The notes under the pieces: model-generated
The model's database searches: none
Seen by the model: only the letters and a program-made list of their open reading frames with translations
Told to the model about the DNA's origin: nothing
Source of the DNA: an uncultured Pirellulaceae bacterium
GTDB taxonomy: Bacteria; Planctomycetota; Planctomycetia; Pirellulales; Pirellulaceae
Assembly: GCA_938010615.1 (NCBI GenBank)
Contig: CALLUY010000188.1
Span: 1 to 38,418 of the forward strand
Length of the DNA: 38,418 nt
Direction: 5' to 3'
Made by a program: the position numbers and the translations under genes
In this document: positions 1 through 38,418 of the stretch, one piece after another
Layout: every line of letters begins with the position of its first letter
Numbering within the stretch: position 1 is the first letter of the stretch

Positions 1-600
1 GAAGATCTCACGAGCGATCTTTTGGCCGACTTGTTTGGCAAGGTAAGCAGATCCGAAACCGCCATCGAAACTGGCGACATCGGTGTCGGTCTGTTTGAAC
101 TTACCGTGTTCGCGGGAAGCAATCGTCAGATCGCAGATCACGTGCAAGCTGTGACCGCCGCCGACCGCCCAACCAGGCACGGCGCAGATCACGACTTTCG
201 GCATCGTTCGGATCAAGCGTTGACATTCGAGAATGTGTAACCGTCCGGCTCGTGTTGAGTCGATTTCATCGCTGGAAGTTTTTGAGTATTGATAGCCGCT
301 TTTGCCGCGGACTCGTTGATCGCCGCCAGAACAAAACGCCCAGCCGCCGTCCTTGGGCGATGGACCGTTGCCGGTGAGGATCACGGCGCCGATGTCGCTG
401 GATTGACGAGCGTGGTCGAGAGCCGTGTAGAGTTCGTCGACGGTTTGAGGTCGAAACGCGTTGCGAACTTCGGGGCGGTTGAAGGCGATGCGGACGGCTC
501 CGACTTCTTTCGCGCGGTGGTAGGTGATGTCGGTGAAGTTGAATTGATCAAGCGATTGCCAAAGGTTGGGATCGAAGATCTCGGAAACTTTTTCTGTCAT
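1..600 (-). CDS. menB: 1,4-dihydroxy-2-naphthoyl-CoA synthase, 3' part cut by window edge
   Basis: This gene would convert O-succinylbenzoyl-CoA to 1,4-dihydroxy-2-naphthoyl-CoA, the ring-closing step of cytoplasmic menaquinone synthesis. The reverse strand is open from ATG at 598-600 through 200 codons to the window edge, so the C-terminal part is missing. It begins MTEKVSEIFDPNLW. Crotonase-fold signatures are visible: the substrate-loop region AFNRPEVRNAFRP, the oxyanion-hole region AFCSGGDQRVRGKSGY, and GWAVGGGHSLHVICDLTIAS with FKQTDTDVASFDGGFGSAYLAKQVG after it. The CSGGDQ and DVASFDGGFGS stretches are characteristic of MenB rather than other crotonases. It is the last visible gene of the minus-strand men cluster, separated from menH by a gap filled with palindromic repeats. 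Identification is firm; only the end is unseen. Confidence 0.95.
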   Translation of the reverse strand, partial: MTEKVSEIFDPNLWQSLDQFNFTDITYHRAKEVGAVRIAFNRPEVRNAFRPQTVDELYTALDHARQSSDIGAVILTGNGPSPKDGGWAFCSGGDQRVRGKSGYQYSKTSSDEIDSTRAGRLHILECQRLIRTMPKVVICAVPGWAVGGGHSLHVICDLTIASREHGKFKQTDTDVASFDGGFGSAYLAKQVGQKIAREIF

Positions 601-643
601 GGGAGTTGTTGAGTTTCTGGCTTGAGTTGACGTGGTGCCCTAA

Positions 644-723
644 AGTCGCCTTTCGCCCCGCGAATGTGTGATGGCTCCGCGAAAGTGTGTTCGGTCCGTT
701 CTTTCGCGGAGCGAAAGACGACT
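644..723. repeat. Imperfect palindrome, repeat family F (copy 1)
   Basis: The arms AGTCGCCTTTCGCCCCGCGA (from 644) and TTCGCGGAGCGAAAGACGAC (to about 722) are imperfect reverse complements. An extra CTCCGCGAAAG sits between them. The same core (CTTTCGCTCCGCGAAAG) recurs at 21038-21092. It lies in the menH-menB gap beside a family A palindrome. It could form a hairpin in the men transcript, but there is no T-tract to suggest a classical terminator. Confidence 0.6.
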
Positions 724-753
724 GTCTGGCTCTATCAATGATAACCGAATCAC

Positions 754-836
754 GGTGGCATAAGCCTCTGGCTTGTGAACATGTAGCTTGGACATGCGGC
801 TGACATGCAGTTCACAGGCCAGAGGCCTATGCCACC
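754..836. repeat. Palindromic repeat family A (copy 1), overlaps menH 3' end
   Basis: The left arm begins GGTGGCATAAGCCTCTGGCT at 754. The right arm ends AGAGGCCTATGCCACC at 836. The arms pair over about 26 bases around a short loop. Similar copies lie at 8610-8670, 10502-10560 and 16574-16633, with a half copy at 33735-33768. The right end runs into the 3' end of menH and supplies its last codons and stop. Confidence 0.85.
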
Positions 837-1543
837 TTGCTCGCGAACTCACGAATGAGACCAACTAGAGCGGCTTGTTGCTCGCGATGAACGATGTGAC
901 CGGCGTTTGGCACGATTGTTACTGACAAGGCTTCTAACGAAGCTTCTTCGCGAATTCGAACTGCAATTTTTCGATACTTTTCGTCACGCTCACCAGCGAC
1001 AACCAAAGTTGGAATAGAAAGTTCACTCAATCGAGGCCAGTAGTTTGGTTGTTTCGCGACCGAACAGGCTCGCAAGATCGATGGCCAATCATCTGAGGAT
1101 CGAGCTGACTTTCGAGCGATTTCAGCACGGCGGATTTCTTCAGGCAAGTTGGCGAATACGCTCGCTTGATACCACTGATTCAAAAATGATTCCGCCGGTT
1201 CCGATTCGATACGTTCTGCAACGCTCTGATCCGCAAGCCAACGTTGCTCACGATCCTGTTCCGACTCAAGACCCGGATTACCCGAGACGAAGATCAATCC
1301 ATCGAAACGCTGTGGCTTCACGAGGGCAACGCCCAAACCCAGACGTGCTCCCATGGAGTAACCAACAATGATCGAGTCCGCTGGAATCGATTCAGCTAAC
1401 TGATTGACCGTTGATTGCCAATCATCACCCGCACGGACTTCGACGGCGGAGGTTTCAAACTCCGGCAGCGCAGCACGCACTTCGTCCCAGTCGGTCGGAT
1501 GGCCCATGAACCCATGGATGAAAGTTAGCTTTGGCTGCTGCAA
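827..1543 (-). CDS. menH: SHCHC synthase-like alpha/beta hydrolase (MenH)
   Basis: Predicted 2-succinyl-6-hydroxy-2,4-cyclohexadiene-1-carboxylate synthase, which eliminates pyruvate from the MenD product. The 238-residue protein is an alpha/beta hydrolase: HGFMG at residues 10-14 (oxyanion region), nucleophile motif GYSMG with Ser63, Asp187 in AGERDEKY and His216 in NAGHIVH, a complete triad. Family length is about 250. Its ATG lies inside the 3' end of menD, a 19-base overlap that implies translational coupling. The final codons and stop (KVA-stop) are formed by the edge of a family A palindrome, so the natural C-terminus may have been altered by that element. Operon position supports MenH over a generic hydrolase. 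Confidence 0.9.
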   Translation of the reverse strand: MQQPKLTFIHGFMGHPTDWDEVRAALPEFETSAVEVRAGDDWQSTVNQLAESIPADSIIVGYSMGARLGLGVALVKPQRFDGLIFVSGNPGLESEQDREQRWLADQSVAERIESEPAESFLNQWYQASVFANLPEEIRRAEIARKSARSSDDWPSILRACSVAKQPNYWPRLSELSIPTLVVAGERDEKYRKIAVRIREEASLEALSVTIVPNAGHIVHREQQAALVGLIREFASKVA

Positions 1544-3183
1544 TGTTTGATCTCTTCACGAATTTGTTTTCGCACTTCCATGTTGTACTGGCGATCCGTC
1601 ATCAGCTCCAAAATGATCGATCGATCTTGCGAACAGGCGCCTCGATAGCTTGCAGCGAAGTCGTCCATTTCCGTGATGCGACGATAGTCGATGCCGAACA
1701 TCTTCGCCGCATGTTCAAACTGATACTCGTGGGGAGTCGCGAAAAATTGTTCGAAGTGTTCCGATTCGCGAATCGGCAGCAGATCAAAAATGTGTCCGCC
1801 CTGATTGTTGAGAACCAACACGATCATCGGCCAAGGAGACTTCGCCACGAGCGACAACGAATTGAGGTCGTGCAGCGCAGACAAATCGCCAATCAAAACG
1901 GTCGTCGGTTGCTCGAGGCCGATCGCGTAGCCGGTTGCCGTCGCCAGCAAGCCATCGATGCCACTGGCGCCGCGATTGGCGGCGACGTTGCGGACTTTGT
2001 CGGACAAACCCTGACCAAACCAATCCATGTCGCGAATCGGCGTGCTGTTGCCAATGAACAAACCGTGAGACGTCGGACAATGTTTACTGACGTGAAAGGC
2101 GACGGCCGGTTCGCTTAACTTCTTTGGATCAGACAATTGCCGATCAACGATACCGCTTCGCTGCGCGCCGGCATCGCTCCACGATTGTAAAAACGAGTCG
2201 GAGGTTTTAGGGCCCGAAACGATCGATGACAACTGAATCAGATCGGCGTGATGTTGAGACACCGGAAGTCGATTCGGATTGACGATTTGGCCAGTTGGTG
2301 TGATGTGGTGGAAGTCGACCGTATCAGGCAGCGTCGCCGTCCATTGGTGCCAAGTCTTGGAAACGATTCGACCGCCCAAATGCAAAATCGTATCCGGAAC
2401 AGGCAGCTCGAATTCAGAAGGCAACTCGAGCGAACCGGTGCGCAAGCCGCTGGTCACGTCCGAGAGAATGGGGCAGTTCAAATTTTGGGAAAGCTCCCAT
2501 GATTGTTGTGCTTCGAATGGTTTGCAGCCGCCCAACGCGATCAAGACGTTGCCGCGGGTTTGGATTTGAAGTTCGGTTTTGTTGTGGGTCGGTGGAGACG
2601 GGAGACCACTCGCTTGCGCTTCGGGCTTGTATTGGGGCGGAGCCGGTTCGTCGGAAATGGTAAACGGTTCGCAGAACATCCAGTTGAAATGAACGGGACC
2701 GTTTTTGGTCGCGGCAAACCCTTGCTCGAGCGATTCGTCCAACGCAAAACTCTCATCGGGAACCGGCATGTTCACAAACAGTTTCGGATAGCCGCCAAAG
2801 ATGGCTCGCTGATCAATCGTCTGGTTGGCTCCGCTGCCGCGAAGTTCAGGTGGACGGTCTGCGGTAAAAAGCAGCATCGGCACGCTCTCGGCTGCCGCTT
2901 CGATCACTGCTGGAAACGCATTGGCGACGGCTGTTCCTGAAGTGCAAATGAACACGCCCGGCTTTCCGGTGGCTCTACCATATCCGAGTGCCGCAAAAGC
3001 AAGTCCGCGTTCGTCGAAGTGTTGGATTGCTTTGGCGCGACCGTCGCGAACCATACGGGCAACGGCCAGAGTCAGCGGCGTGCAGCGTGATCCCGGCGCA
3101 AGGAAAAAGTGATCGATCCCGTGTCGAAGGCAAAGCTCAATAGCTGAATTGGCCCAAACTTGGTCGACGCCAGCCATGTTCAT
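1525..3183 (-). CDS. menD: SEPHCHC synthase (MenD), thiamine-diphosphate enzyme
   Basis: Condenses isochorismate with 2-oxoglutarate, releasing CO2, in menaquinone synthesis. The 552-residue length matches the family. N-terminal TPP pyrimidine-binding domain: FLAPGSRCTPLTLA (residues 27-40), HFDERGLAFAALGYGRATGK (55-74) with the catalytic Glu in DERG, and CTSGTAVANAFPA. C-terminal TPP-binding domain: IGDLSALHDLNSLSL followed by VLNNQGGHIFDLLP. Residues 185-193 (YKPEAQASG) are encoded by 28 bases identical to one arm of a palindromic repeat found at 29767-29884. They lie in the linker between the first and central domains. The ATG is 6 bases downstream of the menF stop and menH overlaps the 3' end. 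The enzyme is probably functional, since flanking domains are intact and in frame. Confidence 0.96.
   Translation of the reverse strand: MNMAGVDQVWANSAIELCLRHGIDHFFLAPGSRCTPLTLAVARMVRDGRAKAIQHFDERGLAFAALGYGRATGKPGVFICTSGTAVANAFPAVIEAAAESVPMLLFTADRPPELRGSGANQTIDQRAIFGGYPKLFVNMPVPDESFALDESLEQGFAATKNGPVHFNWMFCEPFTISDEPAPPQYKPEAQASGLPSPPTHNKTELQIQTRGNVLIALGGCKPFEAQQSWELSQNLNCPILSDVTSGLRTGSLELPSEFELPVPDTILHLGGRIVSKTWHQWTATLPDTVDFHHITPTGQIVNPNRLPVSQHHADLIQLSSIVSGPKTSDSFLQSWSDAGAQRSGIVDRQLSDPKKLSEPAVAFHVSKHCPTSHGLFIGNSTPIRDMDWFGQGLSDKVRNVAANRGASGIDGLLATATGYAIGLEQPTTVLIGDLSALHDLNSLSLVAKSPWPMIVLVLNNQGGHIFDLLPIRESEHFEQFFATPHEYQFEHAAKMFGIDYRRITEMDDFAASYRGACSQDRSIILELMTDRQYNMEVRKQIREEIKHCSSQS
2604..2631. 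repeat. Half of palindromic repeat family C embedded in menD
   Basis: These 28 bases (GACCACTCGCTTGCG... ending GGGCTTGTA) match exactly the outer part of the right arm of the inverted repeat at 29767-29884. On the minus strand they read in frame as YKPEAQASGL in the MenD interdomain linker. No matching opposite arm is present nearby, so only half the element remains. Confidence 0.85.
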
Positions 3184-3189
3184 TCAACC

Positions 3190-4539
3190 TTATTGGCCAA
3201 GCACACTGATGAAATCCTGAATCTTGTTTTCGACTTCCTGCCACTCTTGATCAGGATCCGATCCACGCACGATACCCGCTCCAGAATAGAGAGACAATGC
3301 GTTGCCCTCGATCAAGCCTGATCGAATGCCGACTGCGAACTCAACGCTATCTGCTCCTATCCAGCCGATCGGAGCCGCAAACCAGCCTCGATTGAACGGT
3401 TCGATACGTGCGATTTCAGGCAGCGCGTTTTCCGTTGGATAGCCGCCAACGGCAGGAGTCGGATGAAGTCGTTGCAGCAACACTCCATCGTCGACATCTT
3501 CTTTTAGAGTCCCTTGCACGTTGGATCGCAAATGCTGCTTCCACGTTAAACGTAAAATCGAAGCCTGATTATCAACGTCCAAGTGATCCACAAACTTGTG
3601 CAGCTTCTGCCGGATGCTTTTGCGAACGATGTCGTGCTCGCGTTGATCTTTGTCGCTGGTCAGCAATTCGATTGCCAGTTTTTCATCTGCGTCGGGAGTT
3701 TCGCCACGAGCCCGAGTTCCGGCGACGACTTCGCTTCGCAGTTGTTTGTCCTTGCGAAGGAACAATCGCTCCGGCGTCGCACCGAGGAATGCACTCGACG
3801 ATCCGAAATCAAAACAGAAAACGAAACAGTCGTGAGTCGTTTCCTTGAGTCGCTGCGTGAGTGCGATTGGGTTGAGCGGCTGATCAAAATCCAAAGTCGC
3901 TCGGCGGGAAAGCACAATCTTCTCAAGTACTTCACTACGAATCAACGAAAGCGCTTCATCGACTCGTGACTGCCAACCATCAACCGTTGGCGTATAGCTT
4001 CTTCCGGTCGGAGCCGGCATTGATTTCGCATACGGCTCCACGTCACAACGAATCTGCTGCAGCTCGAGTTTCGCCTTTCCAATATCTTCTGCGTCCAATA
4101 CGGCCAGCGTCAGTTCGCCACGCGAAAACAGCAACCGCGGAATTGCGAATCGTCCCGCACCGAATGCTTCCCAGCCATCGGTTCCGTCGAAAGAGAAACC
4201 GCCAAAGAATTTCAAGTCAGCGTTTCCGCCGAGGATCGACCGACATTTCGCGATACACTCGGATGCACTGCTATTCGGGGTAAGCGAAACGATTGCCGCT
4301 GTGCCAACGCCTGCGGTGACTTCTGCAGAATCACGATTCGACCAAACGATTCGAGTTTGCTCGCGATTGGCATGTAGCCACTGCCACACGTTTAAACCCG
4401 GTGCGGCAACACGAACCGTTGTTGGAAACTGCGTTTCGGATTTTTCGAGAGCGCTGAGTTTCTCCAGCAGCTTCGCCGCAACGGCAGATGTCAACCTTGT
4501 GTCGATACCGGCGCCGCCTTCAGTTTGACCGTTGCTCAT
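3190..4539 (-). CDS. menF: Isochorismate synthase (MenF-type)
   Basis: Converts chorismate to isochorismate, the committed step to menaquinone. The 449-residue protein has the chorismate-binding C-terminal domain of the MenF/EntC/PabB/TrpE superfamily: EKIVLSRR (206-213) with Lys207 as the expected base, FLGATPERLF (251-260), AGTRARG (273-279), REHDIVRKSIR (300-310), HPTPAVGGYPTENAL (359-373) and EPFNRGWFAAPIGWIG (380-395). The basic KIVLSRR motif and men operon context argue for isochorismate synthase rather than anthranilate or aminodeoxychorismate synthase. Its ATG overlaps the menG stop (ATGA), and menD starts 6 bases after its own stop, so the three genes are tightly coupled. If the organism makes a catecholate siderophore the enzyme could also feed that, but nothing here suggests it. 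Confidence 0.94.
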   Translation of the reverse strand: MSNGQTEGGAGIDTRLTSAVAAKLLEKLSALEKSETQFPTTVRVAAPGLNVWQWLHANREQTRIVWSNRDSAEVTAGVGTAAIVSLTPNSSASECIAKCRSILGGNADLKFFGGFSFDGTDGWEAFGAGRFAIPRLLFSRGELTLAVLDAEDIGKAKLELQQIRCDVEPYAKSMPAPTGRSYTPTVDGWQSRVDEALSLIRSEVLEKIVLSRRATLDFDQPLNPIALTQRLKETTHDCFVFCFDFGSSSAFLGATPERLFLRKDKQLRSEVVAGTRARGETPDADEKLAIELLTSDKDQREHDIVRKSIRQKLHKFVDHLDVDNQASILRLTWKQHLRSNVQGTLKEDVDDGVLLQRLHPTPAVGGYPTENALPEIARIEPFNRGWFAAPIGWIGADSVEFAVGIRSGLIEGNALSLYSGAGIVRGSDPDQEWQEVENKIQDFISVLGQ

Positions 4540-5240
4540 TTGACACCTATGTAAAGTGTCGCGATCCCAAACGTCAGTGGATAGAAGTTTGCTTTCGACA
4601 TTCCGGCAGCCAACATTTTTTCAGTCAGCTTTTCGTAGCAGGGAAACTCGCCGACGCTGTCGGGCAAGTAGTTGTACGCATTGGAATCGTTGCGAGCGAG
4701 CATCTGGCCGATCTTCGGCAAAACGTTTTTGAAGTACCATCCGTACATGCCTTTGATCGGTTGCATTCGTGGAACAGAGAATTCCAGTACGGCAACTTTT
4801 CCGCCCGGCTTGCAGACTCGAGTCATCTCACGAAGGCCAAGATCTGTATCGGCGACGTTGCGTAAACCGAAAGCCGCACTGACGACTTGAAAGCGATCGG
4901 ACTCAAACGGTAACTCTTGAGCATCGGCTTCGATGAACGTTACGGGCTTGCCGAATTTGTCACTCTTCTCGCGGCCGACTTCAAGCATCTCGTAACAGAA
5001 ATCGGATCCAACAACTGGAACTTGTCCGTCTGTGTATTTGTGAAACGAAAACGCAAGGTCACCTGTCCCAGTGCAAACATCCAGAATCGGATCAGTGCGA
5101 TTGGGAGCCAACTTCTTGACGGCTCGCCAACGCCAATATCGGTCGACGTTCATCGAAAGAAGATGGTTCATGCGATCGTACTTCGGCGCAATTTCGCCAA
5201 ACATGTCTCGCACGCGTTGATTGGATTTATCGACAGCCAT
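4536..5240 (-). CDS. ubiE: Demethylmenaquinone methyltransferase (MenG/UbiE)
   Basis: C-methylates demethylmenaquinone with SAM, the last step of menaquinone synthesis. The 234-residue length is typical. Class I methyltransferase features: the UbiE signature YDRMNHLLSMNVDRYWRWRA (21-40), SAM motif I ILDVCTGTGDLAF (52-64), an acidic residue at the end of the next strand (VVGSDFCYEML), and AAFGLRNVADTDLGLREMTR followed by RVCKPGGKVAVLEFS. It is the first gene of the visible men operon and overlaps menF by 4 bases, so the operon promoter should lie in 5241-5494. With no ubiquinone genes seen and menB/D/F/H adjacent, the menaquinone role is preferred. Confidence 0.95.
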   Translation of the reverse strand: MAVDKSNQRVRDMFGEIAPKYDRMNHLLSMNVDRYWRWRAVKKLAPNRTDPILDVCTGTGDLAFSFHKYTDGQVPVVGSDFCYEMLEVGREKSDKFGKPVTFIEADAQELPFESDRFQVVSAAFGLRNVADTDLGLREMTRVCKPGGKVAVLEFSVPRMQPIKGMYGWYFKNVLPKIGQMLARNDSNAYNYLPDSVGEFPCYEKLTEKMLAAGMSKANFYPLTFGIATLYIGVK

Positions 5241-5288
5241 TTGAAGCGACGAGCAAGCTCGTGAGGTTTTAGGGTTAGGTGTTCAGAA

Positions 5289-5345
5289 CGTAGCACGGTG
5301 GTCTCCACCGTTTATGAAGCTTACGGTGGGGACCACCGTGCTACG
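5289..5345. repeat. Palindromic repeat family B (copy 1)
   Basis: The arms CGTAGCACGGTGGTCTCCAC and GTGGGGACCACCGTGCTACG form a nearly perfect inverted repeat around a short AT-rich loop. Related copies lie at 25575-25632 and 35221-35279. This copy is about 50 bases upstream of the first men gene, inside the likely promoter/leader region. Confidence 0.85.
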
Positions 5346-5371
5346 AATAAAAGCCACGCTCTCTATACCGA

Positions 5372-5441
5372 CCGAATCCGGAAGGTACAGCTTAACGTGG
5401 CTCAATGTGATATCTGTCAAATCCGAATACGGAAAGGACAG
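5372..5441. repeat. Pair of 19-base direct repeats upstream of the men operon
   Basis: CCGAATCCGGAAGGTACAG (5372-5390) and CCGAATACGGAAAGGACAG (5423-5441) match at 16 of 19 positions with a start-to-start distance of 51 bases. They lie between the men operon start and the 3' end of the lipoprotein gene. They could be regulator-binding sites or chance; no function is known. Confidence 0.35.
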
Positions 5442-5494
5442 TTTTAATGATTGCAGGGCAAATCAGCACGCACGGTGCCGGCGAACTAGCTGCC

Positions 5495-5758
5495 TCAGCA
5501 AGATCCGCTTCGCGACCTCGGACCCAACGAAAACATTGGTGAACGGCTCGTCACGTTGTCAAAACCGCCGGGAGGAGCATAGGGCGATTCGCCTCCTCGA
5601 GCCTGTAATTTTTCCAGCTGCGACGAATAGTCCAGGGTCGACGGAGGGAACACCGGAGACGACGCCAAGCCGCCGCTACCAGCGGTGCATCCGGACATCA
5701 TCAACGACGCGCTCGCCACAACGACGAGCAGAAAACAAGAGTTTGAAATTTTACGCAT
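5495..5758 (-). CDS. Small predicted lipoprotein, function unknown
   Basis: The 87-residue protein begins MRKISNSCFLLVVVASASLM and has a lipobox (LMMSGC). It is therefore predicted to be exported and lipidated at that Cys (residue 24). The mature part is only about 64 residues, rich in Ser, Pro and Gly (SSPVFPPSTLDYSSQL, GESPYAPPGGF), and looks unstructured. The start at 5756-5758 is chosen because a longer reading from 5914 would bury the signal peptide, and because GGAAG lies 7 bases upstream of the chosen ATG. It is oriented like the men operon but 254 bases upstream of it. I recognise no family. Confidence 0.65.
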   Translation of the reverse strand: MRKISNSCFLLVVVASASLMMSGCTAGSGGLASSPVFPPSTLDYSSQLEKLQARGGESPYAPPGGFDNVTSRSPMFSLGPRSRSGSC

Positions 5759-6063
5759 GGCACTTCCGTGTGTTCCGTTTTTTCGTGGCATTGGATTGCT
5801 CAGTACGATTCGCTGCAACCAATGGTTCAACACAGTTAGCAACTGTGCCCCGATGAGACTCCTCAATCGCTCATTCCTTACTGAATAATCTGAGTGAGTC
5901 CATATCGCCCGCAAGGTTTACCAGGCATTGGTGACCAAAGCAACAAAATCCTGTTTGACTTATTGCTATCAGGGATCTGGAAAGTCTGACCAACTTGGAT
6001 AACTTAGGATCTACAGAGAGGCTCAATCGAGAACGTCGCCACCAGCTTTCCCCGGAAGAACAC
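5759..6063. promoter_or_regulatory. Divergent intergenic region with a 17-base dyad
   Basis: This 305-base gap separates the lipoprotein gene (minus) from the esterase gene (plus), so promoters for both should lie here. A perfect dyad CACAGTT-AGC-AACTGTG occupies 5831-5847 and has the size of a repressor operator. No convincing -35/-10 pair was seen. An in-frame upstream ATG at 5995 exists, but the encoded extension has no signal-peptide character. Confidence 0.3.
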
Positions 6064-7827
6064 ATGAATTTCGCCCGCTTTGTTCTCGCACTTTCAATCA
6101 TCTGCCATTTCACAACGTCTGAATCGTTCGCTGCTCAAGCCGAGGACGGACCCTATCCATTGGACACTTCGCAGGTAAGAAAACCTGATGTGCCCGAAGG
6201 CAAGGTCATCAGGCGCAACTTTTCTGCCAGCAAAGTCTTCCCGGGCACAACGCGAAATTATTCGATCTACGTTCCGCAGCAGTACGACGAATCCAAGCCC
6301 GCCTGCCTGATGGTTTTTCAGGACGGCACAGGATTCTCTAAAGTCGAAGGTCGACCCAGCAAGACACCGTTGGTTTTCGACAACCTGATTCACTCGGGTG
6401 AGATGCCTGTGACGATCGGGCTGTTCATTGATCCAGGCGTTGTTCCAGCTCAAAACGAAAACGCTCAACCGCGTTTCAACCGCAGCTTTGAATACGACGC
6501 GATTGATGATCGTTACGCGACGTTTTTGATTGAAGAAATGATTCCCGAAATCAAGAAGGATTATGCGATCAGCGACGATCCAAACGACCGCGGCATCTGC
6601 GGATCAAGCTCTGGTGGCATCGCAGCATTCAATGTCGCTTGGCAGCGCCCCGATCAATTCCGCCGCGTCTACACGATGGTGGGAACCTACATTGGACTCC
6701 GCGGAGCTAATGAGATGTCCGTGCTGGTTCGCAAGACGGAACCGAAACCGATTCGAGTTTTCTTGCAGGATGGAAACAAAGACTTGAACATTTACTGCGG
6801 CGATTGGTGGGTTGCCAATCAAGGCATGTTGTCGGCCCTGAAGTTCAGCGGCTATGAAGTGGATCATGTGTGGGGCGAGGGGGGTCACAATCGAAAGCAC
6901 GGAGGAGCTGTGTTTCCCGATGCGATGCGTTTTATCTGGAAGGGCTGGCCCAAGCCGGTTGAAACGCATTTCGACGAATCAAAAAGCCGAGCACCAGAAA
7001 TGCTGGTCGATGGTGAAGGCTGGGAACTGGTCAGCAAAGGGCACAAATATTTGACGGGGCTGGCGTCTGACGCCGACGGCAACGTTTACTTTTCTGATCG
7101 TAAAAAGGGAGAGCTGTTTGTTGTGACCAAAGATGGAGAAGTGAAGCAGATCGACAATGGCGCGTCCAGCGAAAAATTGACTTCAATCGCTTCTCACCCC
7201 AATGGATCGTTGTTCGTTGCCCAAAATGGTTCAATCTTTGAGCATCCAGTTGGAGGTTCGACCGCATATGAAGTGAACGCAAATGCAATGGTTGCGGCGC
7301 ACGATGGCACGCTATATTTCACTAACAAAGAATCGAAGTCCGTCTGGATGAAAAAGGGCGCCGAAAAACCAAAGCTTGCTGTCGAAGGACTGTCCGGTGC
7401 ACACGGCATCACGCTTTCGCCAGACCAGACATTGGTTTACGTTTCCGATTTCAACGGCCGCTACGTTTGGTCCTGCGTTCGAAAAGAAGACGGAACGTTG
7501 ACTTACGCTCAGCCTTACTTTCACATTCACTCACCACCAGCCGCCGTTGACATGCGGACACGGAGTATGGGAATGTGTGTCGATAAAGACGGTTGGGTCT
7601 TGGTTGCGACGAAAATGGGAATTCAAATTTGCGACCAACCCGGACGCGTTAACCTGATTTTGCCGCCGCCGATTGGAGCCAGCAGCCCGACGAATGTCAT
7701 ACTCGCTGGTCCCGACCAACAAACGATCTACGCAACTTACGGTGGTAAGGTCTTCAAACGCAAAACAAAACTGACGGCAGCCCATCCCTGGGCGAAACCC
7801 GTCATGCCTCCAAAACCGAGACTCTAA
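6064..7827 (+). CDS. Secreted esterase fused to SMP-30/gluconolactonase-like propeller
   Basis: The 587-residue protein starts with a Sec signal peptide (MNFARFVLALSIICHF...SFAAQA); GGAAG lies 6 bases before this ATG. Residues about 40-300 resemble the enterochelin-esterase (Fes/esterase D) fold: a YSIYVPQQYDESKPACLMVFQDG strand region, nucleophile elbow GSSSGG (180-185, Ser182 the likely nucleophile) and WGEGGHNRKHGG with His275 as probable catalytic histidine. Residues about 320-587 read as a beta-propeller with YLTGLASDADGNVYFSDRKKGELF and GAHGITLSPDQTLVYVSDFNGRYVW, typical of SMP-30/gluconolactonase proteins. Likely role is extracytoplasmic hydrolysis of a carbohydrate ester or lactone; the substrate is not evident. 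comB follows 4 bases downstream. Confidence 0.85.
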   Translation: MNFARFVLALSIICHFTTSESFAAQAEDGPYPLDTSQVRKPDVPEGKVIRRNFSASKVFPGTTRNYSIYVPQQYDESKPACLMVFQDGTGFSKVEGRPSKTPLVFDNLIHSGEMPVTIGLFIDPGVVPAQNENAQPRFNRSFEYDAIDDRYATFLIEEMIPEIKKDYAISDDPNDRGICGSSSGGIAAFNVAWQRPDQFRRVYTMVGTYIGLRGANEMSVLVRKTEPKPIRVFLQDGNKDLNIYCGDWWVANQGMLSALKFSGYEVDHVWGEGGHNRKHGGAVFPDAMRFIWKGWPKPVETHFDESKSRAPEMLVDGEGWELVSKGHKYLTGLASDADGNVYFSDRKKGELFVVTKDGEVKQIDNGASSEKLTSIASHPNGSLFVAQNGSIFEHPVGGSTAYEVNANAMVAAHDGTLYFTNKESKSVWMKKGAEKPKLAVEGLSGAHGITLSPDQTLVYVSDFNGRYVWSCVRKEDGTLTYAQPYFHIHSPPAAVDMRTRSMGMCVDKDGWVLVATKMGIQICDQPGRVNLILPPPIGASSPTNVILAGPDQQTIYATYGGKVFKRKTKLTAAHPWAKPVMPPKPRL

Positions 7828-7831
7828 ATAA

Positions 7832-8599
7832 ATGGACAATCCCGAGTTCCCTTTCATCGTTGATGTTGCGTTGCTGCCGTCAGCGATTAATTCTACAAAG
7901 CTTGCCGGTCAAACGGTTGTCGTTGTCGATGTCCTGCGCGCGACAACCACGATCGTCAACGCGCTCGAGCACGGTTGCCCGCAAGTATTTCCGCAGCCCG
8001 GAATCGATCAGGCGAAAGCGTTCCACGCAACGATGCCAGAGACTTCAATCATGGGCGGCGAGCGTAACGGCAAGATTGTCGATGGCTTTCACCAAGGCAA
8101 TTCGCCACTGGAGTACACCTCCGAAGCGATCGATGGGCGGTCTCTCATTCTCGCAACAACGAACGGCACCGTCGCGATGGAAAGTTGTCGGGCAGCCGAT
8201 CGGGTTCTGATCGGAGCCATGATCAACGTTTCGGCAGTCGCCAAAGAGCTCGTCGATGTGCCTCGAGTGACCGTCGTTTGTTCCGGGACCGATCGGCTGA
8301 TCACCAGCGAGGACGTGATTTTCGCCGGCTTGCTGACGGAGCGAATTCTGGAACTCCGCGATGCTGCTGGAGCGGAGCCGACGAAGCTAACCGATCCAGC
8401 CACGATCGCGATGCACCATTGGCGAACCCGAAAGGACGAAATTGCGTCCGGAAAAGAACTGGCTGACTTTTTCCGGAATTGTCGCGGTGGCATCAATCTG
8501 GTCCGAATCGGCCACGACGCAGATGTCGTTTTCGCGTCGCAGATCGACGTGCTGCATCGGGTGCCGGAGCTGGATTTGGAAAGCTGGTCGATTCAGTAG
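7832..8599 (+). CDS. comB: 2-phosphosulfolactate phosphatase family protein (ComB)
   Basis: The 255-residue protein has ComB hallmarks: VDVLRATTT (33-40 region), GGERNG..GFHQGNSPLEY (75-95) and LATTNGT (107-113). In methanogens ComB dephosphorylates 2-phosphosulfolactate during coenzyme M synthesis. Bacterial members are Mg-dependent phosphatases whose physiological substrate is often unknown, and no comA or comC is visible here. The start lies 4 bases after the esterase gene stop, so the two are probably cotranscribed, although no functional link is obvious. A family A palindrome begins 11 bases after its stop. Confidence 0.9.
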   Translation: MDNPEFPFIVDVALLPSAINSTKLAGQTVVVVDVLRATTTIVNALEHGCPQVFPQPGIDQAKAFHATMPETSIMGGERNGKIVDGFHQGNSPLEYTSEAIDGRSLILATTNGTVAMESCRAADRVLIGAMINVSAVAKELVDVPRVTVVCSGTDRLITSEDVIFAGLLTERILELRDAAGAEPTKLTDPATIAMHHWRTRKDEIASGKELADFFRNCRGGINLVRIGHDADVVFASQIDVLHRVPELDLESWSIQ

Positions 8600-8609
8600 G
8601 TGGCAAAAA

Positions 8610-8670
8610 GGTGGCATAAGCCTCTGGCTTGTGGACGACATGCAATCACAGGCCAGAAGCCTATGCCACC
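8610..8670. repeat. Palindromic repeat family A (copy 2)
   Basis: An inverted repeat opens GGTGGCATAAGCCTCTGGCT and closes GGCCAGAAGCCTATGCCACC, with a short loop. It fills much of the comB-glyS gap and ends about 83 bases before the glyS start. Confidence 0.85.
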
Positions 8671-8753
8671 GGAACCACGATAGAGCCATTCCACTCTTTC
8701 CACTAGAATCTTCGTTTTCCCAAGCTCCAACCAACTACTCTACCGGAACCACA

Positions 8754-10361
8754 ATGGATATGGACTCGATCGTGTCGCTCTGCAAGCGACGTGGATTTCT
8801 GTTTCAGTCAAGCGAAATTTATGGCGGACTGCAGGGCTTCTGGGATTACGGACCGCTCGGCGTTGAGCTCAAGCGAAACGTTAAGGAAGCGTGGTGGCGC
8901 GACATGGTTTCATGCCATGACGACATGAACACGCTCGAAGGTGCTCCATCGCCTTACTCGATGGAAGGCCTCGACTGCACGATCATCATGCATCCGCAAG
9001 TCTGGAAGTGCTCCGGTCACTACGATCTGTTTCACGACTTCATGGTCGATTGTAAGGAAACCAAAAAACGTTACCGCCACGACCAGCTCAACGGTCGCTG
9101 GGTGGAAGCAAAGGACAAAAAGGTTTTCGTCACCGCTGCTGCTGGAGACGACGAACTGGAAGTCATGACCAAACGAGCGTTGAAGTTTTACAACCTACGC
9201 AACAAAAACATCGACGATCTCAAATGGGATGGTGATTCGACTTGCTTGACCGAGATCGAGGATCTCTCGCAAGTCCTCGGTCCGGATGCCAAAGAGCTTG
9301 GCACACTGACCGAACCTCGCGAATTCAACTTGATGTTCAAGACTTATGTCGGTGCGCTTTCTGGCGAAGAAGGCGCTGCGTTCCTGCGGCCCGAAACGGC
9401 TCAGGGCATTTTCGTCAACTTCAAAAACGTGCTCGACAGCACACGTCATCGATTGCCGCTAGGCATTGCTCAAATCGGCAAAAGTTTCCGTAACGAAATC
9501 ACGCCGCGAAACTTCACATTCCGATCGCGCGAGTTCGAACAGATGGAGATCGAATTCTTCTGTCATCCGGATGAGTCGCAAAAGTGGTATCAATTTTGGC
9601 GAGATCGACGCGTGGCCTGGTACAACGAATTGGGCATCGACATGAAGAAGATGATCCTTCGCGAGCACACTCCTGATGAATTGGCTCACTATTCAATCGG
9701 TACCGCCGACATCGAGTATCAGTTTCCGTTTATGGCCGAAGGAGAGTTCGGTGAACTCGAAGGAGTCTCCCATCGCGGCGACTTTGATCTCCGCAGCCAC
9801 ATGGAAGGCAAACTGGATGAGAAAACCAATCCGCTGGAAGTTCAACTGGGCGAAGATGGCAAACCGAAGTGGAAGGGTAGCGGCAAAGACCTTTCGTACC
9901 GCGATAATTTGACCAACGAAAAATACACACCGCACGTGATTGAACCATCTGCTGGTGCTGACCGCGCCACCTTGGCGTTCCTCTGCGATGCCTATCGTGT
10001 CGATGAGCAGCCAGACGACAAAGGCAAAATGCAAAAACGTGAAGTACTCAAACTCCATCCGCGTTTGGCTCCGATCAAGGCTGCTGTTTTCCCGCTGGTG
10101 AAAAAGGATGGTATGCCGGAAGTCGCCAAGGACGTTTACCTGAAATTAAAGAAGGACTTCAAAGTCTTCTACGATGAAAAGGGAGCTGTTGGTCGACGCT
10201 ACCGTCGTCAGGATGAAGCCGGTACGCCGTATTGCATCACCGTTGATGGCCAAACGCTGGACGACCAAACCGTGACCATTCGCGATCGCGATACGCTGGA
10301 ACAAGTCCGCGTGAAGATCGATGAAGTTTCGAACATCGTGAAGGAGCGAATTGAGGGATAG
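8754..10361 (+). CDS. glyS: Glycyl-tRNA synthetase, single-chain class II type
   Basis: Charges tRNA-Gly with glycine in the cytoplasm. The 535-residue protein is the homodimeric GlyRS seen in Archaea, eukaryotes and some bacteria, not the alpha2-beta2 type. It starts MDMDSIVSLCKRRGFLFQSS with the typical GGLQGFWDYGPLGVELKRNV motif 1 region. Motif 2 is FRNEITPRNFTFRSREFEQMEIEFF. ELEGVSHRGDFDL lies in the active site, and motif 3 is EPSAGADRATLAFLCDAY. The C-terminal anticodon-binding domain covers KLHPRLAPIKAAVFPL through DEAGTPYCITVDGQTLDDQTVTIRDRDT. The ATG at 8754 is chosen although the frame is open further upstream, because that upstream part would translate comB antiphase sequence and a palindromic repeat. 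A second ATG 6 bases later is also possible. Confidence 0.96.
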   Translation: MDMDSIVSLCKRRGFLFQSSEIYGGLQGFWDYGPLGVELKRNVKEAWWRDMVSCHDDMNTLEGAPSPYSMEGLDCTIIMHPQVWKCSGHYDLFHDFMVDCKETKKRYRHDQLNGRWVEAKDKKVFVTAAAGDDELEVMTKRALKFYNLRNKNIDDLKWDGDSTCLTEIEDLSQVLGPDAKELGTLTEPREFNLMFKTYVGALSGEEGAAFLRPETAQGIFVNFKNVLDSTRHRLPLGIAQIGKSFRNEITPRNFTFRSREFEQMEIEFFCHPDESQKWYQFWRDRRVAWYNELGIDMKKMILREHTPDELAHYSIGTADIEYQFPFMAEGEFGELEGVSHRGDFDLRSHMEGKLDEKTNPLEVQLGEDGKPKWKGSGKDLSYRDNLTNEKYTPHVIEPSAGADRATLAFLCDAYRVDEQPDDKGKMQKREVLKLHPRLAPIKAAVFPLVKKDGMPEVAKDVYLKLKKDFKVFYDEKGAVGRRYRRQDEAGTPYCITVDGQTLDDQTVTIRDRDTLEQVRVKIDEVSNIVKERIEG

Positions 10362-10400
10362 CGGCTTACAATGGCATCCTTCGTTTACTGAAGCTAAATC

Positions 10401-10472
10401 GTTTAACGTCTAGCCGGAGGCGTCGGCGTTTTTGAGCTGCGAAACGCCGACGCCTTCGGCTAGACGTTAAAC
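10401..10472. repeat. Palindromic repeat family D
   Basis: The 31-base arms at 10401-10431 (GTTTAACGTCTAGCCGGAGG...) and 10442-10472 (...TTCGGCTAGACGTTAAAC) are reverse complements with one mismatch, separated by a 10-base loop. The element lies 39 bases after the glyS stop and could act as an mRNA 3'-end hairpin. Its right end directly adjoins the next element. Confidence 0.85.
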
Positions 10473-10473
10473 G

Positions 10474-10608
10474 CAATACCGTTCAATGAAGCCAAAGCCT
10501 CGGTGGCATAGGCCTCCGGCCTGTGTTCTGCATGTCCACAAGCCAGAGGCTTATGCCACCTCCTCAACTGCAACGACCCTACTGAATCACCTTCATTGAA
10601 CGGTATTG
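10474..10608. mobile_element. 135-bp MITE-like element with 18-bp terminal inverted repeats
   Basis: The ends CAATACCGTTCAATGAAG (10474-10491) and its exact reverse complement (10591-10608) enclose 99 bases that contain a complete family A palindrome. The 10-base sequence ACGTTAAACG flanks both sides (10464-10473 and 10609-10618), consistent with a target-site duplication. A third copy of that decamer at 10636-10645 weakens that reading. No coding capacity is present, so any mobility would depend on a transposase elsewhere. Confidence 0.6.
10502..10560. repeat. Palindromic repeat family A (copy 3), nested in the MITE-like element
   Basis: The left arm GGTGGCATAGGCCTCCGGCC and the right arm AAGCCAGAGGCTTATGCCACC (last 20 bases shared with other copies) pair imperfectly around a loop. 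It sits between the terminal inverted repeats of the 10474-10608 element. Confidence 0.8.
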
Positions 10609-10670
10609 ACGTTAAACGACGATTATCGATCAAAAACGTTAAACGAAACACTCGGCGGATTTTCAAAATC

Positions 10671-11753
10671 ATGTTGAACGAATTCGATCCTCTCAATTTC
10701 AAATTCCGTTGGATGGACGAAGGCAACGTTACTGGCTTCCGTGCGATTGCGGGCAGCTTCGACGGTAAAACACTGAAGCTTGGAGAAGACGTCTACCTTG
10801 TCGATCAAGTCGAGGCTGCTGGTTCATCCGACAACATGCTTTCTTTGATCATCAACCAAGACGATGAATACGAATCGTTCACGATCGTGGTCGTCGGAGA
10901 AAAACCTGAAACGATCAAGCGCGCCATCGATAGTCGGCGCAGTGCGATGGGCGTTAGTGAAGAGCACAAGCGACTCGTGGCTCAAGGGCAGGGGGCTAGT
11001 TTCCGTAGTGAAGTCTGTCCTCATTGCGATGCAACGATCTCGTTGTCCAAGTTCGCAGACTCGCCCCAGTGCTACTGCGATTTCTGTGAGACACTTTTTA
11101 CGATCCGCGATCAGCACTCAAGCCAAGCGATCGAAGCCAGTTCATTGGACAGAACGCTCGAAGCAAAATATCGCATGTGCGAAGAATGCGGAATGTATTC
11201 TTATCCGCGCAAGTTCACGAAGTTCTATTTCATTTTTCTGGTTTATTTCATTCACTGGACCAGTGACAAAACCGTTCGTTGTCCCGCGTGTATGCGAATC
11301 GAAGCCTGGAAAATGCTCTTCGGTAACGTCTTTGGATTGCTCGGTTTACCCGTCGCTTTGGTTCAACTGTTCCGCAGCTATCGAGGCAAAATCGAAAAGG
11401 GGCCCTTGAAAGGTTTGGACGATGCCAACATCCTTGCCAATCGCGGAAAGATCGACAGAGCACTCGATCGCTACGACGCGTTGATGGACAATTTGCCGAT
11501 CAATGCCGGCATCAAATACAACATCGGTTCGGGCTTGCTAACCAAGGGCGACGTCCCTCACGCGGAGACCATGTTTCTGATGTCGCTGGAAGACTGCTCG
11601 AACTTCGCACCGTCGCTTAGCGGCTTACACTTTTGCTACAGTTCGCTCGACAAAAAGAAAGAGCGTGAACAGCTTGAATTCCAAATGGGCATCGAAGCCG
11701 ATATGGCATTGGAGCGACTCGAGCAGGAAATGTGGGACGAAGAAGGCGTTTAG
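10671..11753 (+). CDS. Zinc-ribbon protein with C-terminal TPR-like region, unknown function
   Basis: The 360-residue protein starts MLNEFDPLNFKFRWMDEGN. The first about 110 residues look like a beta-rich domain. Two zinc-ribbon pairs follow: CPHCDATISL with YCDFCETLF, then CEECGMYSYP with CPACM. Between them and after are hydrophobic stretches (FYFIFLVYFIHW and VFGLLGLPVALVQLF) that may be membrane-associated. The C-terminal part (ANILANRGKIDRALDRYDALMDNLP...) resembles tetratricopeptide repeats. This ATG is chosen because an upstream in-frame start at 10596 lies in the repeat block. It is convergent with the next gene after 48 bases. I cannot assign a function; bacterial proteins of this layout are usually annotated only as hypothetical. 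Confidence 0.8.
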   Translation: MLNEFDPLNFKFRWMDEGNVTGFRAIAGSFDGKTLKLGEDVYLVDQVEAAGSSDNMLSLIINQDDEYESFTIVVVGEKPETIKRAIDSRRSAMGVSEEHKRLVAQGQGASFRSEVCPHCDATISLSKFADSPQCYCDFCETLFTIRDQHSSQAIEASSLDRTLEAKYRMCEECGMYSYPRKFTKFYFIFLVYFIHWTSDKTVRCPACMRIEAWKMLFGNVFGLLGLPVALVQLFRSYRGKIEKGPLKGLDDANILANRGKIDRALDRYDALMDNLPINAGIKYNIGSGLLTKGDVPHAETMFLMSLEDCSNFAPSLSGLHFCYSSLDKKKEREQLEFQMGIEADMALERLEQEMWDEEGV

Positions 11754-11801
11754 CTGTAGTAGCACTTCTCTCACATGAGTCGCACGGTGCCTTGAGCGCT
11801 G

Positions 11802-14750
11802 CTATCGAATCAAGTCGCTCTGATATTCTGACTTCACCTTCAAGCTCTTCAAAAACTCCAGCAAGTCCGCCGCTTGTTGCAGCGTCATCTCTGCCAACAA
11901 TTGCTCCGGCATCAGGCTCTTTCGCATTGGACGTGACTCTTCGACTTCGTCCATCGCAATGATGTGATTCTTTCCTTCGGAATCTACGATCACGATTTGG
12001 TTTTCGCTTTCGGATAGCTTCAAACCCGTGACCAATTCACCGTCTTCCGTTGCGACGACGTGACCGTGATAAGCGGCCTCAATGCTGGCCGATGGATTCA
12101 GGATCGAATCCATAAGTTCGCGCTTCGTTCGCTTTGCTCCAACGTCGTCCATCGCCGGACCAACCATTTGGCCTTTACCGCCGATCTGATGGCAATTGCG
12201 ACAAGAGAAACCACTGTCGAACCAGAGTGAACGACCTCGCTCAGCATTGCCGTTTGCCGCCAAGACTGTTTCGATGTCGATGTTGTTGCCAAGCCGATCA
12301 ATCTGCTCGGAAGCCGGCAAGAAACGTTCGAACAAATCGCGAATCTCCGCTTTCTCGTGACGGGCTGCGACACGAGCGATCGATTCTCGAGCCGCGACAT
12401 CAACGCCATCTCGTGATAGCGACGCCGCCAGAACGATTGCCGAAGACGTTGACTCCAACAACTGCCCAATCGTCGCCACGTCAGGATATTGCACGACGGC
12501 TTTGCAAGCCTGCTCACGCTGCAACAGATCTTTCGGAGGATTTCCCAATGACTTGATCCAGTCGTAAAGCAACATGGTTCCCTGGTCGTCAACCACATTG
12601 GTACCGAACTGCGGCATGCGACCGTGGCCCGATTTCATTAAACGATACAGCAACACGCTTCGTGACGGATCGCCACTGACCACCAATCGAGTATCGGTCA
12701 AACCGAAATCACCCTGGTTCGCCGGCATGTCGACCAACTTCATGTCTTCGAGCGTAACATCGTCCTCGAGCACAAACGATCCGGTGCCGCCGCCATTCTG
12801 ACGATGGCAATGGGCACAGTTCAGGTCGAGCCACGCACGCGTTCGCTGCTCCAATCCAGCTGAATCGTCGTCAGGAGAAACGGATGGATCGAGCGCTTCG
12901 AATTCTTTTCCGAACAGACCTAGCGACACGAATTTCTGCAATTGGTTTTCGTCTTCCGTTCCGAACTTTCGATTCAACTGATTGCGTTTGAAACCGTGAA
13001 CCGTTCCCGAGCTCCAAATATGGCACAGCATGCATTGGTCCCTGCTTGCGTGGAGCCACTTTTGTTTGCGATAGCCGTCAGATGACTCTGGCGAAGCAAT
13101 GCGAAACTCGCGTTCAACTGCAACGTTCTCTTGCAGAATCGCATCCGTCTGTTCGTCGTTCCAAACGTAGTTGTAAGCCATCCAGTCATCGTGATACCGA
13201 TGCAGCACTTGTGTTTCAACGCGACGGTTCGAAGTCGCATCCGCAGGATCGAGCTGCAAATAAACCGTTTTCGCAATGACCGTGTCGTGCGGGAATTCGA
13301 ATTGGCCTTCGATATCGCCATTGGTCCAATCCGATTTTTTGAGCAGCGAAAGCTGAGCATCGCCGACGACTCCGATCCACCGCTTCGAAGTCGTATGATC
13401 CGCCCAATGATGAGCATTGATTTCGAAAGGAATGACTCCGGGAGAAGGTTTCTCATCAGCGACGGATTCGAACAATCCCGTTTCGGAGAGCTTTCGCGGG
13501 AAAGCCACGTTTTGATTTTCGCTTTCAGCAACCAATGGGTTTGGAATAAGTCGATGGATTGTCCCGTCGTATCCAACAATCAAAACTTCTCCGTCATCAT
13601 CGATCGCGAACGAAATGATCTGCAACGGCGTGTCGACGATCTCCCGATGCTCGGTGATCTGTTCTGTTTTCGAATCGTATTTCAGCGCCCAAATTTTTCC
13701 GGTCATCCAGTCGCCGTAGATGTAAGCTCCGACCAGTTCCGGAATTCGAGAGCTGCTCCAAAAGTAGCCTCCTGTGATTGAGCGGGCTTCGACGTGATCG
13801 TGTTCGATGATGGCCGGCGTGATCGGGATCGAGTGAAGACCGCTCATCGGCTTCACATTTTGGCTTCCTTCTTTAACGCTCCAGCCATAGTTCGCTCCGC
13901 GGTCGATGCGATGGATCATCTCACGCATTTCATAGCCAACATCGCCGACCCAAAGTTCACCATTGTCACGAAAGCAAAGCTTCCAGGGATTGCGAACTCC
14001 GAACGCCCAAATTTCTCCGCGAGCATTCGGAACATCGACGAACGGATTGTCTTTCGGAATCGCGTAGTTGAGATCTTTGCTCACGTTGTCCACATCAATG
14101 CGCAAAACAGAAGCTTGCAGATCAGAAATATCTTGGCCAGTGTTTTTTGGATCCGGAGGCGTCGGACGCTGACCGTCTCCGATCGACATATAGAGATAGC
14201 CGTCAGGTCCGAAGATCGGATTGCCACCCATGTGATCGAAACTGCTCCAACGCATCATCTCCATTTCGCTGCTCAACTTGATCGTCGGCACCGCCGGATC
14301 GGTTACTCGAAAGCGCGATAGCTTTGCGCCAGTTTCAGATTTCGCCGTGTCTTTGTAAGTGACATAGCACCACGGCTTTTTCGGGAACTCGGGATGGAAA
14401 GCGATTCCGAAAACAGCGAAGTTCCAGCCTTCGATTTGCTTCAGATCAACGGCCAGCTGAACATCCAGATCGCTTGAACGATTGAAGGAATACAACTTTC
14501 CGTTTTGCTGAACCACGATCCATCGATCCGTGCCCGGAACGCGAGTCATATCGGTTGGCTTTTTCAGATCGACGGATTCGAAGACTTGCTCGATTGAAAA
14601 CGGAAGCGGCGGATCAGGCGTGCCTTTGATGTTTGAAGTCGTCCATTGAACGCGTTCGTCAACTCGAATAGCTCCTTGGCCAGACTGCTCAGAGGACGCA
14701 AGTCCAACGCCCACAAGAACGGAAAAGATCAAATAAATGACATATCGCAT
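11802..14750 (-). CDS. Secreted glucose/sorbosone dehydrogenase-like propeller with three cytochrome c motifs
   Basis: The 982-residue protein has a signal peptide (MRYVIYLIFSVLVGVGLASS). Residues about 50-405 form a PQQ-dependent sugar dehydrogenase-type propeller: FGIAFHPEFPKKPW, GDGQRPTPPDPKNTGQDISDLQASVLRIDVDN, GVRNPWKLCF, LWVGDVGYEMREMIHRIDRGANYGW, SITGGYFW. Three heme c motifs follow: CMLCH (573-577), CAHCH (645-649) and CRNCH (850-854). The last lies in a planctomycete-type C-terminal cytochrome module with GPAMDDVGAKRTKRELMDSILNPSASIE. Predicted periplasmic oxidation of a sugar-like substrate with electron transfer through the hemes; the substrate is unknown. A shorter paralogue with two hemes lies at 26763-28919. 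Codon 1 follows no clear Shine-Dalgarno. Confidence 0.9.
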   Translation of the reverse strand: MRYVIYLIFSVLVGVGLASSEQSGQGAIRVDERVQWTTSNIKGTPDPPLPFSIEQVFESVDLKKPTDMTRVPGTDRWIVVQQNGKLYSFNRSSDLDVQLAVDLKQIEGWNFAVFGIAFHPEFPKKPWCYVTYKDTAKSETGAKLSRFRVTDPAVPTIKLSSEMEMMRWSSFDHMGGNPIFGPDGYLYMSIGDGQRPTPPDPKNTGQDISDLQASVLRIDVDNVSKDLNYAIPKDNPFVDVPNARGEIWAFGVRNPWKLCFRDNGELWVGDVGYEMREMIHRIDRGANYGWSVKEGSQNVKPMSGLHSIPITPAIIEHDHVEARSITGGYFWSSSRIPELVGAYIYGDWMTGKIWALKYDSKTEQITEHREIVDTPLQIISFAIDDDGEVLIVGYDGTIHRLIPNPLVAESENQNVAFPRKLSETGLFESVADEKPSPGVIPFEINAHHWADHTTSKRWIGVVGDAQLSLLKKSDWTNGDIEGQFEFPHDTVIAKTVYLQLDPADATSNRRVETQVLHRYHDDWMAYNYVWNDEQTDAILQENVAVEREFRIASPESSDGYRKQKWLHASRDQCMLCHIWSSGTVHGFKRNQLNRKFGTEDENQLQKFVSLGLFGKEFEALDPSVSPDDDSAGLEQRTRAWLDLNCAHCHRQNGGGTGSFVLEDDVTLEDMKLVDMPANQGDFGLTDTRLVVSGDPSRSVLLYRLMKSGHGRMPQFGTNVVDDQGTMLLYDWIKSLGNPPKDLLQREQACKAVVQYPDVATIGQLLESTSSAIVLAASLSRDGVDVAARESIARVAARHEKAEIRDLFERFLPASEQIDRLGNNIDIETVLAANGNAERGRSLWFDSGFSCRNCHQIGGKGQMVGPAMDDVGAKRTKRELMDSILNPSASIEAAYHGHVVATEDGELVTGLKLSESENQIVIVDSEGKNHIIAMDEVEESRPMRKSLMPEQLLAEMTLQQAADLLEFLKSLKVKSEYQSDLIR

Positions 14751-15442
14751 AGGATTTCAAAAAAGGTTCGATTGCTAACCTCGAGTCGTTCATAATAGTA
14801 GATTCACTGAAAGATTGGTCGAAACGAAATTCATAATGCCGGTTTTGAAAGAAAGTCCTGACAGTTCATCTGCCGTTTCGATAGAAGAAATTGACTTTTC
14901 GAAGTACCGCACCGATCGTGGCGATGCTGCTGCTTCGCTGATTGGTGATTTCTTCTACACGCAACGAAAAACACCCCATTCTGCTCCATCATTCCAATAG
15001 TCCTTCAGTCAAGACGAATCAAATGTCATGATTTGTGCAAAGAAATTTTGACTCAATGAAAATTTGCAGCAACCTGCGGTAACCAATCGATTCCGACAAA
15101 AATATAGCGTTTGATCATTTAACTTCGCCTGCAAAACTGTAGTTCGGTCGCGTCCATCTATCGACGAGCCCTACAAGGTTTGAGAGGCCGATTTGTCCTG
15201 GGGTCATCTGTTTGCATTGATATCGGATAGTCGATTTACCAAGCTGCCATTCTGCCGTTTCTGCTACGTGTCAGAGCTGTGAGCACAGGATTGGCCCGTG
15301 CCGTTGAACACAGTCTTCAACTTTCCTCGAAACCGCACCCTCCCGCGGGGGTTCTTCACACTTATAATCTGTTGCGTGAGCCGACAGATTTCGGTTTTCG
15401 GACTTCAACGATCACATTCCTCAAACAGCTGCCGAGCCATCT
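14751..15442. other. Long intergenic region, 692 bases
   Basis: This gap divides the minus-strand propeller/cytochrome gene from the plus-strand ligase gene, so both promoters should lie here. It contains one small weakly supported reading frame (14836-15000). A TATAAT hexamer at 15363-15368, about 75 bases before the ligase start, could be a -10 box, but no good -35 precedes it. I see no tRNA, riboswitch or repeat-family copy. The rest has no feature I can name. Confidence 0.4.
14836..15000 (+). CDS. Possible small protein, unknown; may be non-coding or a remnant
   Basis: The ATG-started frame gives 54 residues, MPVLKESPDSSSAVS through IEEIDFSKYRTDRGDAAASL, ending SAPSFQ. There is no Shine-Dalgarno, signal peptide or domain I recognise. 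The FSKYRTDRGDAAASLIGDFF stretch looks protein-like, so this may be a remnant of a longer gene. It is divergent from the propeller/cytochrome gene and about 440 bases upstream of the ligase gene. Confidence 0.2.
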   Translation: MPVLKESPDSSSAVSIEEIDFSKYRTDRGDAAASLIGDFFYTQRKTPHSAPSFQ

Positions 15443-16564
15443 ATGTCAACGATTGATGCCAATCTTGAACCTGCTATCGCTGCCGCCAAAGAACGTCTGG
15501 ACCAGCACACCGTCGAAATCGTCCATCGTCATTTCCACGAATCAACCGGATGTCCATTTTGGTTGGAAAAGAAGAAGGAGCTGAACTTCGATCCACTGAC
15601 CGAAGTCAAATGCTACGACGATCTCAAAAAGTTTCCTGCTTTCGAAGACGACTGGCTTCGCGGTGGTCCGGTCGAGCGTTGGGTCATGAATGACTACAAA
15701 GACAAACCGACCTACGTTTTTGAAACCGGCGGAACGACGGGCGTCCCTAAGAGCCGCGTCGTCGTAAATGACTTTCGCGAAGACTACGAAATTTTTTCTG
15801 ACACGTTGCCCGATGAGTACTTTCCACGCGGTGGGAACTGGTTGATGCTGGGCCCATCTGGTCCTCGTCGACTGCGGCTGGCAGTGGAGCATCTTGCTCA
15901 ACATCGCGGCGGCATCAGTTTCTGCATCGACCTCGACCCGCGCTGGGTTGTGAAGATGTTGAAAAAAGGTTGGATGGAACAGGTCAATGAATACAAAAAG
16001 CATTGCATCGATCAGGCGATCACGATCCTGACGGCAAACCACAACATCAAGTGCATGTTCGCGACACCGAAGTTGATCGAATCGCTTTGCGAAGGTCTCG
16101 AAGAGCGTGGCATGACGATGGCTGACACAGGCATCACCGGAATCTTCTCGGGTGGAACAGAATTCACACCGCAGTGGACTCGGTTTTGCGTCGAAGAACT
16201 TTTCGGCGGACCGGCTGAAGAGTCAGGAATCTTCATGACGCCGACTTATGGAAACACGTTGATGGGTCTCGCATGTAGCAAGCCAGTCACCGCAGCAGAG
16301 AAGTACAAGATTTCGTATTATGCTCCTCAGCCTCGTGCCGTTACAGAAGTCGTAAGTTTCGACGACTACAACCAATACGTTGGCTACGGCGAGACGGGTC
16401 GAGTGAAGCTCACGACACTCACGCCAGAGTTTTTCGTTCCTGGCTTCATGGAACGTGACGAAGGCGAACGCGAGATGCCGTTCGAAACTTATCCGTGGGA
16501 TGGAGTCAGCGGCGTCAGGCCGTTTCATGAAATTGCCTCAGGTACAACCGTCGGAGTTTATTAA
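15443..16564 (+). CDS. Adenylate-forming acyl ligase, LuxE/PaaK-like
   Basis: The 373-residue protein has the ATP-binding loop of adenylating enzymes, FETGGTTGVPKSR, an interior YGNTLMGLACS region and a YGETGRVKLTTLTPEFFVPGFMERDEGERE segment that matches the hinge region of phenylacetate-CoA-ligase-like proteins. Its length is closer to LuxE acyl-protein synthetases (about 370) than to PaaK (about 430). It should activate a carboxylic acid as acyl-AMP and hand it to CoA or to an enzyme thiol. The next two genes encode an acylating-type aldehyde dehydrogenase and an iron alcohol dehydrogenase, so an acid-to-alcohol reduction pathway is inferred. The substrate cannot be read from sequence. A family A palindrome separates it from the next gene. 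Confidence 0.82.
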   Translation: MSTIDANLEPAIAAAKERLDQHTVEIVHRHFHESTGCPFWLEKKKELNFDPLTEVKCYDDLKKFPAFEDDWLRGGPVERWVMNDYKDKPTYVFETGGTTGVPKSRVVVNDFREDYEIFSDTLPDEYFPRGGNWLMLGPSGPRRLRLAVEHLAQHRGGISFCIDLDPRWVVKMLKKGWMEQVNEYKKHCIDQAITILTANHNIKCMFATPKLIESLCEGLEERGMTMADTGITGIFSGGTEFTPQWTRFCVEELFGGPAEESGIFMTPTYGNTLMGLACSKPVTAAEKYKISYYAPQPRAVTEVVSFDDYNQYVGYGETGRVKLTTLTPEFFVPGFMERDEGEREMPFETYPWDGVSGVRPFHEIASGTTVGVY

Positions 16565-16573
16565 GTCAAACAC

Positions 16574-16633
16574 GGTGGCATAGGCCTCTGGCCTGTGATT
16601 GCATTGATTCACAAGCCAGAGGCTTATGCCACC
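16574..16633. repeat. Palindromic repeat family A (copy 4)
   Basis: The left arm GGTGGCATAGGCCTCTGGCC and the right arm AAGCCAGAGGCTTATGCCAC (ending C at 16633) form an inverted repeat in the gap between the ligase and aldehyde dehydrogenase genes. It starts 9 bases after the ligase stop. Confidence 0.85.
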
Positions 16634-16643
16634 TTCACCACAC

Positions 16644-16682
16644 ACCGAAAACCGCTAACCGAAAACCGCTAACCGAAAACCA
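16644..16682. repeat. 14-base tandem repeat directly upstream of the aldehyde dehydrogenase start
   Basis: The unit ACCGAAAACCGCTA occurs at 16644-16657 and 16658-16671, with a partial third copy at 16672-16682. The ATG at 16688 follows 5 bases later. No Shine-Dalgarno is present, so the repeat forms the whole proximal leader. Confidence 0.75.
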
Positions 16683-16687
16683 AAACC

Positions 16688-18127
16688 ATGCTCGAAATTC
16701 CAGTCGTCCGATGGGGCAAGCCTTACGAATCGCTTGAAACAACCGAAGTAACCCACTTCAACACCAACGAACCGATCGCAAAAGTTCACTCCGCCAACGG
16801 CGGCTTGGTGACACGCGACATGCGAACCGCTCAAAAGGCTCGCGACACGTTGCGCCAATTCAGCTGCAAACAACTGATCGACATGGTCGCCAAAGCAGCT
16901 GACTATTTCGAAAATGAAGAATTGCCGATGGGCAACGGAACGCAAACCGCTGACGACTTTGTGCATCAGCAATCTGCGTCCACCGGTTTGCCTCAGCACA
17001 TGTGTCGCAGCAACATGAAGAAGAACTCCTTCGTGATGCGGAACATGACGGAGATCCTTGACTGCCTCACGCGCGGCTTGGATTTGGAAATCTTCAGCCG
17101 CGGATACGGCATGGAGAAACGGGGCGTCGTCGTCAGCTTTCAAGCTCAGACGCCGGTGCTTGGTGCGGTTCTGCCATCGAACTCACCCGGCGTTCACACG
17201 CTATGGATGCCCGCGATTCCGCTACAGATGGGTTTGGTGCTGAAGCCCGGTTCATCCGAGCCATGGACAGCGTATCGCGTTGCTTCTGCTTATGAAAAGG
17301 CCGGCATTCCGAAAGAGGTCGTATCGCTCTATCCGGGTGGACACGATGTTGGCGGTGCGCTGTTGACCGCATGCAGTCGCAGCATGATCTTCGGCAGCCA
17401 AAAAACGGTCGATCAATACGCAGGCAATCCCGGCGTCCAAGTTCACGGTCCGGGATTTTCAAAAATCTTCTTGGGCGATGACTGCGTTGACGACTGGGAG
17501 CAGTATCTCGACATGATGGTCGAGAGCGTTTACATCAACGGCGGTCGAAGCTGCATCAACTGCAGTGCGATCTACGCGTCGCGTCACACCGAAGAAATCG
17601 GCAAAGCCTTAGCTGAGAAGCTTGGTCCGATCGAAGCTCTGCCACCGGAGAACCCGGAAGCCGGACTCGCTGCGTTCACCGTTCCGGGAATGGGGCAGGC
17701 CGTTTGGGATATGGTTAAAGGCGACCTCGCAAAAGACGGCGTCACCGACTGCACCGCTGATTACGGCGACCGAGTTGTTGAGCTTGAAAAAGCGTCCTAC
17801 ATTCGCCCAGTGATCGCTCGTGCAGCAAGCCCTGAGTGCGAGATCGCATCCAAGGAGTTCATGTTTCCGTTCGCAACTGTGGTCGAATGCCCGCAGGAGA
17901 AGATGATCAAGGCGGCTGGCCCAACATTGGTGGGATCCGCGATCACCAATGACATGAAGTTCATCGATCAGCTCACCGACGCGACGAACATTGACCGATT
18001 GAACATCGGACCGATTCCAACCAATCGACTGAACTGGTTGCAACCACACGAAGGCAACATCATCGATTTCCTTTTCCGGTCGCGAGCCTATCAAATGCCA
18101 GAAGAGAAAGTGGCAGAGCTGGTTTAA
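16688..18127 (+). CDS. Aldehyde dehydrogenase superfamily, probable acyl-CoA reductase (LuxC-like)
   Basis: The 479-residue protein has the ALDH fold: LGAVLPSNSPGVHTLWMPAI, LVLKPGSSEPWTAYR (cofactor-binding strand) and the catalytic Cys in NGGRSCINCSA. At the place where hydrolytic ALDHs carry the general base in an ELGG motif, this one reads VHGPGFSK, so the Glu appears to be replaced by His (alignment by eye). Loss of that Glu is expected for CoA-acylating or acyl-CoA-reducing members such as LuxC, whose length (about 480) also fits. It would reduce the acyl-CoA or acyl-thioester made by the upstream ligase to aldehyde, using NAD(P)H. The stop codon overlaps the next start (TAATG), implying coupled translation with the alcohol dehydrogenase. 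Confidence 0.85.
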   Translation: MLEIPVVRWGKPYESLETTEVTHFNTNEPIAKVHSANGGLVTRDMRTAQKARDTLRQFSCKQLIDMVAKAADYFENEELPMGNGTQTADDFVHQQSASTGLPQHMCRSNMKKNSFVMRNMTEILDCLTRGLDLEIFSRGYGMEKRGVVVSFQAQTPVLGAVLPSNSPGVHTLWMPAIPLQMGLVLKPGSSEPWTAYRVASAYEKAGIPKEVVSLYPGGHDVGGALLTACSRSMIFGSQKTVDQYAGNPGVQVHGPGFSKIFLGDDCVDDWEQYLDMMVESVYINGGRSCINCSAIYASRHTEEIGKALAEKLGPIEALPPENPEAGLAAFTVPGMGQAVWDMVKGDLAKDGVTDCTADYGDRVVELEKASYIRPVIARAASPECEIASKEFMFPFATVVECPQEKMIKAAGPTLVGSAITNDMKFIDQLTDATNIDRLNIGPIPTNRLNWLQPHEGNIIDFLFRSRAYQMPEEKVAELV

Positions 18128-19278
18128 TGCAGCCATTCGACTTTGAACTAAAAACGCGCATCGTCTCCGGACCCGATTCGATTCTTCGCGTTGGCGAACT
18201 GGCATCTGAGCTCAGCGCGAAGCGAGCCCTGATCGTAACTGATCCGGGCATCATCGCTGCTGGGCATGTTGCGATTGCAGTCGCGGCACTCAACAAACAA
18301 AATATCGAAACCGCCGTCTTTGATGGAGCTCACGAAAACCCGACCACCGCAGACGTCGACGCAGGCCTAGTCGTCGCCAATGACTTCAAACCGGATCTGC
18401 TGATCGGGCTCGGCGGAGGAAGTTCGATGGACTGTGCCAAGGGGGTGAACTTCGTGTACTCTTGCGGCGGTTCGATGAAAGACTATTGGGGGGTTGGAAA
18501 AGCGACCAAGCCGATGTTGCCGATGATCGCCATCCCAACGACCGCGGGAACGGGAAGCGAATTGCAAAGCTTTGCTTTGATCTCCGACGCTGAGTCACAT
18601 GTAAAGATGGCCTGCGGGGACAAAAAAGCCAGCTGTCGAATCGCGATTCTCGATCCAAAACTTACCCTCACGCAACCCGAGTCCGTAACGGCGCTCACTG
18701 GAATCGATGCGATCTCACACGCCATCGAAACGTGGGTCACCAAGCGACGGAATCCAATCTCGCTAGTTTACTCCCGCGAGTCTTGGAAGCTTCTGTCGAC
18801 GAACTTCAACACGGTGCTACAGCAACCAGATGATCTCGAAGCCCGAGCCGCCATGCAGCTGGGTGCGGCCTACGCTGGTCTGGCGATTGAGAATTCGATG
18901 CTCGGCGCAAGCCACGCCCTGGCCAATCCGTTAACGGCAACCTACGACACGGCACACGGACAAGCCGTTGGGCTGATGCTGCCTCACGTCGTCCGGTTTA
19001 ATGGTGAAAAGTTCGATTCGTGGTATCGCGAACTTCTGCTGAGCACCGCTGGAAACAAGGGAATGCCGAACCCGGAAAGTGGAGCTCAAGGATTGGCAGA
19101 CTTTTTGACATCCCAAGTCAAAGATGCGAAACTGGAAACTCGTCTTGCGAACTGCGGCGTTGATAAAACGAAATTGCCTGAACTTGCCGACGGTGCCGCC
19201 AAACAGTGGACCGGAACTTTTAATCCGCGCGATGTCGATCGAGAAAGCTTGCTGTCGATCTACGAGTCCGCGTGGTAG
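18127..19278 (+). CDS. Iron-containing (group III) alcohol dehydrogenase
   Basis: Predicted NAD(P)-dependent aldehyde/alcohol interconversion in the cytoplasm. The 383-residue length is canonical. The dinucleotide-binding GLGGGSSMD spans residues 94-102, followed by PTTAGTGSE (137-145). All four metal ligands are at the usual places: Asp194 and His198 (GIDAISHAIE), His263 (GASHALANP) and His277 (DTAHGQAVGLMLPHV). It begins inside the stop codon of the aldehyde dehydrogenase gene, so it most likely reduces the aldehyde released by that enzyme. The reverse, oxidative direction is also possible. Fe(II) or Zn use cannot be decided from sequence. Confidence 0.93.
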   Translation: MQPFDFELKTRIVSGPDSILRVGELASELSAKRALIVTDPGIIAAGHVAIAVAALNKQNIETAVFDGAHENPTTADVDAGLVVANDFKPDLLIGLGGGSSMDCAKGVNFVYSCGGSMKDYWGVGKATKPMLPMIAIPTTAGTGSELQSFALISDAESHVKMACGDKKASCRIAILDPKLTLTQPESVTALTGIDAISHAIETWVTKRRNPISLVYSRESWKLLSTNFNTVLQQPDDLEARAAMQLGAAYAGLAIENSMLGASHALANPLTATYDTAHGQAVGLMLPHVVRFNGEKFDSWYRELLLSTAGNKGMPNPESGAQGLADFLTSQVKDAKLETRLANCGVDKTKLPELADGAAKQWTGTFNPRDVDRESLLSIYESAW

Positions 19279-19300
19279 TGCCATTATTCTGGAGACTTGA

Positions 19301-19855
19301 ATGAACCTTAAAAACTATCTTCTGTCATCGATCGCAATTTGTGTCTGCGCGGTCAGTTCAAATCTCTTTTTCGTTGGCCCAAACCAAGACGAATCGGAAT
19401 TCAGCAAACCGACCATCGACATCGGTTGCGTCGTCAGCGACATCGACGCGTCGGTCAAGTTTTACACGGAGGTCATTGGCTTCAAGGAGACTTCCGGCTT
19501 CAAAGTCGGCGCTGAATATGCAAACAAAGTCGGACTGACGGACAACAAACCGCTCGACGTTAAAGTCCTTACGCTTGGCAGCGGCGCAGGTGCGACACAA
19601 CTGAAACTGATGCAAGTTGAAGGCGAAAGCGCAAAAGCAGCCAACGAGCACATTCATTCAACGCTCGGCTTCAGCTACCTCACCGTCCACGTCGCCGATA
19701 CAGCAAAAGCATTGAAGCGACTGGAAGCCACCAATGTCGAAACCGTTGCCGAAAGCCCGTTGCCGATTGTTGGTGCCGAGCAAATGACGCTGACGATCAT
19801 TCGGGATCCCGACGGTAATCTGGTAGAATTGGTCGGTCCTTCAGTCAAGAAATAG
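19301..19855 (+). CDS. Secreted glyoxalase/VOC-family protein
   Basis: The 184-residue protein begins with a signal-like segment (MNLKNYLLSSIAICVCAVSS). It continues with a vicinal-oxygen-chelate domain: IDIGCVVSDIDASVKFYTEVIGF, FSYLTVHVADTAKALKRLEA and LTIIRDPDGNLVELVGPS. The final Glu of NLVELVG and the early His/Glu positions are typical metal ligands of VOC enzymes, although the first ligand is not obvious here. A good GGAGA site lies 5 bases before the ATG. It follows the alcohol dehydrogenase by 22 bases and is probably in the same transcript. Whether it is a lyase, dioxygenase or binding protein cannot be said. Confidence 0.85.
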   Translation: MNLKNYLLSSIAICVCAVSSNLFFVGPNQDESEFSKPTIDIGCVVSDIDASVKFYTEVIGFKETSGFKVGAEYANKVGLTDNKPLDVKVLTLGSGAGATQLKLMQVEGESAKAANEHIHSTLGFSYLTVHVADTAKALKRLEATNVETVAESPLPIVGAEQMTLTIIRDPDGNLVELVGPSVKK

Positions 19856-19861
19856 TTGCTC

Positions 19862-21031
19862 ATGCTCCGACGACTCAATTTTATCGTTGCGATTCTGGTG
19901 ATCTTCGCAGGTTCTCTGTTCCCTCAAGAAGCAGAAATTACGAAGCTGGAAAAAGTTGTCGACTGGCCGATGGAACGCGGCGGCGTCGATTCCACCGGTG
20001 CCTATGCAGATTCCATCGGCGACAAGTTCGACATCGAATGGGAATTCAAGTATCCAAAAGGAGCTTTTGAATCGAGTCCGATCATCGTTCAACAAGCCAA
20101 CAGCGCCACCGTTTACGTCGCTGGAATCGACGTCAACGTCAAAGGAAAACTTATCGCGATCGATTTGGCGACTGGCAAATCGAAATGGGAATTTGAAATC
20201 GACGAAGGCTTTGTTTCTTCTCCCGCCTATCATAACGGGCGGATCTACGTTGGCGACATGGCCGGGATGCTGTACTGCATCAATGATAGCGGAAAGGAAG
20301 TCTGGCGATACGAAACCAAAGGCGAAATTAGCTCGGGCGCCAACTTCTTTAAATCTGTCGTGCTGTTTGGATCACAGGACGCCACGCTTTATGCGATCGA
20401 TCTGGAATCCGGTGAGCTCAAGTGGTCTCACTCGGTCGATGATCAAATTCAATGCGGGGCGACCGTTGCAGGCGACCGATGCTTTCTGGCCGGATGCGAC
20501 TCAAAGCTGCACATCATTGGATTGGATCAAGGCGATGAGATTGATTCGCTTGAAATTGGATCACCAACGGGAACGACCGCCGCGACACTCGGCGATGCAG
20601 TGCTCTTTGGAACAGAGCAGGGCACATTCTTTTCGATCGATTACCGTGAGCCAAAAATAAACTGGAAATGGGAAGACTCTGCCGGACCAACTTCGATTCG
20701 GAGTTCTGCCGCGGTCACCGAATCCCATGTCGTCTTCGGTGCTCGCAACCGAAAAATCGTGGCGCTCAATCCGCAGGACGGAACGGAACTGTGGACAACG
20801 AAAGTGAAAGCCAAAGTTGATGGTTCTCCGATCATCGCCGGCAATCGAGTCCATGCGGGCTCAACGGACGGACGGCTGTATACCGTTGATCTTGCCGATG
20901 GCCGAGTGCTATGGCAAAAGCAATTCAATGGTTCTTTTCTTGGTTCGCCTGCAATTATCGGTGGGGCCAAACCCCGTCTGGTCGTGGCCACTGAACGCGG
21001 TACAGTCTACTGCCTGAAGCCTGTTAAGTAG
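19862..21031 (+). CDS. PQQ-repeat (BamB/quinoprotein-like) beta-propeller, exported
   Basis: The 389-residue protein opens with a signal peptide (MLRRLNFIVAILVIFAGSLF). It has at least six PQQ-like blades with the recurrent A-x-D-x-x-T-G-x-x-x-W pattern: AIDLATGKSKWEFEI, CINDSGKEVWRYETK, AIDLESGELKWSHSV, ALNPQDGTELWTTKV and TVDLADGRVLWQKQF. Such proteins are either PQQ-free scaffolds or dehydrogenases. I see no adjacent-Cys or Asp active-site motif of a true quinoprotein alcohol dehydrogenase, so a binding or scaffold role is more likely. ATG 19862 is preferred over an in-frame TTG 6 bases upstream. It follows the VOC gene by 6 bases. Confidence 0.87.
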   Translation: MLRRLNFIVAILVIFAGSLFPQEAEITKLEKVVDWPMERGGVDSTGAYADSIGDKFDIEWEFKYPKGAFESSPIIVQQANSATVYVAGIDVNVKGKLIAIDLATGKSKWEFEIDEGFVSSPAYHNGRIYVGDMAGMLYCINDSGKEVWRYETKGEISSGANFFKSVVLFGSQDATLYAIDLESGELKWSHSVDDQIQCGATVAGDRCFLAGCDSKLHIIGLDQGDEIDSLEIGSPTGTTAATLGDAVLFGTEQGTFFSIDYREPKINWKWEDSAGPTSIRSSAAVTESHVVFGARNRKIVALNPQDGTELWTTKVKAKVDGSPIIAGNRVHAGSTDGRLYTVDLADGRVLWQKQFNGSFLGSPAIIGGAKPRLVVATERGTVYCLKPVK

Positions 21032-21037
21032 CAGACA

Positions 21038-21092
21038 GTCGTCTTTCGCTCCGCGAAAGAACGCTCACTAATACACACTTTCGCGACAGACG
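21038..21092. repeat. Imperfect palindrome, repeat family F (copy 2)
   Basis: AGTCGTCTTTCGCTCCGCGA at the left and CTTTCGCGACAGACGAAAGC at the right form an imperfect inverted repeat related to 644-723. It lies between the propeller gene and the EamA transporter. Its right arm sits where the transporter ribosome-binding site should be. Confidence 0.6.
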
Positions 21093-21102
21093 AAAGCCAC
21101 TC

Positions 21103-22002
21103 ATGGAATTTGGAGAAATCGCAGCACTCATTGCGGCGCTGCTGTGGACTTTCTCCAGCATGCTTTGGGGACAGGTCAAAATATCTGCCTTCATGCTCAA
21201 CGCATGCAAGAACGTCATCGGATGCGTACTTATTTTGATGCACTTGATCTGCATCTACCTGGTTGTTGGATCACTTAGCTTCACCACGAATCCAGCGGAC
21301 TGGGGTTGGCTGGCGTTGAGCGGTCTGATCGGAATCGTCGTCGGCGACACGCTTTACTTTCGATGCCTTCAAATTCTCGGCCCCAGACGAGCACTTTTGA
21401 TCGCTTGTGCGAGTCCATTGTTTGCAACGATTCTTCAGTTTCTGTTTTTGAAACAAGGATTGGGCTGGATCGTTGTGTTTGGAATTTTGCTAACCGTACT
21501 GGGAGTCGGAACGGTGGTTTCCGATCGCCGCGCTGACGCCGAAGCCCCAGGGCTGTTGCCCGGATCATTTCGAACCGGAATCCTGTTGGGACTCTTCGGT
21601 GCGGTTTGCCAAGCCGTCGGTGGAATGTTTTCCACATTGGGAATGCGTGGTGAGTGTGGTGCGTTGGAGGCAACCATGATGCGGTTGTTGGTCGCCGGCA
21701 TTGCCACGGTTGTGATTATCCTTGCCCAACAGGAGACTCGACAGGGTTTGACAAAAACGTTCAAACTCAAGTATATGAAGTTCGTCATTCCTGCAACTGC
21801 GATCGGAACTTGGCTTGGCATTTGGTTCAGCCAACTGGCCTACAAGAACGCGGATCTAGCCGTCGCACAAACTTTAATGTCGACGTGTCCGCTGTTTGCG
21901 ATTCCGATTGTGTGGATCGTGTTCGGACACAAAGCAACTCGCCTTGCCATCATCGGAACGATCGTCGCGCTCGTTGGCGTGTGGATGACGGTGCAAAACT
22001 AG
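21103..22002 (+). CDS. EamA/DMT-family transporter
   Basis: The 299-residue membrane protein has about ten predicted transmembrane helices in two EamA halves. It starts EIAALIAALLWTFSSMLWG and has LSGLIGIVVGDTLYFRCLQILGPRRALLIACASPLFATI in the first half. The second half includes YKNADLAVAQTLMSTCPLFAIPIVWIVFGHKATRLAIIGT. Drug/metabolite transporters of this type export small metabolites or amino acids; the substrate is not predictable. It follows the acid-reduction cluster on the same strand, so export of a product is conceivable but unproven. The gene ends convergently with the acyltransferase gene. Confidence 0.92.
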   Translation: MEFGEIAALIAALLWTFSSMLWGQVKISAFMLNACKNVIGCVLILMHLICIYLVVGSLSFTTNPADWGWLALSGLIGIVVGDTLYFRCLQILGPRRALLIACASPLFATILQFLFLKQGLGWIVVFGILLTVLGVGTVVSDRRADAEAPGLLPGSFRTGILLGLFGAVCQAVGGMFSTLGMRGECGALEATMMRLLVAGIATVVIILAQQETRQGLTKTFKLKYMKFVIPATAIGTWLGIWFSQLAYKNADLAVAQTLMSTCPLFAIPIVWIVFGHKATRLAIIGTIVALVGVWMTVQN

Positions 22003-22003
22003 C

Positions 22004-22035
22004 CACCTAGTCGTGGACTTTTGGCTGTTTTTTTT
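22004..22035 (+). terminator. Weak candidate rho-independent terminator
   Basis: A short stem CCAC/GTGG (22004-22017) directly follows the transporter stop, and a run of eight T residues lies at 22028-22035. The stem is too short and too far from the T-run to be convincing. Confidence 0.25.
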
Positions 22036-22128
22036 ACCAGTCAATCCGAAAGCCGAAATATCAATGAGTTGTTTTCGAAAAGGCTCCTAGTGCAGCGTCA
22101 CTTCTCAAATATTGAATTGCTCGTCAAA

Positions 22129-22151
22129 GTAGCACGTCTCTCCGAGACGTG
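22129..22151. repeat. Short hairpin sharing the family B start
   Basis: GTAGCACGTCTCTCCGAGAC followed by GTG folds as CACGTCTC-TCC-GAGACGTG, an 8-bp stem. The opening GTAGCAC matches the family B repeats. It lies between two convergent genes and might mark or terminate transcripts. Confidence 0.5.
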
Positions 22152-22175
22152 GAACGTAATTGCCAACCCTAATGC

Positions 22176-23384
22176 TTAACTATTTCGTTGCACTAGACTC
22201 CACCCGACAGCCCTCGATCTACTCTCATTTATTTGTTCTTTGGTGTCCTGATCAGTCAAAGATTGCGATCGTCTGGGATACATACGATCTCGAAGAGCGA
22301 GCGCCGGGCCTTCAACCAGCCTGCCCATTAAAACTCCAACTAGGAATGAGCTGGCCAAATACAAACCTGAGAACACAAACCAGTTGTCGTTCAGTGGCGA
22401 TGGCAGAAACTTCACGAGGCTGGGAACCAACCAGTCTCGGACTGGTATGTGCCACAGATAGATCGAATAGGAGTAGGCTCCCAACGTCGAAATTGCCACG
22501 ACGGCCCTGTTTCCAGGAACACCACGATGCAGCAGGCCGATCAAAATCACACCGCTACCGACGTAAAACAACACAAAACCGTAAATCATAATCCAAGGTG
22601 TGACTCCCAATTTAAACAGGAAGGCGGGCACCAACATCAATATCCCTAATCCGATTAATGCACTTGCTCCGTCGCGAACCCACTTTGAGTGAACCAAGCC
22701 ATTTCTATGCCACGAATACGACAACAACACTCCGAACATAAGCGAGTCGATTCTCAAATGTGTCGGATAAAATTGCGTCCTGAACGCGGCATCAGGATTG
22801 AAGTAGTGGGTAAGAATACGAAATGCAATACAGCTGATTGCGATTGCAAAGAACAACACCGGAATGGCTCCCAATGGATCGGCTCCTGGCTTACGGCGAC
22901 GAACCAAAACCACAACGATCGCTGCCAGCAGCAAGTAGAAGTGTTCTTCGACAGCCAGCGACCACGTGTGCGCCCAGATGCCTTTAAAGTAGTTTTGCAC
23001 GAACAACAATTCACTACAGAGTTGCCCGATCTGAATTTCAAAGTTGGTTAGCCAACTGAAAACCAAAGTGACACCGATAAACGCCCAGAACGCAGGGTAA
23101 ATTTTGAATCCCCGGCGAATCAAAAAGCGTTTCATGTCGATCGATGAATACTTTTCGTACTCCCGAAAGAGCAAACCAGAAACCAGAAACCCACTGAGTA
23201 CGAAAAAGATGTCGACGCCGATCCAGCCTCCTTGATGCCACAACTCGGAAACGAAGGCAGCTAAAGCCGAAGTCTCCGGCGGACAGGTAGCCATATGGCT
23301 CCCCAGCACAAGAAAGACAGCGACGAACCGTAAAACGTCCAGCTCTAAAAGACGCTTCGGTGCAAGTTTCGTTGGGGATTCCAT
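22176..23384 (-). CDS. Acyltransferase 3 family (OafA/YrhL-like) membrane protein
   Basis: The 402-residue integral membrane protein has the acyltransferase-3 signature LLELDVLRFVAVFLVLGSHMA with the conserved Arg and His, then WIGVDIFFVLSGFLVSGLL and KRFLIRRGFKIYPAFW. The loop HTWSLAVEEHFYLLLAAIVV is also family-typical. About ten transmembrane helices are expected. These proteins O-acetylate or acylate cell-surface sugars, lipids or antibiotics. No polysaccharide genes neighbour it, so the acceptor is unknown. It stands alone between the EamA transporter (convergent) and infA. Confidence 0.92.
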   Translation of the reverse strand: MESPTKLAPKRLLELDVLRFVAVFLVLGSHMATCPPETSALAAFVSELWHQGGWIGVDIFFVLSGFLVSGLLFREYEKYSSIDMKRFLIRRGFKIYPAFWAFIGVTLVFSWLTNFEIQIGQLCSELLFVQNYFKGIWAHTWSLAVEEHFYLLLAAIVVVLVRRRKPGADPLGAIPVLFFAIAISCIAFRILTHYFNPDAAFRTQFYPTHLRIDSLMFGVLLSYSWHRNGLVHSKWVRDGASALIGLGILMLVPAFLFKLGVTPWIMIYGFVLFYVGSGVILIGLLHRGVPGNRAVVAISTLGAYSYSIYLWHIPVRDWLVPSLVKFLPSPLNDNWFVFSGLYLASSFLVGVLMGRLVEGPALALRDRMYPRRSQSLTDQDTKEQINESRSRAVGWSLVQRNS

Positions 23385-23697
23385 TTGGACGGCTTTGTGG
23401 TCACTTGGTTGAGGCAGATCAGCAACACGGAAATGTAGGTTGCCGTTAGAAGCACACCGAAGCCCTCTACAGTGACCGAGCCTAAGGGGCGACTTGTAAA
23501 GTCACTACAACCGGACTAACCGATGCCGCCACCATCTGTTCTGGCGCCCAACTCACATCGCAAAGGTATTGACGACCGGCAACGCGGACCAACCAACAAC
23601 TTGGCGCGACGTAGCTTTGCGGCTCCTCATAGCGCAGCAGCGAACCGCCGTGCATCGGTTGCAAAATGAAGAGAAAAGAGCGACTCAGAATGAGCTA
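23385..23697. other. Gap between infA and the acyltransferase gene
   Basis: This 313-base stretch holds one small open frame on the minus strand (23482-23655) and nothing else I can identify. There is no repeat-family copy, hairpin with T-tract or RNA gene. Confidence 0.4.
23482..23655 (-). CDS. Possible small protein downstream of infA, unknown
   Basis: The frame gives 57 residues starting MHGGSLLRYEEPQSYVAPS and containing CWLVRVAGRQYLCDVSWAPE. Composition looks protein-like, with alternating hydrophobic residues suggesting beta strands, but no Shine-Dalgarno or known motif supports it. It starts 42 bases after the infA stop on the same strand and could be cotranscribed. Confidence 0.3.
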   Translation of the reverse strand: MHGGSLLRYEEPQSYVAPSCWLVRVAGRQYLCDVSWAPEQMVAASVSPVVVTLQVAP

Positions 23698-23916
23698 TTA
23701 ACGCTCTCTGTAGACGATGCGACCTTTGGTCAAATCGTAGGGAGATAGTTCCACACGAACTTTGTCGCCGGGAACGATTCGGATAAAGTTTCTTCTAATT
23801 TTGCCTGCGACATGCGCAAGGACTTCGTCGCCGGTTTCCAGCTCGACCCGAAATCGGGTGTTGGCTAGAGCCTGCGTGACGGTGCCGTCAACTTCGTAAG
23901 ATTCTTCTTTTGGCAT
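23698..23916 (-). CDS. infA: Translation initiation factor IF-1
   Basis: The 72-residue length is exactly typical. It is a single S1/OB-fold domain: [62 protein letters not shown], with the conserved basic KIRRNFIRI and the terminal RIVYRER. It binds the 30S A-site during initiation. AAGGG lies 7 bases upstream of the ATG, one of the clearer Shine-Dalgarno sequences in the window. It is isolated here, not in a ribosomal-protein operon with rpmJ and rpsM as in many bacteria. Confidence 0.97.
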
Positions 23917-24089
23917 GTATCCCTTTCAAAGGAGTAATGTGATGGACATAGAATATATTATTGACGCATTCCAAAAAGTCCAGTTCCATCGTAATTCTGG
24001 ATTCTGATGGCATTTGGGCCCCTTTTGAGCCAAAGCCCACTCTGAGACACTCTAGCAGCACGTTTCGCAACCTTCATTTTCGGTCCGGC

Positions 24090-25481
24090 ATGCCTTCATC
24101 AACTCCCCGCCGCACACTTTCGTTGCTCGATTCGATCTGCATCATCGTCGGCACGATCATCGGAGCCGGCGTTTTTGGCACCGCGGCAAAGGTCGCCGGG
24201 ATGACTCCCAACGTCACCGTGATGATCGGGATGTGGATTGCCGCAGGCCTGATCGTGCTCGTTGGAGCCGCGTGCTTTATTGAGCTAACCACACGTTTCC
24301 CGGATGAGGCGGGCGGAGACTACGCCTATTTGAAGAAGGCCTATGGCCATCCAATTGCCTTCATGTTCGCTTGGTCAGCATTCTGGATCGTAAGGCCAGC
24401 CAACATTGGCATCATGGCAACGCTGTTTGGGATTCACTTTGCTCAGATCATCACCGCGTTTCCCATGGTGAATCAGATTCCTAGCTCGACGTTGCAAATC
24501 TTGGGCGCGATTGGTGCGATCGCTCTACTAACTGGTGGAAATCTGGTGGGCATCAAAAATGGAAAGCTGACACAGAATATTTTGACCATCGCGAAAATCG
24601 CGGGCATTGGATTGATCATCTTGTTGGCGTTGACGCACCCTATCACTGAAGCCGTCGCGCCGGTGGAATCAAAATGGGAAATCAAATCTCTTTGGTTGGC
24701 TTTGGTATTTGTCATGTTCAGCTTTGGCGGCTGGAATGACATGGCGATGATCGCGAACGAGATTCGATCGCCAAAAAAGAACTTGTGGCGCTGCCTGATT
24801 TTTGGCGTCGGAATTGTGACGCTGGTCTACGTGACGTTTAACATTGCCTTGGCGGTTGGGCTCGGACAAGCCGGCATGGCGGCTTCTGAATCACCTGCAA
24901 TTACACTGGTAGCAACAGCGCTCGGCGGAGAAGGATTCCTTGCCGAACGAGCCAAGGAACTGGTCGCGGCTTTGATCTGTATTTCCTGTCTTGGTGCCGT
25001 CAACGGAATGATCATCACCAGCCCACGAATCTACTACGCCGTTGGGCGAGATTATCCAGCGCTCAACTTTTTGGCACAATGGAATGACGAACGGAGTTGT
25101 CCATGGCAAGCATTGATACTCCAGTCGTTGGTGACGATTTCGCTGATTCTGTTTTGCGTGATGTTTAAATTCCACGCCATCGAAATCTTCGACGTGCTGT
25201 TGGTCGCATCGGCACCTTACTTCTGGACCTTCCTCGGGGCGACGGTGCTTTCGTTGTTGGTCTTTCGGGCGAGGGAGAAATCGAAGGGAACGCACTTTCG
25301 TCTTCCGCTGTTTCCGCTTGAGCCGATTTTTTTCGCGATCGTGTGTGCGGGGCTGACGTATAACGCCATCGACTATTTGATGTTCAAACAGTATCAGATG
25401 ATCACGGTCGCAATCGGAGGCATGATGCTGGTGGGCGTTGTATTGGGTGTGCTGTTGAAAACGAAGAAAGTTGATGGGTAG
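24090..25481 (+). CDS. APC-family amino acid permease
   Basis: The 463-residue membrane protein has about 12 predicted helices. The N-terminal APC signature is TLSLLDSICIIVGTIIGAGVFGTAAKVAG, where the unwound first helix binds the substrate backbone. It is followed by FIELTTRFPDEAGGDYAYLKKAYG and WSAFWIVRPANIG, then FGGWNDMAMIANEIRSPKKNL in the middle. The ATG at 24090 is chosen because an in-frame TTG at 23961 would add 43 residues of non-conserved, hydrophilic sequence. Substrate is likely an amino acid, but the type cannot be told. A 7-bp hairpin follows the stop immediately. Confidence 0.92.
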   Translation: MPSSTPRRTLSLLDSICIIVGTIIGAGVFGTAAKVAGMTPNVTVMIGMWIAAGLIVLVGAACFIELTTRFPDEAGGDYAYLKKAYGHPIAFMFAWSAFWIVRPANIGIMATLFGIHFAQIITAFPMVNQIPSSTLQILGAIGAIALLTGGNLVGIKNGKLTQNILTIAKIAGIGLIILLALTHPITEAVAPVESKWEIKSLWLALVFVMFSFGGWNDMAMIANEIRSPKKNLWRCLIFGVGIVTLVYVTFNIALAVGLGQAGMAASESPAITLVATALGGEGFLAERAKELVAALICISCLGAVNGMIITSPRIYYAVGRDYPALNFLAQWNDERSCPWQALILQSLVTISLILFCVMFKFHAIEIFDVLLVASAPYFWTFLGATVLSLLVFRAREKSKGTHFRLPLFPLEPIFFAIVCAGLTYNAIDYLMFKQYQMITVAIGGMMLVGVVLGVLLKTKKVDG

Positions 25482-25498
25482 GGCAGGCTGTGCCTGCC
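25482..25498 (+). repeat. Hairpin immediately after the permease stop
   Basis: GGCAGGC-TGT-GCCTGCC forms a perfect 7-bp stem directly after the TAG. It lacks a T-tract, so it is more likely a short repeat or a transcript-stabilising hairpin than an intrinsic terminator. Confidence 0.5.
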
Positions 25499-25574
25499 GC
25501 GACGCAGGTCAACGTTTCGAGATATCGCCGGCTTAACGGGATTGAAACCTTGCCGGTGTCGCAGCATGACCTAC

Positions 25575-25632
25575 GTAGCTCGGCGGTCTCCGCCGTGACA
25601 TAACAGAACAACGGTGGGGACCACCGTGCTAC
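25575..25632. repeat. Palindromic repeat family B (copy 2)
   Basis: GTAGCTCGGCGGTCTCCGCC at the left and GGTGGGGACCACCGTGCTAC at the right pair imperfectly around an AT-rich loop. It lies in the convergent gap between the permease gene and the small basic protein. Confidence 0.8.
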
Positions 25633-25730
25633 AAAAAAACGGGACCGAAAGCTAACTCAATCAATCGATTGAACTGGCTCTCGACCCCGTCACTGCATCG
25701 ATAGCAGGCGTGTCGCAATTCCAAAGCAGA

Positions 25731-25820
25731 TTACTTTTTGCGATGACGAATTTTGGCTCTCATGCGTCGTTTTTTTCTGCCAACTTTTCGTCGACCCTTT
25801 CCGGTCTTTTTAGTGCCCAC
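25731..25820 (-). CDS. 29-residue very basic protein, candidate ribosome-associated
   Basis: On the minus strand a GTG start (25818-25820) opens a 29-codon frame ending TAA. The peptide begins MGTKKTGKGRRKVG and ends AKIRHRKK. Eighteen of 29 residues are Lys, Arg or His, and there are no acidic residues. GGAGAG lies 8 bases upstream of the GTG, a good Shine-Dalgarno in a genome where these are rare, which supports real translation. Size and charge recall tiny ribosomal proteins such as bTHX or the bS22/mS38 (AURKAIP1/COX24-like) group, though I cannot show homology. It precedes nothing on its strand and lies downstream of yaaA. Confidence 0.7.
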   Translation of the reverse strand: MGTKKTGKGRRKVGRKKRRMRAKIRHRKK

Positions 25821-25927
25821 TCGTTACTCTCCAAAATTGATACTTAATTGATTGCTGGTCCCGCGTGTTTAGGCGGGCTACGAATTGTAACCAGGCCCCA
25901 TAAAACGCGGCAAGACGAAAAAGCACG

Positions 25928-26695
25928 TCATCCCCGCAGAAACACCGGCTTATTCTCGGTCGACTCTTCAGCCGAGTATCGATAGCCGTCTTCGGCGAAT
26001 TTCGTCAATTTCTTCGGATCTGTCACCTTTTTGCGGATCATCCAGCCCGACATCGTCCCCCGAGCCTTCTTCGCGAAGAAGCTGATTAGCTTGTACTTGC
26101 CGTTCTTCATATCTTTGAAGACCGGCGAAATAACCCGAGCCTTCAATCGGGACGGGATCACAGAATTGAAGTATTCGTTCGATGCGAGATTCAGCAACAC
26201 ATCGTTGTCGATCTTCTTGAGCTGTTTGTTGAGAGCATCGGTGATGTCCGGCCCCCAGAAATCGTAGAGATTGTTGCCGTGTTCGGTTGGCAATTTCGTT
26301 CCCATCTCGAGACGATATGGCTGCATCAAATCGAACGGCCGCAGAATTCCGTAGAGCCCGGAAAGCATTCGAAAGTGCTCCTGCGCGAACAGACAATCCG
26401 CTTCGTTCATCGAGTAAGCGTCAAGTCCTTGATAGACGTCGCCTTTGAAAGCGAACATCGCCGCCCGCGCGTTTTTCTTAGTGGCCTTCGGCTCCCACGC
26501 TTCGTAGCGGTTCACGTTCAGCTCGGCCAGCTTGTCACTGATCGACATCAACTTCGAAAGCTTCTTCGGTGTGTAGTCGCGCAGGACGTTCACCAACTCC
26601 GCACTGCGCTTCATGAACACAGGCTGTGATGTTTTTGCGATGGGCAAAGGAGTTTCGTAATCCAGCGTCTTGGCTGGGGAGACAACGATCAGCAT
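25928..26695 (-). CDS. yaaA: Peroxide stress protein YaaA (DUF328/UPF0246)
   Basis: The 255-residue protein matches the YaaA family throughout: MLIVVSPAKTLDYETP at the start, ELNVNRYEAW, MFAFKGDVYQGLDA, RMLSGLYGILRPFDLMQPYRLEMGTKL, LYDFWG, LNLASNEYFNSV, and SFFAKKARGTMSGWMI near the end. E. coli YaaA lowers intracellular free iron during peroxide stress and has a DNA-binding fold. The ATG at 26695 is chosen by homology; the frame stays open 51 codons upstream with no family similarity. It stands alone between the small basic protein and the second propeller/cytochrome gene. Confidence 0.95.
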   Translation of the reverse strand: MLIVVSPAKTLDYETPLPIAKTSQPVFMKRSAELVNVLRDYTPKKLSKLMSISDKLAELNVNRYEAWEPKATKKNARAAMFAFKGDVYQGLDAYSMNEADCLFAQEHFRMLSGLYGILRPFDLMQPYRLEMGTKLPTEHGNNLYDFWGPDITDALNKQLKKIDNDVLLNLASNEYFNSVIPSRLKARVISPVFKDMKNGKYKLISFFAKKARGTMSGWMIRKKVTDPKKLTKFAEDGYRYSAEESTENKPVFLRG

Positions 26696-26762
26696 GGTTG
26701 GTTTTCGAGTAAAAGAAACTTCAAGAGCTAAAACAGTATAAACCGAGCTTCCATGGGTCTGC

Positions 26763-28919
26763 CTACTCCATCGAGTCGATCCACTCTCGCAGCAGGTCAA
26801 CTGCTTTCTCGTCGATGACATTGCTACCAATGTTAGGCATCCGCCCATTGGAGATCGTGTTCATGCGGCGGTAGAGCAACGAAGCTTCTGCGTCGCCGGG
26901 CTTGATGATCCGCGCATCCGCAATTCCCAAATCACCCTGAGCCGGTTTCTGCCCGATCATCTTTGTGTCGTCGAGCTTCGTGGCGAACCGCAAATCGATA
27001 CTTGCGTTGCCGGGGCCATTGGGGCGATGACACATCGCACAGTTGACGTCCAAAAGAACTCGAGCACGAGTTTCCAGATCGCAACTTTCGTCTGCCGGAT
27101 TGCAATGCTTGGCAGCCGTCGCGACGTCGAAGTTCTCAGGAACATCTTTCACTAGCTCTCGCTCAATGAAGTCAGCAATCTGATTTTTGTCTTCGTAGGT
27201 GCCGTTCAGCTGAGCCGTATTGAGCCCCAAAACGTAGCCGGCGGAATCCACGTGACAACTGGCACACTCCGACGAGGAAGGCCCGTGCCAAGTTGATGGC
27301 TTCCATTGCTTGGAACCTTTTACCGGCATCCAACGCTCAAGCTGCTTGCCTTCGGGATGGAGCGTCGCATCGAGTCCCTTCTTGTCCCAAATGTACGTCG
27401 CCGCTTCCCAACCGCTTTCGATTCGCTTGATCACGCGAGTCTCCAGCATGCGATTGTTTTCGCCAGCGCGAAAGTTCTTGATGATCTCTGTCCCGACTGG
27501 AACTTCCCAAGAACCTTCGCTGCGGTAGCTGATCGCCGTGTCTTGCGGCAAACGGAAGTAGCGACTCTTTTCCGCTCCATCGGACCAAAAAGGAGCATTC
27601 ACTTTGTACTCAACGTAGGCGTCAGACATTTTTCGTTTCTTCAGATCGGCGAAAATCTCTGTCTCCGAAAGCTGTTTCGGCCAGTCCTCAAGAAAGTTCT
27701 GCGGAGCATCAGTCGGCATCACTCGATAAATTTTGCCATCGAAACTGAGCAAGTAAACTTCGCCGTCTGCATCTTCTCCGAAAGCAGCAATGCTCTGGCC
27801 CGTTCTCCGCACCAGCGTATTTTCAAACTCGCCATCTTCTTTCTTGTGAATTCGCCACATGTTGCCCGACAGGTAGTCGCCGTAAAAATACGAACCATCC
27901 AATTCCGGAAACTTCTTGCCGCGATACACGTTGCCGCCGGTTACCGACAATCCCCATTGCCGCCCGTAGCTGGCGACTGGTTCGTCGTGTTCTTCGGTTG
28001 CAAGCTCCACTTTCTTTCGAAACGACTCGCCAGCTTCCCAACGATTCCAACCGTAGTTCCCGCCGTTGCGAACGATATCGATTTCATCGAAGCGATCCTG
28101 CCCGACGTCGCCCGCCCACAGATCACCTGTTTTTCGATCCATCGAAAACCGCCAAACGTTTCGTAGTCCGCATGCAAAAATTTCTCCGCGGGCGCCTTCG
28201 TGGCTGGCGAACACGTTGTCTTTAGGAATCGCGTACTCCAATCCCGGATCTTTGTTGTCGACGTCAATTCGTAAAATCGCGCCCAGCAACGTCGTCAGAT
28301 CCTGACCACTGCCAAGCGGATCGTTTGCTTTACCGCCATCACCGAAAGAGATGTACAGCAATCCATCTTTTGGTCCAAACGCAATCGTGCCGCCGTTGTG
28401 ATTTCGAAACGGTTGCTCTTGCTCAAGGATGATCTCTTCAGATTCTGGATCGCCAACCGTTGGATCGTCTGCTTTGACTCGATAGCGAGCAACGACGCCT
28501 TTCATGCCCTTTGCTTGTTTGCCATCGGCAATCAGATCTTTGTCCGAAGAGTAGTGCACAAAAAACTGGCCGTTGTTTTTGAAGTCCGGATGAAAGGCAA
28601 ATCCAATCAGTCCTTCTTCATTACCGACGCGGTTCACTTTTTCGCTGATATCAAGAAAGATCTTCGTCGTCGAAGTCTCTGCATCGTTTTGGAAAACGTG
28701 AACAACGCCGTTTTGCTCAACCACAAACAGACGATCGTCGCCGACGTGATCCAAATGAACGGGCCGGTTGAATCGTAACTTGGGAAAGGCATTCTCGATG
28801 CCAACACCTTTCAATTCTTCTTCAGCTGCGACCGCTTCATCGGCCTGAGCCGCGATCGTATCGGCGGCGGTACCGGTTAGGATCATCAAAAGAGCACAGA
28901 AAGAAATCCACTTTGTCAT
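26763..28919 (-). CDS. Secreted glucose/sorbosone dehydrogenase-like propeller with two cytochrome c motifs
   Basis: The 718-residue protein starts MTKWISFCALLMILTGTAAD, a signal peptide. An in-frame ATG 39 bases upstream is an alternative. The propeller (about 45-400) has FVVEQNGVVHVF, EEGLIGFAFHPDF, FGDGGKANDPLGSGQDLTTLLGAILRIDVDN, GLRNVWRFS, LWAGDVGQDRFDEIDIVRNGGNYGWN and SVTGGNVY, typical of PQQ-dependent aldose dehydrogenases. Heme c motifs CASCH (552-556) and CAMCH (627-631) follow. The end reads GDAEASLLYRRMNTISNGRMPNIGS, shared with the 982-residue paralogue at 11802-14750. The paralogue has an extra C-terminal heme module that this one lacks. Predicted periplasmic oxidoreductase; substrate unknown. 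Confidence 0.9.
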   Translation of the reverse strand: MTKWISFCALLMILTGTAADTIAAQADEAVAAEEELKGVGIENAFPKLRFNRPVHLDHVGDDRLFVVEQNGVVHVFQNDAETSTTKIFLDISEKVNRVGNEEGLIGFAFHPDFKNNGQFFVHYSSDKDLIADGKQAKGMKGVVARYRVKADDPTVGDPESEEIILEQEQPFRNHNGGTIAFGPKDGLLYISFGDGGKANDPLGSGQDLTTLLGAILRIDVDNKDPGLEYAIPKDNVFASHEGARGEIFACGLRNVWRFSMDRKTGDLWAGDVGQDRFDEIDIVRNGGNYGWNRWEAGESFRKKVELATEEHDEPVASYGRQWGLSVTGGNVYRGKKFPELDGSYFYGDYLSGNMWRIHKKEDGEFENTLVRRTGQSIAAFGEDADGEVYLLSFDGKIYRVMPTDAPQNFLEDWPKQLSETEIFADLKKRKMSDAYVEYKVNAPFWSDGAEKSRYFRLPQDTAISYRSEGSWEVPVGTEIIKNFRAGENNRMLETRVIKRIESGWEAATYIWDKKGLDATLHPEGKQLERWMPVKGSKQWKPSTWHGPSSSECASCHVDSAGYVLGLNTAQLNGTYEDKNQIADFIERELVKDVPENFDVATAAKHCNPADESCDLETRARVLLDVNCAMCHRPNGPGNASIDLRFATKLDDTKMIGQKPAQGDLGIADARIIKPGDAEASLLYRRMNTISNGRMPNIGSNVIDEKAVDLLREWIDSME

Positions 28920-29127
28920 TGGTCGCGTCTCGTATCGATTGCGTTGGTAAGCACTCATGGTAACTGGAACCGACTCGATATTAAATGCTTAACGCCGCTG
29001 GCAAACGTGACTTGTGCCACTTGCGAGGGAAGTCAGAGTTTTTCGACCATTCGTCCGTTGCTGGGATTTGAAAAGGCCGTGTTTGCTTGCGATCTTTCGG
29101 TTGGCTAAACTGACGCGGCATCGCTGA

Positions 29128-29766
29128 ATGGAATTAAATGAACAAGATTTACTGTCAGACAATGCAAATCCATCCTCGCTGTCGTCGACGATCGCAATGA
29201 CAACCACATCCGAGAGCCTTCTTTTTCGACTGCGGGATCAGGTCACGCCTGACGACGATGCTTGGCGACAATTCGTCCACATTTACACACCGCTGATCTT
29301 TTTCTGGGCTCGCAAAACGGGGTTGGCTCAATCGGATGCTTCTGATCTGGTGCAGGATGTTCTTACGCTTGTCTTTCAAAAGTTGCCCGACTTCCAATAT
29401 GACTCCAGTCGCAGCTTTCGCGGCTGGCTTCGAACCGTCACGCTAAACAAGTATCGGGAAATCTATCGCCGTAAGTCATCCCGTTTGACCACGGCCAGCG
29501 ATTCGATGCTCGAGAATCTCGCGCCGGTCGCTGTTGCCGAATCGACTTGGGATATTGACTACGCAAGGCTGTTAGTCGCCCAAACGATGGAGCTGATGAA
29601 GAGTGATTTCGCGGAAGGGACATGGGATGCGCTAAAGCTGGTCATGAACGATGGCCGGACTGTCGATGACGCGGCGGAACAAACCGGAGTCAGCTCGTGG
29701 ACGATCTATTCCGCGAGAGCGCGGCTGATGAAACGGCTAAGAGGGGAATTGAATGGGTTGCTGTAG
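29128..29766 (+). CDS. ECF-type RNA polymerase sigma factor, planctomycete kinase-associated class
   Basis: The 212-residue protein has sigma region 2 (FVHIYTPLIFFWARKTGLAQSDASDLVQDVLTLVFQKLPDFQYD, SFRGWLRTVTLNKYREIYRR) and region 4 (DALKLVMNDGRTVDDAAEQTGVSSWTIYSARARLMKRLRGEL). A second possible start is Met24 (29197); neither has a clear Shine-Dalgarno. The large Ser/Thr kinase gene begins 242 bases downstream, an arrangement common in Planctomycetes in which the kinase is thought to control the sigma factor. No separate anti-sigma gene is seen, but the kinase carries an anti-sigma-like zinc finger. A 118-base inverted repeat starts immediately after the stop codon. Confidence 0.92.
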   Translation: MELNEQDLLSDNANPSSLSSTIAMTTTSESLLFRLRDQVTPDDDAWRQFVHIYTPLIFFWARKTGLAQSDASDLVQDVLTLVFQKLPDFQYDSSRSFRGWLRTVTLNKYREIYRRKSSRLTTASDSMLENLAPVAVAESTWDIDYARLLVAQTMELMKSDFAEGTWDALKLVMNDGRTVDDAAEQTGVSSWTIYSARARLMKRLRGELNGLL

Positions 29767-29884
29767 TACAAGCCCGAAGCGCAAGCGAGTGGTCGATCCG
29801 CGCGTGGACAACGCGTAACCGATCGCAGCGTTTCAGGGTTGCCCGATTCTCGGATCGACCACTCGCTTGCGCTTCGGGCTTGTA
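29767..29884. repeat. Palindromic repeat family C, perfect 34-bp arms
   Basis: The left arm 29767-29800 (TACAAGCCCGAAGCGCAAGC...) and right arm 29851-29884 are exact reverse complements around a 50-base spacer. The element begins at the base after the sigma factor stop codon. Each arm contains the sequence that reads YKPEAQASG, and the outer 28 bases of one arm also occur inside menD at 2604-2631. Confidence 0.9.
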
Positions 29885-30008
29885 TTTCGCGTCCCAAATC
29901 CGCAAAAAAACAACTTTTCTCAAAAATTCCAGTCCACCGCCACAATAACTTCGACCAGGCGCATAGTCTCTTTTGCCACAATGAATGCACCGGACCAAAA
30001 GGCTATCC

Positions 30009-33000
30009 ATGAACCGAACGAACAACTCCGACTGCCCCGATCAGCAAACCCTACTTCAGTTCATTCAAGGACGGCTCGATCCGCCCAAGCTCACTGATTG
30101 TGAATCGCATCTTTCAGATTGCGAAGTATGTCATGAAACATTGCGAGGTCTCGACACGAGCGACACGCTTTCGCAACATGTTTCCGACGCACTTCGAAAC
30201 GCGAAACCTGTTGAAAACATTTCCGATACGCAAGCCATCGATGGCTTAATGCAGCGGCTTTTGCAGCCCAACCCGAGCAGATCGTCGAGCATAAAAAAGT
30301 CATCGGCGGACGCAGAAATCATGGCCGACCGCGCAGCGGAAGTACTTCGCTGCATCGAACCGCCAGCGATCGGCGACGAATCGCTGGGCAGATTGGGGGA
30401 CTATGAACTACTTCGATTGATCGGGGCAGGGGGAACCGGCGTGGTCTTCATGGCCAAAGATCGGACGCTCGATCGAATGGTGGCTCTAAAAGTCCTACGA
30501 CCTTCACTGGGAGCACTCGCTCGCGATCGCTTCATCGCTGAAGCCAAACTTGCGGCCTCGATTGAGCACGACAACATCGTCACCATCTATCAAATCGGCC
30601 AACAGGATCGTCTGGCATTCATCGCAATGCAATGGCTGCCAGGAGAAACGCTTGAGGCTCGTTTGATTCGAGAATCCGGACCGTTGCACGAAAATACCAT
30701 TCGCGAATTCGTCGCCCAGATCGCGTCTGGACTTTCGGCGGCTCATGCAAGGCAGCTCATCCATCGCGACATCAAACCCGCCAACATCTGGATCTGCGAA
30801 GAGGACGATCGCATCAAGATTCTGGACTTCGGTCTCGCACGGGTGACTGACGAAGACTCCAGCTTCACGCAAACTGGCATGCTCGCCGGCACACCGAACT
30901 TTATGTCGCCCGAACAGGCACGCGGTTTGGAACTCGACTCTCGCAGCGATCTGTTTTCTCTCGGCTGCGTGATGTATCAGATGCTTACGGGGAAATTGCC
31001 TTTTAGTGCGCCGACAATTTTGGCAACGCTGCAAACCATTCAATCGGAATCTCCTCAACCTCCGATTGCCGCCAACGCAGACTGCGACGCGGATCTATCT
31101 GATCTGACGATGAGCCTCCTTGAGAAGCTGCCGGGAAATCGTCTGGAGTCGGCACAAACTCTGGTCACTTGTTTGCAACACGACCGTTCGCGATGGCCTC
31201 AATCCGTCGCCACCGTGAGCGGCAAGGCGCCAGCCGTTGACATCACTCCAAAACCATCCACTTCCTCAGCGCGTTCTCCTTCAACGGGGCTTCGTTGGTT
31301 GGCCGCTGGATTAGTCGGATTGGTCAGTACCGCGGCTTGGCTAATGGCACCACAGATTTTTCGCATCGCAACGAATCAGGGCGAACTGGTCATTGAAACT
31401 TCGGACGAAAACATCAAAGTTCAGGTCCTCGAAAACGGAGACCTCGTTCGAGTGCTTGACGCTTCGACGAAAGATTCCTTCGACATCCAGTCTGGTGAAT
31501 ACACCTTCAACGTCGTCAGCGATGACAATCAGAGCGAATTCGAAGTCACGCCCAAATCCGTGAAGATGACTCGCGGCGGAAGGCAGTTGGTGACAGTCAC
31601 AATTTCAGAAGCCAAGGCGAAAGAGACCGTCGAAAACGGAACTCGTTCAACCTCTGATTCGAACACAACCGTTTTTCCGTACGAAGCTTTTGCTGCAAAA
31701 GGCTCGACAAGTGTTTATGGCCTGAATGCAGAGACGGCCAAGACGACAGGTTTTTTGGATAAAGGGGAAAAGGTTGAGGTATACAAGCAAACAGACGATG
31801 GATGGTGCGCCATCAAACCACCCGAAGGCTCCTTTAGCTTCCTGAAGAAGTCTGCCGTTTCACGACTTGGCGGTGGTGGAGAAATTGCAACCGTGTCTGT
31901 GGACAGGACTCGAGTCTGGGTTGGAACATTATCCATGATTACTCCTATCGATAACTGGAATCCAATTCGTCATAGCTCAGCCACAACACATTCAGGAGAT
32001 CTGGTTTCCCAAGTGGAATTGAACAAAGGCGATCGAGTATCGATTACTGCCGAGGTGCACATTCCAGTCAGAGTAGGCAACAACGTTAGCTTCAATGCGT
32101 ACTACCAAATCGAGCCGCCAGCCGGCGAGTTTCGCTGGGTGCGAAAGTCAGATTTGAAAACGATCATCGACAACGTAGCGACCGCCGATCCCATTCTCGA
32201 AAAAGAGACAGCTCTAGTGAATTCTGCCGAAGCGGCGGACAAGCTCGAGAAGCAGAAAATTATTGAACTTTTTCGCAACGCTGATACTCCGGAGAAACGG
32301 CAACAGGCACTTGACGTAACAATCGCAACATTGAATGTTCAAAGAGACGTACTCGTCGATCGACTCGGTACAGGGCACCCAAAAGTTCAGGAGTTTGACA
32401 GTCAGATTGCCTCGCTACGAAAAAACTTTGAACCATTTGTGAGTAAAAATGAAACACCCATCTACGGCGGTCAGGACTTTGATCAGTGGCTTCGCATCGC
32501 GAAAACGGATCGCGAGCCAAAGACGGTAGCCGATGCGATCGCCGCCTGCGGTGTTCTGGCAGAAGGCGAACAGAAAGAAAGATTCCTTGATCACTTTCGC
32601 TATCTCATTCGGCAACACGGAAATGCGAGTGGCAATGTACTAAATGGCGATGGACCCAACACCATCTCCACAACCTACTTTGCAGGTTTCATTAAGGCGA
32701 TCAAGCAACTCGAACCAGAAGAAGTTGTTGCTTTCATTCAGAACGAAATGGAATTTGGTAACGAACGTAGTTTGGGATTCTGCAGCCGCTTGTTTTACAA
32801 CGACTTCTACGAAGCTGTACAAAAGGCAGTGACGTTTCGAAAAATCGTAGAGCTCGACGCCAATCCAATGCTTCGTCGAATCTGCGACAACCAATTGAAG
32901 GTCGACCTCAACCTACGAAGTTTCCTGGAAATCGGTTCTACCGGTGTAAAAGTGAGTGCCGACACTTCGTTGTGCAAGAAAGTAATTGAGTCCGTTGAAA

Positions 33001-33734
33001 TCGCGGAAAAGCCCTCGCTTTACTACACGATGTGGAAATGGATTGGCGACGACGCACTTTACGAAGCGTTCGAATCCGATTTCTTCGATGCTTCAACTCC
33101 GGGAGAAGTGCGAGAATCATTTGTGCACTACCTGTCACCGGCGTTCGACGTCGATTATCGCCGTGGTGGAGGAGGCTCGGCGAAATCCGGTTACAACACG
33201 CCGAGCAGGCGAACCCAAGCCATCCGAATTCTTACGAAAGCGATTTCTGAGATATTCGATTCCGAGAAACCGAACCTCGAATTCGATTCTTACGAGGAAA
33301 TCTGGTTTGACGAAAATCGTGTTGTTAATACGACAAAGAATAAAAATGGAGAAATGTTTTGGGAGGACAAAGCGGGAAGGCTTCAAACATTCAAACCCGA
33401 GAATGCTCAACAAATTCAAGGTCGAGCTGCAGTCGTACGGCACCTTCTCACGAAGCTCTGCCAATACATTTCTGATGAAACTTTGCTAAAGAAAGACCGC
33501 GAATTGGTGCGCAGTTTCATCAAAGAACTGACATCCAACAAAGAACTCAAGGCGTTCGAAAACCGCGAAGAACTCGAGGAATTGCAAATCGTACAAGATC
33601 TGAAAACCCTCAACGACATTGCAATTGGGACAGCAAAGGTTCATAAATTTAGCCACTTCGCTACTAAACAGACTTCCGGGCCATTTGGAGGGGGACGCGG
33701 ATTCGGTGGTGGGGGAGGAGGCGGTGTGTTTTAG
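30009..33734 (+). CDS. Membrane Ser/Thr protein kinase with zinc finger and large C-terminal region
   Basis: The 1241-residue protein starts MNRTNNSDCPDQQTLLQFIQ; an ATG 24 bases upstream is an alternative. Cys9, His34, Cys38 and Cys41 form an anti-sigma-like zinc finger (HLSDCEVC). The kinase domain spans about 128-390: glycine loop GAGGTGVVF (139-147), Lys161 in ALKV, HRDIKPAN (252-259), DFG (273-275), GTPNFMSPE activation segment. All catalytic residues are present. A transmembrane helix (about 429-447) precedes an outside part with two SH3-like repeats (about 557-718). A helical stretch, a HEAT-like region and a Gly-rich tail (FGGGRGFGGGGGG) follow. It pairs with the sigma factor just upstream. 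The stimulus is unknown. Confidence 0.93.
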   Translation: MNRTNNSDCPDQQTLLQFIQGRLDPPKLTDCESHLSDCEVCHETLRGLDTSDTLSQHVSDALRNAKPVENISDTQAIDGLMQRLLQPNPSRSSSIKKSSADAEIMADRAAEVLRCIEPPAIGDESLGRLGDYELLRLIGAGGTGVVFMAKDRTLDRMVALKVLRPSLGALARDRFIAEAKLAASIEHDNIVTIYQIGQQDRLAFIAMQWLPGETLEARLIRESGPLHENTIREFVAQIASGLSAAHARQLIHRDIKPANIWICEEDDRIKILDFGLARVTDEDSSFTQTGMLAGTPNFMSPEQARGLELDSRSDLFSLGCVMYQMLTGKLPFSAPTILATLQTIQSESPQPPIAANADCDADLSDLTMSLLEKLPGNRLESAQTLVTCLQHDRSRWPQSVATVSGKAPAVDITPKPSTSSARSPSTGLRWLAAGLVGLVSTAAWLMAPQIFRIATNQGELVIETSDENIKVQVLENGDLVRVLDASTKDSFDIQSGEYTFNVVSDDNQSEFEVTPKSVKMTRGGRQLVTVTISEAKAKETVENGTRSTSDSNTTVFPYEAFAAKGSTSVYGLNAETAKTTGFLDKGEKVEVYKQTDDGWCAIKPPEGSFSFLKKSAVSRLGGGGEIATVSVDRTRVWVGTLSMITPIDNWNPIRHSSATTHSGDLVSQVELNKGDRVSITAEVHIPVRVGNNVSFNAYYQIEPPAGEFRWVRKSDLKTIIDNVATADPILEKETALVNSAEAADKLEKQKIIELFRNADTPEKRQQALDVTIATLNVQRDVLVDRLGTGHPKVQEFDSQIASLRKNFEPFVSKNETPIYGGQDFDQWLRIAKTDREPKTVADAIAACGVLAEGEQKERFLDHFRYLIRQHGNASGNVLNGDGPNTISTTYFAGFIKAIKQLEPEEVVAFIQNEMEFGNERSLGFCSRLFYNDFYEAVQKAVTFRKIVELDANPMLRRICDNQLKVDLNLRSFLEIGSTGVKVSADTSLCKKVIESVEIAEKPSLYYTMWKWIGDDALYEAFESDFFDASTPGEVRESFVHYLSPAFDVDYRRGGGGSAKSGYNTPSRRTQAIRILTKAISEIFDSEKPNLEFDSYEEIWFDENRVVNTTKNKNGEMFWEDKAGRLQTFKPENAQQIQGRAAVVRHLLTKLCQYISDETLLKKDRELVRSFIKELTSNKELKAFENREELEELQIVQDLKTLNDIAIGTAKVHKFSHFATKQTSGPFGGGRGFGGGGGGGVF

Positions 33735-33768
33735 GACATGCAGTTCACAGGCCAGAGGGCTATGCCAC
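33735..33768. repeat. Half of palindromic repeat family A filling a convergent gap
   Basis: The 34 bases between the kinase stop and the convergent DUF1501 stop carry the right arm of family A (TTCACAGGCCAGAGGGCTAT followed by GCCAC). The final C of the arm is the first base of the opposite stop codon. No left arm is present. Confidence 0.75.
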
Positions 33769-35196
33769 CTACGATAACAAATCTTTCACCACATGGCCGT
33801 GAACATCGGTCAACCGAAAGTCGCGACCGGCGTGATGGTAAGTCAACCGTTCATGATCAAAACCCATCGTGTGCAGAATCGTTGCCTGAAGATCATGAAC
33901 GTGAACTTTTTTGTCGACAATGTGAAAGCCAAATTCGTCGGTGGCGCCGTAAGACATCCCGCCTTTGATTCCGCCGCCGGCCATCCACATTGAAAACGCT
34001 TGCGGATGATGATCTCGACCAGCTTTGCGACCGAGAGCCGGATTCGTTTCCACCATCGGGGTTCGTCCGAACTCGCCGCCCCAAATGACCAGCGTGCTGT
34101 CCAGCAACCCAGTTCGCTTCAAATCCTGAATCAACGCAGCACTTCCTTGGGCAGTCTGACCACATTTTTCTTTCGTGCTACCTTCGACGTCACTGTGCGC
34201 GTCCCAGCCGGAATGATAAATGTTGATAAAGCGAACACCACGCTGAACCATTCGACGAGCCAGCAAACAGGCTCTTGCAAATGACGGCTTGCCGGGATCG
34301 CAACCGTAGAGATCAATCGTTTCCTTGCTCTCGTCACTAAAGTCCATCAACTCCGGCGCCGATGTTTGCAGCCTAGCCGCCATTTCAAAAGAGCTCATCC
34401 GAGTCGCGATTTCCGGATCGCCGACCACGCCAAGCCGTTGCTGATTGAGCTTTGAAATTAGATCAAACGTGTCTTGCTGAACATCTGCACTGAATTTTTC
34501 CGGAGTCCCAACGTTCAGAATCGGAGTCGATCCATTTCGAAATCGAACGCCCGTGTAGAGCGTCGGTAAAAATCCGCTGGACCAGAGCGACGTTCCTCCG
34601 CTGACTCCGGCACCTGTGTTCATAACAACGAACGCTGGAAGATTTTCCGTTTCAGCACCCAACCCATACAGCGCCCACGACCCGAGGCTAGGCCGTCCCG
34701 GCTGCGAAAATCCGGTGTTCAGGAAAAGCTGCCCGGGAGCATGATTGAATTGGTCGGTGGTCACCGATTTGATCACGCAAATATCATCCGCAACCGCGCC
34801 CAGCGGTGCCAACGGAGAGCCCAACGAAAGGCCTGACTTTCCATATTTCGCAAATTTGAAACGAGGCCCCAGAACGGCGGCATCGGGCTGAATGAAAGCG
34901 TAACGCTGATCGCCGATGATCGATTTGGGTAACGGCTTGCCTTCGAGTTTCGTCAGCGTTGGTTTTTCGTCGAATAGTTCAAGCTGACTTGGTGCTCCGG
35001 CCATGAAGAGGTGGATCACGGCTTTGGCTGTCGGAGGAAAATGTGGCTTTTTGGGAGAGAGCGGATGTTCCTGAGTCGCTCCGCTTGCAGTTGACGACAT
35101 GCCATTGGCCAACAGTCCTGCCGCAGCGATCTTGCCGATTCCAATACCGCAATCCTTGAAGAAATGACGGCGAGCAATGTTGTTTGATTGACTCAT
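33769..35196 (-). CDS. DUF1501 family exported protein
   Basis: The 475-residue protein has a twin-arginine-like leader (NIARRHFFKDCGIGIGKIAAAG) and the DUF1501 body: AVIHLFMAGAPSQLELFDEKPTL, FAKYGKSGLSLGSPLAPLGAV, HAPGQLFLNTGFSQPGRPSLGSW, RFINIYHSGWDAHSDVEGS, VIWGGEFGRTPMVE, GRDHHPQAFSMWMAGGGIKGG. The family is structurally related to sulfatases/alkaline phosphatases, and conserved His/Asp residues (GWDAH, GRDHHP) could bind metal. In Planctomycetes it is nearly always encoded next to a DUF1549/DUF1553 cytochrome protein, as here. A joint role in polysaccharide breakdown has been suggested but not proven. It lies 88 bases downstream of its partner, with a family B palindrome in the gap. Confidence 0.93.
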   Translation of the reverse strand: MSQSNNIARRHFFKDCGIGIGKIAAAGLLANGMSSTASGATQEHPLSPKKPHFPPTAKAVIHLFMAGAPSQLELFDEKPTLTKLEGKPLPKSIIGDQRYAFIQPDAAVLGPRFKFAKYGKSGLSLGSPLAPLGAVADDICVIKSVTTDQFNHAPGQLFLNTGFSQPGRPSLGSWALYGLGAETENLPAFVVMNTGAGVSGGTSLWSSGFLPTLYTGVRFRNGSTPILNVGTPEKFSADVQQDTFDLISKLNQQRLGVVGDPEIATRMSSFEMAARLQTSAPELMDFSDESKETIDLYGCDPGKPSFARACLLARRMVQRGVRFINIYHSGWDAHSDVEGSTKEKCGQTAQGSAALIQDLKRTGLLDSTLVIWGGEFGRTPMVETNPALGRKAGRDHHPQAFSMWMAGGGIKGGMSYGATDEFGFHIVDKKVHVHDLQATILHTMGFDHERLTYHHAGRDFRLTDVHGHVVKDLLS

Positions 35197-35220
35197 GGTT
35201 CTGTTTCGATTGGTGTAAAC

Positions 35221-35279
35221 CGTAGCACGGTGGTCCCCACCGTATTTAGCATATTTACGGTGGAGACCACCGAGCTACG
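35221..35279. repeat. Palindromic repeat family B (copy 3)
   Basis: CGTAGCACGGTGGTCCCCAC and GTGGAGACCACCGAGCTACG are near-perfect reverse complements around an AT-rich loop. The element nearly fills the 88-base gap between the PSD1 protein gene and the DUF1501 gene, which are read in the same direction. Confidence 0.85.
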
Positions 35280-35284
35280 TTTTG

Positions 35285-38215
35285 TTAGTTCTTGGTAATC
35301 GCTTCATCAAGGCAAAGCAGCACTCGCGCGAGCGCCGTGAAACCGGAATGTTTTTGATAAAACGCACTTAATGATTCGAGTTCACTGTCCGTGGGTTGTC
35401 GTGTCATCAACCAACGGAATCCCGCAACAATTTTCGCTTCTTCGCTTCCTTCGAACGCTTCCATTCGTTTTCCCAACGCCTCAGCAATTTCGACGAACAT
35501 CGGATCGTTCATTAACGTCAGTGCTTGAAGCGGAGTATTTGAAACGTCGCGTCGCGCCAAACAGGATTCTCCTGATGAAGCGTCGAAAGTTGTAAACATT
35601 GCAAATGGCGCCGTCCGTTTTTGATACGTGTATACGCTGCGACGAAATCGATCGGGACCTTCGCTGGTCTTCCACTTTGATTGGCTGTAGTTCGCTGCGG
35701 CGCCTTCTGGCTGCGGAGGTCGGACAGGCGGTCCGTACATTTTATCGACCAACAGCCCCGACGCTGCCAATCCCGAGTCGCGGATGATTTCGGCTTCAAG
35801 GCGCTTGCGAGGAAAGCGTTGCAGCAACCGTTCCGCTTTGGTGCTCGGTTGATCATAATTGGATGACTGCTGATAACTTTTGCTCGTCACGATCAGACGA
35901 TGTAGTTTCTTGATCGACCATTCTTGATCCATCAGCTCAACCGCCAACCAATCCAACAGTTCCGGGTGGCTTGGCGAAGCACCTTGCATGCCAAAGTCAT
36001 CCAATGTCGGCACGATCCCTGTTCCAAAAAATGCGGCCCACTGTCGATTGGCAACCACGCGTGCGGCCAACGGATTTTCCCGCGACACCAACCAACGCGC
36101 GAACTCGAGACGATTGGTCGGCAACGATTGATTTTCAGTATCGAAAATTGCGTCCGGCAGTCGCGGTACCGCCTCGTGTTTCGGTTGCGTGTATTCGCCG
36201 CGATGGTGCACAAAAGTCTTTCGGGAAAACTCAGGTGACCGCTCACGCATGACCAATGTCGATCGTCCTTGCAATGGATGCAGCAATTTGCGAATCGCGT
36301 CAGCCTGTTTTCCAACTTCCTTCGACTGCATCAGGAAAGTTTGCTCAGCGTCGCGGTCTTCGACATCCTTGGAAAGCAACGTTGCCGAAAGAGATTTGCC
36401 CGCATGAGCGACGCTGACGCGAAATTTCCCCAGCGAGCTTGCGAAGTGTCGTCCGAACTTCATCGTCAAAGTGAACGCTTCGCCAAGTGGCAGTTTCTCT
36501 TTGAAGTTGAAAACAGCGACGTTGCGAAATCCGCTGCGTCCGGCGATTGACCAGCCAGACTGAACGTCGCCATCAATCGACATTTCCGCTCCGATTCCCT
36601 TGCCGCCAAATGCATTGCCAGCGTAGGTGGACGATGCGGAGATCCATGGAATTGCTTTGCCGTCGGACGATGTCGCCTCAATTTCCGTCAGATAAAAATC
36701 GCCGTGTTTTCCTTCGTAGTACGTCAGTCCCGGACCGCCTTGTGGCAGTCGTTTGTCTGGCAACACCTGGAGGCGAATCGCGCTGACCGGTTGCTTCATT
36801 GCCGGGAAATTCAATTCGTAAACGTCGGATTTTGTCGTATCGCCAACCGCGAAAATGATTCCGTCAGCTTCCTGAGTCAAATGCGGCATGTTCGCCGACA
36901 TCGACTCGGGAACAATCGTTTGCCAATCAACAAAGTTGGCTTTCTGTTGTTCTAACCAAGCATTGAAGGCTGTTTCGAATTCAGGTTCCTTTTTCTCTTC
37001 GGTTGATTTTGGCCAATGCGATTTTAGTTCGGCCAGCAACGCATCGGCTTGTTCGCGATTCTTCTCCACAGATGCGCTCGTCAGAAAAAGTTCAGGTTCG
37101 TCTGCGTTGTTCAAATAGGCCATCATGCCGAAGTAATCATCGTGCGTGATCGGATCAAACTTATGCGTGTGGCATTGAGCACAACCGGTCGTCAGACCAA
37201 GCCACGTCGCGCCCGTTGTGGCAACTCGGTCCGTCATGGCATGGTATCGAAACTCGAGCGGATCGATGCCGCCTTCTTCGTTGAGCATCGTGTTGCGATG
37301 AAAGCCGGTGGCAACCAATTGAGCCTCCGTTGCTCCGGGCAACATATCACCAGCAAGTTGCTCAACGGAAAACTGATCGAATGGCATGTCGTCATTGATC
37401 GCCCGAATCACCCAATCGCGATACGGCCAAATATTTCGATCACGATCTTTCTCGTACCCATTGGTGTCCGCGTACCGCGCAAGATCAAGCCACTTTCGAG
37501 CCCAACGTTCTCCGTAACGTGGCGATTGAAGCAGTTCGTCAACGATGGATCCATAGTTGGTCTGCGTCGGATCGTCGATGAACCGCTTGGCTTGTTCGAT
37601 CGTTGGAGGCAAGCCAATCAAATCGAGGTACAGGCGTCGAATCAGTATCGCGGGTTTCGCTTGCGGCGACCGCTTCCATTCGTTAGCGCTGAGTTTTCGG
37701 TCAATAAAATAGTCAACCGGATGCGTTTCGGCAGGCACATCAACTTTCGTTGGTAGCTCGAAAGCCCAATGACTTTCGTAAACGGCGCCATCCTCAATCC
37801 AGCTCTTCAAAACAGTACGCTTCTTGGCGGTCAGCGGTTTGTTGTGGCTCGGCGGCGGCATGACGGTGTCTTCGTCGTCCGAGTTGATTCGTTCGAGCAG
37901 TTCATCCCAGTCGACGTCGCCTTCAACGTCCAGCCGCAGATCTGCTTCTCGTTTTTCTTCGTCTGGGCCGTGGCATGCGTAGCAGTGGTTCGAAAGAATC
38001 GGTCTGACTGCATCATTAAAAGAAACCTGACCGACAAGCACTTCGGTTAACGAAAAAACTTGAACGGTCACCGCAGCAGCGAAAACAAGAACCGTGTTTT
38101 TCAGCAAAGAGTACGAATCACTTTTGAACAAACTGGCCACTAAGAGTTCTTCCGAAGGGATAACAGCCTCTTCATTGTACCCAAAACTTCGAGGATCCCG
38201 ACCGTTTAGTTGCAC
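35285..38215 (-). CDS. PSCyt1-DUF1549-DUF1553 (PSD1) cytochrome-domain protein
   Basis: The 976-residue protein has an N-terminal hydrophobic segment (about 38-60, LLKNTVLVFAAAVTVQVFSL), so it is probably exported or anchored. PSCyt1 heme-type motif CYACHG lies at 78-83 with DEEKREADLRLD after it. DUF1549 (PSCyt2) starts near 168 (VDYFIDRKLSANEWKRSP, RRLYLDLIGLPPTIEQA) and contains a second CAQCH motif (345-349). DUF1553 (PSD1) forms the C-terminal third: NPLAARVVANRQWAAFFGTGIV, FGMQGASPSHPELLDWLAVEL, SKSYQQSS, RKRLEAEIIRD, DVSNTPLQALTLMNDPMFVE. This three-domain protein is a planctomycete hallmark with unknown biochemical function. It probably forms a transcription unit with the DUF1501 gene downstream. 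Confidence 0.94.
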   Translation of the reverse strand: MQLNGRDPRSFGYNEEAVIPSEELLVASLFKSDSYSLLKNTVLVFAAAVTVQVFSLTEVLVGQVSFNDAVRPILSNHCYACHGPDEEKREADLRLDVEGDVDWDELLERINSDDEDTVMPPPSHNKPLTAKKRTVLKSWIEDGAVYESHWAFELPTKVDVPAETHPVDYFIDRKLSANEWKRSPQAKPAILIRRLYLDLIGLPPTIEQAKRFIDDPTQTNYGSIVDELLQSPRYGERWARKWLDLARYADTNGYEKDRDRNIWPYRDWVIRAINDDMPFDQFSVEQLAGDMLPGATEAQLVATGFHRNTMLNEEGGIDPLEFRYHAMTDRVATTGATWLGLTTGCAQCHTHKFDPITHDDYFGMMAYLNNADEPELFLTSASVEKNREQADALLAELKSHWPKSTEEKKEPEFETAFNAWLEQQKANFVDWQTIVPESMSANMPHLTQEADGIIFAVGDTTKSDVYELNFPAMKQPVSAIRLQVLPDKRLPQGGPGLTYYEGKHGDFYLTEIEATSSDGKAIPWISASSTYAGNAFGGKGIGAEMSIDGDVQSGWSIAGRSGFRNVAVFNFKEKLPLGEAFTLTMKFGRHFASSLGKFRVSVAHAGKSLSATLLSKDVEDRDAEQTFLMQSKEVGKQADAIRKLLHPLQGRSTLVMRERSPEFSRKTFVHHRGEYTQPKHEAVPRLPDAIFDTENQSLPTNRLEFARWLVSRENPLAARVVANRQWAAFFGTGIVPTLDDFGMQGASPSHPELLDWLAVELMDQEWSIKKLHRLIVTSKSYQQSSNYDQPSTKAERLLQRFPRKRLEAEIIRDSGLAASGLLVDKMYGPPVRPPQPEGAAANYSQSKWKTSEGPDRFRRSVYTYQKRTAPFAMFTTFDASSGESCLARRDVSNTPLQALTLMNDPMFVEIAEALGKRMEAFEGSEEAKIVAGFRWLMTRQPTDSELESLSAFYQKHSGFTALARVLLCLDEAITKN

Positions 38216-38418
38216 TTACGTCTAACTAGTGTCTGTCTGGAAACTACTTCGAGTCTAAATTTTGCGAGTCATCAAGTCGGATTTTTAGCTGAATTTTACC
38301 AGGGATTTTGCTGAGTGGTCGAGCTTGGCTGATTTTCATTGCGTCAGCGCGTACCGGTAGCCGCAGTCGTTCGGTCGATTGAATTGTGTGACGGCTCAAC
38401 CAGCCTTCTTGCGTTTTG

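Follow-up and report, generated by a model that had tools for sequence, protein, structure and literature searches.

Does a frame of 29 codons with an extremely basic product represent a gene and, if it does, what is the product for? The question is raised by a locus in a stretch of 38,418 nucleotides from an uncultured Pirellulaceae bacterium (the whole stretch analysed, hereafter the window), where a frame encoding MGTKKTGKGRRKVGRKKRRMRAKIRHRKK occupies positions 25731–25820 of the minus strand, starting with GTG at 25820 and running through 29 codons to a TAA stop. A Shine-Dalgarno-like GGAGAG (25827–25832, minus strand) precedes the GTG with a spacer of 6 nt. An earlier note had reported this frame with its coordinates, its GTG start, GGAGAG at proper spacing, 18 Lys, Arg or His residues among 29 and no acidic residue; reanalysis bears out each of these points (9 Lys, 8 Arg and 1 His, counted by eye) and adds the strand, which had not been given. 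On the plus strand, the same interval yields a translation unrelated to MGTKKTGKGRRKVGRKKRRMRAKIRHRKK. Among the 1071 start codons of 20–50-residue frames in the window, nested starts included, that of the 29-residue gene is the only one to reach at least 55% Lys, Arg and His. In 60 dinucleotide-preserving shuffles of the window, two frames in total reached 55%, and none combined at least 60% with a Shine-Dalgarno-like site and zero acidic residues.

Upstream of the gene is a promoter-like pair, TTGCCG-18-TACAAT (25884–25913, minus strand), graded as weak because one such pair was found against 0.4 expected in shuffles. A terminator-like stem-loop (25608–25627, minus strand) lies about 100 nt past the stop and is likewise graded as weak, since two overlapping sites were found against 0.7 expected. 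The stem-loop falls within a palindromic element, composed of inverted GTAGC(A/T)CGG(T/C)GGTC pairs about 30 bp apart, that recurs at 5290–5344, 25575–25632 and 35222–35278; the copy at 25575–25632 follows the gene and could act as its terminator. The window also carries a 22-bp repeat, AAGCCCGAAGCGCAAGCGAGTG (which reads as KPEAQAS), at 2607–2628 (minus), 29770–29791 (plus) and 29860–29881 (minus), with 0 copies expected in shuffles. Its first 20 bases have 101 exact copies in the same genome, some of them in tandem or inverted pairs, and one copy in the window is in frame within a 552-residue ORF at 1525–3183.

The earlier note had named conservation of the frame in relatives as its own test, and this test found the frame conserved in 240 of 248 Planctomycetia genomes drawn, with one match each in a single-sequence search; the matches listed from this draw span 23–29 of the 29 residues. 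Among the nearest genomes, 58 of 60 (the source genome included) matched over 28–29 residues, with 19 of the 20 families drawn matched. When genomes were drawn from the whole phylum, 39 of 392 matched at E<=0.01, every one in the same class; by listing order, 39 of the 40 genomes from the class matched, compared with 0 of the 352 from outside it. Reading of 136 loci, which include some places fetched twice, recovered the peptide at 135, the remaining one being an unrelated Thx match. One genome (G029) appeared to hold a duplicate pair on two contigs that are identical over 4.17 kb, and the duplicate is therefore probably assembly redundancy.

Across 129 distinct sequences, mean pairwise identity is 0.84, 0.91 and 0.42 at the first, second and third codon positions, respectively, while the flanks are at the random level, with 0.27 over the 60 nt that precede the gene and 0.29 on the downstream side. 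The ratio of nonsynonymous to synonymous change, computed pairwise without a tree, is 0.013 of the random expectation, and all six codons are used at several of the arginine positions. For 99 of the 129 homologues, the 22 nt upstream contain a Shine-Dalgarno-like 4-mer, compared with 24 of 129 in a control window from −60 to −39. In 7 of the 129, a shorter N-terminus puts the true start several codons further into the register. The 29-residue frame is thus a genuine protein gene whose product is subject to extreme purifying selection. A chance open frame, short and unmatched by curated models as this one is, is refuted by the conservation and the codon-level selection together, leaving that explanation a practically negligible probability. 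A reading of the locus as an RNA element was also rejected, being opposed by the free third codon positions and by a search of Rfam at the gathering threshold, which gave zero families across the window.

Extreme basicity could also be that of a protamine-like or nucleoid-compacting DNA-binding peptide, and planctomycete nucleoids have been described as condensed. Nonspecific condensing peptides, however, are expected to tolerate exchange between Lys and Arg and changes in length, whereas specific Arg, Lys, Gly and His positions are invariant among 22 chosen class rows and the size of the protein is nearly constant, making a condensing role very unlikely. Representatives in the alignments (A2, A4 and A5) were chosen by hand, with one divergent class sequence (L081) omitted.

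In the window, the gene sits between a peroxide-stress YaaA gene (PF03883; ORF 25928–26848, minus strand) and an amino-acid permease gene (PF13520; ORF 23961–25481, plus strand). Among the class loci, no neighbour is widely shared, the largest purely class cluster comprising 8 of 62 loci, and a class-wide operon partner, a toxin-antitoxin role and a mobile-element role were dropped on this ground. Preservation of the sequence while the neighbours change is as expected of a free-standing housekeeping gene. A different arrangement is seen at the loci of the Phycisphaerae-type form described below (L194–L274), which have a shared block, with one neighbouring family in 68 of 85, mostly downstream and on the same strand; fatty-acid synthesis-like proteins, named by eye, lie further downstream at some of them. 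Some loci in this neighbourhood comparison are the same place twice, and three of the six canonical-bS22 loci were read for it.

Related frames were found elsewhere in the phylum. A profile of the class form retrieved 25–26-residue frames in other families with the pattern M[AGSP]K[PSA]RRRRK[IV]GSKKR..RWK[IV]R[HN]K, and a DNA pattern for this Phycisphaerae-type form located 81 stretches in a species-level genome collection. Planctomycetes account for 79 of the 81, labelled Planctomycetota, Planctomycetes, Phycisphaerae, Phycisphaerales, Sedimentisphaerales or Anaerohalosphaeraceae, and the other two (L237 and L252) are labelled only 'uncultured bacterium'. All 80 of the stretches that were read, out of 81, are ATG-started frames of 25–27 residues, and nearly all 80 have GGAG or a close variant just upstream, as judged by eye. 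As the DNA pattern was designed around one form and would overlook others, it sets no bounds on the family. A third form, M[AG]FKPRRRRKIGSKKRR[MN]R[KR][LN][MR][RS]KKK, occurs in four genomes (family f67). Both of these further forms, 25–27 residues in length and outside the class, keep the frame, the size and the core. On the planctomycete chromosome CP070728.1 (bin43, 2.27 Mb), the Phycisphaerae-type peptide is encoded twice, by copies that differ from each other (L214 and L233) and lie about 1 Mb apart. A wider search of the phylum with profile A2 at E<=1 matched 103 of 294 genomes, mostly weakly; some of these matches were opened, and eight loci (L144, L153, L156, L181 and L190–L193) held no family member on reading, with L144 and L181 read on the plus strand only and the L181 match lying on the minus strand.

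Curated resources do not name the protein. Pfam and NCBIfam returned zero families for all 22 members scanned, the bS22/COX24_C models (NF047430 and PF08213) were not matched by the family, and PDB sequence searches with single sequences and with profiles gave zero matches. A bS22 query of the Flavobacterium type likewise received zero families from Pfam and NCBIfam, so the failure of these libraries is weak counter-evidence. In the source genome, which is 84% complete, PF08213 had zero matches. The bTHX models (PF17070 and TIGR04560) were not matched by the family either, and the GTYG core of bTHX is absent by eye. In the open-licence literature, the peptide sequence strings were not found, no description of the 29-residue protein was found and, in a narrow search, no planctomycete ribosome structure was found.

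As the sequence consists mostly of Lys and Arg, resemblance to known tiny basic ribosomal proteins was assessed by column permutation, a procedure that leaves composition and conservation intact. Against bS22 of the Flavobacterium, Borrelia and planctomycete type, the observed score was reached by 11 of 5000 permutations (z 3.6), by 47 of 5000 when gap costs were stiffer, by 4 of 5000 when they were softer, and in an earlier run by 0 of 400, whichever side was permuted. Taken apart, the three forms of the family gave 60, 8 and 55 of 4000 against the same target, and the class form alone against three bS22 sequences from the PDB gave a weaker 159 of 4000. For the other targets, the corresponding counts out of 4000 were 597, 1083 and 1774 (actinobacterial bS22), 296, 2461 and 1392 (eL41), 267, 3555 and 2797 (bTHX) and 873, 1778 and 3615 (bL37), all above 5% for every form, and the decoys bL34 and bL36 gave 168 and 354 of 400. 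The comparison favours bS22, which was represented by seven sequences against one or two for the other targets, and bS22 was noticed before it was tested, with several targets tried. In profile–profile alignment with hhalign, two broader profiles aligned over 23 columns with a P value of 0.0013 and a probability of only 18.5%, while earlier, narrower profiles aligned over just 4 columns with a probability of 0.9%. By these sequence comparisons, bS22 of the Flavobacterium/Borrelia type is the only one of the tiny basic ribosomal proteins tried whose resemblance appears to go beyond composition, and homology of the 29-residue family to bS22 is likely rather than certain.

The earlier note had suggested a lineage-specific component of the ribosome, naming no particular ribosomal protein. 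A lineage-specific, tiny protein of housekeeping type stands, while its place in the ribosome is supported indirectly, by composition, by conservation and by the composition-controlled resemblance to bS22. With a probability of roughly 60%, the gene would encode a divergent bS22-type protein of the 30S subunit, bound in the pocket formed by h27, h44 and h45. According to an excerpt of the work on Borrelia, bS22 forms a bent helix that occupies a pocket between 16S rRNA helices h2, h27, h44 and h45 and touches H68 of the 23S rRNA (PMC10618245). The planctomycete protein has a comparable plan, in which a short basic lead is followed by a conserved glycine and, in the class form, by a basic stretch of 15 residues with RH(R/K)K at its end. 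It is therefore proposed to fill the same pocket and to stiffen the decoding region and the subunit interface. Under this proposal, the protein would be an unannotated, constitutive small-subunit protein of planctomycetes, the counterpart of bS22 and, functionally, of mS38/Cox24 and eL41. Its N-terminal GKGRRKxG segment would insert into the 16S rRNA cavity (h27, h44 and h45) below the decoding centre, the chain would plausibly bend at the conserved glycine, and the KKRRMRAKIRHRKK segment would then form a basic helix that follows h44 towards the interface between the subunits. Such a helix may neutralise rRNA phosphates, stiffen upper h44 and support inter-subunit contact and initiation. The level of expression, the helix, binding to the ribosome, the site bound and the effect are all predictions of this model. 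Because curated models fail and the site is predicted, membership of the protein in the bS22 family is not treated as established.

A planctomycete-specific ribosomal protein unrelated to bS22 is unlikely, whether it binds at another rRNA site, such as that of bTHX on the 30S head or bL37 on the 50S subunit, or has converged on the bS22 pocket. It would agree with the lack of any matching curated family, and the bTHX slot may be open in the source genome, where no credible bTHX was found (best E 2.2; an 11.8-bit Thx match was dropped, as it lies inside a 344-residue frame). The permutation results for bTHX and bL37, by contrast, speak against these two sites in the class form as well as in the Phycisphaerae form (the first and second of each set of counts above), and the missing GTYG core opposes a bTHX-like reading. 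A somewhat larger, still minor chance is given to the possibility that this family, absent from curated libraries and characteristic of planctomycetes, is a non-homologous occupant of the bS22/mS38/eL41 pocket. If true, it would be a further case of unrelated basic peptides of 25–30 residues plugging the same rRNA hole in different lineages. Another RNA-related role, in ribosome assembly, hibernation or as a cofactor of rRNA modification, would not require the protein to be a stoichiometric part of the ribosome; composition and near-universality suit any rRNA-associated role, and the class loci lack a widely shared neighbour that would hint at a specific partner. This role is nevertheless improbable, given the resemblance to bS22 and the fact that almost every class genome sampled has the gene, mostly with a Shine-Dalgarno lead.

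A combined profile of the family matched 32 genomes of a 294-genome phylum draw, among them all 21 class members and 11 of the 273 genomes from outside the class; ten of the 11 were read as members and one (G148) as chance. In the same draw, a bS22 profile matched eight genomes, with six full-length proteins, one 22-residue short form (G063) and one match taken as chance, as it lies inside an 812-residue frame (G299). The six full-length canonical bS22 proteins, mostly of the pattern PCGRK...HKR.KR...RHKK, belong to planctomycetes outside the class, and the 29-residue family was not found in these six. Within the class, the bS22 profile found canonical bS22 in 0 of 98 genomes, the six matches of the same profile in the phylum serving as a working control. 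No genome of the 294 is in both lists, a pattern compatible with replacement of one protein by the other. The pattern is only suggestive, because the overlap expected by chance is below one genome and 256 of the 294 have neither protein at these thresholds. The genomes with neither may carry forms too diverged for these profiles or belong to lineages that have neither protein.

A narrower bS22 profile matched 36 of the 294 genomes at E<=1, six of them strongly (E<=1.2e-6) and the rest at 0.005 or weaker, with three weak matches in genomes of the class (G164, G252 and G274). Reading of six weak loci (L143, L144, L147, L149, L153 and L156) found nothing there, and the remaining weak matches, apart from that in G299, were assumed to be chance without reading. 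Among the six canonical bS22 frames outside the class (L137–L142), four have Val or Leu at the expected first Met, which makes a GTG or TTG start likely; in L142, the start codon was seen to be GTG. The short form in G063 (L294, about 1486–1551) is a 22-residue frame, MGSVLKWRRKKINKHKRKKRRR, that stops before the RHKK end. It resembles actinobacterial bS22 at its start and the Flavobacterium type thereafter, and from this sequence it is possibly a link between bS22 types or else a truncated copy.

Planctomycetes form a large phylum with unusual cells, and their ribosomes probably carry an overlooked part. The absence of the protein from curated libraries is explained by its length of 29 residues, a frequent GTG start and a composition dominated by Lys and Arg; its core motifs would enable annotators to include the gene in many genomes. 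Should it be of the bS22 type, the pocket at the decoding centre would be filled in many more bacteria than curated models show. In yeast mitochondria, initiation on certain mRNAs is disturbed when mS38 is lost, a loss believed to set upper h44 free, and both bS22 and mS38 have been proposed to act in initiation on mRNAs that have no Shine-Dalgarno site, as described in part of one study (PMC6582356). A bS22-type protein in planctomycetes would make such a role testable in a lineage whose own gene for it is mostly Shine-Dalgarno-led.

Compared with known systems, the protein shares with bTHX (PF17070) the character of a tiny basic protein, in that case of the 30S subunit, and differs from it in matching no bTHX model, in lacking the GTYG core and in its permutation result (267 of 4000 for the class form). 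Actinobacterial bS22 and mS38/Cox24 (PF08213 and NF047430) share its basicity, bS22 shares its size class, and the pocket would be the same if the bS22-type hypothesis holds; no model matched, and the resemblance is not above composition (597 of 4000). A 25-residue basic helix, eL41 (eS32), occupies an analogous site, lined in archaea by h27, h44 and h45, with bS22 and mS38 in the corresponding place, according to a portion of PMC7005279. Its likeness to the class form is not clearly above composition (296 of 4000), and no PDB chain of eL41 was found by profile. The closest likeness is to bS22 of Flavobacterium johnsoniae (PDB 7JIL) and Borrelia (PDB 8FMW), which have 28–30 residues and about 60% Lys and Arg, like the form in the window. 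At 29 residues, this form falls within the size and composition of bS22 (about 28–33 residues, about 60% Lys and Arg and no further domain), and its relatives have 25–30 residues, with starts chosen by hand where the N-terminus is shorter. Unlike these two proteins, the form in the window has neither the MP.G start nor the THKRKK segment, and its alignment to them requires gaps where the bend is presumed and close to the C-terminus. All three have RH at residues 25–26, followed by a basic end. Like the 29-residue gene, that for Borrelia bS22 was previously unannotated and is GUG-started, its product being 61% Lys and Arg, and in the excerpted text its authors expected bS22 to be present in other species (PMC10618245).
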